This document shows, piece by piece, positions 1-52,919 of a DNA stretch of 52,919 nt; within the stretch, counting starts at the first letter, position 1; each line of letters begins with the position of its first letter. The translations under genes were made by a program, and so were the position numbers. The stretch lies in NCBI GenBank assembly GCA_016871175.1, contig VFZL01000030.1, forward strand, positions 1 to 52,919. The letters are read 5' to 3'. The notes under the pieces were generated by a model that worked only from the letters and a program-made list of their open reading frames with translations, was not told the DNA's origin and ran no database searches. The stretch is from Acidimicrobiia bacterium. Its GTDB lineage: Bacteria > Acidobacteriota > Vicinamibacteria > Vicinamibacterales > CAVVIG01.

Positions 1-107
1 TCATCCTGTACGGGCTCGTCGCCTTCGGTCAGATCCAGCTGCGGAAGATCGACGGCCACAAACAGCTGCCGTCGTTCATTGCCAAGGAATGGGAGAAAGT
101 CGCGTAA
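1..107 (+). CDS. Transposase C-terminal fragment, probably IS256/mutator type (5' end outside window)
   Basis: An open frame enters at the window edge and stops at TAA 105-107, giving about 34 residues. The tail contains an R-K-I-D-G-x-x-x-L-P pattern that resembles the C-terminal end of IS256/mutator transposases. About 45 bases downstream, positions 151-180 contain a TTTCCACAAGATT-like stretch similar in style to terminal inverted repeats of that family, so the element may end near 180. Both assignments come from remembered family features, not an alignment, and the partner repeat lies outside the window. Nothing else gene-like is visible in 108-306. Confidence 0.4.
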   Translation, partial: ILYGLVAFGQIQLRKIDGHKQLPSFIAKEWEKVA

Positions 108-306
108 GGAAGTAGAGTGTCAACCGTTCAGCAGGCTGGTTACGCCACCCTGGCTAATTTCCACAAGATTCGGGACGGGTCCCCGGCGAGGCACGGCACG
201 CGGGTTGCCCAAGACCGGCGTTGTCTGTAACATGATAAGGTCGTGAGCCTAGTGGCTCGTGCACGGGCCTTGGTCCCAACAGGTCGACCGATTCTAAGAG
301 GAGCGC

Positions 307-816
307 ATGAGCAAGAGTTCGACCGTGACTGTCCGGGAGAGGCCCGTCGAGCACATCACTTCCGCGACTGCGGGCGCCCTCACCATCCACGGCGAGACCA
401 TTGTGGTGTCGACCGACCAGCGAATTGAGCTCATCGACCTCACGAATCGCGTGATGGACTTCGTCAGGAAATTCGACATCCGGGAAGGTTTGATCAGCCT
501 GTGGTCGATGCACACGACCTGTACGTTGTTCATCAACGAGTTCCAGACCGCGCTCCTGGCGGACATCAAGCGGTTTCTGGAAGAGTTGGTGGCGCGGGAC
601 AAGGACTACCTGCACAATGACCCGGCGCACTCGGACTGTGACCGCATGAACGCCGACTCGCATCTCCGGGCGATGCTGCTCGGGCACAGCCTGACGCTGC
701 AGGTGAGCGGCGGGGAAGTGGTGCTCGGTCAGTGGCAGCGGATTCTGATGGCCGAGCTCGACGGTCCGCGCGCGCGGTCGCTGCGCATTCAGATCTTCGG
801 CGTCTCCGATCATTGA
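307..816 (+). CDS. YjbQ/UPF0047 family protein (secondary thiamine-phosphate synthase family)
   Basis: This 169-residue protein matches the UPF0047/YjbQ family. The core has HTTCTLFINE near residues 68-77, an HNDPAHSDCDRMNADSH segment that includes the conserved His/Asp/Asn residues, and the C-terminal GQWQRI...ELDGPRARSL signature. Family members are small trimeric proteins; the E. coli member has weak thiamine-phosphate synthase activity, but the physiological role is unsettled. The protein is about 30 residues longer than the usual 130-140, all at the N terminus. An AGAGGAG ribosome-binding site sits just upstream of ATG 307. The next gene, mqnE, follows after 14 bases and is probably co-transcribed. 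No signal peptide is visible, so the protein is cytoplasmic. Confidence 0.85.
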   Translation: MSKSSTVTVRERPVEHITSATAGALTIHGETIVVSTDQRIELIDLTNRVMDFVRKFDIREGLISLWSMHTTCTLFINEFQTALLADIKRFLEELVARDKDYLHNDPAHSDCDRMNADSHLRAMLLGHSLTLQVSGGEVVLGQWQRILMAELDGPRARSLRIQIFGVSDH

Positions 817-830
817 GTCGGGAGCGGCGC

Positions 831-1964
831 GTGGCGCGCCGTTCCTATCCCATGCAGGCACGTCTCGCCGCGTCCGGTCTTGCCGCCATCGCCGAGAAGG
901 TCGACGCCGGTGTCCGTCTCGACTTCGCGGACGGTGTCCGTCTGTTCGAATCCCCGGACCTGCTCGCCGTGGGATCGATGGCCAACCGGGTTCGCGAGCG
1001 GCGCCATGCCGGACGCACCTACTTCAACCACAACATCCGGCTCGAGGCGACCAACGTCTGCGTGGCCAGTTGTTTGTTCTGTTCGTTCGCGCGCCTGAAG
1101 CCCGGCGATCAGGGCGCCTACACGATGTCGCTGGAGCAGGTGTGGGACCGGCTGCGGCAGCGCAAGGACCAGCCGCTCACCGAGGTCCACATTGTCAACG
1201 GGTTGCATCCGGATCTGCCGTTCTCGTACTACACGGACCTGCTGCGCGGGCTCAAGGTGATTCGGCCCGACATTCATCTGAAGTGCTTTACCGCGGTTGA
1301 GATCGCGTTTTTCGCGGACCTGTACGGCAGGACCGACGAGCAGGTGCTGATCGAGTTGAAGGATGCCGGCCTGGACTCACTGCCCGGCGGCGGTGCCGAG
1401 ATCTTCGCACCACGTGTCCGGAGGAAGCTCGCCGCGGACAAGTGCGACGCCGATCGGTATCTCTCAATCCACCGCACTGCCCATGGATTGGGGATGCGCA
1501 CCAACGTGACGATGCTCTACGGGCACATCGAGACCTTTGAAGAGCGCATCGATCACATGCTCCGCATTCGCGCACTGCAAGACGAGACCGGCGCGATTCA
1601 GGCCTTTATCCCGCTCGCGTTCCATCCGGACAACAACCCAATGCGGAAGTTGCCGGCGCCAAGCGCGACGGACACGCTGCGCGTGCACGCCGTCGGCCGG
1701 CTGATGCTCGACAACGTGCCCCATATCAAGGCGTACTGGATTGCGACTGGCGTGGAGGTGGCGCAGACGTCGCTGTGGTTCGGTGTGAACGACCTCGATG
1801 GTACGGTTCAGGAGGAAACGATTTACCACATGGCCGGTTCGACGACGCCGAATGCCATGACGCCGCGGCAGCTCGAGCGTTTGATCTTCGCCGCCGGCCG
1901 CGAGCCGCTCGAACGGGACACGCTCTACAACGTCGTCAGAGCACCCGTCGGCGCACGGCAATAA
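831..1964 (+). CDS. mqnE: Aminofutalosine synthase MqnE (radical SAM)
   Basis: This 377-residue radical SAM enzyme of the futalosine menaquinone pathway joins 3-[(1-carboxyvinyl)oxy]benzoate to the adenosyl moiety of SAM, forming aminofutalosine. The Cys-x3-Cys-x2-Cys cluster motif (C77, C81, C84) sits in CVASCLFCSF, preceded by the HNIRLEATN segment typical of MqnE. The C-terminal half carries the QAFIPLAFHP and IPHIKAYW-like blocks shared by MqnE and MqnC. I chose GTG 831 because GGGAG lies six bases upstream; ATG 852 has no ribosome-binding site. MqnC is the main alternative, but the N-terminal motif and the order of blocks favour MqnE. No other mqn gene is in the window. Confidence 0.88.
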   Translation: MARRSYPMQARLAASGLAAIAEKVDAGVRLDFADGVRLFESPDLLAVGSMANRVRERRHAGRTYFNHNIRLEATNVCVASCLFCSFARLKPGDQGAYTMSLEQVWDRLRQRKDQPLTEVHIVNGLHPDLPFSYYTDLLRGLKVIRPDIHLKCFTAVEIAFFADLYGRTDEQVLIELKDAGLDSLPGGGAEIFAPRVRRKLAADKCDADRYLSIHRTAHGLGMRTNVTMLYGHIETFEERIDHMLRIRALQDETGAIQAFIPLAFHPDNNPMRKLPAPSATDTLRVHAVGRLMLDNVPHIKAYWIATGVEVAQTSLWFGVNDLDGTVQEETIYHMAGSTTPNAMTPRQLERLIFAAGREPLERDTLYNVVRAPVGARQ

Positions 1965-2115
1965 CGGTCTGGCGCTGGGTCCCACCCCAGCCCGAACTGA
2001 CGCTGATCCGGGTCTCGTACTCGCTCGTCCTCGGCTCGGCGCGGCCTCGGGGTGCTCCCTCGAGCTCAGCCGCCTCCCCGCGAAGCCCCTACCGGCCCCT
2101 GATATAGTCAAGACG

Positions 2116-3276
2116 ATGCAATTGAAGGTGTTGACGGCGTACGAGAGGGAGCGTTTGGGGGAGCGCCAGCCGCTGCCCGAACAGTACGTGGGGCTGTCAG
2201 ATGCGGAGATGGACGAGCGGATTGCCCACGCCAAGGCGACGCTCGGCCGCAGGCTCGTGATCCTCGGCCATCACTACCAACGCGATGAGGTGATTCGATT
2301 CGCGGATTACATCGGCGACTCGTACAAGCTCGCACAGCAGGTCGGCAAGCATCCGGATGCCGAGTTCATCGTGTTCTGCGGGGTCCACTTCATGGCGGAG
2401 AGCGCGGATGTGCTCAGCGCACCGCACCAGCAGGTGATCCTGCCAGACCTCGCCGCGGGCTGCTCGATGTCTGACATGGCTGAGCCCGAGCAACTCGAGA
2501 CGTGTTGGTTCGAGCTGGAGCAGATGGGCGTGCTCGGAGGCCGCCACGCTGAGAATGACGCGCACGCCGTGGTCCCGGTGACGTACATCAACTCCGCTGC
2601 CGCCATCAAAGCCTTCTGCGGCGAGCGTGGTGGCATCGTCTGCACATCGTCGAATGCCGCGGCGACGTTACGCTGGGCGTGGGAGCGTGGAGAAAAGGTC
2701 TTGTTCTTGCCCGATCAACACCTCGGGCGCAACACCGCGTACAAGATGGGCGTCCCGCTGGAGCACACGGTACTGTGGTACCCGAATGACGTGTGCGGCG
2801 GCCTGGCGCCCGAGGACGTGAGGCGCGCGCGGATGATCCTCTGGAAGGGGCACTGTTCAGTCCACACCCGCTTCACCGTGCGGCAGATCGAGACGCTTCG
2901 CGCGCACCATCCTGGCATCCGCATCATCGTGCATCCGGAGGTGCCGTTCGACGTGGTGCAGGCTGCCGACGAATCCGGCTCGACCGAATTCATCATCAAC
3001 CGCGTGAAAGCCAGCCCAGTGGGATCGGTCTGGGGCGTCGGCACCGAGATCCACCTGGTCAATCGGCTCGCCGAGCAGGTGTATCCCGAACGCACGGTGC
3101 ACTCCCTCGATCAGTTCGGGTGCCTCTGTTCGACGATGTTCCGCGTGTCCCCGAATCACCTGCTGTGGATACTGGAGGGGCTCGTGGAGGGCAAGGTGTA
3201 CAACAGGATCGTTGTCCCTGACGCGCAGAAACGCTGGACCAAGGTCGCGCTCGATCGCATGCTCACCGTGCGCTGA
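2116..3276 (+). CDS. nadA: Quinolinate synthase NadA
   Basis: This 386-residue [4Fe-4S] enzyme condenses iminoaspartate with dihydroxyacetone phosphate to make quinolinate for NAD synthesis. The likely cluster ligands are C88 (FCGVHFMAE), C176 (GIVCTSSNAA) and C336 or C338 (FGCLCSTM). The ILGHHYQ, DSYKLAQ, LPDLAAGCSMSDMA, LPDQHLGRNTA and VHPEVPFDV blocks are all typical of NadA. It follows mqnE after 151 bases. A TATAGT hexamer at 2103-2108 could be a -10 element, which would make the transcript nearly leaderless, but no convincing -35 is visible. The nadB and nadC partners are not in the window. The gene looks intact. Confidence 0.95.
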   Translation: MQLKVLTAYERERLGERQPLPEQYVGLSDAEMDERIAHAKATLGRRLVILGHHYQRDEVIRFADYIGDSYKLAQQVGKHPDAEFIVFCGVHFMAESADVLSAPHQQVILPDLAAGCSMSDMAEPEQLETCWFELEQMGVLGGRHAENDAHAVVPVTYINSAAAIKAFCGERGGIVCTSSNAAATLRWAWERGEKVLFLPDQHLGRNTAYKMGVPLEHTVLWYPNDVCGGLAPEDVRRARMILWKGHCSVHTRFTVRQIETLRAHHPGIRIIVHPEVPFDVVQAADESGSTEFIINRVKASPVGSVWGVGTEIHLVNRLAEQVYPERTVHSLDQFGCLCSTMFRVSPNHLLWILEGLVEGKVYNRIVVPDAQKRWTKVALDRMLTVR

Positions 3277-3458
3277 CGCCGCGTGCGTGCAGACCTCGCT
3301 GACACGCCGCGCTTGCGCGCGGCTGGTGGCGCGGTTACGATCACGCGTTGCCGAGAGCGCATTCGATACCGCGTCGGGGCGGTGCCGAATCTGAGTTGTG
3401 ATCTCTGGGCAAGCGTTGCCGCAGGAACGCACGAGTTTCCGCAACAGGAGGACAGTCC

Positions 3459-4061
3459 GTGGCCCATTCGCTTCCGCCTCTCCCGTATGCGCACGACGCC
3501 CTGGAGCCCCACATCGACAAGATGACGATGGAGATCCATCACGGCAAGCACCACGCCGCGTACGTGAACAACCTCAACGCGGCGCTCGAGAAGCACCCGT
3601 ACCTCCAGAGTAAGAGCGTCGAGGACCTCTTGAAGGACATCAACGCCGTGCCGGAAGACATCCGGACCGCGGTGCGCAACAACGGCGGCGGCCATCTGAA
3701 TCACACGATGTTCTGGCAGATCATGGGGCCCCATGCCAGCGGCACGCCAACTGGTGCCATCGCCGACGCGATCACGTCGTCGTTCGGGAGCTTCGATGCG
3801 TTCAAGGAGCAGTTCGCTAAGGCAGGGGTCGGTCGCTTTGGCAGTGGCTGGGCGTGGGTGATCGCCGCCGGTGGCAAGCTGGTGATCGAGAGCACCGCGA
3901 ATCAGGACGCGCCCATCATGGAAGGGAAGCAAGTAGTGTTCGGCATCGACGTTTGGGAGCACGCCTACTATCTCAAGTACCAGAACCGCCGTCCCGACTA
4001 CATCAACGCCTGGTGGAACGTCGTCAACTGGGCAGAGATCAACAAGCGCCTCGCGCGGTAG
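3459..4061 (+). CDS. sodA: Superoxide dismutase, Mn/Fe family (Mn-like)
   Basis: This 200-residue cytoplasmic enzyme dismutates superoxide to oxygen and peroxide. The four metal ligands are visible: H27 ([10 protein letters not shown]), H82 (LNHTMFW), D164 and H168 (DVWEHAYYL). The segment [11 protein letters not shown] supplies the C-terminal-domain glutamine typical of Mn-dependent rather than Fe-dependent enzymes, although metal choice cannot be proved from sequence. There is no signal peptide. The start is GTG 3459, placed by a strong AGGAGGAC at 3446-3453. The gene stands alone, with 182 bases of upstream spacer and the SRP RNA immediately downstream. Confidence 0.93.
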
Positions 4062-4071
4062 TACACTCCAG

Positions 4072-4204
4072 GGCTGCGGGCTGAACCGCGGTCCGGAACC
4101 TGTGCAATTCCAGACTACGAACCGCGTCAGGACCGGAAGGTAGCAGCGCTAAGTAGACCCTGCAATGTGCCGCAGGCCCTCCGGATCGCGGTCCAGCCCG
4201 CAAC
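4072..4204 (+). ncRNA. ffs: Bacterial small signal recognition particle RNA (4.5S-type)
   Basis: The conserved SRP domain IV core is present near 4126-4153: GTCAGGACCGGAAGGTAGCAGC, including the GGAA tetraloop and the AGCAGC internal loop that binds Ffh. The flanks close a long hairpin: GCGGGCTG (4076-4083) pairs with CAGCCCGC (4194-4201), and the adjoining AACCGCGGTCCGGA pairs with TCCGGATCGCGGT. The length of about 130 bases is a little longer than E. coli 4.5S RNA, and the Alu domain is absent. It lies directly upstream of dnaX, a neighbourhood also seen in Firmicutes. The exact ends are approximate. Confidence 0.88.
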
Positions 4205-4256
4205 GCGATTCGTCAATCGTCACTCTCAATCTGCACTCTCGATCTTCAAGAGGTGA

Positions 4257-5972
4257 ATGTCCTACCAGGTGATCGCGCGGAAGTGGCGCCCGCAGCGGTT
4301 CGACGATCTCGTCGGGCAGCAGGCAGTCACGCGTACGCTCTGCAACGCGCTCACGAGCGGCCGCCTGGCCCAGGCCTTCGTCTTTGCCGGACCGCGCGGC
4401 ATTGGGAAGACGACGACCGCGCGCATCCTGGCCAAGGCGCTCAACTGCGAGAAGGGTCCCACAAGTGACCCGTGCGGACGGTGCGACGCTTGCGTGGAGA
4501 TCGCCGAGGGGCGGGACATCGACGTCCTCGAGATCGATGCGGCCACACACACCGGCGTCGACAACGTGCGCGAGGTGATCATCGCCGGCCTCGGAATCAT
4601 GCCGGTCCGCGATCGCTACAAGGTCTTCATCATCGACGAGGTGCATCAGCTGTCCACCCCGTCGTTCAACGCGCTGCTGAAGTCGATCGAGGAGCCCCCG
4701 CCGCATGTGGTGTTCATCATGGCGACGACGGAGCTGGAGAAGATCCCCGAGACCGTGTTGTCGCGCTCGCAGGTATACGAGTTCCGCATGATCAGCACGA
4801 AGGCGATTGCTGATCAGTTGAAGCGGATCGCGGACGCCGAGCGGATCGACGTCGGCTTCGAGTCCCTGCTCCTCATCGCGCGCGACGCGGACGGCAGCAT
4901 GCGCGACGCGCAAAGCAAGCTCGATCAAGTGCTCGCGTTCACCGGGACGAGGGTCGGGCCCGATGATGTGTCCGCGGTGCTGGGCCTGGTTGGTCGGGAC
5001 CTATTGCTCGACATCATGCAGGCCGTCGCCGATGAGCAGCCGGCGGCGGCCTTCACGCTGGCGGGCCGTGCGGTCGAGCTCGGGTACGACCTGCGGCTCG
5101 TGTGCCGAGAGTTGGCCCGGGTGACGCGCGACCTCGTGGTGCTGTCGGTCGACCCTTCACGCGCGCAGGACCCGGAGATCGCGGGCGACGCGGAACGCGA
5201 CCGCTTGATCGAGCTGTCGTCACGTTTCTCCCGCGAGGACCTATTGCGGGCGTTCGATCTCCTGAGCAAGGCGGAAACCGACATCCGCGCCTCGGTGCAG
5301 CCGCGTTATCACCTGGAGATGGCGCTGTTGCGCTGGATCTACGTGCGCAAACTGACGCCGATTGAAGATCTGATCGCGTCAGCCATCGGCGTGGGGGTGG
5401 CGCCCATGCCTCGGACGCTGTCATCGGTCCCGGGGCGCGCCCCGGTGGCGTCGCCCGCGCCCGCGTCGCGCCCACAGGCGCGGACGGCGGCGCCGCCATC
5501 GAGCGCGGCCATATCGAGCACGACAACCCCGAACGCAGCCGCGCCGTCGGTTGGCGCCAGTCGTTCCTCGACCCCGGGGCCCGCCGCCTCCGACGCGACG
5601 TTCAAGGACGCCTGGCTCGCTGAGGTCCGAAAGGGCAAGACTGTCTTCTACAGCACCGTTGTCGCGCAGGCGCAGCGGATTGACATCAGTCCGGCTGGGA
5701 TCACGTTTACGTTTACCGACCGTCAGCGTGCGCTTCGCGATATGTTCGAGCAGAATCGCGCCTGGCTCGAAACGCTGGCGCAGTCGGTGGGGGGCCGACG
5801 GTTGACCGTGACGAGCGCGTTTGGGGAGTCGCCCGTGCCTCCGGCCGACATCCCCGAGGCAAGCCAGGAAAACCGCAAGGCCGCGCTGAAGGAACGCGCG
5901 ATGTCCGATCCTGCGGTGCAGGCACTCCTCGAGGTGTTCCCGGCCGACATCAGTGATGTTGAAGAAATGTAG
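4257..5972 (+). CDS. dnaX: DNA polymerase III subunits gamma and tau
   Basis: This 571-residue clamp-loader ATPase loads the sliding clamp and links it to the polymerase core. Walker A is GPRGIGKT at 45-52, the zinc module is C64, C73, C76 and C79, and Walker B is DEVH at 127-130. The sensor region MATTELEKIPETVLSRSQ follows. A Pro/Ala/Ser-rich linker at about 380-440 leads to a C-terminal tau-like domain of about 130 residues. I do not see a clear slippery run for a programmed gamma frameshift. ATG 4257 has GAGGTGA immediately upstream. It heads the dnaX-ybaB-recR group, a common operon. Confidence 0.95.
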   Translation: MSYQVIARKWRPQRFDDLVGQQAVTRTLCNALTSGRLAQAFVFAGPRGIGKTTTARILAKALNCEKGPTSDPCGRCDACVEIAEGRDIDVLEIDAATHTGVDNVREVIIAGLGIMPVRDRYKVFIIDEVHQLSTPSFNALLKSIEEPPPHVVFIMATTELEKIPETVLSRSQVYEFRMISTKAIADQLKRIADAERIDVGFESLLLIARDADGSMRDAQSKLDQVLAFTGTRVGPDDVSAVLGLVGRDLLLDIMQAVADEQPAAAFTLAGRAVELGYDLRLVCRELARVTRDLVVLSVDPSRAQDPEIAGDAERDRLIELSSRFSREDLLRAFDLLSKAETDIRASVQPRYHLEMALLRWIYVRKLTPIEDLIASAIGVGVAPMPRTLSSVPGRAPVASPAPASRPQARTAAPPSSAAISSTTTPNAAAPSVGASRSSTPGPAASDATFKDAWLAEVRKGKTVFYSTVVAQAQRIDISPAGITFTFTDRQRALRDMFEQNRAWLETLAQSVGGRRLTVTSAFGESPVPPADIPEASQENRKAALKERAMSDPAVQALLEVFPADISDVEEM

Positions 5973-6028
5973 GCACATCGAAGGCGTAAGATTGAACATT
6001 GAAGACTGATTGAAGATTGGCCAGCCCG

Positions 6029-6325
6029 ATGAACATTCAGCAGATGATGAAGCAAGCGCAGCAGATGCAGGAGCGCTTGCAGAAGCAGATGGCCGATCTC
6101 CGCGTCGAGGCGACGGCCGGGGGTGGCATGGTGGCGGTCACCGTGAATGGGTCGAAACAGCTCATCGCAATGAAGATCGATCCCGAGGTGGTCTCGAAAG
6201 ACGACGTGGAGATGCTTCAGGACTTGATCGTGGCGGCCGTCAATGACGCGAACCGGAAAGTCGATGAGCAGATGGCCCAATCAATGGGCGGCATGATGGG
6301 CGGATTGAAACTGCCCGGCATGTGA
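6029..6325 (+). CDS. ybaB: Nucleoid-associated protein, YbaB/EbfC family
   Basis: This 98-residue protein is of the YbaB/EbfC family, whose members dimerise and bind DNA. It opens with MNIQQMMKQAQQMQ, followed by a coiled-coil-forming helix and the central VTVNGSKQLIAMKIDPEVV strand block typical of the family. The C terminus is rich in Gly and Met. ATG 6029 is chosen; an in-frame TTG at 6017 would add four residues (MASP). It lies 56 bases after dnaX and 6 bases before recR, the usual order, and is probably co-expressed with recombination and replication functions. Confidence 0.92.
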   Translation: MNIQQMMKQAQQMQERLQKQMADLRVEATAGGGMVAVTVNGSKQLIAMKIDPEVVSKDDVEMLQDLIVAAVNDANRKVDEQMAQSMGGMMGGLKLPGM

Positions 6326-6331
6326 ACGCCC

Positions 6332-6928
6332 GTGTCGTTGCCTGAGCCGGTCCTCCGGCTGATCGACGAGCTGCAGCGGCTACCCGGCATTGGCCCCAAG
6401 GGGGCCCAGCGTCTCGCCTTCCACATCCTCAGGACCCCTCGCGAGCAGGCGGACAGGCTCACCGATGCCGTCCGTGCGGTGAAGGAGCAGGTGACCTACT
6501 GCTCCACGTGCAGCAATGTCACGGACTCCGATCCCTGCGCCTTCTGCCGTGACTCCGATCGCGATCACCGCCTCATCTGCGTCGTCGAGGAGCCACAGAA
6601 CGTGGCAGCCATCGAGAAGGCGCGCGACTACAAGGGCACATACCACGTCCTGATGGGAACGCTGTCACCGCTACAGGGAATCGGGCCGGACGATCTGAAG
6701 ATCAAGAGCCTGGTGAGCCGCATCGGCGCCGGCGGCGTGGAGGAAGTCATCCTGGCGACCAACCCCACGGTCGAGGGCGAAGCCACCGCCATCTACCTCG
6801 CTCGGCTCCTCAAGCCGCTCGGCGTGCGCGTTACGCGAATCGCGACGGGCATTCCAGTCGGCTCCGACCTCGAGTACACCGATGAAGTCACCATGCATCG
6901 TGCCCTCGAGGGCCGACGAGAGGTGTAG
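6332..6928 (+). CDS. recR: Recombination mediator protein RecR
   Basis: This 198-residue protein acts with RecO and RecF in loading RecA on gapped DNA. It has an N-terminal helix-hairpin-helix (residues 11-30, [17 protein letters not shown]), a four-cysteine zinc finger (C57, C60, C69, C72) and a TOPRIM domain from about residue 80 ([14 protein letters not shown]...[19 protein letters not shown]). The C-terminal [20 protein letters not shown] block is highly conserved. The start is GTG 6332, six bases after ybaB, consistent with translational coupling. The length is normal. Confidence 0.95.
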
Positions 6929-6936
6929 CCCGCACG

Positions 6937-7539
6937 ATGCTTCCGCCCGCATACGAATTGCCTGCCGCCATCCTCCTGATCCTGACCGGCGCAGTCGCAT
7001 GCGTGGCGGGCTACCGCTTGTTCCGTCTCGTCCTGGGCGTGTACGGCTTCATCTTCGGCGCCATGATGGCCAGTTCGGTGATGGGCATCACCAATACGGT
7101 CGGGATGATCGGTGCGGCCCTGGTCGGCGGGCTGGTGGGCGCCCTGATCATGGTGCTGGCCTGGTTCGTAGGTGTCGCTCTCGTCGGCGCCACGCTCGGC
7201 GCGCTTCTCGCTCACCTCGTGTGGGCACAATTCGGTACCGGCGACCCACCCGCGGTGGCCATCGTCGTCGTCTCCGTGGCCGGAGCGGTTGCGTCGATGG
7301 TGTTGCAACGCTACGTGGTGGTCACCGGGACGGCCTTCGGAGGCGCCTGGACGATGATCGTCGGTGCCGTGACGTTGATGGCCGCTCGCGGGGGCAGACG
7401 CCCACCCGACGATGTGTGGATTCTGTATCCGATGACACTGGCCCCAGAACAACGATGGCTGGTGATCGTGTGGCTCGTGCTCGGCCTCATCGGCACCGGC
7501 ATCCAGTTGCGGGGCGGCCGGAAGAAGAAGAGTCGCTAG
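6937..7539 (+). CDS. Multi-spanning inner-membrane protein, DUF4203-like
   Basis: This 200-residue protein is almost entirely hydrophobic, with about six to seven predicted membrane segments separated by very short Gly-rich turns, and ends in a basic tail (GGRKKKSR). The repeated G-x-x-x-G patterns and overall layout resemble DUF4203/TMEM198-like proteins, whose bacterial function is unknown. It starts 8 bases after recR and may be read from the same transcript, though it has no obvious functional link to recombination. The family call is a visual judgement. Confidence 0.6.
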   Translation: MLPPAYELPAAILLILTGAVACVAGYRLFRLVLGVYGFIFGAMMASSVMGITNTVGMIGAALVGGLVGALIMVLAWFVGVALVGATLGALLAHLVWAQFGTGDPPAVAIVVVSVAGAVASMVLQRYVVVTGTAFGGAWTMIVGAVTLMAARGGRRPPDDVWILYPMTLAPEQRWLVIVWLVLGLIGTGIQLRGGRKKKSR

Positions 7540-7567
7540 TGCCCTTGCGCCTTCTTCGCGCCCGGCG

Positions 7568-9085
7568 ATGAACGGGTCGCACTTCGGACGTGCGTGGCGC
7601 CTGTTTGCTGCTGTTCTGACGCTGGTGCTCGCCGCCAGAACGCTGTGGCTATTCGCCTCGCACCAAACCGGCGGAGGCGCAGCACGACACCACGTCGAAA
7701 GCTCGGCGTTGGCCTTCGTGCTCATCGGTGGGGTGACGGCGTTCGTCAGGCGGGACCGAACCCTGGATGCCGCGACCGACCGCTCACACGCCGGCGGTCG
7801 CGTAGGCTGGAGCGCGCTGTTCTGGTGTGCTGCGTCGCTCGCGCTCTATCTGCCGGCACTCAGCCTTGGCCTGCTGTCGGACGACTACGTCCTGGCCTCT
7901 CGGGCGGTGGAAGGGCAGTTCGGCCTCGTGCACGCCCAGTTCTTTCGCCCGCTGCCGCTGATGCTGTGGAGCCTCTTGCTCCGTATGGGAGGCGGGCCCT
8001 TCACGCTTCACGCGGTGAACGTGCTGGGCCACGGACTGGTGGCGTTTCTCACGACGCGGACTGCCGCGGCGCACGTGCCGGGGCGGCTCGGCGACGATCG
8101 CCGGGCTGCTCGTGTTGACGTTTCCTGCCCAGGTCGAGGCGGTGGCGTGGACTTCGGGTGTGTTCGACGTGACGGCGACGGGCCTGGCCCTTCTAACGGT
8201 GCTGCTGGCTCGACAGCTCACGTGGGCGGTCGCGACCAGGCGCGCGGCCGTGGGCGTTCTGGCGGTGGCGGCCCTGCTGTGCAAGGAGACGGCTTTCGTC
8301 ACGCCGCTCCTGATTCTCCTGGGTCAATGGGCACAGGAACGACTCTCGCGGAGGGAGATCGGCGATGTCGCGACGATCGCAACGCTCTTCGTCGGGATCG
8401 GGATCTTTCGCTTCGCCAACGTCCCTCCTGAGGTCGACGTGACGCTGTCGCGCTTTCTCGTGCAGCGCTGGTTGTTTGGCACTGTCGGTGCGCTTGCCGT
8501 GCCGTGGCACCGCGAGGTCACTGGCCGATGGTTCTGGGTCGCCATCCTCCAAGTGGGCGGGATCATCCTACTCGCCTCGGGATTCCTGGTGTCGACGGTT
8601 CGGGCGCCAGCAGTGCGCGCCTCGATGGCGTTCGCGGCGTGGGCGCTGCTAGGGACTGCTCCCGCCATGACGTTCTTCTTCGTCTCGCCGAATCTCGAGG
8701 GTGCCCGCTACGTCTATGTGGCGACGGTGGGATACGCAGTCTTCCTCGCGGCGGTCAGTTCGGCGCTTCCACCGCTCGGCCGTGCCGCGGCCGGCTCGGG
8801 TTTGGTCCTGCTAGTCGTGTTGGGCGTCGCCGGCGTTCGCGTGCACCTCGGCCCTTGGCGCGAAGCGGCAGCGACGCGCGACGCTTTTCTGGCCGCCGTG
8901 CGCCGCAGAGTGACACCTGCCGCGCTATCGCGATCGACTCGCCTCCGGACAACGTCAGAGGGGCGTACGTCCTGAGAAACGGCGTCGAAGAGGCGCTGCG
9001 AGCTCAGGGCGTGAACGTGTCGCGTGACGCCCCTGACGAGTGCGTCCTGCACTGGCAAGAAGAGCATCGCCGATTCGCGCCCTAG
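7568..9085 (+). pseudogene. GT-C-like polytopic membrane glycosyltransferase gene with two opposite frameshifts
   Basis: Three frame segments read as one membrane protein of about 505 residues. Frame one runs from ATG 7568 and contains SLGLLSDDYVLASR, an SDDY motif in the first external loop like that of GT-C glycosyltransferases, then FFRPLPLMLW and NVLGHGLVAFLTT. Near the GGGG run at 8080-8083 the coding sense moves to the next frame (GSATIAGLLVLTFPAQVEAV), consistent with one extra base. It stays there with about eight membrane helices until roughly 8895-8925, where sense returns to the first frame (AIDSPPDNVRGAYVLRNGV) and ends at 9085. Read strictly, each frame gives truncated products ending at 8431 or 8975. 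These could be true lesions or assembly errors in GC-rich sequence. The substrate is unknown. Confidence 0.6.
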
Positions 9086-9372
9086 CGCGTCACCGCCGGC
9101 CTCCCCCTTGTCTAGGCCGGTCGCGACATCTGCCAGCCGCCGTCATCGTCCATGCGATCGAGATCCAGCGCGTCGTCGGCTGCGCGCCGATTCGGCTCAT
9201 CGAGCCGTGGGCACGCCAGTCCCCGCTGTCGTGGTGATGAAGACGATCGCGGCGATCCCCGCGGCTGTGGCGGTGGAATGACCTCGCCAGACCATCACAT
9301 CGCGCCTGCCCTATCGGGGGAGTGTTCGATTTGAGCACGTTTGGCGTTAGTTGGAGGTGAACAGGGCACGCA

Positions 9373-10272
9373 ATGCGACTGGAACGCGAGACAACCCATC
9401 GACCCGCCTTGGCGGCCAATGCCCGTGCACTGCGTGGGCAACAGCCGGGCTGGGCCGAGGCGAGGACGGCAACTGCGCCGGAGCGGGTGCCGACGGCTGA
9501 CCTGAGCTCCAGGCTGTCGGCCGTGAACCGGTCGGGCCGACTGCTTGCCGGCGCGTCACTGGACGTGACCCTGGTGCTGGCGGATTTCCTGGCCCCAACC
9601 GGGGTGCCAGCGGATTCGGGAAGCCGCCTCGACCTGGCGCTGCACCGGCTCGCGGTCGAGCCGTTGCGGCTTGGGCTGGCCGCGCTCATCGGCCTCGTCA
9701 TCACGGCGATTCACCAGCGCGGCGCACACGACCCTCAGGCGCCGGCCCTGGCTCACGCACAGATTCTGTTGTGCGTGGCTGGCGCCATGATGATGGCGCT
9801 CATCGACGACTCGCTGGCCAGGGCGTTCGGCATTGCGGGCGCGGCCAGCATCATCCGTTTTCGCACGCCCGTTGACGACCCCAAGGACGCGGTCGTGCTG
9901 TTTCTGTTGATGGGTTTGGGCATGGCGTGCGGCCTTGGCGTGCTCACGTTGGCCGGCGCCGGTTCGGCGATGCTCTGCGTCTTCCTGGTCCTGCTCGAGG
10001 GGGTGGCGACAGAGCGGACCCGTGCCTTCATGGTCGAGCTCGTCGCGAACGGCCCGGTCTTCCCGGTCGAACATGTGCACCACGTGTTCGGCGCGCATCG
10101 CGTCAGTGTCGAGTTACGCGAGATGTCGCAGGACGATCCGGCGCGCGCGAAGTATCTCGCCCTCTGTGGTCCAGGGACGGGCCTCGAAACGCTGAACGCT
10201 GACCTTCTGGCCGGCGGATCGGGTGGCCTCCGCGCGATTGCATGGGAGCCGGCAGGAAAGAAGGCGCTGTGA
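9373..10272 (+). CDS. DUF4956 family inner-membrane protein
   Basis: This 299-residue protein has an N-terminal soluble stretch of about 90 residues, then membrane helices around residues 95-118, 130-150 and 175-210. The signature IIRFRTPVDDPKDAVVLF followed by LMGLGMACGLG is characteristic of DUF4956. The C-terminal part is a cytosolic alpha/beta domain. In other bacteria DUF4956 proteins are often encoded with CotH proteins and VTC-type polyphosphate polymerases, suggesting a phosphate or polyphosphate role; here CotH is three genes away but no VTC domain is present. GGAGGTGA at 9353-9360 is the nearest ribosome-binding site. The stop overlaps the next start by four bases (GTGA). The 9086-9372 spacer shows no credible gene. 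Confidence 0.75.
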   Translation: MRLERETTHRPALAANARALRGQQPGWAEARTATAPERVPTADLSSRLSAVNRSGRLLAGASLDVTLVLADFLAPTGVPADSGSRLDLALHRLAVEPLRLGLAALIGLVITAIHQRGAHDPQAPALAHAQILLCVAGAMMMALIDDSLARAFGIAGAASIIRFRTPVDDPKDAVVLFLLMGLGMACGLGVLTLAGAGSAMLCVFLVLLEGVATERTRAFMVELVANGPVFPVEHVHHVFGAHRVSVELREMSQDDPARAKYLALCGPGTGLETLNADLLAGGSGGLRAIAWEPAGKKAL

Positions 10273-11183
10273 TCACGGCAGAGCGAACCGATCGGCTGGT
10301 GGTCGCGCCGTCACAGCGGCGTCGGACGGTACTGAGCTTCATCCGGTCGGCTCAGCACGACCTCGTCCTCTCGATCTTTCGATGCGACGACCGCCTCGTG
10401 CTCGACGCACTGATCGAGGCGGCCAATAGAGGTGCGTGGGTCCGCGTGCTGATGACCGGCCGAGCGAAGGGATCGGCACGCCACCTCGATGAGGCACACG
10501 TGCATCTGCTGCGCCATGGTGTGGCCGTGCGCCGCTTTCATGACGAGGTGAAATACCACGCGAAATACGTTGTCGCTGACGATCACACGGCCCTCGTGTC
10601 GTCGCTCAATCTCACCGAGAAGTGCTTCGACCGCACAGCCGACTTCATCGTCGTCACGCGCGAGACGGACGTGGTCGGTGCGCTGCGGCAGCTCTTCGAG
10701 ACCGATTGGGCCGCGCGGTGCGTACGTCCGTCGCCCGAACTGTCCGATCGCCTGATCGTCGGACCGGACGGGCGGCCACGAGAGCGTTTTGCCGCACTGA
10801 TCCGCTCCGCAACCAGCCGGATTCGCGTGCTCGACGCGAAGCTCACGGACCCATGCATCCTGTCGCTGCTCGAGGCGCGACGCGCCGCCGGCATCGACGT
10901 CGAGGTTCGCGAGGGCGAGCGCGTCGGGCCGTGGGAAGCACATGGCAAGCTGCTGCTGATAGACGGGGGCGCGAATGCGGTGGCGGTCGTCGGGAGCCTC
11001 GCGCTGTCGCCGATTGCCCTCGACGTCCGGCGCGAGCTGGCCATCGTCGTCCGCGACGCCGTGGCCATCCGGCAGCTCGAGCAGCATTGGCAGTCGCTGA
11101 CCGAACGATCCTCGCGTTTGTCGCATTCATCCTGGCAGACGTGGACGCCCGCGTCCTCGCCGGAGCAGGAGGCGTGGGCATGA
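10269..11183 (+). CDS. Phospholipase D-like protein with two HKD motifs
   Basis: This 304-residue protein carries two H-x-K-x4-D motifs: HAKYVVAD starting at H97 and HGKLLLID starting at H225, the two halves of a PLD-fold active site. Both are followed by the usual Ser/Asn-containing strand (SSLNLTEK and GSLALS). No signal peptide is visible, so it is probably cytoplasmic or membrane-peripheral. The PLD superfamily includes phospholipases, cardiolipin synthases and nucleases; this short form without membrane anchors cannot be assigned further. GTG 10269 is chosen because it makes a GTGA overlap with the DUF4956 gene and has AAGAAGG upstream; ATG 10242 is possible. It overlaps the next gene by four bases (ATGA). 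Confidence 0.82.
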   Translation: MITAERTDRLVVAPSQRRRTVLSFIRSAQHDLVLSIFRCDDRLVLDALIEAANRGAWVRVLMTGRAKGSARHLDEAHVHLLRHGVAVRRFHDEVKYHAKYVVADDHTALVSSLNLTEKCFDRTADFIVVTRETDVVGALRQLFETDWAARCVRPSPELSDRLIVGPDGRPRERFAALIRSATSRIRVLDAKLTDPCILSLLEARRAAGIDVEVREGERVGPWEAHGKLLLIDGGANAVAVVGSLALSPIALDVRRELAIVVRDAVAIRQLEQHWQSLTERSSRLSHSSWQTWTPASSPEQEAWA

Positions 11184-12373
11184 GCCGCACCGCGGTCCAA
11201 TCCCTGCTTGTCCTGATGGCCCTTGCGTTCTGGCCGGGGCGCGCGGCGGCACAAACCGTGACCTTCGATGATCGACCGTCGTTCCTGGTCGGCCACGCGT
11301 TTCGCATCGACCTCACCGCCAAGCTGCAAGGCGACCTCAGGTCGTCGTTGTCGGACGGCTCCGACGACCAGATCGACTTCACGCGACGCCGGATCGGCGT
11401 GAAGGGGTCCTGGGGCTCGCGCGTCGAGTTCGAGGTGGAACGTGAGATCGACAGCAAGCGGCCATGGCGTGACGCGTACGTCGACGTTCGATTCGGAGGT
11501 CCCCTTCAGGTACGGGCAGGGCAGTTCAAGATGCCATTCAGCCTCGAGGCGCTGACGGGCGCCACCGACCTGGATACGGTCTACCGCGGACGTGCGGCGG
11601 ATGCGCTGGCGCCGGGCCGCGGCATCGGCGTGTCGGTGCATGGGCGCCTGGCGCGCCGGCTGGTCCTCTACGAGTTGGGCGTGTTCGCGCGAGACAGCGA
11701 GGTCGTGCGCTTCGGGTCGAACCTCGGCGCAGGCCGGACCACGGCGGCGCGCGTGACGCTGCGGACCTCTACTCGAAAGCGCTCGCTGGCGCGTGTAGAG
11801 GTGGGCGCCGGCTCGACGGTGGGCGATCTACCGGAGGGCCGAAATGCCCTCCGCGGACGCCTGACCTCCGGCGACGTCTTCTTCGCACCCGTCTACGTGA
11901 ATGGACGCCGACTCCGCGTCGGCGTCGATGTCGACTGGCGACCAGGTCCGTTCGACGTGCGGGCTGAATGGCTGCGTGTACTGGACGGGCGCCAAGGCCA
12001 GGGACTACGGGCTGAGACGCTGCCCGATCTCCGTGCAGACGGGTGGCACGTCACCGGTGTGTGGCGGATGGAGCAGACGTTTGGGCGGTCGCGTTCGTTC
12101 TTGAACTGGCGAGCCGAGGAGTTGATCACGCGCGTGGAACAGCTGACGTTTGGCAGCGTGAGCCCCGAGCCCGCCGAGCGTCATCCGCGAGCGGCCCATC
12201 TCGCTGCGATTGGCGAACGCGCCTGGACGTTCGACGTCAACTGGAGTCCCACGCGGTGGACGAGGCTGCAAGTGAATGCGGTTCACGAGTTGCCTGGCGC
12301 TGCCGCCGCGGCCGTGGTCGGCACGTCTTCGGGTGTCTGGACCCGCGTCGTGCGATTCCAGTTCGCACTGTAG
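11180..12373 (+). CDS. Outer-membrane porin, phosphate-selective OprO/OprP-like
   Basis: This 397-residue protein has a clear signal peptide (cleavage near AAAQTVTF), then alternating amphipathic beta strands. The stretch IDFTRRRIGVKGSWGSRVEFEVEREI followed by DAYVDVRF...VRAGQFKMPFSLEALT is the hallmark of the phosphate-selective porin O/P family. It is expected to sit as a beta-barrel in the outer membrane; ion selectivity cannot be read from sequence. ATG 11180 overlaps the PLD stop by four bases, so DUF4956, PLD and porin genes are almost certainly one operon. CotH follows after 61 bases. Confidence 0.8.
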   Translation: MSRTAVQSLLVLMALAFWPGRAAAQTVTFDDRPSFLVGHAFRIDLTAKLQGDLRSSLSDGSDDQIDFTRRRIGVKGSWGSRVEFEVEREIDSKRPWRDAYVDVRFGGPLQVRAGQFKMPFSLEALTGATDLDTVYRGRAADALAPGRGIGVSVHGRLARRLVLYELGVFARDSEVVRFGSNLGAGRTTAARVTLRTSTRKRSLARVEVGAGSTVGDLPEGRNALRGRLTSGDVFFAPVYVNGRRLRVGVDVDWRPGPFDVRAEWLRVLDGRQGQGLRAETLPDLRADGWHVTGVWRMEQTFGRSRSFLNWRAEELITRVEQLTFGSVSPEPAERHPRAAHLAAIGERAWTFDVNWSPTRWTRLQVNAVHELPGAAAAAVVGTSSGVWTRVVRFQFAL

Positions 12374-12434
12374 AGGACCGCCGCGGATCACCTGACGGCG
12401 GAGCCGCGGGACAGCGTTCCGGAGGGGTGCTACG

Positions 12435-13538
12435 ATGATCCGTGCTCTCGTGCTTCATGCGGCGTTGGCGGTCGCGTTGCCGATCCAGCCGCGCCCAGCG
12501 TTCGCGCAGGGCGCCGACGATTCAGCCGATGCGTTCTTCGACGATCGGCGCCTACATACGATTCGGCTGGTCATCAACCCCCGTGATTGGGAAGAGCTCC
12601 GCGCCAATTTCCAGCTGAATGACTACTATCCCGCTCACTTTGGCTGGGAAGATCAAGTGGCGCGCAACGTCGGGATCCGCTCGCGCGGCACAGGCAGCCG
12701 CAGCGGAACAAAGCCCGGTCTCCGCGTCGACTTCAACATCTACGACGTCGCACAGCAGTTCCTCGGCCTGAAGTCCGTTGTGCTGCGGAACAACGTCCAG
12801 AATCCGACGCATCTGCACGAACGCCTGGGCATGCAGCTCTTCGCTCGCCTCGGGCTGCCGGCGCCTCGACAGGCGCATGCGCGCTTGTACGTCAACGACG
12901 AGTACGTCGGCCTGTACTCGATCGTCGAGAACGTGGACAAGAAGTTCCTCGCGCGTCACTTCAACCAGGACAACGGGTACCTCTACGAGTACGATTACGA
13001 CCCCGAGGACCGGCCGTATCGCTTCGAGTCACGTGGCTCGAGTCCGTCCGCGTACTTGCCAAAGCCCTTCAAGCCGGCCACCCACGAGACCGATCCCGAT
13101 CCGCGGCCGTTGGCGGAGATGGTTCGCGTGATCGCCGAGGCGTCGAACGCAGAGTTCCCGCGTGCGATCGCGCGCTACGTGGACGTCGACCGTCGGATGA
13201 TTCACACGGCCATCGAGAGTGTCCTGTCCGAGGTCGACGGCTTCGTCGGCGACTACGGCATGAACAACTTCTTTCTCTATCGATTCGAGGGCGGCACGCG
13301 CTCGACGATCCTTCCATGGGACAAGAGCGAGGCCTTCAAGGGCGGTGTCGCGCGCAGCATCTGGCACAACGTGGACGATGTGCCGTCGTGGCTGCAGAAT
13401 CGGCTGATGACGCGTGCGATGCTCTCGCCCGAGTGGCGCAGCCTGTATCTCGACACCCTCGGCCGATGCGCGGACATCGTCAGCGAGCCCGCACCGGCGG
13501 GAGAGGCGGACGATGAGGGCGCCGAGCGACCCAACTAG
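12435..13538 (+). CDS. Exported CotH kinase-family protein, cut by an in-frame TAG
   Basis: The 367 residues start with a signal peptide (cleavage near AFAQGADD). The CotH body shows LHTIRLVINPRDWEEL, GIRSRGTGSRSGTKPGLRVDF, LVLRNN-like strands, LYVNDEYVGLYSIVENVDKKFL, and the C-terminal DGFVGDYGMNNFFLYRFEGG...LPWDKSEAF block. CotH proteins are atypical kinases that phosphorylate surface proteins in Bacillus spores; related bacterial genes often sit with DUF4956. The frame stops at TAG 13536-13538, but an in-phase continuation to 13709 is clearly homologous in style, so about 56 C-terminal residues are separated. It is the last gene of the DUF4956-PLD-porin-CotH run. Confidence 0.82.
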   Translation: MIRALVLHAALAVALPIQPRPAFAQGADDSADAFFDDRRLHTIRLVINPRDWEELRANFQLNDYYPAHFGWEDQVARNVGIRSRGTGSRSGTKPGLRVDFNIYDVAQQFLGLKSVVLRNNVQNPTHLHERLGMQLFARLGLPAPRQAHARLYVNDEYVGLYSIVENVDKKFLARHFNQDNGYLYEYDYDPEDRPYRFESRGSSPSAYLPKPFKPATHETDPDPRPLAEMVRVIAEASNAEFPRAIARYVDVDRRMIHTAIESVLSEVDGFVGDYGMNNFFLYRFEGGTRSTILPWDKSEAFKGGVARSIWHNVDDVPSWLQNRLMTRAMLSPEWRSLYLDTLGRCADIVSEPAPAGEADDEGAERPN

Positions 13539-13709
13539 TGGGAGGCCGAGATTCGGCGTCAGCACGCACAGATTCGCGAGGCGTCGTACGAGGACCAGCG
13601 AAAGCCGTTCTCGGACGAGCAGTTCGAGGAAGGCGTGCGCGAGCTGATCGAGTTCGCGCGCGAGCGGAGCGAGATCGTGCGGCGACAACTGGAGCGGAGC
13701 CCTCGCTGA
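13539..13709 (+). pseudogene. Detached C-terminal segment of the CotH gene
   Basis: Directly after TAG 13536-13538, in the same frame, 56 codons read as a charged helical tail with HAQIREASYEDQRKPFSDEQ and ELIEFARERSEIVRRQL, ending at TGA 13707-13709. CotH-family proteins commonly end with this kind of Glu/Arg-rich helix, so this is probably the original C terminus. No ribosome-binding site or plausible separate start is visible. The cause may be a nonsense mutation, readthrough or a sequence error. Confidence 0.6.
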
Positions 13710-13820
13710 GAGTGACGTCCGGGACTCTTCCGCTCGTCGCCTCCTTCGCCACAGTGCAAGAACGGATGCTCCAGCGTGCGTCTGGCGCCGACGGCGGTTG
13801 GGTGAAGGGGACTGTCGATG

Positions 13821-14462
13821 CTAGCGCAGCAGCTGCAGCCGATCGCGATCCACGGTCGTCAGCGGAAAGAACCTCGGCTCATCCGACCGGTAGACGAAGC
13901 GCGTACAGGGGCCGCACATGAGCGTGCTCGTCCGGCCGTTGTGCTCGAGACCGAGCACGTGCCCCAGCTCGTGGGCGATGACGTTCCGCGCGACGTTGGG
14001 AGCGGCGAGAGGCGACGTGACCGCTTGTTGGATGCCGACGAAGTACTTCTGGCGCGCCGCTCGCGGCCACGCGAACGACAGGATTCTCTGACTGGAGAAG
14101 AACACCGTGACGTCGGCAGCCAGCGCTTCGAGCTCCCGCGGCGGCGTGGGCGTCATGTCGGGCGGCGTGGGCCGGCCCGCGAGGTTCCAGATCCGACGCG
14201 TGTAGCCTTCCAGTGGTCGCGTGATGGGCGGTGCAACGAGCACGCGGTCCACCACGAAGCGAGACTCGAGCCGCAGCGTGGAGAGCGTCTCGTTCCAGAA
14301 CGCGATCGCCTCTCGTGTCGCCGCCAGCCGGAGATCATCGTCAGCCGGCGTCACGATGACCACACGACGGTTCGGCCCGTGCTCCTGAGCGAGCACGGAC
14401 GGCACGAGGCACGCCAGCGCGACGAGCGTCCACGATATCGTCGAGAGCGTCGTCCTGTTCAT
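13821..14462 (-). CDS. Secreted zinc metalloprotease (metzincin-like)
   Basis: This 213-residue protein has a signal peptide (cleavage near VLAQEHG) and one catalytic motif, HELGHVLGLEH at about residues 163-173, which fits the metzincin pattern HExxHxxGxxH, followed by a Met-containing turn (STLMCGP). The short domain before it matches a minimal matrixin-like fold (YFVGIQQ, RNVIAHELGH). It should act on peptides outside the inner membrane; the substrate is unknown. It is convergent with CotH and stands alone; the 258-base spacer upstream (14463-14720) holds no gene I can support. Confidence 0.75.
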   Translation of the reverse strand: MNRTTLSTISWTLVALACLVPSVLAQEHGPNRRVVIVTPADDDLRLAATREAIAFWNETLSTLRLESRFVVDRVLVAPPITRPLEGYTRRIWNLAGRPTPPDMTPTPPRELEALAADVTVFFSSQRILSFAWPRAARQKYFVGIQQAVTSPLAAPNVARNVIAHELGHVLGLEHNGRTSTLMCGPCTRFVYRSDEPRFFPLTTVDRDRLQLLR

Positions 14463-14720
14463 GAGGCGGCCGTTATCCTACCCCGTGACGAGCCTGCGCC
14501 GGATACAATCGGCGCGGCCACGCAGACCCAACCGAGCGAGTGTACGCAGCCGGAGGAGTGGCAGGCAGTCCGAACTCCTCGCGCGGCGTGTGCCAGCGCA
14601 AACGTCACTCGCCGGGAAGCGATCGATCGGCTGGATATGGTGAAACCACAGGGCGGTGCGAAGGTGGCCGCCGGCGTCGGGCCCCCCGCAGCGAGCGAGC
14701 GGGTTCTGAGCGGAGCGCCG

Positions 14721-15638
14721 TTAGTGGCAGACGCCGGAGCCAGCGTCAGAGAACCGCGAACCGCCAGGTACCGAGACGAACTCCCAGGAATAGCCCGTCG
14801 GTTGCAGCGTCAGCTTGAGCACACCCCAGACGCTTCCGGTGGCCTCGCTGTTGGCTTGCAACGGTCCGAACCCGGTAGTCGGCGCGCCGCCCGAGCCGAT
14901 GACGAACTCGCGGATGCCCAGCCGCGGATCGAGCCGCCCGTCCGGATCCTGCGGCGCGAAGCGCTCGTAGCTGTGGTTGTGGCCGGAGAGAACGATCTCG
15001 ACGCCGTGCTCGTAGAGGATGCGCCAGATGTCGCGCATGCGGGAGTCGCTGCCATTGGTGCCTGACCCGAAGAGTGGCTCGTGGAAGTACGCGAGCGCAC
15101 AGCGGGTCGGATTCCCACGGAGCTCAGCCTCAACCCACGCGGCCTGAGCCGACCCGCGGTGTGATGGCACCTGGCTGTTCAGCGCCAGCACGTGCCAGGC
15201 GCCCGCGCGGTAGCTGTAGTACCCCAGGCCCATCGGGCCAGCGTTGCTCCCGAAGTAGTTGAAGTACCCCGTCGCCCCGGGGGTCTCGTAGTCGTGGTTG
15301 CCGGGCGTGGGTCGCGTGCGGCTCCTGTGCCGCCCCCACGTCGGCTCGTAGCACCGGCTGAAGTTCTCGGGCGTGCCACTCATGTAGGCGTTGTCGCCGG
15401 TGGTGAACACCGTGCCGGGAATGCCGTCGAGGAGAGCCGTGGTCAGGTGAGGACCGCCGTCGTTCCCGCACCAGCCGATGTCGCCGGCGCCGACGAGGAC
15501 GGCCTCGATGTTCGGCGGCTCTGGCGGTGGAGGTTGCGGTGCGGGCGCTCCAATCGGGGATCCGGCTGGGGTCGGTTCGGTCGGTGAGGCGTCGCGGCCG
15601 CACGAGCTTGCGAAACTCACAGCCAACGCCACCGTCAT
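14721..15638 (-). CDS. Exported calcineurin-like metallophosphoesterase, probable lipoprotein
   Basis: This 305-residue protein has a short hydrophobic N terminus with Cys13 (SFASSC), a possible but weak lipobox, then a Pro-rich linker. Metallophosphoesterase motifs follow in order: GAGDIGWC, TTGDNAY, GNHDYE, AYFHEPLF and SGHNHSYER, which supply the dinuclear metal site ligands. The arrangement is close to purple-acid-phosphatase-like enzymes. It probably hydrolyses phosphoesters in the periplasm or at the surface. It lies 111 bases downstream of the ankyrin gene on the same strand and could be the last gene of that transcription unit. Confidence 0.82.
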   Translation of the reverse strand: MTVALAVSFASSCGRDASPTEPTPAGSPIGAPAPQPPPPEPPNIEAVLVGAGDIGWCGNDGGPHLTTALLDGIPGTVFTTGDNAYMSGTPENFSRCYEPTWGRHRSRTRPTPGNHDYETPGATGYFNYFGSNAGPMGLGYYSYRAGAWHVLALNSQVPSHRGSAQAAWVEAELRGNPTRCALAYFHEPLFGSGTNGSDSRMRDIWRILYEHGVEIVLSGHNHSYERFAPQDPDGRLDPRLGIREFVIGSGGAPTTGFGPLQANSEATGSVWGVLKLTLQPTGYSWEFVSVPGGSRFSDAGSGVCH

Positions 15639-15749
15639 CCATCCCGACGAGTATCCTGGCCCGCCCAGCCGCCCGTCGTCTGTCCTGGCATGCCTGGTTG
15701 ATCTCTCTCGGTGGCCTGTCGTGTTGCAGCCTGGAGGCCTCTCGGGGCG

Positions 15750-17261
15750 CTACTCTCGCGCCCCGAGCTTGCGCAGGAGCGCGATGGTGCTCTGCCGATT
15801 GAGCATCGGTGAGTCGGGAGGAGCCTCTGGCGCCTCGGTCAACAGCACTTTGAGCGGCGTCTGCGACTGCTTGTTCTGGACGTTGAGGTCCGCGCCGCGT
15901 GAGACGAGGAACTCGACCACGCGGTCGAACCGCTGGCGGACGGCGTCGAAGAGCGGCGTTTCGCCCCGAGTATCGGCGACGTTGACGTCCACCCCTCCAT
16001 CGACGAGCATCCGCGCGATCTCGAGAGTTGCGCCTTCCTCTTCGGTATGATCGCGGAGCGGCGCACCGTAGCGGCCCTCGCGATTCTCGGTCAGGCCGCG
16101 GCCGCGCAGGAGACCCATGGCCGCCTTGAGTGCGTTGATGTTGTCGGCCGCGACCGTGCTCACGCTCGCGCCGTGGGCGCGTAACGCGCGCGCAATCTCC
16201 AAGTGCCCCAGGCGCGCCGCGAGCCACAGTGCGCTGCCGTTGATCATCTGGTGGCGGATGCTGTAATCCGCGCTCAGGCGACGCAGGGGCGATCCGTGGG
16301 TGATCAGCGCGTTCGGGTTCGCCCCCTTGTCGAGCAGTGCCTTCACGAGCTCGAGGTTGCCGCGCAGCACCGCCGCGTGCAGGGCGCTGTAGCCGGCGCC
16401 CGCCGCACTCGGATCCGCGCCGCGCGAGAGGAGCAGCATCGCCAGAGGCCCGTGATTGCTGTGCGCCGCGATCACGAGCGCGCTCGTCCCGGAGGCGGCG
16501 GTGTCGTTGACGTTCGCGCCTGCATCGAGGAGCGTTTTCGCGGTCTCGACATGCCCTTGGCGCGCGGCGAAGAGCAGCGGCGTGGAGCCGCCGTGCTCCA
16601 TCTCGAAATCGCCGGTCGGGTTCGTGTTGCCGGCCGTGTTCTCGAGCTGTCGCCAGGTCGACGATCGCGCGTGGAGATCGGCGCCCGCCTCCACAAGGGC
16701 CTTGACGACATCGGCGTGCCGCTGGTCGGCGGCCCACATGAGCGCGGTCTGTCCGCGGCGTGACTCCCGTGCGTTCACATCGGCGCCGCGCCGCGCGAGC
16801 AGGCTGACAGCCGCGGCGTTGCCGCTGCGTGCCGCCGCCATGAGAGGCGCCTCGCCGGACTCGATCGCGACGTTGGGCTTGGCGCCCGCGTCCAGCAACC
16901 GAGCGACGAGCGCGTCGTTGCCGTTGACGCAGGCCAGCCACAGCGGCGTGGCACCCAGGTCGTTCACCACGTTCACGTCGGCGCCGGCTCGAATCAAGAG
17001 ATCGGCCGCAGCAAGATCCCCGCGATGGGCGGCCCAGTGCAACGCGGTGGCGCCATCGCCTTGAGGCTTGTTGACGTCCGTGCCAGGCTGAAGGGCCGCA
17101 CGGAGGCGTTCGACCGATCCGCTACGGACGGCGTCGATGACCGCAGTCGAGGACGCTGCGCCTGCGGCCTCGGCCGCGGACCCTGACCATGCGGCCACCG
17201 CGAGCGCGAACACCGCGCTGGCTACGGTCTCAACGAGCGCGAAGGGCCGCCGGCGGAGCAT
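15750..17261 (-). CDS. Exported ankyrin-repeat protein (cassette 1)
   Basis: This 503-residue protein has a signal-like N terminus (FALVETVASAVFALAVAAWSG) and about ten to eleven ankyrin repeats with TALHWAAHRGD, TPLWLACVNGN and TALMWAADQRHADVV cores. Ankyrin repeats bind proteins; no catalytic domain is visible. The product is expected in the periplasm or outside. It starts two bases after the DUF1552 stop, so translation is probably coupled, making it the third gene of a DUF1592-DUF1552-ankyrin unit. Paralogs at 28856-30421 and 33771-35216 also share a Gly-rich insertion-bearing repeat near the middle of the protein. The partner protein is unknown. Confidence 0.85.
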   Translation of the reverse strand: MLRRRPFALVETVASAVFALAVAAWSGSAAEAAGAASSTAVIDAVRSGSVERLRAALQPGTDVNKPQGDGATALHWAAHRGDLAAADLLIRAGADVNVVNDLGATPLWLACVNGNDALVARLLDAGAKPNVAIESGEAPLMAAARSGNAAAVSLLARRGADVNARESRRGQTALMWAADQRHADVVKALVEAGADLHARSSTWRQLENTAGNTNPTGDFEMEHGGSTPLLFAARQGHVETAKTLLDAGANVNDTAASGTSALVIAAHSNHGPLAMLLLSRGADPSAAGAGYSALHAAVLRGNLELVKALLDKGANPNALITHGSPLRRLSADYSIRHQMINGSALWLAARLGHLEIARALRAHGASVSTVAADNINALKAAMGLLRGRGLTENREGRYGAPLRDHTEEEGATLEIARMLVDGGVDVNVADTRGETPLFDAVRQRFDRVVEFLVSRGADLNVQNKQSQTPLKVLLTEAPEAPPDSPMLNRQSTIALLRKLGARE

Positions 17262-17263
17262 GA

Positions 17264-18595
17264 CTAGACCACCGACAGCGGCTCGAGCGGCAATCGGCCG
17301 GTGCTGTGTCCCAGCTTGTCGATCTGCACGCCATTCTTGTCCATCAGCGTGAGATGGAGGTTTGCCAGCGGCGTGTTCTGGGGGAAGGCGATATGCCGTC
17401 CGCCAGGCGTCCTCAGGTCACCCCCCACGAGCACCAGCGGCAGATTCACCGACGCGTGCGCGTTCGGATCTCCCATCCCCGCTCCGTACAGCATCGTCAC
17501 GTTGTCGAGCAACGTGCCGTCGCCGTCCGGCGTCTTGTGCAGCTTTTCGAGGAACTCCGAGAAAAGCGTGACGTGGTACGTGTTGATCTTCCGGAGCTTG
17601 ACGAACTTCTCGGTGTCACGCTGGTGGTGCGAGATGGGGTGATGCGCGTCCGGCACGCCGATCTCCGCGTACGTGCGGCCGGTGATCTCGCGTCCCAGCA
17701 TGAACGTGACGACGCGGGTCAGATCGGTCTGATATGCGAGCAGCTGCAGTTCGAACATCAAGCGCACGTGCTCGCCAAAGGTCGACGGCACTCCAGCGGG
17801 TTGGCCAATCACGGGCAACTCACGGCCGCTTTGTTCCTCGGCCTTCTGAATGCGCCGCTCGATGTCGCGGACGGCCTGCAGGTACTGGTCGAGCTTGGAG
17901 CGATCCTGGGTGCCGAGCCCGCGCTGAAGGTCGGCGACGCGCTCCGTGACTGAGTCAAGGAGGCTGGCGTCTTTCTGGAGCCGCGCGCGCCGGATGCCGG
18001 CGTCGGTGCTGCCCGTGTCGCCGAACATCCGCTCGAAGACCACCCGCGGATTGTTCTCCATCGGCAGCGGGGTTGTCTCGTTGCGCCACACGATCGTGTT
18101 CGTGAAGGCACAGCTGAAGCCGTCATCACAGGAACCGGCGAAGTCGCGCCCGTCGATGGCGAGCTCGAGTGACGCGAGCTGCGTGTGCTGTCCCTGTTCG
18201 CGCGCGATGAGCTGATCCATCGAGATGCCGGCGCGCAGATCCAGGCCGTCTGTGCGTGGAGAGGGGACGCCGGTCAGGAAGCGCGTGGAGGCGCGCGCAT
18301 GGGGACCTTCACTCTCGACGCCGCGCAGCCCGGACAGCACGACCATCCGATCGCGGAACGGCTCGAGCGGCTGCATGATCGGCTTGAATGCGAAGCCGGG
18401 CGTCGTGCTCTCCGGCAGCCAGTCGTGCATCATCATGCCGTTCGGCACGTAGACGACGCCGAGGCGCGGCACGCGGGCGGTGGCGAGCGGCGCCGCGAAG
18501 GCGGGCACCATCGCGTCGAGGAATGGGAGGGCGAGCGACGCCCCCATGCCGCGCAGGATGGTCCGGCGGGGGATGGCCTTCTTCGTCACAATCAT
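17264..18595 (-). CDS. DUF1552 (HXXSHH) protein with Tat-like signal (cassette 1)
   Basis: This 443-residue protein opens with a twin-arginine-like leader (PRRTILRGMGASLALPFLDAM). The family name motif is present as HPISHH at about residue 320. Other conserved blocks are VPRLGVVYVPNGM, DQLIAREQG, a Cys pair in GSCDDGFSCAFTNTI, PRVVFERMFGD, and the C-terminal GAGMGDPNAHASVNLPLVLVGG. DUF1552 proteins are widespread in Planctomycetes and Acidobacteria, almost always next to DUF1592 proteins; no reaction is established. Export by Tat suggests folding with a cofactor before translocation. Its ATG overlaps the DUF1592 stop by four bases (ATGA, 18592-18595). Confidence 0.9.
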   Translation of the reverse strand: MIVTKKAIPRRTILRGMGASLALPFLDAMVPAFAAPLATARVPRLGVVYVPNGMMMHDWLPESTTPGFAFKPIMQPLEPFRDRMVVLSGLRGVESEGPHARASTRFLTGVPSPRTDGLDLRAGISMDQLIAREQGQHTQLASLELAIDGRDFAGSCDDGFSCAFTNTIVWRNETTPLPMENNPRVVFERMFGDTGSTDAGIRRARLQKDASLLDSVTERVADLQRGLGTQDRSKLDQYLQAVRDIERRIQKAEEQSGRELPVIGQPAGVPSTFGEHVRLMFELQLLAYQTDLTRVVTFMLGREITGRTYAEIGVPDAHHPISHHQRDTEKFVKLRKINTYHVTLFSEFLEKLHKTPDGDGTLLDNVTMLYGAGMGDPNAHASVNLPLVLVGGDLRTPGGRHIAFPQNTPLANLHLTLMDKNGVQIDKLGHSTGRLPLEPLSVV

Positions 18596-21114
18596 GATGC
18601 AGTCCTCCGCATGCGGAACGGCGCACTCTCGACGATGCCCTGAATAATAGCCGACCAGCGGTGGTCTTGGGTGGCCGCATTGCGCACGATCTCGCGCACG
18701 TAGGCACGTCCCCGCAGGCCAATCGCCCGACCCGTGGCGTACGACATCAGCTTCTCGGCGGCTGTCCGGACGAATTGCTCCCGCCGCTGCATGAGCGCGG
18801 CTTTCAGCCCGGCCGGACCCTCGAACTTGGTGCCATCCGGCAGGATGCCCGAGGCATCGATCGGCAACGCATCCTCAGCCGTTCGCCACGATCCGAGCGC
18901 GTCGAAGTTCTCGAGTGCCAACCCCATCGGATCCATCGGGGCATGGCATGTGGCGCACACGGCGTTGTTCCGGTGGATCGCCATGCGGTCGCGCACGGTG
19001 GCTGTCTTTCCGCCCTCACCCCTGGTCGGCAGGTCGGGCACGTCGGGTGGTGGTGGGGGAGGCGGGGTTCCGAGGATGTTGGTCAGCACCCACTTGCCGC
19101 GCAGTACCGGAGACGTGCGATTGGGATAGGAGGTCACGGTCAGCAGACTGCCGTGACCGAGGATGCCGCCGCGGCGCGCCGCCTGCGCTGCGTCGAGCGT
19201 CACGCGGCGGAAGTGCGAGCCGTAGACGTCGGGGATCTCGTAGTGCCGCGCCAGCCGCTCATTCACGAACGTGTAGTCCGCGTTGATCGTCTCCCAGACG
19301 CTGCGGTTCTCGCGGATCTGGCTCGCGACGAAGAGCTCCGTCTCTTGCTTGAACGCGTCGCGGAGGTTCTCGTCGAAGTCCGGGAAGGCGACGGGATCCG
19401 GCACGATGCTGGAGAGGTCGCGCAGTCGCAGCCATTGACCGGCGAAGTTGTCGATCAGCGCGCGCGACCGATCGTCGGCCAGCATCCGTTGCACCTGCGC
19501 GCGAAGCACCGCCGGCTGCTTGAGCGTGCCGCGCTCGGCCGCGTCGAGGAGCGTGTCGTCTGGAATGCTGCTCCACAGGAAGAACGAGAGACGTGACGCG
19601 AGCGCGACGTCGGTCAGCCGATAGGTGCTGCCCGGCGCGAGTCCTGCGGGGTCGCGCTCCATCCGGAACAAGAAATCGGGCGAGATGAGCAGGCGCTCGA
19701 GCGCAGACTGGATCGCGCGGTCGAACCCGTCCGCCCGATTCTTGGTGAAGAACGTCATCAGCGTCGCGACGTCCGCTTGCTCCGCGGGGCGCCGATACGC
19801 GCGGCGCGCCAGCGCGCTCAGGATCCGCTGCGCGCAGACGATCTCCTCGGTGGGTCGCGTCGGGCGGCACGTGAAGATCCGCTGGCGGCTCGGCGTGTCG
19901 CCGGATCCGCTGGTGTCGTACGGACCCCCGATCGTGATCTCTTCGATCGCGGCGTTGCCGTCCCGCATGTCGTTGATGGCAACCGCGAACACGTTCTGTC
20001 GCGGCTGCAGGACGCCTTCCTCCGCGGTCAGGTTGCGAAGGAACGAGACGCCGACGGATCGCTGGCCCGCTGTGACCGGGAGCCGTACAGTCAGCCCGTT
20101 GTCCGCATAGAGCGCGTAGCTCTCCCAGGCGGGATCGCCGAAGATATTGCCGGCATAGCTCGCCGGCGCGGGCCGGCCCTTGCCTTCGCCTTCGCCGCCG
20201 ACGCTGAAGCGCTTGACTCGCGCGCCGTCGAGGCGGACGTCGAGCTGCTGCCGCGTGCCGAGCCCCCGGACGTAGTTCACGTAGTTCCGCTGCAACCGGA
20301 TCTTGATCTCGTACTCGCCGTCGACGGGGAAGTGATGGCGGACCGAAAGGCCGCCGCGAGATCCGAAGGGCAGGTCGTCGCTCATGCGATCGTCCTGCAT
20401 CAGAAGGATCGGGAGCTTGTACGCCTCGATCGTCGGGGTCAGCGGCGCTTCGCCGACGGCGAGCCGCGCGATCTTCCGTGCGGCTGAGAGATAGCGTTCG
20501 AGCAACACCGGCGAGACGGTGAGCACGTCCGCCATGTTGTCGAACCCCTGCTCGTCGATGTCGTCACCTGGGAGCAGTGACGCGACGTCAACGTCGAGCG
20601 CGAAGAGATCCCGCACCGCGTTCCGATACTCGGACCGGTTCAGACGGTGGAACGTGCTGGGGCGTCCGGGATCCGGCCGCGCGAGCGCGGCGCGGTCGAT
20701 CTCAGTCTCGAGAAAGGTGGCCAGCGTGGTCAGCGTCGCCGCGTCCGGACGCGCCGCATTCGGAGGCGGCATCGCACCGTTGCGCAGCTTGGAGATGACC
20801 TTCTCCCACGTGTCGACCGCACCGCTGACGTTCGCGAGCCCAGCGGGATCGAGGACGAGTCCCGCCGTCTTCAATCGTTCGTTGTGGCAGGTGACGCAGA
20901 ACTTGCTGACGACCGCACCGTACGCAGACGCGTCGGTCGAGGACGGGGCGATCTTCGCGAGCGCAGGGGACGACGAGGTGCGCGCCTGACCAGCCGCGAG
21001 CTCGCCGGGCCGCGTCATCACGGTCGTCATCACCAGCGCCCCGAGGCAGGCACCTCGTGCGACGGCTCGGACGCCGCCGAAGCTGGGCTGTAAAGCCGGT
21101 CTCCGCTCGTTCAT
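18592..21114 (-). CDS. DUF1592-family multidomain cytochrome c-like protein (cassette 1)
   Basis: This 840-residue exported protein carries the planctomycete-type domain set, in order: PSCyt1 haem motif CVTCH (C73-H77), DUF1587 (FHRLNRSEYRNAVRDLF), DUF1595 (ILSALARRAYRRP), DUF1592 (SRLSFFLWSSIPDDTLL, NERLARHYEIPDVYG), DUF1588 with a second CxxCH (CATCHAPMDP, near residue 720) and DUF1585 (KLMSYATGRAIGLRGRAYV). Two CxxCH motifs predict two c-type haems, so it is probably a periplasmic electron carrier or oxidoreductase; the substrate is unknown. ATG 21114 has GGGGTG upstream; GTG 21126 is an alternative. The TonB-dependent receptor ends 132 bases upstream. Confidence 0.9.
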   Translation of the reverse strand: MNERRPALQPSFGGVRAVARGACLGALVMTTVMTRPGELAAGQARTSSSPALAKIAPSSTDASAYGAVVSKFCVTCHNERLKTAGLVLDPAGLANVSGAVDTWEKVISKLRNGAMPPPNAARPDAATLTTLATFLETEIDRAALARPDPGRPSTFHRLNRSEYRNAVRDLFALDVDVASLLPGDDIDEQGFDNMADVLTVSPVLLERYLSAARKIARLAVGEAPLTPTIEAYKLPILLMQDDRMSDDLPFGSRGGLSVRHHFPVDGEYEIKIRLQRNYVNYVRGLGTRQQLDVRLDGARVKRFSVGGEGEGKGRPAPASYAGNIFGDPAWESYALYADNGLTVRLPVTAGQRSVGVSFLRNLTAEEGVLQPRQNVFAVAINDMRDGNAAIEEITIGGPYDTSGSGDTPSRQRIFTCRPTRPTEEIVCAQRILSALARRAYRRPAEQADVATLMTFFTKNRADGFDRAIQSALERLLISPDFLFRMERDPAGLAPGSTYRLTDVALASRLSFFLWSSIPDDTLLDAAERGTLKQPAVLRAQVQRMLADDRSRALIDNFAGQWLRLRDLSSIVPDPVAFPDFDENLRDAFKQETELFVASQIRENRSVWETINADYTFVNERLARHYEIPDVYGSHFRRVTLDAAQAARRGGILGHGSLLTVTSYPNRTSPVLRGKWVLTNILGTPPPPPPPDVPDLPTRGEGGKTATVRDRMAIHRNNAVCATCHAPMDPMGLALENFDALGSWRTAEDALPIDASGILPDGTKFEGPAGLKAALMQRREQFVRTAAEKLMSYATGRAIGLRGRAYVREIVRNAATQDHRWSAIIQGIVESAPFRMRRTAS

Positions 21115-21245
21115 TGCACCCCGCACGTGTGCTCGATCGGTGCTCTATTCTACCTGCTCGCCGGCCCCCGCAAGCCCCTTGCGGCACGCCCTCCGGTCCC
21201 CGCCCGGTAGACGAGGCTGTCCCGGCTTGCCTGGTCTTGAAAGCG

Positions 21246-24083
21246 TCAGAACTTCACATTCAGTCCGAATCGCAGCATCCGGCCGCGCATGATGCTCGTC
21301 GCGCGGTGATACGCCGGACCGAGAATCGTGATCCGCCCCTGGACCGTATTCGCATTGCCCAGGTTGAACATCTCGAGTGCGGGCTCCGCGGTGAGCCCAG
21401 ACGTGAGCCTGAACCGCTTGCGGAGCGCCATGTCGAACGCGTTCACCGCCGGGAGCCGGTTCGTGCCACGTGGGGCGATGATGACCGACTGCGTCACCTG
21501 CGTCAGCCGCACCGTGTTCGCGCCGACGACCACGGAATCCTCTTCCGGGAACCCAGTGAAGTGTTGGGCGTTCGCGCTGACCGAGATGCCGTAGGGAAAC
21601 TCGTACGCGGCCGACATCTTCACCGACACCGGGACGTCGAACTCGATACGCCCGCGGCGAAACGTGTTGTTCGGGTTGTTCAGATCGCCGGTGTTGTAGA
21701 TGTCGCCGACGTTGCGGCCGATGCTGACCCCGGTCATCAGCATCCACTTCGACGTCATGCGCTTGTTCGCCGTGATATCGACACCGTGAAAGGCGCTGTC
21801 CAGCTCCGGTGCGTTGTCGAAGAGCACGTCGAAGCGGCCGCGCAGTGCCGGATCCTGATTGTAGACGGTGACCGCCCGTCCGCTGGTCTGCTCGATGACG
21901 TCGATTGGGATGTAGGACGCACGCGGGACCGCGAGATTGCGCGATCCGACCTCTCGCCGCGTCGCGCGATACGTGTAGCCCACTGAGGCGACGACATCGA
22001 GCGGAAGCTGGCGCTCGATCTCAATCGACAGCTCATTCGCGTACGGTCGCTTGACGTCGGGGTTGTAGCGATTCGTAGTACCCAGGTTAAAGCCGGTCGA
22101 GGGGCCGAGCTCGCTGAGCTGCGGGATCTCATCGCGGTTTGCGTCCACCCACATGCGTGTGTCGGTCGTCGTGCGCATCGGGTTCACGCGTGCGGCATGC
22201 GCGACACCAGCGGTCAGGAAGTAGCGGTTGGCCGATCCCTTGAGCGCGGTCTTCCCATCGCCGAAGAGATCATAGATGACGCTGAACCGTGGCGAGGCGT
22301 CCAGCCACTTCGGAATGTCGTCGACCTTGTCGAAGCAGCGCGCCGCGATGAAGATGGTTTCCGCCTGACACCCCGCGGGCACCCAGCCGACGCTCTTCTG
22401 AACCCGCACGCCGACGTTGACGGTCAGGCGGCGGTTCGCTTGCCACTTGTCCTGGATATAGATCGCCTGATCGAGCAGGTGGTTCTCGACCTCGTTCGGC
22501 GTGTTGTAGGTGTTGACCGAATCCGGCACGCCGTTCCGAAAGACGGCTCGGAGGCCAGCCGGGAAGTGCGACGTGGAGTACGAGTTGGCGTACGTCCACT
22601 GGTTGTTGTATTGGTATCCGATCTTGAGGTCGTGGTTGCGCAACACGTACGTCATGCTGCCGTGCAGGTAGTAGCGGGGATAGACCGGCCGACCTGGATA
22701 GGATCCTTGTGCGACGCTGAACGTGTTCGTGATGGCGTCGAACCGCGGGATGTCGCCTGGCTGGACCTCCGGCTGTTGGCTTCGGACGATCACCGGGTAG
22801 TAACGACTCGCCGCCACGTCGAACAGCAGATTCGATCGCGCCGCCGACGTCCACTTGATCTGGTCGATCGGGCTCTCGAGGTCCTGCACGAGCATCGCGC
22901 GGCTCTCGTAGAACTGCGTGACCTGACCGAGCGTGTTGGCGCGATGGAGGTTCACGCGGTTGTTGAATTGATGGAGGTAGTGGATCTGGTTCCTCGGCGT
23001 CGCCTGCCAGGAGACCTTGTACGAATGGTTGTTTTGCGTGTTGTCGTCCAGCCCTTGTGTCCCGTCGGCGTTGTATGCGCCAACCCTGAGCTGATCGAGC
23101 CGCTTCAACTCGCCGCTCAACGCGAACCAGAGCTTGTCCTTGACAATGGGGCCGTTGAAGCCCACTGAGACGTCCCAGTAACGAATGAGCTGCGTGCTCG
23201 GCACGAAATTCGGATTGACCGCGAGCACGCGCGCGGGAACCGAGGCGATGAGATCCGCCTTGAGCTCGGGGCTCAGGTTCTGCGCGTTCATGCTGCGGTT
23301 CGACCCGGAGAAGATCGTCCAGCCGTGCCACCCGTTCGTGCCGGTCTTGCTCACCAGGTTGTAGATGAGCCCGCCCTTCTCGAACTCGGCGCCGGCGTTG
23401 CCGGCCATGTAGTTCGTCTCTTGGAACATCGCGACGTCGAAGTACGACGCGGACGTCGTGCCTCCCGGATTCGTCGTGTCCAGACCGTCGACCAAATATC
23501 CACTGTCGGTCCAGCGGCTGCCGTGCACGCTGCCTTGATACTGACTGAGTGATTCGGATCCGCCGACGTCGTAGCGGCTCATGATCACGCTCGGCACGAT
23601 CCGGCCGATCGACCAGATGTCGTTGCTCGTGGGGAGCGTCTCGAGGGTGCGGCGATCGAGCACCGTTTGGTTCACCGCCGTCGACGTGTCGAGCAGCGGC
23701 ACCGCCGCAGTCACCGTCACTTCCTCCGCCACTTGTCCCAGTTGCAGCGTCATGTCCGCGCGGACGGTGACCGAGGCATTGACGACGATGCGGTCGATGG
23801 AGACCGGGCGGAATCCGACGAGCTCGGCGCGGACGGCGTACGTGTTACCGGGGACGAGACTCGTGAATTGGTAGGCCCCGCGCTCATCGGTGACGGCTTG
23901 TTGGTTGCCGCCGATGACGCCAGGGTTCGACAACACCACCGTCACGCCTGGCAGGACTGCACCGGTATTGTCCTGCACCGTACCGCGAATGGCGCCCACG
24001 TCCTGGGCCGATGCGCTGACCCCCACGCTGCACGCTAGGGCGAGCGCCGCCACGAGACACAACGCTGCTGGTTCGCGCACCAT
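21246..24083 (-). CDS. Oar-like TonB-dependent outer-membrane receptor
   Basis: This 945-residue protein has a signal peptide (cleavage near SASAQDVG), a carboxypeptidase-regulatory-like beta-sandwich (about 28-110, GAIRGTVQDNTGAVLPGVTV), and a plug-like region starting EEVTVTAAVPLLDTSTAVNQ. A long beta-barrel follows, ending in a terminal phenylalanine (MLRFGLNVKF). This layout matches the large Oar/OmpA-like receptor group of Acidobacteria, usually linked to uptake or sensing of complex substrates. A GGAGG site lies just upstream of ATG 24083. It is co-directional with the DUF1592-DUF1552-ankyrin unit 132 bases downstream and may feed it, but the ligand is unknown. Confidence 0.85.
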   Translation of the reverse strand: MVREPAALCLVAALALACSVGVSASAQDVGAIRGTVQDNTGAVLPGVTVVLSNPGVIGGNQQAVTDERGAYQFTSLVPGNTYAVRAELVGFRPVSIDRIVVNASVTVRADMTLQLGQVAEEVTVTAAVPLLDTSTAVNQTVLDRRTLETLPTSNDIWSIGRIVPSVIMSRYDVGGSESLSQYQGSVHGSRWTDSGYLVDGLDTTNPGGTTSASYFDVAMFQETNYMAGNAGAEFEKGGLIYNLVSKTGTNGWHGWTIFSGSNRSMNAQNLSPELKADLIASVPARVLAVNPNFVPSTQLIRYWDVSVGFNGPIVKDKLWFALSGELKRLDQLRVGAYNADGTQGLDDNTQNNHSYKVSWQATPRNQIHYLHQFNNRVNLHRANTLGQVTQFYESRAMLVQDLESPIDQIKWTSAARSNLLFDVAASRYYPVIVRSQQPEVQPGDIPRFDAITNTFSVAQGSYPGRPVYPRYYLHGSMTYVLRNHDLKIGYQYNNQWTYANSYSTSHFPAGLRAVFRNGVPDSVNTYNTPNEVENHLLDQAIYIQDKWQANRRLTVNVGVRVQKSVGWVPAGCQAETIFIAARCFDKVDDIPKWLDASPRFSVIYDLFGDGKTALKGSANRYFLTAGVAHAARVNPMRTTTDTRMWVDANRDEIPQLSELGPSTGFNLGTTNRYNPDVKRPYANELSIEIERQLPLDVVASVGYTYRATRREVGSRNLAVPRASYIPIDVIEQTSGRAVTVYNQDPALRGRFDVLFDNAPELDSAFHGVDITANKRMTSKWMLMTGVSIGRNVGDIYNTGDLNNPNNTFRRGRIEFDVPVSVKMSAAYEFPYGISVSANAQHFTGFPEEDSVVVGANTVRLTQVTQSVIIAPRGTNRLPAVNAFDMALRKRFRLTSGLTAEPALEMFNLGNANTVQGRITILGPAYHRATSIMRGRMLRFGLNVKF

Positions 24084-24145
24084 CGATCCTCCTTCGCCGT
24101 GGTCGGCTGAGCCTCGCTACTTCGCCCCTGATCTCCCGTCCTGGA

Positions 24146-24168
24146 GCAGAGCTTCGCCGGAGCTCTGC
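24146..24168 (-). promoter_or_regulatory. Perfect hairpin in the leader of the TonB-dependent receptor gene
   Basis: GCAGAGCT (24146-24153) and AGCTCTGC (24161-24168) form an 8-bp inverted repeat with a 7-base spacer. It sits immediately after the predicted -10 element, about where transcription should start. It could be an operator or a 5' leader hairpin; no regulator can be named. Confidence 0.45.
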
Positions 24169-24174
24169 GTCGCG

Positions 24175-24203
24175 AGTATTTCTTCTTGTTACTCTTTTGT
24201 CTA
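24175..24203 (-). promoter_or_regulatory. Predicted sigma70-like promoter for the TonB-dependent receptor
   Basis: On the minus strand, TAGACA (24198-24203) and AATACT (24175-24180) are separated by exactly 17 bases, matching five and four of six consensus positions. The spacer is conspicuously AT-rich for this genome. The rest of the 24084-24418 gap shows no gene I can support. Confidence 0.45.
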
Positions 24204-24418
24204 TCCCCCCACGGCTCATCCATTGGTGCGGGCGCCGACCTCAATCGTTCGGCCGTTGACGCAGGGGGAGTCGTCGTCGTTGGGCACGCGCGCACCGCCT
24301 CGCGTGCACGAACGGTCACGCCCGCGTCAATCCCCGCACCCGTCGGAGCGCTCACGGACGTGGTGCGAGGGACATCGGCCGCGTACGATGAGTCGGTGGA
24401 CGGCCCGGGTAGCCAGCG

Positions 24419-24880
24419 TCAGCGCCGCTGCATCACGAGGTCCCGGGTCACCTGCGCGAGCTGCAGGCCGAAGCACCCCACACTCTCTCTGACCGACCCG
24501 CTCATGGTGTTGCCGCTGATCCTCAGCTCGCCGTCGGCGTCCAGGGAGCAGGAGGCGGCCGAGGGTCTGGAGGGGATGCTCACGCCTTGATAGGTCTCCG
24601 CGAACCTGTACGTGCGTGGGGTTGCTGTGCCCGACACCCGTCCGGTGCCGGCGACGGTGCCCACGTTCGGAGAGAGCAACTGCGAATAGGTGGCCGCTCC
24701 GCGGGCCTGGTTGTCGCTCTGACTGAGCACCCACGTGCGCGTCTCGCCGTTGGTCTGGACCCACGTGCCGCGAATGTCCGCTGCCTCGTTCGGACCGCTC
24801 GGCTGCGTCGGACCGGCGTCGTCCGAGCTGCAGCCCATAACGAAGACGACAGCCAGTGCCGTCGGAAGGGCCCTAGACAC
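24419..24880 (-). CDS. Small hypothetical lipoprotein
   Basis: This 153-residue protein begins with a lipoprotein signal (ALAVVFVMGCSSD) whose Cys should be lipidated, followed by an acidic Pro-rich linker and a beta-rich domain (IRGTWVQTNGETRTWVLSQS) resembling small secreted lipocalin-like or calycin-like domains. I cannot name a family with confidence. GTG 24880 is chosen because it overlaps the DUF1552 stop by only 8 bases; an in-frame start at 24910 would overlap by 38 bases. It follows the copy-2 DUF1552 gene, occupying the position held by the ankyrin gene in copies 1 and 3. Confidence 0.65.
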   Translation of the reverse strand: MSRALPTALAVVFVMGCSSDDAGPTQPSGPNEAADIRGTWVQTNGETRTWVLSQSDNQARGAATYSQLLSPNVGTVAGTGRVSGTATPRTYRFAETYQGVSIPSRPSAASCSLDADGELRISGNTMSGSVRESVGCFGLQLAQVTRDLVMQRR

Positions 24881-26231
24881 TGGGCAAGGACTCGGCGCTC
24901 GCGAGTCCACTCATTCTGCCGGTGCTGTCACCCAGCTTCTCGGTCGGGAACCCGAGCTTGTCGAGAATCGCCAGGTGCAGGTTCGTGAGGGGCGTGCCTC
25001 TCTTGTAGCGGATGTACTGGCCACCGCGCAGACCCGAGGCCTGGCCACCGACGAGCACGATCGGCAGGTCGTCATGGAAGTGCGTGTTGCTGTCGCTGAT
25101 GCCGGTGCCATACAGCAGCACCGATCGGTCGAGCAGCATCCCGTCGCCCTCCGGCGTGGCCGCCAGCTTCCTCACGAGATGCGCGAACTGCCGGAACTGA
25201 TACTCGTTGATCAGGCCGAGTCGTTCGAGCTTGGCGGGCTCATCTTGATGGTGTGACAGCGGGTGGTGCGAATCCGAGACGCCGATCTCCGGATAGGCTC
25301 GGTTGCTGACCTCCCTCGCCATCATGAACGTCACGATGCGCGTGAGATCGGTCTGCAGCGCCATCGCGACAAGATCCATCATCAGCTTCGTGTGCTCGGC
25401 ATAGTCGGACGGGACGCCCATCGGTTGGTTGACCACCGGCAACTGCCGATTCTGTCCCTCGGCCATCTGGATGCGCCGCTCGATGTCGCGGATCGAATCG
25501 AGGTATTCGGCAAGCTTCGCCTTGTCCTGGGCGCCAATCGCCTTGCCGAGCCGCGCCGCGTCGCCGGCCACGAAGTCGAGGATGCTGCGATCGCGCTGGA
25601 TGCGGGCGAGCTGCGCGACGCGATCCGTGCTGCCGCTGGTCCCGAACAGCCGCTCGAACACCGCGCGCGGATCGTTCTCGACCGGCAACGGCGTCGTCGG
25701 CGTGCGCCACGCGATGGTGTTGGTGTACGCGCAGCTCTCGCCGTCGCAGTTGCCGAGCACGGTGGGATCCTCGATGCCCAGCTCGAGGGAGGCGATCTGG
25801 GTCTCCTTCCCGAGCTCCATCGCGGCGATCTGATCCATCGATACGCCCGACGAGACGCCGGCAGGCCGGAAGGCCGTGCCGGTCAGAAACGCGGAGGCGG
25901 ATTTCACATGATCCCCGCCGCCGCGTACCACCATCCCCGCCTCTGCGGCTGTTCCACCGACCATCAGCAGTCGGTCCTTCAGGTCGCTCAACGAGCGGAG
26001 GATGGGTGGCAGCCCGCCGATTGGTCCGGTGGAGAAGCCGCTCGGATACCAGTTCGGCATCGACATGCCGTTTGCGACGTAAAACGCGCCGAATCGGCGG
26101 ACGGGCGCCGCCGCGGTCTTCGCCTGTGCGGTGACGGCCGGCACCATGCAGTCGAGTAGCGGCAGGGCCAGCGTCGCGCCCAACCCGCGCAGCACCGTTC
26201 GACGAGGCAGCGACATCTTCGTGATGAACAT
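24873..26231 (-). CDS. DUF1552 (HXXSHH) protein with Tat-like signal (cassette 2)
   Basis: This 452-residue paralog of the 17264-18595 product has the leader PRRTVLRGLGATLALPLLD, the GAFYVANGMSMPNW block, a Cys pair in GNCDGESCAYTNTI, PRAVFERLFGTSGS and the family motif HPLSHH. Conservation is uniform along the length, so the copy looks functional. It is 53 bases from the upstream DUF1592 gene rather than overlapping it, and the small lipoprotein overlaps its end. No reaction is established for the family. The upstream methionine (MFITKMSLPRRT) is used; the methionine six residues later is a plausible alternative. Confidence 0.9.
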   Translation of the reverse strand: MFITKMSLPRRTVLRGLGATLALPLLDCMVPAVTAQAKTAAAPVRRFGAFYVANGMSMPNWYPSGFSTGPIGGLPPILRSLSDLKDRLLMVGGTAAEAGMVVRGGGDHVKSASAFLTGTAFRPAGVSSGVSMDQIAAMELGKETQIASLELGIEDPTVLGNCDGESCAYTNTIAWRTPTTPLPVENDPRAVFERLFGTSGSTDRVAQLARIQRDRSILDFVAGDAARLGKAIGAQDKAKLAEYLDSIRDIERRIQMAEGQNRQLPVVNQPMGVPSDYAEHTKLMMDLVAMALQTDLTRIVTFMMAREVSNRAYPEIGVSDSHHPLSHHQDEPAKLERLGLINEYQFRQFAHLVRKLAATPEGDGMLLDRSVLLYGTGISDSNTHFHDDLPIVLVGGQASGLRGGQYIRYKRGTPLTNLHLAILDKLGFPTEKLGDSTGRMSGLASAESLPSV

Positions 26232-26284
26232 TTCAATGCTCCGATACTTTCGGGGCCCGGCTCGCTGATTCCTGTTTCGGCTCT

Positions 26285-28759
26285 CTATCTCGTCAACGCC
26301 GCTGTCGTGCCGACGGGCTCGAGCGGTGTTGGCGAGCGCATCTGGAACGGCGCGCTCGTGACGATCCCTTCGATGAGCGACGACCAGCGGTAGCCGTCCC
26401 TTGCCATCTGCCGCACCAGTTGCCGCAGCGTGGGACCCTCGACGGGCGCGACGCGGCGACCGAGTGCGTAGGTGAGCACTTTTTCGATGACGGTCCGCAC
26501 GAACTCATCGCCGCCCTCTACCAAGAGGGCGGCACGAAACGCCTTCGGACCTTCGACGGTCTTGCCCGAGAGCGTGATGGTCGAGTTGATCGGCGCTTCG
26601 GCATCGGTCTCGCGCCATTGCCCGATGGCATCGAAGTGCTCGAGTGCGAAGCCCAGCGGATCCATTCGCGTGTGGCAGGTCGCGCAGACCGGGTTGCGGC
26701 GATGCTGTTCCATCCGCTCGCGCAGGGCGGTCGGTTTGGCTCCTGGCGTGCTCTCCGCCAGCGGCGGCACGTTCGGAGGTGGCGGCGGCGGCGGCGCGCC
26801 GAGCAGATTCTCCAAGACCCATTTCCCGCGCAGGACGACCGATGTGCGGTCGGCATACGACGTCACGGTCAGCACGCTGCCGTGCCCGAGGAGACCGAAG
26901 CGCCGCTCGTCGGTCAACGTGACGCGGCGGAAATGACTGCCGTAGATACCCGGAACTCCATAGTGCCGCGCCAGCCGCTCGTTCAGGAACGTGTAGTCGG
27001 CGCGCAGCAGCTCCTGGACGGGGCGATCCTCTCGTACCTGACTTTCGAAGAAGAGCTCGGTCTCGCGTCCCATCGCATCGCGCAGCGTCTGGTCGAAGCC
27101 GGCGAAGCGACGCGGGTCGGGCTCGTGCGACTGCAGGTTGCGGACCTGCAGCCACTGCCGAACGAAGTCGCCCAGGAACCGGCTCGCCCGGCGGTCCGCT
27201 AACATCCGCTTGACTTGGCGCGTCAACATCGCCGGCTCACGCAACCTGCCGGCCGCCGCCACCTCGAACAGCTGATTGTCGGGAATGCTGCGCCAGAGAA
27301 AGAACGACATCCGCGACGCCAGCTCGAGATCGCTGATGCGATATGGCGTGCCGGGCCGGGCGTCCGCGGGCTCCCGCTCGCTGCGGATCAGAAAGCTCGG
27401 CGCGGTCAGCATCGCCTCGAGGCCACGTTCGATGCCGGCGTCGAAGTCGCGCTCCTTGCGGCCCGCGCGATAGAGCTCGAACAGCGGCGTCAGATCCTGA
27501 TCGGTCGCCGGACGTCGGTACGCCCGCCGCGCCAGCGTCGACAGGATTTTGCGCGCGCACGGCTCTTCATCGCGCGCGTGGGTCGGCCGGCACGTAAAGA
27601 TCTGGCGGCGGCTCGGCGTGTCCTGCGGAGTCGCCCCGTCGAACGGCCCGGAGATCTGCAGCGTGTTCAGCCCGATCCGGTCATCGTCTCGGGCGCGGCC
27701 GAATGCCGAGAAGACGAGCGCGGACGGCCGCGAGTCGGTGAAGCCGACGGAGACGAGCCTGGTACCCGCCTTGACCGGCACGCGAATTTCCAGCTCGTTG
27801 TCCGCCGTCATGCGGTACTCGTGCACCTGCTTCCCGACGATGTCATCCTCGTAGGGTGCGACGAGGCCGCCGGGATCGGGGCCCTTCAATCTACCGCCCA
27901 CTCGGAAACGCTTGACGAGCGCGTGGTCGATCCGCAGCTCGATCTCGTGCTCGTCCTCGTCGATGCCGATGAGCGCGTCGGTGACACGGTTCCGCCGCAG
28001 CGTCATCTTGAAGGCGTAATCGCCGTCGAGGGGGAACGCGTGTCGCACCGCCAATCCGCCGTGGGAGGCGAACGGCATATCCTCGCTCATCCGCGCATCC
28101 TGGCGTGCGCCGTGGCCGGCGAGCGCGACCTTGTATTCCTGCACCATCGGTCGATTGTCGGGGCTGGCCACCGCCAGGCGGCTGATCTTGGTGGCGGCGA
28201 AGAGGTATCGCGACATGAGCGCTGGTGTGATGGCCAGCACGTCGGCGTTGTTGTCGAAGCCGTAGTTGGCCAGGTCACTTGGCAGGAGATCCGCCCCGTT
28301 GATCTCGAGCGCCAGCAGATCGCGGATGGCGTTGACGTACTCCACGCGATTCAGTCGGCGCGACGCCACGCGTCCCGGATCGGGATTGGCCGCGGCGGAG
28401 CGATCAAGAGATGCCTCGAGTGCCGTGACGAAGCTCATGACTATCGCCGGTTCGGGCCGTGGAGAGCCAAGCGGGGGCATCTGTCCGCTGCGGAGCTTGC
28501 GGACGACTGTTTCCAGCACGGCCGCATGACGCGCCGGGTCGTCGACGTTCACGTCGGCCAACGACAGCCCGGCCGTCTTCAGACGATCGTTGTGGCAGGT
28601 GACGCAATAGGTCTCGAATAGCGCGCGCGCCGGCACCGGTGCGTTCGCAGACCGCGCGACGCCTACCGGTTCCGGCGCCGCTGCCGATTGGGCTCGTCCG
28701 ACCGCGGGGGCCGCGAGCAGCAGTCCGATTGCCGCCACGGTCCTGAGAATGGAGGGCAT
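26285..28759 (-). CDS. DUF1592-family multidomain cytochrome c-like protein (cassette 2)
   Basis: This 824-residue paralog of the 18592-21114 product has a signal peptide (cleavage near VGRAQSAA), the first haem motif CVTCH in LFETYCVTCHNDRLK, then DUF1587 (RRLNRVEYVNAIRDLL), DUF1595 (ILSTLARRAYRRP), DUF1592 (SRMSFFLWRSIPDNQLF), a second CxxCH (CATCHTRMDPLG) and DUF1585 (VLTYALGRRV). Two c-type haems and a periplasmic location are predicted. ATG 28759 is used; GTG 28771 is possible. The ankyrin gene of this copy lies divergently, 96 bases away, so the pair shares one intergenic control region. Confidence 0.9.
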   Translation of the reverse strand: MPSILRTVAAIGLLLAAPAVGRAQSAAAPEPVGVARSANAPVPARALFETYCVTCHNDRLKTAGLSLADVNVDDPARHAAVLETVVRKLRSGQMPPLGSPRPEPAIVMSFVTALEASLDRSAAANPDPGRVASRRLNRVEYVNAIRDLLALEINGADLLPSDLANYGFDNNADVLAITPALMSRYLFAATKISRLAVASPDNRPMVQEYKVALAGHGARQDARMSEDMPFASHGGLAVRHAFPLDGDYAFKMTLRRNRVTDALIGIDEDEHEIELRIDHALVKRFRVGGRLKGPDPGGLVAPYEDDIVGKQVHEYRMTADNELEIRVPVKAGTRLVSVGFTDSRPSALVFSAFGRARDDDRIGLNTLQISGPFDGATPQDTPSRRQIFTCRPTHARDEEPCARKILSTLARRAYRRPATDQDLTPLFELYRAGRKERDFDAGIERGLEAMLTAPSFLIRSEREPADARPGTPYRISDLELASRMSFFLWRSIPDNQLFEVAAAGRLREPAMLTRQVKRMLADRRASRFLGDFVRQWLQVRNLQSHEPDPRRFAGFDQTLRDAMGRETELFFESQVREDRPVQELLRADYTFLNERLARHYGVPGIYGSHFRRVTLTDERRFGLLGHGSVLTVTSYADRTSVVLRGKWVLENLLGAPPPPPPPNVPPLAESTPGAKPTALRERMEQHRRNPVCATCHTRMDPLGFALEHFDAIGQWRETDAEAPINSTITLSGKTVEGPKAFRAALLVEGGDEFVRTVIEKVLTYALGRRVAPVEGPTLRQLVRQMARDGYRWSSLIEGIVTSAPFQMRSPTPLEPVGTTAALTR

Positions 28760-28855
28760 GGGCTTGGCCACGAATGGGTATCATATGTCCCGGGCCAGCA
28801 AATGCCAACGCGCGAAGCGCGTGACTGGTCCGGGATTGTCGCAGGGGGCTTCGCG

Positions 28856-30421
28856 ATGGGTGTGTGGATCGGTCGCCGGATTGCTCCGTTGGTCCTGGGC
28901 GCGGTCGCCAGCCTCGTCGTGCCGAGCCGCTCGTGGTCCGGTCAGGCCGTGGGCGATCTTGTCACCGCGGCGGCCGAGCAGGACGTCCGGAGGGTGAGCG
29001 CTCTCGTGAAGAGTGGCGCGAACGTCAACGCGCGACGAGCCGACGGCGCCACGGCGCTCCTGTACGCGGCCCACTGGAACGACCTCAAGACGGCCGATCT
29101 GCTGCTGCGCGCCGGCGCCGACGTGAATCTGGCCGACGACTACGGCGTCACGGCGCTCGCCCGCGCCTGTGAGAACGCCAGCCTGGCGATGGTCGAGCGG
29201 CTCCTGCAGGCCGGCGCGCGACCGGACGCGGCTCAAGCGAGCGGGATGACGCCGCTCATGCTGGCGGCGACGACCGGGAACGTCCAGATCGCGAAGTTGC
29301 TGGTCGCTCGCGGCGCCAACGTCAACGCCGCGACGCGAGAGACCAAGAACACCGCGTTGATGTGGGCGGTAACCAATCAGCACACGGAGATCGTCCGCCT
29401 GCTGATCGAGGCGCAGGCCAGCGTGCGCGCCGCGACAGACAAAGGGTTCACCATGCTGATGCTCGCCGCTCGCAACGGCGACATCGAAATGGCTCGCATT
29501 CTTCTGGCCGCCGGCGCGAGCGTCAACGAGACAGGGCCGGAAGCGATGCACGTGCTGCCGTACTCGATCATCGCCGGCCGGCCCGCGTTCGCGGAATTCC
29601 TGCTCGAGCAGGGCGCCAATCCGGACGGAGCGATGGCGGGCATCCCGGCGCTTCACGCGGCGGTGGCCCCGATCAGCGTGTGGCTGGGCGAGTGGACCCG
29701 TCGGTTCGGTGGGGAAGCGTTGGCGCCGGGCGGCGGGCTCATGGCGGCTGACCGCCTGCGGCTCGTGAAGGCGCTCTTGTCCCGTGGCGCGAACCCCAAT
29801 TCGCGAATCACCACATCGGCCATGTTCATGAGTTATCTCGGATACCCGACCAAGGGCGCCTTCGAGCCGTACTCGTGCGGAACCGGCGATCTTATTGGGG
29901 CCACACCACTCTGGCTCGCCGCCTACAACGCCAACGAGCCTCGCGGGAGTTTCACGCCCGACAACCGTCCCGCGGAGCTCCTGCGCGCCCTGCTCGCGGC
30001 CGGCGCCGATCTGCGCCTCACGTCGAGCGATGGGACGACACCGCTGATGATGGCGGCGGGGTTGGGCCGGGCCACGTTCGCGCCGCTGAAGCGCGGGGTC
30101 CGCTCGGAGAGTGCGGAGGAAGCGGTCACGCTGCTCATCGAGAAGGGTGCCGACGTCAACGCGATCAATGAAGCGGACTTCGCCGCCATTCATGGCGCCG
30201 CGTTTCGCGGGTTGAATGAGGTGATCAAGATCCTGGTGGACCACGGCGCCGACATCAACGCCCGCGATTTCCGCGGCCGCACGCCTTATCGGCTCGCCGA
30301 AGGCAACAAGCAGTCGTTCCAGTTCCAGCACTACCAGGAGACGGCCGAGTTCATCAAGAGCCTGGGCGCCAACCCGCACTTGGGGCTGAAGGGCGAGGTG
30401 CAGGAGCGTCTGCGCGACTAG
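28856..30421 (+). CDS. Exported ankyrin-repeat protein (cassette 2, divergent)
   Basis: This 521-residue protein has a signal-like N terminus (RRIAPLVLGAVASLVV) and about ten ankyrin repeats, with cores such as TALLYAAHWNDLKTADLLL, TPLMLAATTGNVQIAKLLV and TALMWAVTNQHTEIVRLLI. It contains a long insertion-bearing repeat near residues 270-360, as in the paralogs. ATG 28856 has a GGGGG ribosome-binding-like run eight bases upstream; longer starts have neither site nor signal. It is transcribed away from the DUF1592 gene, whereas in the other copies it is the last gene of the same strand, suggesting local rearrangement. The binding partner is unknown. Confidence 0.85.
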   Translation: MGVWIGRRIAPLVLGAVASLVVPSRSWSGQAVGDLVTAAAEQDVRRVSALVKSGANVNARRADGATALLYAAHWNDLKTADLLLRAGADVNLADDYGVTALARACENASLAMVERLLQAGARPDAAQASGMTPLMLAATTGNVQIAKLLVARGANVNAATRETKNTALMWAVTNQHTEIVRLLIEAQASVRAATDKGFTMLMLAARNGDIEMARILLAAGASVNETGPEAMHVLPYSIIAGRPAFAEFLLEQGANPDGAMAGIPALHAAVAPISVWLGEWTRRFGGEALAPGGGLMAADRLRLVKALLSRGANPNSRITTSAMFMSYLGYPTKGAFEPYSCGTGDLIGATPLWLAAYNANEPRGSFTPDNRPAELLRALLAAGADLRLTSSDGTTPLMMAAGLGRATFAPLKRGVRSESAEEAVTLLIEKGADVNAINEADFAAIHGAAFRGLNEVIKILVDHGADINARDFRGRTPYRLAEGNKQSFQFQHYQETAEFIKSLGANPHLGLKGEVQERLRD

Positions 30422-30559
30422 TCCGGCCACTGGTCCACTAGCCCCCCACCAGCCCCGAGTGTGACGGAGCGGTCAGGCGATTGGCATCGGCCACCTCCAA
30501 GGGCATTCGCGCCACGACGACGTCAGCGCAACGGCCGTCCTTGCGGCCGGATTGGTCGA

Positions 30560-32727
30560 TTACTTCCCGATCCCGTAGAGATGGCCCATCGTGCGAATCA
30601 CGATCAGACCATCGGAGATCGCGGGTGTCGCCATGATGACTTCCTTCATCTCGTTCTTGGCGACTTGCGTGAGGCCGGACGCGGCGGTCACGACATACAC
30701 CTCGCCGTCCTCGCTGGCGAGATACAGATGTCCATCGGCGGCAATCGGCGACGCTGAAAACGCACCGCCAGATCCCACGCGCCCGCGGAACGCGCGCTTG
30801 CCGGTCTCCACGTCGTAGGCGCCAACGACGCCATTGACGTTCAACGTGAACAGCAGGCCGTCGTACACGATCGGCGTGGGGATGTACGTTCCCTCGTTCA
30901 AATTGCTCCAGACGACGCTCTGGTTAGAGGTCTGCCCTTGCGTCAGGGAGATATCGCCGCTCGCGCCCGGGCGAATGGCGTAGATCGGACGCACAGGGGG
31001 ATAGCCTCCGGTCACGAAGACGACGCCAGGGCCGACAACCGGCGTGCCGATCGTGATTTCAGAATTCGGCCCGAGGGTCCACAGCAGTGTGCCCCTGCTC
31101 GCCTCGTAGCCCCGCACCTTGGTGCCGTTGGTGACGATCACATCGCGTCCATCGAGCGCCCGAGCCAGCGTGGGCGTGCCCCAGGTGGAGATTTCATCCG
31201 AACAATCCGTACGCCACATCTGTTTGCCCGTCGCCAGATCCCACGCGGCGATGTACGACCCGTTCTGAACATCGGCCTGGAGGATCACGGTGTTGCGATA
31301 GATGATCGGGGAGCTCGAGTGGCCCCACTGGAACGTCGGGTCGAAGAACCACCCGCTGTCGAGTGCGTCGAGCTTGACCCGCCACAACTCCTTCCCGTTC
31401 ACATCCCACGCGACGAGGAGACCTGCCGATCCGAACACCGCGACGACGCGCCGTCCGTCGGTGACCGGCGTCGAGCCCGCTTGCGTGCTCTTGGTGTGAC
31501 GCTTCGTGCGCGGTACGTCGGTCGCAGCCGTCCGTTCCCAGAGCACCTTCCCCGTGGCCTTCTCGAGGCAGTACATCTTCCATTCGTGCACGGACAGGTC
31601 GTCGACCGGCTTCACGTCACCGTACAGACCGGTCTTGATCGTGTTGTCACCCGCCTGACTCACCGCGGTTGTCGCGAAGACGCGACTGCCCCAGATGATC
31701 GGGCTCGACGTCGCGATGCCTGGTATCGGGGTTTTCCACCGGATGTTCCGCCCGGTCGTGACGTTCCACTCGGTGACCGCGCGTTGGCCGTCGTCATTGC
31801 CGGCGGAGCCGTCACCGCGGAAGCCCGGCCAGTTGCGAGCCTCCGACCGACGCGCTGCGGGCTTGGCCGGCGTCGAAGGTGGATTGGCGGACCCAGCCGG
31901 CGTCGTTGACGCGAAGGGCGAGGTCGACGACGACGTATCCGAGACGCGGGCCAGCGTCATGTTGACCGGGCCCTGCGACAGGCTGACCGAATCCATCGGC
32001 CCACCGCCGCGGCCCTGGAACCTGAGCGTCGCGTTCACCTCGATCACGCGGAAGACGTCCTCCGCCGAAGGCACGAGCTTCACCTGCGGTTGCCCCTGGA
32101 CTTGGAGCATCAATTGTTCGCCTTGCGCGGTTACCGCCATGGTGACGCCGCTCGACTCGTCACGATACGTGCCGGTGTAGGCCGCAAGCCTTGCCGGGTC
32201 GACGGAGAAGGCGGCTGCGGCGGGCTCCGGCAGCTTGTCGAGCGCCGTCTTGATGAGGGAGCCCAACGCGTCGCGCTTCATCGTGCCCGCGAGGCTCAGG
32301 GCCGCCTGCAGGCCCGCGTGCGTCACCTTGCCTGCGAGTGCGGCCTTCACCGTCCCCTCGGCGTTCATTTGCACCGCAGCCGCGAGGGCACCGTCCGCGT
32401 TCGCGCCGTGTTCCAGCAGGAAGGTCGCGACGTCGGCGTGACCGTTGGTCAGCGCCATCTCCACGGCCCGCGCGCGATCAGGAGCTTCACGGCGTCCATG
32501 CGACCGTTGTTGGCCGCGAGGATGAGCGGCGTGACGTCGTACCGCGATTTGGCATTGATGTCCGCGCCCTTGTCGAGCGCCGCGGTGATGCGAGCGACGT
32601 CGCCGAGGCGGGCGGCGTCCCACAACGCCTCGTTCGCGGCCGCCGATCCTTGCCCGGTGGCGTTGACGACTGCTGCACAGGTTGCACCGAGGATCAGCGT
32701 GACGATCCCGTAGCGCTGGCGTCTCAT
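30560..32727 (-). pseudogene. Ankyrin plus PQQ-type beta-propeller protein, broken by a frameshift near 32470
   Basis: The 5' part, from ATG 32727 with AGGAGGG upstream, encodes a signal peptide and two ankyrin repeats ending at LLIARG. The frame then runs to a stop at 32449. A second frame picks up at about 32470 with AVEMALTNGHADVATFLLEHG and continues to 30560. About half an ankyrin repeat (14-15 residues) is missing at the junction, consistent with a deletion between GCGCG-like runs. The second part contains a spacer domain, then a multi-blade PQQ-like propeller (WEMYCLEKATGK-like repeats, VAWDVNGKELWRVKLDALDSG). The propeller may be structural; no quinoprotein active site was established. 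Confidence 0.65.
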
Positions 32728-32840
32728 GTCGAACCCTCCTGCCGTGGGTGTCCCGACGCCCGAGCATATCCTCTCTTGGGACGAGAGCGGAGAGAGCGGA
32801 TCGCGGGTCGCCGGCCGCTGTCGACTGCTATCATCCGTCG

Positions 32841-33764
32841 ATGCTCGCCCGTGCGTGCGCAGCGACAGCGATCGGGGCGGTTGTGCTAGGCAGCGCGCCG
32901 AGCGCGGCGCCGCAGCCGGCGCAGGAGTTGACCGACGTCCTCCGTCGAGCGGGCGCGTATGTCGAACAGTTCCAGCGTCAACTGTCCAGCATCGTGTCGG
33001 AGGAGACATATCGGCAGGAGGTCGTCCCCGCCGTCGGCCGGGGTACCGGGAGACGCATTCGGCCGGAACGACGGCAATTGCGCTCGGACCTGTTGCTGCT
33101 GCGACCCGAGGGCTCCACGACCTGGGTCCAGTATCGGGACGTGTTCGAGGTTGACGGCCGACCGGTTCGCGGTCGCGAAGAGCGCCTGACCGCACTGTTT
33201 GCCAAGCCCGGCATGTCGAACGTCGAGCGTGTGCAGAGCATCCTCGCCGAGAGTGCGCGCTACAACATCGGGCGCATCCGGCGGACGATGAACGTGCCCG
33301 TGCTCCCGCTCGAGGTGCTCGCGCCACGGCGCCAAAGTCGGTTTCGGTTCACGCTCGACGAAACCGGTGCGCGCCGATCGGAGAAGCACGCGAGCGGCCT
33401 GCCTTCCGCGCCACACTTTCACGCGAGCGTCGAGGGTTGGGTCGTCACGTTCCAGGAGCGTCGAGGACCCACATTGGTGCAGACGTTCAACGGCGGCGAC
33501 GTGTTCTCGCGTGGTCGATTCTGGCTCGAACCCGACACGGGGCGTGTGCTCGCGAGCGAGATGGTGGCGCAGGAGAAACAGGTCTCAGGCTTGCTGCAGG
33601 TGAGCTATCAATCGGAGCCGCTCCTCGGATTCTTGGTGCCCGTCCACCTTCGCGAGGAATACACGCAAGCGGGCTATGGGGCCAGCATCCTGGGTGAAGC
33701 GACCCACGGCAACTTCAGGCGCGTCCGCCTCGACGTCCAGACGGCCGTCACACCGCGCCGTTAG
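32841..33764 (+). CDS. Secreted protein of unknown function
   Basis: This 307-residue protein has a signal peptide (ACAATAIGAVVLGSAPSAA). The mature part has a helical N-terminal segment (YVEQFQRQLSSIVSEETY), an Arg-rich middle, and a beta-rich C terminus that ends with LVPVHLREEYTQ. I do not recognise a named family, though this layout recurs in acidobacterial genomes as far as I know. ATG 32841 is the first start giving a clean signal. It is divergent from the frameshifted ankyrin-PQQ gene (114 bases) and convergent with the ankyrin gene 6 bases downstream. Confidence 0.65.
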   Translation: MLARACAATAIGAVVLGSAPSAAPQPAQELTDVLRRAGAYVEQFQRQLSSIVSEETYRQEVVPAVGRGTGRRIRPERRQLRSDLLLLRPEGSTTWVQYRDVFEVDGRPVRGREERLTALFAKPGMSNVERVQSILAESARYNIGRIRRTMNVPVLPLEVLAPRRQSRFRFTLDETGARRSEKHASGLPSAPHFHASVEGWVVTFQERRGPTLVQTFNGGDVFSRGRFWLEPDTGRVLASEMVAQEKQVSGLLQVSYQSEPLLGFLVPVHLREEYTQAGYGASILGEATHGNFRRVRLDVQTAVTPRR

Positions 33765-33770
33765 CTGGGC

Positions 33771-35216
33771 CTACTGCACGCCGGCCTGCGTGAGCGCTCC
33801 GAGGGCGCGAAGTGTCTCGCTGGTCTTGGGGCGCGGACGCATCGGATTCAAGGTGAGGTCGAATGGCGTGCGACCGTTGTTGTCCTTGGTGTTGACGTCG
33901 GCGCCGCGCTCGGCGAGGAACCGGATCACGCTGTCGAACGATACGTTGGCCGCGCCGTGTGTGGCGGTCTGCCCGCTGCGACTCCGCTCGTTGACGTCTC
34001 CACCCAAACCGACGAGGTACTGGACTGCTTCGAGCATCCGACCCTCAGGAGGCATGCGCGAGTCGGTTTGGCCCAGGCCGGCGGCCACCATGAGCGGGGT
34101 GATGTTACCCTCCGTACCCAGGCGCGTATCGGCGCCGGCGTCCGCAAGCAGGCGTATCAGCTCCAGCTTTCCGTCCTTGGCGGCGAGCCAGAGCGGCGTC
34201 GCTCCCACGTAGTACGCACGCGCGACGTAGTCCCCGCGACGGAACGGCAGACCCTTCGTGAGTCGCGCGTTCACATTCGCCGTCTGGCGGATCAGAGCCT
34301 TGACAAGATTCGTCTTGTCCGTGTCAACAGCCGCATGAAGCGCAGTCATGCCGAGCTTGTCCGCCGCCGCATGGTTTGCGCCGCGATCCAGCAACATCAT
34401 CGCGACGCGCTCATGACCGCTGGCCGAGGGCACCAGCCGATAGTCGCTGGCCGTGATCGCGTCGATGCTCGCGGCGGCGGTCAGGAGTGCTGTGCTCCCG
34501 TCCGGGCCCGCGGCGTCGATGGTCGCGCCGCCCTGCACGAGCGCTTCTGCCGACGCCAGGTCGCCACCCCGCGCGGCGAAGAAGAGCGGTGTGACACCGG
34601 TCTTCGTGCGCGCGTTCGGATCGGCACCAGCCGCAAGGAGGCGAGCGACGATGGCGCCGTGTCCTTCGGCGGCGGCCCACATGACGGCTGTTTGGGCATG
34701 GGCGTCGGCGACCTGCGCATTCGGGTCGGCTCTCTTCGCCAGCAGAGCGTCGACCGCCTCGAGGGATCCAGCCTTTGCACACGCCATCAGCACCGTTTCG
34801 CCCGACGGGAGCGCCGCGCGCGCATCCGCGCCTGAGGCGAGGAGCCGTCGGACCATCTCGGCGCTGCCGTTGTTGCACGCAAGGAACAGGGGAGCCACGC
34901 CCAGATCCGTCACGCGACCCGGGTCCGCTCGATGCCGCAGCAGGAGATCCGCCAGGTCGACGTCGTTCCAGTGTGCGGCCCAGTGCAGCGCGGTGGACCC
35001 GTCGGGTTGAGGCGCGTTCACATCCGCGCCCCGCGTCAGCAGCGCACGGACCCGCTCCCGATCCTGGCGTTCGGCGGCCTCCGCGACCAGCGCGGAACCG
35101 TTGCTCGCGGCGGCAGGAGCGGCGCTGGGGTGGGGCGTGCTCGCACACACGACCAGCAGCGCGACGCACGCCATTGTGGTGTTCCGCTTGCGACCGAGTG
35201 TCAATCGCCAGTCCAT
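33771..35216 (-). CDS. Exported ankyrin-repeat protein (cassette 3)
   Basis: This 481-residue protein has a signal-like N terminus (TMACVALLVVCASTPHPSA) and about ten ankyrin repeats, including TALHWAAHWNDVDLADLLL, APLFLACNNGSAEMVRRLL and TAVMWAAAEGHGAIVARLL. A repeat with an inserted GLPFRRGDYVARAYYVGATPLWLAAKDG segment corresponds to the insertion seen in its paralogs. It starts 33 bases after the DUF1552 stop on the same strand, as the third gene of cassette 3. It is presumably a periplasmic protein-binding component; the partner is unknown. Confidence 0.85.
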   Translation of the reverse strand: MDWRLTLGRKRNTTMACVALLVVCASTPHPSAAPAAASNGSALVAEAAERQDRERVRALLTRGADVNAPQPDGSTALHWAAHWNDVDLADLLLRHRADPGRVTDLGVAPLFLACNNGSAEMVRRLLASGADARAALPSGETVLMACAKAGSLEAVDALLAKRADPNAQVADAHAQTAVMWAAAEGHGAIVARLLAAGADPNARTKTGVTPLFFAARGGDLASAEALVQGGATIDAAGPDGSTALLTAAASIDAITASDYRLVPSASGHERVAMMLLDRGANHAAADKLGMTALHAAVDTDKTNLVKALIRQTANVNARLTKGLPFRRGDYVARAYYVGATPLWLAAKDGKLELIRLLADAGADTRLGTEGNITPLMVAAGLGQTDSRMPPEGRMLEAVQYLVGLGGDVNERSRSGQTATHGAANVSFDSVIRFLAERGADVNTKDNNGRTPFDLTLNPMRPRPKTSETLRALGALTQAGVQ

Positions 35217-35249
35217 GCCGTGTCCCGGGTCGGGGACGGAGCCCCGTCG

Positions 35250-36593
35250 TTAAACCGTGAGCGGCGTCAGTTGTCCGGTGCTGTCGCCGAACGATTCGAT
35301 GGGCACGCCGAGCGAGTCGAGCATGGTGAGAAACAGATTCGTCACCGGCGTGTACATCGGGACCGTGATCTGCCGTCCGCTCCTCCACTGACGCGACAAG
35401 AGGATCGTCGGCAGATCGTGATGGTTGTGAGTGTTGCCATCGCTCATGCCGCTCCCGTAGAGCAGCGTCAGATGATCGAGCAACTTCCCAGGACCGTCCG
35501 GCGTTGTCGCCAGCCGATTCAAGTAGTGCGCGAACAGCGTCGAATGGAAGATGTTGACCTTCTGCAGCTTCGCGATCTTGCTCTTGTCGTTCCCGTGATG
35601 CGAGAGCGCGTGATGCGCGTCAGGCACGCCGATTTCCGGATACGCGCGCTGGCTCGTCTCGTTGGCCACCATGAAGGTGATGACGCGCGTCAGGTCAGCC
35701 TGATACGCCAGCACTTGCAAGTCGAACATCAGCTTGGCGTGGTCCTCGAACTGCCGGGGGATGCCAGCCGGTTGGTCGACGATCGGCAGCTCGCGGTCGC
35801 TTTGCTCCTCGGCCCGCTGAATCCGGCGTTCGACGTCGCGGATGGCTTCCGAGTACTCATCGAGCTTGCGGCTGTCCTGTACGCCGAGGTCGGCCTTCAG
35901 TCGACTGAGGCGCTGATTGACGGCATCCAGGATGCTCCGCTGCTCGGCCCGTCGGGCCGCGCTGGCCGTCTTGTCCGTGCTCGCGGTGCCACCGAACATC
36001 CGCTCGAACACCACGCGCGGGTCGTTCTCCATTGGCAGCGGCGTCGTGGGCGTGCGCCAGCAGAGCGTGTTCGCGTAGGCGCAGCTGTATCCCGGATCGC
36101 AGGAGCCGATCGCCTCACGCGAATCGAGCGAGAGCTCGAGCGATGCGAATTGCGTGTCCTGGCCCAGCGTGCGCGCAGCGATCTGATCGATCGACACGCC
36201 CGCCCCGAGGTCCGTGCCTTCGGTCTTCTTCGGATGCACGCCCGTGAGATACGCGCCCGACGCACGTGCGTGATCGCCGGCGCCCTCGCCCGGCAGCGCG
36301 TCCGCCTGTTTGTTGGAGAGGCCCGTGACGACGAGCAGGCGATCCCGGTATCCCGCGAACGGCTCGAGCGCAGCGGGGAGGCCGACCGACAGGTCCTCCT
36401 GCTTCGGCGTCCAGTTCTGCATCCAGATGCCGTTCGGCACGTAGACGATGCCGAGTCGCGCAATCGGCTTGGCCGCGCTGCTGCGTGGAGCGGCGAACGC
36501 GGGCACCATGCCGTCGAGCAGCGGAAGCGCCAACGCGGTCCCCATGCCGCGCAGGAAGGTCCGCCGTGGCAAGGCTTTCTTGGTGACGATCAT
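35250..36593 (-). CDS. DUF1552 (HXXSHH) protein with Tat-like signal (cassette 3)
   Basis: This 447-residue paralog starts MIVTKKALPRRTFLRGMG, a twin-arginine-like leader nearly identical to the copy-1 leader. The family motif appears as HALSHH, and the conserved Cys pair as GSCDPGYSCAYANTLCW, with one extra Cys. IARLGIVYVPNGIWMQNW and PRVVFERMFGG are also conserved. ATG 36593 overlaps the upstream DUF1592 stop by four bases (36590-36593), exactly as in copy 1. The function is unknown; co-conservation argues that DUF1592 and DUF1552 proteins work together. Confidence 0.9.
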   Translation of the reverse strand: MIVTKKALPRRTFLRGMGTALALPLLDGMVPAFAAPRSSAAKPIARLGIVYVPNGIWMQNWTPKQEDLSVGLPAALEPFAGYRDRLLVVTGLSNKQADALPGEGAGDHARASGAYLTGVHPKKTEGTDLGAGVSIDQIAARTLGQDTQFASLELSLDSREAIGSCDPGYSCAYANTLCWRTPTTPLPMENDPRVVFERMFGGTASTDKTASAARRAEQRSILDAVNQRLSRLKADLGVQDSRKLDEYSEAIRDVERRIQRAEEQSDRELPIVDQPAGIPRQFEDHAKLMFDLQVLAYQADLTRVITFMVANETSQRAYPEIGVPDAHHALSHHGNDKSKIAKLQKVNIFHSTLFAHYLNRLATTPDGPGKLLDHLTLLYGSGMSDGNTHNHHDLPTILLSRQWRSGRQITVPMYTPVTNLFLTMLDSLGVPIESFGDSTGQLTPLTV

Positions 36594-39043
36594 GACGGGG
36601 ATGACCTCCGCATTTGGAACGGCGTGCTCTTGACGATCCCGAGAATGAGCGAAGACCAGCGGGACCCATTCGACGAGGCGTCGCGCGCGATCTGACGGAT
36701 CGCCGGCGCGTCGTGATAATCGCTGCCGCGCCCGAGCGCGTAGGTCAACAGCTTCTCCGTGATGTTCTGCACAAAGCGGTCGCCTCGCTTCAGGAGCATC
36801 GCGCGCAGACTGGCCGGACCATCGAGCTTGACGCCGTCGGGGAGCACGGCCGTCGGATCGATCGCGGACGCCCCATCGATGGTCCGCCACGCGCCGATGG
36901 CATCGAAGTTCTCCAGCGCGAGGCCGAGCGGATCCATGGATGCGTGGCAGCTCGCGCACACCGCGTTCTTGCGGTGCTGTTCGAGCCGTTCCCGGACCGA
37001 CAGATGTCCTTGGCCGGCCTCATCGGCTTCCGCCAAGGCGGGTACGTCTGGCGGCGGCGCCGGCGGCGGCGCGCCCAGCAGATTCTGCAGGATCCACTTG
37101 CCGCGGATGGTGGGCGCCGTCCGGTTGGCGTACGACGTCGCCGTCAGCACGCTGCCATGTGTCAGCACGCCCGCGCGCCGGTCGTCGGAGAGCGTCACAC
37201 GACGGAACGAGCTGCCATAGACGCCCGGGATGCCGTAGTGCCGCGCGAGCCGCTCGTTGACGAAGGTGTAGTTCGCGGCCAGCAGCTCGAGGACGCTGCG
37301 GTCCTCGCGGAGCTGGCTCTGCAAGAAGAGCTCGGTCTCACGGGCGAACGCGTCGCGCAGGTTGTCGTCGAAGTCCGGGAACCCGTCGGGGTCCGGAAGG
37401 ACGGAGCGCATGTTGCGGAGATAGAGCCACTGTCCGCCGAAGTTGCTGACGAGCGCATCGGCGCGTGGGTCGCGGAGCATCCGTGTGACTTCGTTCTCGA
37501 GGACCGCCGGTTGGTGCAACATGCCACGCTCCGCGAGCGAGAGCAGTGTGTCGTCGGGGATGCTGCTCCACAGGAAGAACGACAGTCGCGACGCGAGCTC
37601 GATGTCGGTGATGCGGTACACGGATCCGGGCGCCACGCCCGCGGGATCGCGTTCGACGCGGAAGAGGAAATCGGGATCGACGAGGATCGCGCGCAGGGCG
37701 AGCTCGATGCCGCGATCGAACGAGCTGCCCACTCGCGCCTTGCGGTAGACGCTCATGAGCGTGTCCACGTCATCACGCGTGACGGGCCGTCGATACGCCT
37801 GTCGTGCGAGCGACGACAGAATCCTCCTGGCACAGCCGGCCTCGCCGTCGCGCCCCGTCGCCGGTCCCTTCGCGACGGGATCGGTCTTCGTCGGGTGGCA
37901 GACGAAGATGCGCGATCGGCTCGGCGTATCGGCAGGCGTTGCGCCATTGAACGGGCCCGTGATGTCCACCGTCTGCACCGACATCGGCAGGTCACGATCG
38001 CCGGCGTACTCGTACGTCGAAACGGAGAGACGCGGCTCGAGCACCCCTTCGTCCACGCGGCTCCGACGCGGGAACGTCACGGTCAAGAGCCGCATACCCG
38101 CCCGGATGGGCAGCCGCAACTCCAGCCCCTCGTCAGCGGTCTGCTCGTAGAGCGAGGCGCTCGGAACCGCGGACCATGGCTCGATGGGGCCTTCGCCGCC
38201 GATGCGGTACGTCTTGAGGCGCACGCGATCGAGCCGAACTTCGATGTCGTGCGGCTCACTGACGCCGCGGATGCCGTTCATATGCGTCCGCTGCAAGCGA
38301 ATCTTGATCTGATACTCGCCGTCGACGGGGAAGTAGTGGCGGATGGCGATGCCGCCCCGCGTGCCGAAGGGGAGCAGCTCGCTCATGCGGTCCCCCTGTG
38401 GCTGTGTGGGCCGCATGGAGTACGTCTGGACCATGGGTCGCAGCGTCGGGTCACCGACCGCGAGCCGGCTGATGCGCTCGGCCGCGGACATGTAGCGATC
38501 GAGTAGCGCCGGCGACAGCGACAGCACGTCCGCGATGTTGTCGAAGCCGTAGCCCGAGTCGTCGGCGGGCAGCATCGACCGGCCGTCGATCTCGAGGGCC
38601 AGGAGGTCACGAATCGCGTTGGTGTACTCGGCACGATTCAGGCGATGGGCGACGGCCGTGTTCGGGTGTGGATGGGCGGCAGCGGCACGGTCCAGCGTGG
38701 CTTCGACCGACGACGCGACGCGATCGTAGGTTGCCGCATCCGGTCGCGGCAAGCCGGCTGGCGGCATGCTGCCCGCTCGCAGCTTCAGGATCACCTTCTC
38801 CCAGAGCTCCGCGTGCTCGGGGATGCGGCCCACGTCCGCCTGCGCGAGGTCGAGGCCGGCGCTCTTCAGCCGCCCGTTGTGGCAGGTCACGCAGTACTTG
38901 TCGAGCACTGGGCGGATGTCGGCGCTTCCTGAGACCGGGGCTGGAGACGGCGCTTGGGCGTCGGCGGTGGCACTCATCAATGCCACGCACCCCAGCGCGA
39001 TGGCGATGCGCTGCAGGTTCGGTGCTCGTCGCGTGTGTGGCAT
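36590..39043 (-). CDS. DUF1592-family multidomain cytochrome c-like protein (cassette 3)
   Basis: This 817-residue protein has a signal peptide (cleavage near ATADAQAPS), first haem motif CVTCH (LDKYCVTCHNGRLKSAG), DUF1587 (HRLNRAEYTNAIRDLL), DUF1595 (ILSSLARQAYRRP), DUF1592 (SRLSFFLWSSIPDDTLL), second CxxCH (CASCHASMDPLG) and DUF1585 (LLTYALGRGSDY). An extra Cys-His pair (IFVCHP) replaces the IFTCRP of the other copies. ATG 39043 is used; GTG 39058 is possible. It heads cassette 3, with 165 bases of divergent spacer before the next gene. Confidence 0.9.
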   Translation of the reverse strand: MPHTRRAPNLQRIAIALGCVALMSATADAQAPSPAPVSGSADIRPVLDKYCVTCHNGRLKSAGLDLAQADVGRIPEHAELWEKVILKLRAGSMPPAGLPRPDAATYDRVASSVEATLDRAAAAHPHPNTAVAHRLNRAEYTNAIRDLLALEIDGRSMLPADDSGYGFDNIADVLSLSPALLDRYMSAAERISRLAVGDPTLRPMVQTYSMRPTQPQGDRMSELLPFGTRGGIAIRHYFPVDGEYQIKIRLQRTHMNGIRGVSEPHDIEVRLDRVRLKTYRIGGEGPIEPWSAVPSASLYEQTADEGLELRLPIRAGMRLLTVTFPRRSRVDEGVLEPRLSVSTYEYAGDRDLPMSVQTVDITGPFNGATPADTPSRSRIFVCHPTKTDPVAKGPATGRDGEAGCARRILSSLARQAYRRPVTRDDVDTLMSVYRKARVGSSFDRGIELALRAILVDPDFLFRVERDPAGVAPGSVYRITDIELASRLSFFLWSSIPDDTLLSLAERGMLHQPAVLENEVTRMLRDPRADALVSNFGGQWLYLRNMRSVLPDPDGFPDFDDNLRDAFARETELFLQSQLREDRSVLELLAANYTFVNERLARHYGIPGVYGSSFRRVTLSDDRRAGVLTHGSVLTATSYANRTAPTIRGKWILQNLLGAPPPAPPPDVPALAEADEAGQGHLSVRERLEQHRKNAVCASCHASMDPLGLALENFDAIGAWRTIDGASAIDPTAVLPDGVKLDGPASLRAMLLKRGDRFVQNITEKLLTYALGRGSDYHDAPAIRQIARDASSNGSRWSSLILGIVKSTPFQMRRSSPS

Positions 39044-39208
39044 CGTGGCCGGAAACACTGAATCTTTTACCGCAAACGCGCGCCGAACTCTACCGAAAAG
39101 GGAGCGCCCCAGCTCGACGCTCGGGGGGCCCCATAATGGGTTTTGGTGGCAATTTCAGCGTTGTTTCGAGCTGTCGCTGAGCTCCCCCGGGCTTTCGAGG
39201 TGCCCATC

Positions 39209-40078
39209 ATGACGCATCAACGTGCGGGTGTGACTCTTGGACGAGTGCCGCCGGCCCTCCGGGTCGTCGGAGCGTACGCCGCTCTCGCGATCATGTTCGC
39301 GGCATGCGGAGGGTCCGGACCCCAGACGTCGCCGCCACCGGCCGCAGGTTCGACGGCGTCCGGCGATTCGCGTTCCCCGAGCGCTCCTCCGCCTCCGGCG
39401 CCTGCCTCCCCCGGCGCGGCTCTCACGTCGTCTGAATCCGCGGTCGTTCCCGATAAGGCCGGTGCTGGCGCGGGCGCGTCGAGCGAGGGGCGGCTCGCGG
39501 CCGCCACTCGCGCGCTCGAAGCCGATAGACCCGCTGCGGACGCTCCATCGCCGCGAACTCGCGAGGTGGTGATTCCGGCTGGAACCACTCTGCGGGTGAA
39601 GCTCTCGAGCGAGGTGGCGTCTGATTCGAGCCGGGTCGAAGATGTCGTCCGTGGAACGCTCGATGCACCGATCTCGGTCGGCGGTCAAGTCGTCGTGCCT
39701 CCAGGCGCCTCGGTGCGCGGGTCGGTGCTGTCCGCCCAGCGATCCGGCAAGGTGAAAGGACGAGCCTCGATCGCGTTGCGGTTCGATTGGCTCTCCGCGC
39801 ACGGCGAGGACTACGACATGCGGACCGATCGGATCAGCCGTCAGGCACCGGCAACGAAGCGACGGGATGCGGCGAAGATTGGCATCGGCGCAGGGGTCGG
39901 AGCGGCCGTCGGCGCCATCGCCGGTGGGGGAAAGAGCGCCGCGATTGGATCGGCGGTCGGAGCTGGTGCGGGCACGGGGGCCGTCTTGGCGACCCGTGGC
40001 GACGAAGTGCGCCTGGTCGCCGGCACGGTCGTGACGACGAAGGTGCGCGAGCCCATCAGGGTGGTCGTGGGTCGCTAG
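39209..40078 (+). CDS. Glycine-zipper lipoprotein
   Basis: This 289-residue protein has a lipoprotein signal (ALAIMFAACGGSG) and a long Pro/Ala/Ser-rich linker to about residue 110. A folded domain (VVIPAGTTLRVKLSSEVASD...GTLDAPISVGGQVVVPPGASVRG) follows, similar to acidobacterial domains with a TrbI/VirB10-like beta fold. Then comes a glycine-zipper segment (IGIGAGVGAAVGAIAGGG) of the kind that inserts in or packs against membranes. It is probably anchored in the cell envelope; the role is unknown. ATG 39209 gives the best lipoprotein signal. Confidence 0.7.
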   Translation: MTHQRAGVTLGRVPPALRVVGAYAALAIMFAACGGSGPQTSPPPAAGSTASGDSRSPSAPPPPAPASPGAALTSSESAVVPDKAGAGAGASSEGRLAAATRALEADRPAADAPSPRTREVVIPAGTTLRVKLSSEVASDSSRVEDVVRGTLDAPISVGGQVVVPPGASVRGSVLSAQRSGKVKGRASIALRFDWLSAHGEDYDMRTDRISRQAPATKRRDAAKIGIGAGVGAAVGAIAGGGKSAAIGSAVGAGAGTGAVLATRGDEVRLVAGTVVTTKVREPIRVVVGR

Positions 40079-40274
40079 CCCGGCGTGAGCCCGGCGTAAC
40101 GGGGCTGTGATTGAAGTGATCTCGTGAGCTGAGGCCTCAGGCTTGTCGGTCGGAGCCAGAGCCTCGCCAGCCACAGTCCTGAATCGTCATCGCCCGTGTT
40201 GGCGTCTGAAAGGGTTGAACCCTGGAACCCAAGAACCCTGAAGGTCCCCAGACCCCCTGACGTGGAGCGTTGCC

Positions 40275-41183
40275 ATGTCCATCCGTTCCGTGAAGAGGAT
40301 CGTATCCGCTCAGCCACACATCGAAGGTGCGGGTGTGAAGCTACGGCGGGCGTTTGGATTCGGGGCCACCGGTGACACGGATCCGTTCCTGCTCCTGGAC
40401 GATTTCCGCAACGAGAACCCGGACGACTATCTCGTTGGATTCCCGTGGCACCCGCACCGTGGCATCGAGACCATCACCTATGTGCTCGCGGGAACGGTTG
40501 AGCACGGCGACAGCCTCGGCAATCGAGGCAATCTTGGCGCGGGCGACGTGCAGTGGATGACCGCGGGCAGTGGCATCCTCCATCAGGAGATGCCGCGGGG
40601 CGACGCGGACGGTCGGATGCACGGGTTCCAACTCTGGGCGAATCTCCCAGCCGCGCTGAAGATGACTCGTCCTCGGTATCAGGATGTCGCCGCTGCTGAT
40701 ATTCCCGAGATCTCCGACGATGACGGCACGCGCGTGCGCGTGATCTGCGGCGACTTCTGGGGCCAGAAGGGGCCCGTCGAGGGTGTGGCAGCCGATCCGC
40801 GGTACCTCGACGTATCCGTGCCACTCGGTCAGCGGAAGCGGCTGGCTGTGGAGACCGACAACAACGCGTTCGCGTACGTATTCGCCGGTTCAGGGACGTT
40901 CCGCGATGCGTCCGATCCCCGCGCCGTCCTCACCGAGCACGTCGGCGAGACCGAGATGACGACGAGCAATCAGATCGGCAACCGGTCGCTCGTGCTGTTC
41001 GACCGCGGAGACGAAGTCGTCGTGCAGGCGGGAGGCGAGGGCATCCGCTTCCTGCTGGTCTCGGGACGTCCCATCGAGGAACCCGTGGCGTGGTACGGTC
41101 CCATCGTGATGAACACGCAGGACGAGCTGCGACACGCGTTCGCCGAGCTCCGAGAGGGCACGTTCATCAAAGAACGCGGCTAA
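40275..41183 (+). CDS. Pirin family protein
   Basis: This 302-residue bicupin protein has the pirin metal-binding residues H59 and H61 (WHPHRG), H103 and E105 (GSGILHQE), which match the His-x-His and His-x-Glu ligands of pirins. The second cupin carries the conserved PIVMNTQDELRHAFAELREGTF tail. Bacterial pirins bind Fe(II) and some show quercetinase activity; others act in redox signalling, so the function is open. No signal is present, so it is cytoplasmic. It is convergent with the hydrolase gene; GGTTC-rich repeats separate them. Confidence 0.93.
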   Translation: MSIRSVKRIVSAQPHIEGAGVKLRRAFGFGATGDTDPFLLLDDFRNENPDDYLVGFPWHPHRGIETITYVLAGTVEHGDSLGNRGNLGAGDVQWMTAGSGILHQEMPRGDADGRMHGFQLWANLPAALKMTRPRYQDVAAADIPEISDDDGTRVRVICGDFWGQKGPVEGVAADPRYLDVSVPLGQRKRLAVETDNNAFAYVFAGSGTFRDASDPRAVLTEHVGETEMTTSNQIGNRSLVLFDRGDEVVVQAGGEGIRFLLVSGRPIEEPVAWYGPIVMNTQDELRHAFAELREGTFIKERG

Positions 41184-41186
41184 TCA

Positions 41187-41460
41187 GGTTCAACGGTCTG
41201 AGGGTTCGAAGGTTCGGGGGGTTCAAGGGTTCGAAGGTTCAGGGTTCGAGGGTTCCAGGGACGAAGGTTCGAGGTTCGGGCGCCGGAGCTCCGACGTCGA
41301 CGGCCCGTCCGACCGTCGCGTCCTTTCGCCACGAGGCGACACGCTCCGTGCCGATCTCCCGTCAGCCGACTGGTCAACGCTCGCGTTTGTCGAAGGGCAT
41401 GGACACCGACGCCGCGTCGAACCTCTGAACCGCGAACCCCCGAAGCCTTGAACCCCCTTA
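41187..41460. repeat. GGTTC-rich imperfect repeats, inverted arms between convergent genes
   Basis: Positions 41187-41280 contain about nine copies of GGTTC with A/G spacers on the plus strand. Positions 41417-41460 hold the same motif in inverted orientation (GAACC runs). The two arms flank about 136 bases and could form a long hairpin, which would suit a bidirectional terminator between the convergent pirin and hydrolase genes. Shorter related runs lie near 40207-40250 and 47404-47425. Confidence 0.6.
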
Positions 41461-43512
41461 CTTGAGCACGTCGCTCGCGTTGGCAGTCGCAATGAGCGTC
41501 TTGGCGTCTTCCTCGAGGAGGAAGCGATCGGCAACGAGCGTCCGCGCAGCTTTCTCCACCGCGGCCACAAAGCCCGCGTGATCCCTGTAGCGCTCTTCGA
41601 GTGACGGGCGCGGGTCACCCGCGCGTTCGCGATCCGCTTTCGTCCGCGCAAAGCGGAAGAACGACCCGTTCAAACCGCACAGATCGCGTTGTCGCGGACC
41701 AGGTGCCCAGAAGTTCCAGCCGGTGTTGGTGCCCACGGGCGCCGCGATGTCGAGCGTCCGGACGCCGCCGAGATCCAGCCCGTCCGCATCCGGCTTCGGG
41801 ACGCGACTCTCGTAGCGCTCGCCCTTCGTCGGTGGGGCCGGTCGCACGCGTCCGCCCACGGGACGCAGCTCCGGACCGAAGTCGTACGCGTAGAGCTCGT
41901 TCAACGTCGTCGGGAACCGGACGCCGGGGATCCTGGGAAAGATCGCTTCTGCGTCGGTGCGTGTGACGAGTGTGCCTGCCGCGATCGTCGGATAGCGGTT
42001 GGGCGGTGGCGCGAGACCACGGTCGGCCCAGTCGTCGATCGCGACGATCAGCGCTCGCAACAGCGCGTGGTAGCTGAGCGCGCCGTTCATCGGATACGTG
42101 CACTGGTTCGCCGCCGTCGGCATGGCTCCCACGCCGGCGGCGCCGACATGCGAGTGACTGGACACGAAGTAGAGGCGCACGTTGTCCGGGATCGGCACGG
42201 GGGCGCCTCGACCGTCGTGCACGTTGAGTGACGCGTTCATCTGCCAGAACTCGTTCGCCGTGTCCACGTGAAAGACCAGAGGATCGGTCGCCGGTCGCTT
42301 CAAGATGCCGTCGTGGATCCCGGTGATCGGATCCGTCGTCACCGCGTAGGTCAGCGGTGACGCGGAATGTGAGAGAAAGTCGTGGTGATCGTCCTGCCGT
42401 GAATAGACGTTCGGATCCGAGAACTCGACGTTCATGAAGAGGCGATGCGTACCAGGAATGAAGATCCGGACCGCATCGAAGACCTTTCGGTGGCCCTCGT
42501 CCTCGTTGAACCCCAGATAGAGGAACTCCCGCATGTACATCCCGGTCGACGAGATGCCGAGTCCGTACACGCGTCGGATGCCGACGAAGCTGGCGTTGGC
42601 CGCTATGGGATTCGGATTTCCGGCATCGTCAGCCGTGCTCGAGCGCAGGAACGACGCGAGATCTCGGGTGACCGCGTAGCCCAGTCCCATGACCCACGGG
42701 CTGCGGGCGGGGTACGTCAATTCGTACACGAGGCCGGGTTGGAACCCATCAAACACGCACAGGTCGGTGTGCGATGGCACCAGCGACTCGCGCCCCTTCT
42801 CGCACTTGCCGAAGGCCCACGCGTCGCGCGGCACCGCGCGACGCGCGCCACCGATGCCCTCTCGCACCGTCAGCGTCGAGTGAGCAGGATTCGTATCGGC
42901 GGCCTCATAGCTCCGAAAGAGCGCGTTGCCCTTCAGGGGAAGAGTGTGCCCGGTCCCGATGTACTCGATCCGAATCGGCGCGACGATCGGCTGCCCGTTG
43001 AGCATCGCGACCGGCAGGTTGGCGCCGAGCCGCGTGTCCGTCGTGGTGATGTCTCCAGCCCACCCGGCGTCGACGAATGTGTATCCCAGACGAAAGAAGA
43101 GACCGTCGTGCTCGTCGGGAGGCGCGTTGTTACCCTTGGCAGGCAGCGTCTGGAACGGCAGCTCGATCGCGTTCCCCCGATTGTTGATGCCGTACAGAAT
43201 CTTCTGGTTGCCCTTGTTGGTGTCAACCGGCTTGAGGATGACGAACGGTGCGCTGAATTCGACCATCCCGCGGCCGTTGCGAGGCGCCTTGTCGATGTTC
43301 ACGATGACGGCGTTGAGCGGATCGCGAGGGTCCACCTCGAATTGAGCCGTGCCCTCGAGCCGCTCGTACGGTCCGGTGTTTCCGAACGCCTTGCCGCTTG
43401 CCAGCGGTCGGCGTTTCTCGACGACCAAGTTGACAACGCGCGCATCAACGCTTGGCGCGTGTGCCCCGAGCAGCAGACCCCCGACGATGAGCGCGACGGT
43501 TTGACGGCCCAT
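41458..43512 (-). CDS. Secreted alpha/beta hydrolase-domain protein (Abhydrolase_10-like)
   Basis: This 684-residue protein has a signal peptide (VALIVGGLLLGAHAPSVDA) and a long body typical of the Abhydrolase_10 domain family: NGKAFGNTGPYERLEG-like start (KAFGNTGPYERLEGTA), ILYGINNRGNAIELPF, VFDGFQPGLVYELTYPARSPWVMGLGYAVTRDLASFLR, and GISSTGMYMREFLYLGFNEDEG, in which the Ser of GISSTG is a plausible nucleophile. The C terminus has VGTNTGWNFWAPG. Some relatives are annotated as esterases, but the substrate is unknown. The gene ends at the inverted GGTTC repeats and follows 43515-44597 by two bases, so the two are probably one operon. Confidence 0.8.
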   Translation of the reverse strand: MGRQTVALIVGGLLLGAHAPSVDARVVNLVVEKRRPLASGKAFGNTGPYERLEGTAQFEVDPRDPLNAVIVNIDKAPRNGRGMVEFSAPFVILKPVDTNKGNQKILYGINNRGNAIELPFQTLPAKGNNAPPDEHDGLFFRLGYTFVDAGWAGDITTTDTRLGANLPVAMLNGQPIVAPIRIEYIGTGHTLPLKGNALFRSYEAADTNPAHSTLTVREGIGGARRAVPRDAWAFGKCEKGRESLVPSHTDLCVFDGFQPGLVYELTYPARSPWVMGLGYAVTRDLASFLRSSTADDAGNPNPIAANASFVGIRRVYGLGISSTGMYMREFLYLGFNEDEGHRKVFDAVRIFIPGTHRLFMNVEFSDPNVYSRQDDHHDFLSHSASPLTYAVTTDPITGIHDGILKRPATDPLVFHVDTANEFWQMNASLNVHDGRGAPVPIPDNVRLYFVSSHSHVGAAGVGAMPTAANQCTYPMNGALSYHALLRALIVAIDDWADRGLAPPPNRYPTIAAGTLVTRTDAEAIFPRIPGVRFPTTLNELYAYDFGPELRPVGGRVRPAPPTKGERYESRVPKPDADGLDLGGVRTLDIAAPVGTNTGWNFWAPGPRQRDLCGLNGSFFRFARTKADRERAGDPRPSLEERYRDHAGFVAAVEKAARTLVADRFLLEEDAKTLIATANASDVLK

Positions 43513-43514
43513 GT

Positions 43515-44597
43515 CTACCGTCCCTCGTTGCGGGGCGTGGCGCCTTTCTTCTCCTCGGCGCGCGCCGCCGACAGGATGTTCGCGAGCCCGTAGTTGCCTT
43601 CGTGGCAGGCGTACTCGTACAGCGCCTCACCTCGTCGCATGGTCATCTCGACCGTCCACGGGCGCGTCCACACCGCGGGATCGTCGACCGTGAACTGGTA
43701 GATGAGCGTTTCGCGGTTGACGCGTGTGAGCCGTTCCGTGAGCACGAGATTTTCATCGGGTGTGCCACCGAGGCCCGGCCGCGGCGAGAACTGGCGGTCG
43801 AGCACGAGCGTGCCTGTGCCGTGGTTCGAGAAGTTCCGCGTCTCGATGACAAACGTGTCGCCATCCCAGCGTCCACGCGAGTCGCCGTGCCACTGCCGGA
43901 TCGTGCTTGGAAGCGGTGGTCGATTGCCGATGGGGATGATCCGCGCGTCGTGCACCATCTCGGTCAAGAGCGCGAGGGTCTCGTGGGTCTGGAAGATCTG
44001 GACGTTGTTGTTGTACCCGCTCGGCAGAATCGGCTGGCCTGCGTTGAAGCCGGTGAGGCACCGATCCCAACTCGGCAGATCCTGCGCCCGTGCGGCCGCC
44101 TGTCGCTTGGCCCACCGCTCATCGTCGCGCGCTTTGGCGGCTGGCGTCATCTCCAGGATGCGGCCGTCGGGTGGATCGATGACGAGTGAATTGCGGGCGC
44201 CCTCGACGACGCGTGAGCCCACGTCGGTCCAAAAGCGGTTGTACGCGCCCGGGTCGCCCGCCGGCGGTGGGCGATCGACGAATGCGTTGTCGGCCGCCTG
44301 CTTCTCAATGGCCGCGACTTCGTCCTTGGTCAGATACGCGCGTTCGCCGAACTCTTTGGGACGCTCGAGCGGAGTCAGCGACCCGAAGTCCCATACGCCG
44401 GAGAGGTCCGGTTTACCGGAGGACGCGCGTGGGACGTCGGCGGCGACCTTGAGCGGCGTGGGATTGACGGCACTCGGCGCAGCGGCGGGCCGGCCAGTTT
44501 GAGCCTGCAGCGCGCCGACGCCGCCGATGACGAGTGCGGTGACGGTGGCTCCGATGACAAGCGCCGGCGTCCGTTGGAACGTGACGATGGTGCGCAT
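43515..44597 (-). CDS. Secreted protein of unknown function
   Basis: This 360-residue protein has an N-terminal signal-anchor-like segment (ALVIGATVTALVIGGVGAL) followed by KPDLSGVWDFGSLTPLERP, a PDLSGVW start seen in many uncharacterised proteobacterial and acidobacterial exported proteins. A conserved middle (IFQTHETLALLTEMVHDARIIPI) and WHGDSRGRWDGDTFVIETRNF follow, then VDDPAVWTRPW and a Cys-His near the end (YEYACHEGNYGL). I cannot name a domain. Two bases separate it from the hydrolase downstream. Confidence 0.75.
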   Translation of the reverse strand: MRTIVTFQRTPALVIGATVTALVIGGVGALQAQTGRPAAAPSAVNPTPLKVAADVPRASSGKPDLSGVWDFGSLTPLERPKEFGERAYLTKDEVAAIEKQAADNAFVDRPPPAGDPGAYNRFWTDVGSRVVEGARNSLVIDPPDGRILEMTPAAKARDDERWAKRQAAARAQDLPSWDRCLTGFNAGQPILPSGYNNNVQIFQTHETLALLTEMVHDARIIPIGNRPPLPSTIRQWHGDSRGRWDGDTFVIETRNFSNHGTGTLVLDRQFSPRPGLGGTPDENLVLTERLTRVNRETLIYQFTVDDPAVWTRPWTVEMTMRRGEALYEYACHEGNYGLANILSAARAEEKKGATPRNEGR

Positions 44598-44707
44598 AAC
44601 GCGCAGAGTTTACAGCAAGGGAAGGGGAGGGTTCATGCCTCAGGGCGGCGTGAGCCAGTTCGACCGTGCAGCGCCGGAGCCGGAGTTCGGGGCAGCGCCC
44701 CGAAGAA

Positions 44708-45700
44708 TTAACGCGTGCCGGCGGTGCGCTCTGCGACGAGCCTTTGAACCAGACTGTCGAGCTCGGCTTCGGGCATCTGCCCAGGGTGATAGGACCGCAC
44801 GATCCCCGCGCGGTCGAGCAGGACGAGCGTGGGCGTGGTGCTGACGCCGTAGCGCTGGTGATTCGCTTCAGCGAGCGTCACCGCGCGGTCGTCGAGGAAC
44901 CCGTACTGCGCGCTCTTGATGTCGGCGATGTAGCTCCGTTCCTCCTCGGGCCCCGCTTCCTTGCCCCTTGCGACGTATCCGTAAAGCTGCGTGGGCGCGA
45001 TGACCGAGAGCCCCTGCCCTTCGTGCTTCTTCAGCAGGTTGGCCAGTGCCGGCCCCTGATTCTTGCAATCGGGACACCAGTGCGCCCAGAAGAACAGGAT
45101 CGTGACTTTGCCTTTGACGGCCTCGAGCGAGAGCGGCTTCGGTGCGAGTGACTCGGAGAGATCGAGTGACGGTGCCTTCGTCCCCTCGAGACTGAGCAGA
45201 TTGATGTTCTTCTGAATCCGCTTGGTCATCGACGTCTTGCCGTAGGTCTTCAGCTCGCGGCGCAAGTAGGCGACCGCTTCGCTGCGCGCGCCGGTCGCGG
45301 CGCGAGACTGCCCAATCACCTCGATGGCGGCACCCAACGCGATTGGCAGCCGAGGCTCATCGTCCAGGCCTCGAGTCTTGAGCAACCCGCGTACGAGGTC
45401 GTAGGTCTGATTCGCGTAGCTGGTCGCCTGGTCGTACTGCTTGGCCGCCAGAGCCCCGCGCCCGAGCCACGACACGGCTTCCACCATCTCTGGGGTGAGA
45501 CCCCGCGCTTGGCGATAGTCGGCGATGAGCTGCTCGCCGCCCTTGAAGTCCTGCTTGGCGATGGCGGCTCGAACCGTGGGCACCAACCCTTGCGGCACCT
45601 GCTGCGCGTGCACCCGCGAGCCGACCAGAATGGACGCGATCGTCAACGCGAACGCCGCTTTGACGACGCGTGAGTGCCGGCGCGCGATCTCTTGCTGCAT
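44708..45700 (-). CDS. TlpA-like thioredoxin-fold protein with N-terminal helical repeats
   Basis: This 330-residue protein has a signal peptide (ALTIASILVGSRVHAQQ), a helical region resembling TPR-type repeats (about 40-165), then a redoxin domain with active site WCPDCK (C209, C212). TPTLVLLD, containing the cis-Pro loop, follows. The CPDC site and export fit a periplasmic TlpA/ResA-like thiol-disulfide reductase. ATG 45700 is used because GAGAGG lies seven bases upstream. It follows the YtxJ gene by 31 bases on the same strand, and faces the probable selenoprotein gene, so the three form a thiol-redox cluster. Confidence 0.85.
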   Translation of the reverse strand: MQQEIARRHSRVVKAAFALTIASILVGSRVHAQQVPQGLVPTVRAAIAKQDFKGGEQLIADYRQARGLTPEMVEAVSWLGRGALAAKQYDQATSYANQTYDLVRGLLKTRGLDDEPRLPIALGAAIEVIGQSRAATGARSEAVAYLRRELKTYGKTSMTKRIQKNINLLSLEGTKAPSLDLSESLAPKPLSLEAVKGKVTILFFWAHWCPDCKNQGPALANLLKKHEGQGLSVIAPTQLYGYVARGKEAGPEEERSYIADIKSAQYGFLDDRAVTLAEANHQRYGVSTTPTLVLLDRAGIVRSYHPGQMPEAELDSLVQRLVAERTAGTR

Positions 45701-45731
45701 GTGTGCCTCTCCTACGCAATGCACGATGGTG

Positions 45732-46109
45732 TCAAGCCATGGCCCCGTCCACGGCAGAACGGATCGCGGATGCCGTCACCCGATGGTGGGACGCGTGCCA
45801 GCGAACCCGCTCGCGGCCAACGACCAAGACCTGCGGTGACTCGTGACGTACGCCAAAGCGCTTCACGATGGCGTTCGACACCTGCCGATCGGTCCGGACG
45901 TCGATAAGATACCACTCTCTGACCCCAGGCCCGGCTGCGTCGAGCATCTGCTCGTACGCGGCGGCGCTGACGCCGCATGTCGTGCTGTGCTTGAAGAGGA
46001 CGATCGGACGCTGGCGCGAGGCCGCGACGGCGTGGTCCAGCTCGGCTTCTGTGGTCAGCCGCTTGAAATCGGGCGTCGACGGAGGGCGTTCGCGGGCATT
46101 CCGCCTCAT
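45732..46109 (-). CDS. YtxJ/BrxC-like monothiol bacilliredoxin
   Basis: This 125-residue cytoplasmic thioredoxin-fold protein carries HSTTCGVSAAAYEQM, with a single active-site C45 in the position of the bacilliredoxin YtxJ (BrxC) Cys (family form: HSTxCxxSxxA). SPQVLVVGRERVRWHASH with a cis-Pro before it is also typical. These proteins reverse protein bacillithiolation in organisms that make bacillithiol; production here is not shown by this window. No Cys pair and no signal is present. It is divergent from the probable selenoprotein gene (106 bases). Confidence 0.82.
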   Translation of the reverse strand: MRRNARERPPSTPDFKRLTTEAELDHAVAASRQRPIVLFKHSTTCGVSAAAYEQMLDAAGPGVREWYLIDVRTDRQVSNAIVKRFGVRHESPQVLVVGRERVRWHASHHRVTASAIRSAVDGAMA

Positions 46110-46215
46110 GTGCGGTGGCGACCATTATGCCACTCTCGAGGACGAAGTGATAGGCGTCTGCTCCGCTGCGACGTTTCCCGCCGACTCGTCCGAGGTGTGG
46201 TGTATCCTCACCCCA

Positions 46216-47403
46216 ATGCCTACTCTGGCGTGCATGCAGCCGTACACGCAGGCGAGGCGACGAATCTGGTGCCCGATCCTTGCCGCAGCCTCGCTGATGC
46301 TCACGTCACCATCTGATGGCACGGCCCAGGCTCTCCCGCCCGCCGCAAAGGCGCCATTGAACCTGTCAACGGTCGGTCCGCAGATTGGTCAACAGGTGCC
46401 CGAGTTCCGCCTAATGGATCAGAACGGTCGGGCGTGGACACGAGACTCGATCGCGGGACCGAAGGGGGCGATGCTCGTCTTCTTCCGGTCCGCCGACTGG
46501 TGACCGTACTGCAAGACGCAGCTCGTCGAGCTGCAAGGTCGTCTCGCGGAGCTGAGGAAACAAGGGCTTGGCGTGGCCGCAATCAGCTACGACGCGCCGG
46601 CCGTCCTGCGCGCCTTCGCACAACAGCGCGGCATCACGTTCCCGCTCCTCTCGGATGCGGAGTCTGCCACGATCCGCAGCTTCGGGCTGCTGAATCCCGC
46701 CGTGGAGTGGGGCCTCGGGCCCGATCGCGACGACCCCGCGATTGCCACCGAGGTACGGCGCCTGGTGTCGGCTGCGGGACGCGCGAGCGAGATGATGCGC
46801 GGTATGGCGCTGCCGGGGACGCTGATGCTCGATCGCCGCGGCCGGGTGACGGCGCGGTTCTTCGAGGACTTCTACGTCGATCGCAATACCGTGGCGAGCG
46901 TTCTCGTGCGCGCCGGCAGCGGCGACAAGCCAGTCAGCGCCACCCGTATTTCGAGCGAGCAGGTCGAGCTCACCGCGTTTGTCAGTGACGCGGAGGTGGC
47001 GCCTGGCAACCGCGTGTCGATCGTGCTCGACGTCGTGCCGAAGAAGGGGATGCACGTGTACGCGCCAGGTGCCGCGGGTTACAAGGTCATCGGCTTGACG
47101 CTGGACGCGCAGCCCTTCGTGAAACCGCTGCCGATGATCCATCCGCCGTCGGAGATCTATCACTTCCAGCCCCTGAATGAGCGCGTGCCCGTCTTTCAGA
47201 AAGCGGTGCGGCTGACACAGGACGTGCTCATCGAAGGCACTGCGCCCGCCCAAGCCGCATGGCGCGAGAAAACGACGGTGACGCTGGCGGGCAGGGTCGA
47301 GTATCAAGCGTGTGACGACAAGGTCTGCTACAGCCCGGTCTCGGCGCCGGTGTCGTTTGCGGTCGCGCTCAAGCGGTTAATCACGGAGAGGATCAAGCAG
47401 TAA
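46216..47403 (+). CDS. Probable selenoprotein: redoxin with UxxC site fused to DsbD-alpha-like domain
   Basis: The frame is open from ATG 46216 to a TGA at 46501-46503, then continues in phase to TAA 47401-47403 (395 residues if TGA is decoded). The redoxin domain reads FFRSADW-[TGA]-PYCKTQLVELQ; the TGA occupies the position of the redox Cys of a CPYC site, giving Sec96 and Cys99. The downstream part retains AAISYDAPAVLRAFAQQ, ITFPLLSD and PGTLMLDRRG, so peroxiredoxin-like folding is intact. From about residue 250 a DsbD-alpha-like domain (VVPKKGMHVYAPG) ends with Cys366 and Cys371 (ACDDKVC). It has a signal peptide. ATG 46234 is an alternative start. A nonsense mutation of a Cys codon is the main alternative. 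Confidence 0.75.
46501..46534 (+). promoter_or_regulatory. Candidate bacterial SECIS element next to the UGA codon
   Basis: UGA 46501-46503 is followed by 14 bases, then a perfect 7-bp hairpin: GCAGCTC (46518-46524), loop GTC, GAGCTGC (46528-46534). The loop begins with G-U and lies 21 bases after the UGA, within the window usual for bacterial SECIS elements that bind SelB. The same bases encode QLVELQ, so the hairpin could arise by chance from codon choice. Confidence 0.5.
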
Positions 47404-47551
47404 AGGATTCGAGGGTTCTTGCGTGATCCCGGGGCGAAAGGGCGCGCCGACCCGGGGGCCATCGACGCTGTGATCGTTGCGCGCCGAATCCGTGTTGGGT
47501 CTATCATGCCCTGACTGCCGACGGGTAAGGTCGAGCCTGCTGGAGGGTGAC

Positions 47552-48151
47552 ATGAGCACGAGCCCGAAGTCGCGTCGTGAGTTTCTCGTTGGGTCGGCCA
47601 CGGGCCTGAGCGCCACGTGGATTGCGGCCCATTACACGAAGATTCTGGCTGCGGGCGCCCACGCCCAGGAGGCTGCGACCTCGCCGGCCTCGAGCGACGC
47701 CGGAAGCCCGTTCGCGTTCTTTACCCGTGCGCAGGCTGCCGACGTCGAGGCGATGGCCTCGCAGATCATCCCGACCGACGACACACCCGGTGCGCGCGAA
47801 GCGCGCGTCGTGTACTTCATCGACCGCGCGCTCGTCACGTTCTTCAAGGACAAGCAGGACGACTACAAGCGCGGCCTCGAGACGCTGACCGCCGAAGCGC
47901 GGAAGGTCGTCCCCGGTGCCGCCGGCTTCGCCGCGTTGCGATCGCCCCAACAGATTCAGGTATTGACCGCGATCGAGAAGACGCTGTTTTTCAATCTGGT
48001 CCGCACGCACACCATCACCGGCTTCTTCGCGCACCCGATCCACGGCGGCAATCACGACAAGATCGGCTGGAAGCTCGTCGAGTACAACGACTCGCTGTCG
48101 CACACGCCCCCGTTCGGATACTACGACGCGCTGCCGCAGTTCCGTGGCTAG
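47552..48151 (+). CDS. Gluconate 2-dehydrogenase subunit 3-like protein with Tat signal
   Basis: This 199-residue protein has a twin-arginine leader (SRREFLVGSATGLSATWIAAHY) and the gluconate_2-dh3 domain (AFFTRAQAADVEAMASQIIPTDDTPGAREA...VYFIDRAL). These small subunits accompany membrane-associated GMC oxidoreductases and help export or anchor them. GGAGGG sits 10 bases upstream of ATG 47552. The GMC gene follows after 22 bases, so they are an operon. No cytochrome subunit is adjacent. Confidence 0.9.
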   Translation: MSTSPKSRREFLVGSATGLSATWIAAHYTKILAAGAHAQEAATSPASSDAGSPFAFFTRAQAADVEAMASQIIPTDDTPGAREARVVYFIDRALVTFFKDKQDDYKRGLETLTAEARKVVPGAAGFAALRSPQQIQVLTAIEKTLFFNLVRTHTITGFFAHPIHGGNHDKIGWKLVEYNDSLSHTPPFGYYDALPQFRG

Positions 48152-48173
48152 CCCCTAACCCGGAGACCAGGTC

Positions 48174-49844
48174 ATGGTTCACTTCACTCCACAGACCGAA
48201 GTCGATTTCGTCATCATCGGATCGGGCGCGGCAGGCGGCATTCTGGCGAAGCAGCTGTCCGTGGCTGGATTCAAGGTGCTCGTCCTCGAGCAAGGCGGCT
48301 GGGGCAATTACGGTCGCGAAGAGCCTTGGACCAAGGACGAGCTCCTCAACGAGAATGCCGAGGGGGATGACCAGTTGATGAGCGATCCCTCCGTGCAGCG
48401 CAACACCTATCGGCGCACGGCGGCTGACAAGGCCGAGCCCAACGGGCACTCCTATGGGTGCGTCGTCGGGGGCGGGACCGTGTCCTACGGCGGCAGCAGC
48501 TGGCGCCACCTGCCCTATGAGTTCAACGAGGCCAGTGCCGTTGGCTCGATCGCTGGAACGGGCCTCGTCGACTGGCCGATCACCTACGCGGAGCTCGAGC
48601 CGTACTACGTGCAGGCCGAATGGGAAATGGGGATCTCCGGGCAGCGGATCGATTCGCCCTTCGTCGCCCCGATGTCGAAGGACTATCCGGTGCCGCCTGT
48701 GCCGCTGAAGGCATCGGGTGCGCTCTTCAATATGGCGGCCGCGAAGCTGGGGCTCACTGTTGTCCCGGGACCGCTGGCGATCATCTCCAAGCCGTACGGC
48801 GGGCGCCCTGGCTGCAACAACTGCGGCATGTGTTCCGACTTCGGTTGCCATATCCGCGCGCGGTCGAGCTCCGCGGTGACGATGTTGCCGACGGCCGTTG
48901 GAACGGGCAATTGCGAGATTCGCCCGCGCTCGTACGTGCGAGAGGTCAATGTCAACACTGGTGGCCGGGTGACGGGCGTCACATACTTCGATGCGAACCG
49001 GCAGGAAGTATTCCAGCGCGCGAAGGCCGTGATCGTCTCGGCGAACGGATCCGAAACGCCGCGTCTGTTGCTGATGTCGAAGTCGGCGAAGTTCCCCAAC
49101 GGTCTTGCGAACTCGAATGGCGTCGTCGGCAAATACCTGATGCTGGGCAATGGCGCGGGTGCCAGCGGCCTTCTCGAGCATCGACTGAACGACTACAAGG
49201 GTCCGGTAAGCGGAGCGGGCATCGTGGACTTCGTGCCAACCGATCCGAAGCGCGGCTTCTACGGCGGCGGCCGTCTCACCGCGCGCGGGTACGACTACCC
49301 GATCAACTACGGGCTGAACGGCCTGCACCCTGAATCACCCAAGTGGGGCGCTGGCTACAAGAAGGCGTTGCGTGAGCAAGCGGGTCGGAAGATGACGATC
49401 ACGTGCTTCACGACCCAGCTTCCCCTGGAGTCGAATCGCATCGATCTCGATCCCGACGTCAAGGACGACTGGGGCCTGCCGGCCATGCGCATCACCAACG
49501 CCAGTCATCCTGACGATGTGAAGTGCATGGAGTTCTTCACGAAGAAGTCCGTGGAGATTCTGGAGGCGGTAGGGGCGAGGCAGATCTGGGCGCGGCCGGT
49601 TCGCGACGCGCGCGGGAGCGCGCACAACCGCGGCACGTGCCGCATGGGCAACAATCCGAAGACCTCCGTCGTGAACAAGTTCCACCGTGCGCACGACGTG
49701 CCCAATCTGTTCGTGATCGACGGCAGCAACCTCGTCACCGGCGGCCGCAACCACCCGACGATGACCATCCAGGCACTCGCCTTCCGCGCCGCCGAGCACA
49801 TCGTGAAGGCCGCGAAGGCCGGAGGCTTGGACAAGTTGGCGTAG
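48174..49844 (+). CDS. GMC-family FAD oxidoreductase (gluconate 2-dehydrogenase catalytic subunit-like)
   Basis: This 556-residue flavoenzyme has the ADP-binding GxGxxG motif in FVIIGSGAAGGILAKQL at residues 12-28, GGGTVSYGGSS, a Cys-rich stretch (GCNNCGMCSDFGCH), and the GMC C-terminal signature GSAHNRGTCRMG followed by IDGSNLVTGGRNHPTMTIQAL, containing the conserved His pair region. It probably oxidises an alcohol or sugar acid and passes electrons to a membrane acceptor with subunit 3. It has no signal itself, so it is likely exported with the Tat-bearing subunit 3. The substrate is unproven. Confidence 0.9.
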   Translation: MVHFTPQTEVDFVIIGSGAAGGILAKQLSVAGFKVLVLEQGGWGNYGREEPWTKDELLNENAEGDDQLMSDPSVQRNTYRRTAADKAEPNGHSYGCVVGGGTVSYGGSSWRHLPYEFNEASAVGSIAGTGLVDWPITYAELEPYYVQAEWEMGISGQRIDSPFVAPMSKDYPVPPVPLKASGALFNMAAAKLGLTVVPGPLAIISKPYGGRPGCNNCGMCSDFGCHIRARSSSAVTMLPTAVGTGNCEIRPRSYVREVNVNTGGRVTGVTYFDANRQEVFQRAKAVIVSANGSETPRLLLMSKSAKFPNGLANSNGVVGKYLMLGNGAGASGLLEHRLNDYKGPVSGAGIVDFVPTDPKRGFYGGGRLTARGYDYPINYGLNGLHPESPKWGAGYKKALREQAGRKMTITCFTTQLPLESNRIDLDPDVKDDWGLPAMRITNASHPDDVKCMEFFTKKSVEILEAVGARQIWARPVRDARGSAHNRGTCRMGNNPKTSVVNKFHRAHDVPNLFVIDGSNLVTGGRNHPTMTIQALAFRAAEHIVKAAKAGGLDKLA

Positions 49845-49887
49845 CCGCCGGAATCAGGCTGGTAGGCCCGAAGCAGGGCGAGGTCCG

Positions 49888-52269
49888 TTAGAAGCGAAGC
49901 AGCCGCGTGTACTTGACCACGAACCCGCGCTGCTGGAGCGGATCCGGACGCGTCGTGGGAGTGGCGTCTCGCCCCTCGCTGTACACGATGAACAGGTCGC
50001 TGCCGGGCTGGTACTCCCACCGAAACCGGACATTGGTCGTGATCGCGTTGGTACTGCTGTTGTACTGAATCAGCGCGCCCAGAAAGGTACGTGGCGTGAT
50101 GGTGAACGTCGCGCGGCTGGTGAGGAGCTTCGCGATGAAGTCGCCCTCGGGGAGTCGCGCGTCAGTGATGGCGAGCCGCGGTTCGAGGGACAGCCTCGGC
50201 GTGACTTCCAGGCGGCCCGAGTAGCTGACCTCGGTCCGGGTGCCACTGTAGAACCCGCCGCGGATGACGCGCAGGTTGCCCGCGAGCCTGCGCTGCGGTC
50301 CCAGACGATACACCGCGTCGAAGTCGTCGTACCCATATCCACCCGGCTGAAGGACCACGCCCGTGGATATCTCGAAGGGCCGCGCGAGGACCTCGTAGTT
50401 TCGGTTGTAGTTCACCTCGAAGTTGTCGCCGTTCTGTAGATCGACGCGAAACGAGCCCTGGCCGATGCGCGACTGAAGTTGGCCGTCCGTGTTGTTGACG
50501 ATGTGGTCGACATTGGCCTCGTAGAAGACCTTGCGGACGCCCTTGATGCGGCGCGGGCGCGGGCTGAACCGCAGCAGGCCGAAGTTGCGGCGGAAGTTCT
50601 GCCGTCGCATGAACCCGATCTCTGGGTTGAAGTCCTCGCCAACCTTCAGCGTTTCGTACAGCACACCGTAGCGATCCGCGTTGTAGTCGAACTGCCCGCG
50701 ATAGCTGGCGGCATCGCCAATGCGTCCAGCCGACCACGAACGCGCGTAGTACCCGTTCATCGAGAGGTTGTCGTAGAAGCCGAAGTTCGCGTCGACGCCC
50801 GCCACCTGATTCGAACCGACGGTCGCCAGGCTGGGCGTTCGGTTCGTGGCGATGACACCGACATTGCTTCGGCGCAACACGTCTCGACGCACACGCACGA
50901 CCGAGAAATTGGCGGCCGTCACATTCCTCGCGGGCAGATCGCCACTCTCAATATTCAGCAGCCCAAGCGTGAAGCGTCCGGCTCGACCGGTGAGGCGGCC
51001 GCCGGCTCGGATCGGCGTCGGCCTCCCATCCTGGAGACCAATCCGACGGCTGAAGAACACGAGTGGCGTCTCGTTCGGGGCGGAGTTCCCGCCGCCTCCA
51101 CCTCCGCCTCCGCCGCCTCCGCTCCCCCCTCCACCGCCGCCTCCGCCGCGTGACCGGACGCTCGCGAACTCGAAGATGCCTTGACCCTCGAGAAAGAACT
51201 CACGTCGCTCGGGGAAGAACTGGCTGAACCGTGTCAAGTTCGCCTGCTGCTCATCGTCCTCGACCTGCGCGAAATCGGTGTTGTAGGTGAAGTCGGAGGT
51301 CAAGCTCCGCGTGAGACCGTACTTCAGGTCGAAGCCGACGTCGCCCTCGAGATCGTTGGACGAGGGCGGCGACGCGAGGCGATTGGTGACCATCTGGGAG
51401 ATGCCGTACGGTTTGAGTTCGAGGTTGTGGGTCCTCTTCGGCACCTCGATCCCGACCAGCGTGGCCGCCATGTTGAAGCGCGTCGCGCCCTGGCCGCCGT
51501 AGGAAGCGGGGACTGGATTGAGGAACGAAGTCTCGTTCTTCCAACGCACGATGCGGCGGATGTTGATGCCCCAAATTTGAGCGCCGCGCTCGCGGTAGCG
51601 GATCGATTTGAAGGGAATCACCATTTCCGCGTTCCAGCCCTTCTCGAACCGGGCTGCCCGCGTGTTCCAGACCGTGTTCCAGTCGTAGTTGTTGCCGTTC
51701 CGCTCGTCGGTGACCAGCGCGTCGCGAATGCCGCCGATGGAGTTGGTCTGGAAGTAGTAGCCGCTGCGGCGGTCGTAGAAGGTGTCGAGCGCGATGCTGA
51801 AGCTGTCGTTCTGGCCTATGTTGAAGTTGTCGCGCCGCAGCTCGTTGGCGACGATCCGCTCGGGGTGGCTGTCCCACATCCGACCGGCGAAGTACAGATT
51901 CTGATCGTCGTAGAATACCCAGACGTCGGTGTCCTCTGTTGCGGCTTGGCCCGCGAAGGGCTCCTGCTGGATGAACCCATTGACGCCGGGCACGCGCTCG
52001 TAAATCTCGTCATCCAGGCGGCCGTCGATCACCAGCGGTTTGTCGATGCGCACGGCACGCATGGTCAGGCGTCCTTCGGCATCGCGATTCGACATCGCGG
52101 GTGGGCTTGGTGGCGGCGGGCCGACGATGAGACCCGCGCCAAAGGCCGGATCCGGCACTGTTTCTGACGTGGATTTCGTCTGCGCGCGTGCGGCAGACGA
52201 CATGGCCAGAGACACACCACTCATCACGGCGGCCATGACCACGCACCGCCCAAGGGCCCTCGCGAACAT
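49888..52269 (-). CDS. DUF5916 outer-membrane protein with N-terminal CBM9-like domain
   Basis: This 793-residue protein has a signal peptide (cleavage near SSAARAQTK), then a carbohydrate-binding family 9-like domain (RIDKPLVIDGRLDDEIYERV, DVWVFYDDQNLYFAGRMWD, NDSFSIALDTF). A DUF5916 beta-barrel region (EGDVGFDLKYGLTRSLTSDFTYNTDFAQVEDDEQQ, FFPERREFFLEGQGIF) follows and ends in a terminal aromatic (LLRF). A near-continuous poly-Gly tract (about 19 of 20 Gly) sits at the beginning of the barrel-linked loop, encoded at 51095-51160. ATG 52269 is used; TTG 52278 is possible. The function is not established; association with sugar or polymer binding is an inference. Confidence 0.82.
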   Translation of the reverse strand: MFARALGRCVVMAAVMSGVSLAMSSAARAQTKSTSETVPDPAFGAGLIVGPPPPSPPAMSNRDAEGRLTMRAVRIDKPLVIDGRLDDEIYERVPGVNGFIQQEPFAGQAATEDTDVWVFYDDQNLYFAGRMWDSHPERIVANELRRDNFNIGQNDSFSIALDTFYDRRSGYYFQTNSIGGIRDALVTDERNGNNYDWNTVWNTRAARFEKGWNAEMVIPFKSIRYRERGAQIWGINIRRIVRWKNETSFLNPVPASYGGQGATRFNMAATLVGIEVPKRTHNLELKPYGISQMVTNRLASPPSSNDLEGDVGFDLKYGLTRSLTSDFTYNTDFAQVEDDEQQANLTRFSQFFPERREFFLEGQGIFEFASVRSRGGGGGGGGSGGGGGGGGGGGNSAPNETPLVFFSRRIGLQDGRPTPIRAGGRLTGRAGRFTLGLLNIESGDLPARNVTAANFSVVRVRRDVLRRSNVGVIATNRTPSLATVGSNQVAGVDANFGFYDNLSMNGYYARSWSAGRIGDAASYRGQFDYNADRYGVLYETLKVGEDFNPEIGFMRRQNFRRNFGLLRFSPRPRRIKGVRKVFYEANVDHIVNNTDGQLQSRIGQGSFRVDLQNGDNFEVNYNRNYEVLARPFEISTGVVLQPGGYGYDDFDAVYRLGPQRRLAGNLRVIRGGFYSGTRTEVSYSGRLEVTPRLSLEPRLAITDARLPEGDFIAKLLTSRATFTITPRTFLGALIQYNSSTNAITTNVRFRWEYQPGSDLFIVYSEGRDATPTTRPDPLQQRGFVVKYTRLLRF

Positions 52270-52320
52270 TCGCCTCAAATTTTACCGGAAGACCCGTCCG
52301 TTCGAGACTACGATGCCGTC

Positions 52321-52743
52321 GTGAGCTCGAGCCGTTCTTGGAGTTCTGAGACGCGGCGCGTGACGTTCGTGCTGCTGCTGCTGCTCATCATCGGCCCGCT
52401 CTCTGGCGCGCCGGTCTCTGCAACCGACCTCTCCGGACCGTGGCGCCTCGAGTTTCAGCAGGATTCGGCGAGCGCGATCTACCAGGCCGACTGCGTGTGG
52501 GAGCAGGATGGGACTCGCGTGTCGGGCAGCTGCACGTCCGGCTTCGAGTCCATTGTGTCCATTCGTGGCAACGTGCAAGACGCACACGTGACGTTTCGTT
52601 TCACGGTCGGCACCGACTCCGGCACGACGATGACGTTCAACGGTCGGCTGAACGCCCAAGAAACGGTGATCGAAGGGACCTGGCGATTCGTGGACGCACA
52701 GGGCCAAACCGGCGGCGGCACGTTTACGGCCACAAAGCGCTAA
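52321..52743 (+). CDS. Small secreted protein of unknown function
   Basis: This 140-residue protein has a signal peptide (FVLLLLLIIGPLSGAPVSA) and a beta-rich mature domain (DLSGPWRLEFQQDSASAIY, with one Cys pair near residues 58 and 71) resembling small lipocalin-like secreted proteins. I cannot assign a family. The start is GTG 52321. It is divergent from the DUF5916 gene (51 bases), sharing one control region. The downstream 52744-52850 spacer shows no gene. Confidence 0.7.
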   Translation: MSSSRSWSSETRRVTFVLLLLLIIGPLSGAPVSATDLSGPWRLEFQQDSASAIYQADCVWEQDGTRVSGSCTSGFESIVSIRGNVQDAHVTFRFTVGTDSGTTMTFNGRLNAQETVIEGTWRFVDAQGQTGGGTFTATKR

Positions 52744-52859
52744 TCACACGGGGCTCCGCCCCACGCCCGGCTTGATAGCGTGCGGGCCCCTACCGCCGCT
52801 ACGTCGCTCCGGCCAGCGGCACGTACACTTCCCTGCGCAGGTGATCAGTCGGCGTCGTG

Positions 52860-52913
52860 GAGGGGTCGTTTAAGTAGATTTCGAAGCGGGTTCGACTCCC
52901 GTCTGGTCCACCA
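52860..52913 (+). other. 3' end of a tRNA- or tmRNA-like gene (T-arm and encoded CCA)
   Basis: GCGGG (52886-52890), loop TTCGACT and CCCGT (52898-52902) form a T-stem-loop, followed by CTGGTCC, discriminator A and CCA (52911-52913). No matching 5' acceptor strand (GGACCAG) or anticodon arm is found upstream. The bases before the T-arm (AGATTTCGAA) resemble a tmRNA 3' end more than a tRNA. It may be a tmRNA end, or an attachment-site remnant left by integration. Confidence 0.4.
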
Positions 52914-52919
52914 AATTTT

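Follow-up and report, generated by a model that had tools for sequence, protein, structure and literature searches.

A probable acidobacterial selenoprotein that combines an in-frame UGA redoxin with a DsbD_N-like domain

The window (the whole stretch of DNA that was analysed, 52,919 nucleotides) contains a predicted selenoprotein gene together with two neighbouring redoxin genes and a small RNA gene. The features are as follows.

46216..47403, + strand: predicted selenoprotein gene, a continuous frame of 395 codons plus TAA with one UGA apparently read through as Sec
46216..46332, + strand: probable export signal (n-region RRR, hydrophobic stretch, AQA), by sequence inspection
46375..46920, + strand: redoxin domain (AhpC-TSA), residues 54-235, from Pfam, an AlphaFold2 model and structural matches
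46501..46503, + strand: predicted Sec-encoding UGA, residue 96; the position is conserved and Cys codons alternate there
46510..46512, + strand: Cys99, partner of Sec96 in the UxxC motif, invariant in a 63-row alignment
46518..46534, + strand: candidate SECIS hairpin, 7 bp stem and 3-nt loop GUC, within published bSECIS constraints
46936..47385, + strand: DsbD_N-like domain, residues ~241-390, from PF11412 (E 1.3e-07) and Foldseek
47311..47313, + strand: Cys366, first Cys of YQACDDKVCY, invariant in a 46-row domain alignment
47326..47328, + strand: Cys371, second Cys of the Cx4C pair, invariant in the same 46-row alignment
45732..46109, - strand: BrxC-type bacilliredoxin neighbour (PF11009, E 6.7e-29), also found within 3 kb in loci L048 and L081
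44708..45724, - strand: TlpA-like redoxin neighbour with a WAHWCPDC site (PF08534/PF00578)
4091-4189: bacterial small SRP RNA (71 bits)

The ATG...TAA frame at 46216-47403 holds a single internal stop, the TGA at 46501-46503 (codon 96), and the 299 codons downstream of it are open. The surrounding peptide reads FFRSADW-U-PYCKTQLVELQ, so that the TGA occupies the first Cys position in a W-C-P-Y-C redoxin site, giving a UxxC motif (U-P-Y-C). The initial annotation had described one frame open on both sides of the TGA, flanking redoxin motifs and a UGA within a Trp-U-Pro-Tyr-Cys site. All three observations are borne out, the second by a Pfam match to AhpC-TSA (PF00578, residues 57-213, 91.9 bits against a cut-off of 26, E 3.8e-26) that spans the stop. 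Purifying selection acts on the frame downstream of the TGA: a pairwise comparison with the same-genus homologue L048 gave dN/dS values of 0.183 after the TGA and 0.305 before it, and values after the TGA ranged from 0.07 to 0.31 in 6 of 7 other pairs, with dS saturated in the seventh. The initial annotation had also remarked that further genes in the window are broken. A crude scan of the window for other stop-split genes, confined to stop-split frames, yielded 233 frame pairs; the best 25 of the 233 were inspected and contained no obvious other case, the gene itself ranking 22nd.

Codon 96 was compared across 89 distinct homologous loci, drawn from 60 related genomes and a scan of a genome collection. 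From this set, tblastn rows below 90 bits (L047, L126 and a second L032 row among them) had been removed, as had loci with no difference across the 120 nt surrounding codon 96. TGA is present in 45 of the 89 and TGC or TGT in 44, a Cys share that may be inflated, as one of the six peptide patterns used for the genome-collection scan was the active site written with Cys. Every homologue without UGA thus encodes Cys at position 96 (44/44). The TGA therefore alternates with Cys codons in the homologue alignment that the initial annotation had proposed as a check. That annotation had also regarded Cys in all close homologues of the genus, combined with reads not supporting TGA, as evidence against Sec; the same-genus relative (L019/L048, 69% identical) has TGA, not Cys, at this codon. 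A coincidental in-frame TGA was considered and rejected, given that the same codon is TGA in the 45 loci above and in all eight further loci that were retrieved and cover the site (L129-L135 and L140). Among 149 genomes drawn from the phylum, the family profile matched at E <1e-50 in 18 genomes (27 matches), with at least one TGA anywhere in the match for 21 of the 27 matches and 15 of the 18 genomes.

Three same-order genomes (L132, L134 and L140) carry a distant paralogue, 30-32% identical, that reads RSAVW-U-PYCRTQLVELQ with TGA at the site and hairpin-like downstream codons. A gene in a MAG record titled Bifidobacterium breve (L070) has a score and identity equal to those of the acidobacterial L021 (genome G021); this record is probably a mislabelled bin, and was left out of the locus count as identical around codon 96.

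The initial annotation had made selA, selB, selC and selD the first point to check, and all four were found in the source genome (4.44 Mb, 85 contigs, 96.8% complete). A profile search of its contigs identified selA (579 bits), selB (340 bits over its joined pieces) and selD (379 bits) adjoining each other in a cluster on contig C29, while tRNA-Sec (selC; 74.6 bits, anticodon TCA) lies on another contig. A second tRNA match above cut-off, at 51 bits, is a tRNA-Ser. Judged by this gene content, the source cell is predicted to be able to make selenocysteine. The selD gene (L139) itself contains a single in-frame TGA, set in AGUAAKLG, which we take to resemble the SelD active site, and is thus a predicted selenoprotein in its own right.

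The presence of the TGA follows that of the machinery across genomes. The sample comprised 30 of the 60 relatives' genomes (the source genome included), those with codon 96 checked in at least one copy, the other 30 being uncounted. At least two of selA, selB and tRNA-Sec were found in all 26 genomes with a TGA copy, and all three in 19 of these; G011, counted among the 26, also carries a Cys copy. In the remaining seven, one part is missing: G037, G048 and G011 lack a tRNA-Sec match, G057 and G024 lack selB over cut-off, G009 lacks selA over cut-off, and in G010 selB is split across two frames and falls below cut-off. These absences are possibly draft gaps. The four Cys-only genomes (G007, G014, G021 and G022) are all without a selA match and without selB over cut-off, and their best tRNA-Sec match is in each case a tRNA-Ser. 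Taking genomes as independent, the chance of the 26/4 split is 1 in 27,405, a value that serves as a guide only because the genomes are related. The calls depend on two thresholds. tRNA-Sec was scored as present at 56 bits or more, since the best lower matches examined (in the source genome, G011, G037, G048, G007, G014, G021 and G022) were tRNA-Ser, those of G014 (50.4 bits) and G022 (48.8 bits) lying above the Rfam cut-off of 47; these calls used the score alone, except in the source genome. selB was counted solely over its curated cut-off because the profile matched at some level in 60/60 genomes and in 14/14 control genomes.

On a tree of the family, the Sec/Cys state changes at least 9 times (8-9 over bootstrap trees), with at least 4 changes forced by well-supported branches. 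The tree was built from a 63-row protein alignment with the Sec column left out, includes 39 of the 45 Sec loci, and has an outgroup that does not form one side of a branch.

Downstream of the UGA, the candidate SECIS hairpin begins after 15 nt and its loop after 22 nt. The bSECIS constraints given in the accessible part of PMC13188914 (Fig 2 legend) are a loop of 3-9 nt, a stem of 4-16 bp, G in the first two loop positions, a spacing of 16-37 nt and an MFE of -7.5 or below. The window hairpin falls within these limits, having a 3-nt loop with G first and then U, 7 bp and a 22 nt spacing, and its MFE is -12.9 kcal/mol (nt 7-42, numbering from the U of UGA). The window region alone (62 nt) folds no better than shuffles (z -0.16), and the signal of the putative hairpin is one that emerges only from comparison of many homologues. 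A stem of at least 6 bp with a G-bearing loop occurs in 44 of 45 Sec genes, compared with 3 of 25 acidobacterial Cys genes (L057, L065 and L105; the 25 being those of at least 200 bits among the 44 Cys loci) and 5 of all 44 Cys genes. The contrast between Sec and acidobacterial Cys genes has a Fisher p of 6e-14, uncorrected for kinship. In the Sec genes, synonymous variation is the lowest of its residue class at Gln102, Leu103, Glu105 and Leu106; permutation of the entropies (39 of the 45 Sec loci) gave 0 in 20,000, with a resolution of ~1 in 100 set by few control columns (2 Gln, 2 Glu and 5 Leu). A synonymous-shuffle test gave p 0.053 for the window gene, and p <0.05 individually in 6 of the 45 Sec genes. 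This test is borderline for most genes, probably because the conserved QLVEL peptide folds easily when written in GC-rich codons. The hairpin alignment (A3, 40 sequences) shows few compensatory base changes, 3 cells in 2 pairs. The covariation score was 0.041; one slid control scored higher (0.051), but only 26% of its cells were paired. Covariation counting is weak here because the stem hardly varies.

At the protein level, the N terminus carries the probable signal described above, with a possible alternative ATG start at 46234. A signal-like N terminus, defined as one or more K/R followed by a hydrophobic 11-mer, is present in 56 of 63 aligned homologues, and the product is probably exported. 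The AlphaFold2 model is confident (pLDDT 92.5) and contains two domains. Structural matching, which covered mostly residues 52-235 and hardly the second domain, identified the Bcp4 and AhpE peroxiredoxins as the best matches (Z ~20, model residues ~53-235). In the AhpE alignment, Sec96 lies at the Thr of TGIC and Cys99 at the AhpE Cys, which we take to be the peroxidatic Cys. With Sec96 replacing the Thr and Cys99 at the AhpE Cys, the site is of the thioredoxin-like UxxC type, which fits a role for Sec96 as the presumed attacking residue. The site departs from that of peroxiredoxins proper, printed as PxxxTxxC/U in the accessible part of PMC13188914, in that the Thr position is taken by Sec96, or by Cys in homologues. 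No NCBIfam model matches the protein over its cut-off: the SelL-related redox protein model NF040769 matches part of the redoxin domain (43.4 bits, cut-off 120), and the ResA-like WAxxUGC selenoprotein model NF041054 scores 22.4 bits (cut-off 300).

The initial annotation had described the product simply as a redoxin. The redoxin domain is indeed present, but it is followed by a second domain that the annotation does not mention. The Pfam match to DsbD_N (PF11412) is moderate, with 32.1 bits against a cut-off of 25 and a whole-protein span of residues 259-375, and the same model matched at E <=0.001 in 54 of 63 family members. When modelled alone, the C-terminal domain reached a pLDDT of 93.6. 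Its 7 Foldseek matches with E <0.001 are without exception N-terminal domains of DsbD or ScsB, some of them from complexes with DsbC or with the C-terminal domain of DsbD, and the TM-scores are moderate (0.41-0.57 by query, 0.40-0.66 by target); a sequence search of the PDB with the C-terminal half gave no match. The remotest homologues, most of them proteobacterial, are shorter proteins with nothing beyond the redoxin domain. The N-terminal domain of DsbD/ScsB is the periplasmic partner of redoxins in known systems, and the presence of a DsbD-like C-terminal domain likely changes the mechanism from the earlier redoxin-only reading. The source genome has one DsbD_TM match, on contig C24, and the same protein scores over the cut-offs for DsbD_N and Thioredoxin_7. 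That genome also encodes DsbD_N as a separate protein, in which the YQACDDKVCY site recurs (L141, contig C27), and matches to the DsbD_N-like part alone appear in several relatives.

We propose that the UGA at 46501-46503 is decoded as Sec by SelB and tRNA-Sec, directed by the downstream hairpin, as the in-silico evidence suggests; that the gene encodes a genuine selenoprotein is almost certain. The product, presumably exported, would use the Sec96-x-x-Cys99 pair of its Prx-like redoxin for thiol/disulfide (selenenylsulfide) chemistry on extracytoplasmic substrates, which could be protein disulfides or peroxides. Cys366 and Cys371 of the DsbD-alpha-like domain would then pass electrons to the oxidised Sec96-Cys99 pair, and would in turn be refilled by the single DsbD of the genome (contig C24), the likely primary donor. 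This electron route is suggested by domain identity and the invariant cysteines, and we hold the internal relay to have slightly better than even odds. For the reading as a whole, a selenoprotein with hairpin-directed Sec whose exported redoxin and DsbD-alpha-like parts form a relay fed by DsbD, we estimate a probability of about 0.87.

Sec96 or Cys99 might react with peroxide, making the protein a peroxidase with the DsbD-like domain as its built-in reductant, as opposed to a disulfide reductase of other proteins. The nearest solved relatives, the 1-Cys peroxiredoxin AhpE and the Bcp proteins, and the alignment of Cys99 with the conserved AhpE Cys are in line with this possibility. Against it, the replacement of the Prx Thr of TxxC by Sec96 creates a thioredoxin-like UxxC site, and selenoproteins with PF00578 and UxxC are filed as Prx-like thiol:disulfide oxidoreductases in the accessible part of PMC13188914. 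In our judgement a disulfide substrate is somewhat more likely than a peroxide, and a peroxidase function possible but somewhat doubtful.

UGA-Sec genes in general could in principle act as a selenium switch, and the UGA might here end the product after 95 residues at low selenium and allow the full redox relay at high selenium. While such a switch is compatible with all of the sequence evidence, the truncation would precede the active site and leave no complete domain. Furthermore, the repeated Sec/Cys exchange and the Cys-only copies in four machinery-free genomes suggest that it is the full-length protein that is selected, and a switch appears improbable. The initial annotation had named as its strongest alternative a nonsense mutation, with a TGC-to-TGA change making the gene a pseudogene of a Cys-type redoxin. 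The Cys codon in 44 of the 89 loci would fit such a change, but the same TGA recurs in the same-genus relative and in 45 loci, the frame stays open under a dN/dS of 0.183 downstream, the source genome has the complete Sec machinery, and the TGA tracks that machinery across genomes. The conserved TGA and the downstream selection are decisive, and a nonsense mutation is not credible. Reassignment of UGA in the lineage (e.g. to Trp), to which the in-frame UGA is the sole pointer, has a negligible probability given that the neighbouring brxC gene ends in UGA as an ordinary stop, that the non-UGA homologues all have Cys at position 96 and that a tRNA-Sec with anticodon TCA is present.

An annotation that treats UGA as a stop would end the gene at codon 96 and lead to a truncated or pseudogene call. 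As the UGA at the active site is apparently read as Sec, the gene is most likely intact although software would call it broken, and the 45 TGA loci point to dozens of intact genes of this kind.

Selenocysteine redoxins that combine PF00578 or PF08534 with UxxC are listed families in the accessible parts of PMC13188914 and PMC9312934. The protein shares its Pfam domain and UxxC with the Prx-like thiol:disulfide oxidoreductase selenoproteins (PF00578, UxxC/UxxU; PMC13188914 and PMC1794560, both available in part). The DsbD_N domain is a feature of the window protein that a comparison by description did not show for the listed PF00578 UxxC members (representative WP_010940744.1; PMC13188914). The redoxin family selenoprotein (PF08534, UxxC; HEU0032618.1) is likewise a UxxC redoxin and could be the same family, being known from a table entry that gives no architecture (PMC13188914). 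The partly accessible ocean survey (GOS) describes a Prx-like selenoprotein fused to a Cys-bearing unknown domain, Unknown_3 (PMC2398784), which like the window protein joins a Sec redoxin to an extra domain with Cys residues. By its description Unknown_3 is set apart by three conserved Cys including a CxxC, whereas the window domain has one invariant Cx4C and a DsbD_N match (PMC2398784). The TsoB rhodanese/DsbD fusion-like selenoprotein (NF045694, UxxxxU), a table entry in PMC13188914, also has a DsbD-like part, but there the Sec is in Ux4U and the partner is a rhodanese, while in the window protein the DsbD-like site is Cx4C and the Sec is in the redoxin. The SelL-related redox protein (NF040769) resembles the redoxin domain in part, far below cut-off. 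The DsbD/ScsB N-terminal (alpha) domain itself has PF11412, the fold and the paired Cys in common with the window domain, which differs from DsbD in being fused to its presumed redoxin substrate and in lacking the DsbD transmembrane part.

Among the literature matches listed, which covered few subscription papers, no description of a Sec redoxin-DsbD_N fusion was found; in the literature searched, UxxC Sec redoxins are thus known and the fusion to a DsbD_N-like domain is apparently new. For the phylum, the accessible parts of the sources give 4 selenoproteins in 3 families in Acidobacteria (2006 survey; PMC1794560) and one acidobacterial genome with 3 known genes (deep-Sep; PMC12013277), and no acidobacterial entry was found in that of PMC5029168. 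With so little on Acidobacteriota selenoproteins in the partly accessible literature searched, the gene would extend the known Sec repertoire of a major, mostly uncultured soil phylum. We tentatively suggest that it represents an undescribed, Acidobacteriota-centred family, in which an exported Sec redoxin and a DsbD-alpha-type reductase domain of its own share one chain. Such a protein would be a self-contained selenium electron relay supplied by DsbD, and Sec would give way to Cys in lineages that lose the machinery for it. The architecture makes reduction of a selenoredoxin by a DsbD-alpha domain within one chain testable, and raises the question of why Sec is kept where Cys suffices in machinery-free genomes.

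Several neighbours of the gene (the tlpA-like, brxC and DUF5916 genes) are common to the same-genus L048 only, where the tlpA-like gene lies ~3 kb away. Elsewhere single neighbours recur, with brxC beside L081, a tlpA-like gene directly before the Cys-type gene in L032 and a DUF5916 gene beside L030, and a 360-aa neighbour has weak matches in L054, L060 and L068. Since many loci are short, neighbourhood conservation carries little weight. Bacilliredoxins are known from bacillithiol users. In the window, the TlpA-like redoxin and BrxC-type bacilliredoxin genes (44708-46109) are divergent from the selenoprotein gene, an arrangement that hints at a redox locus.
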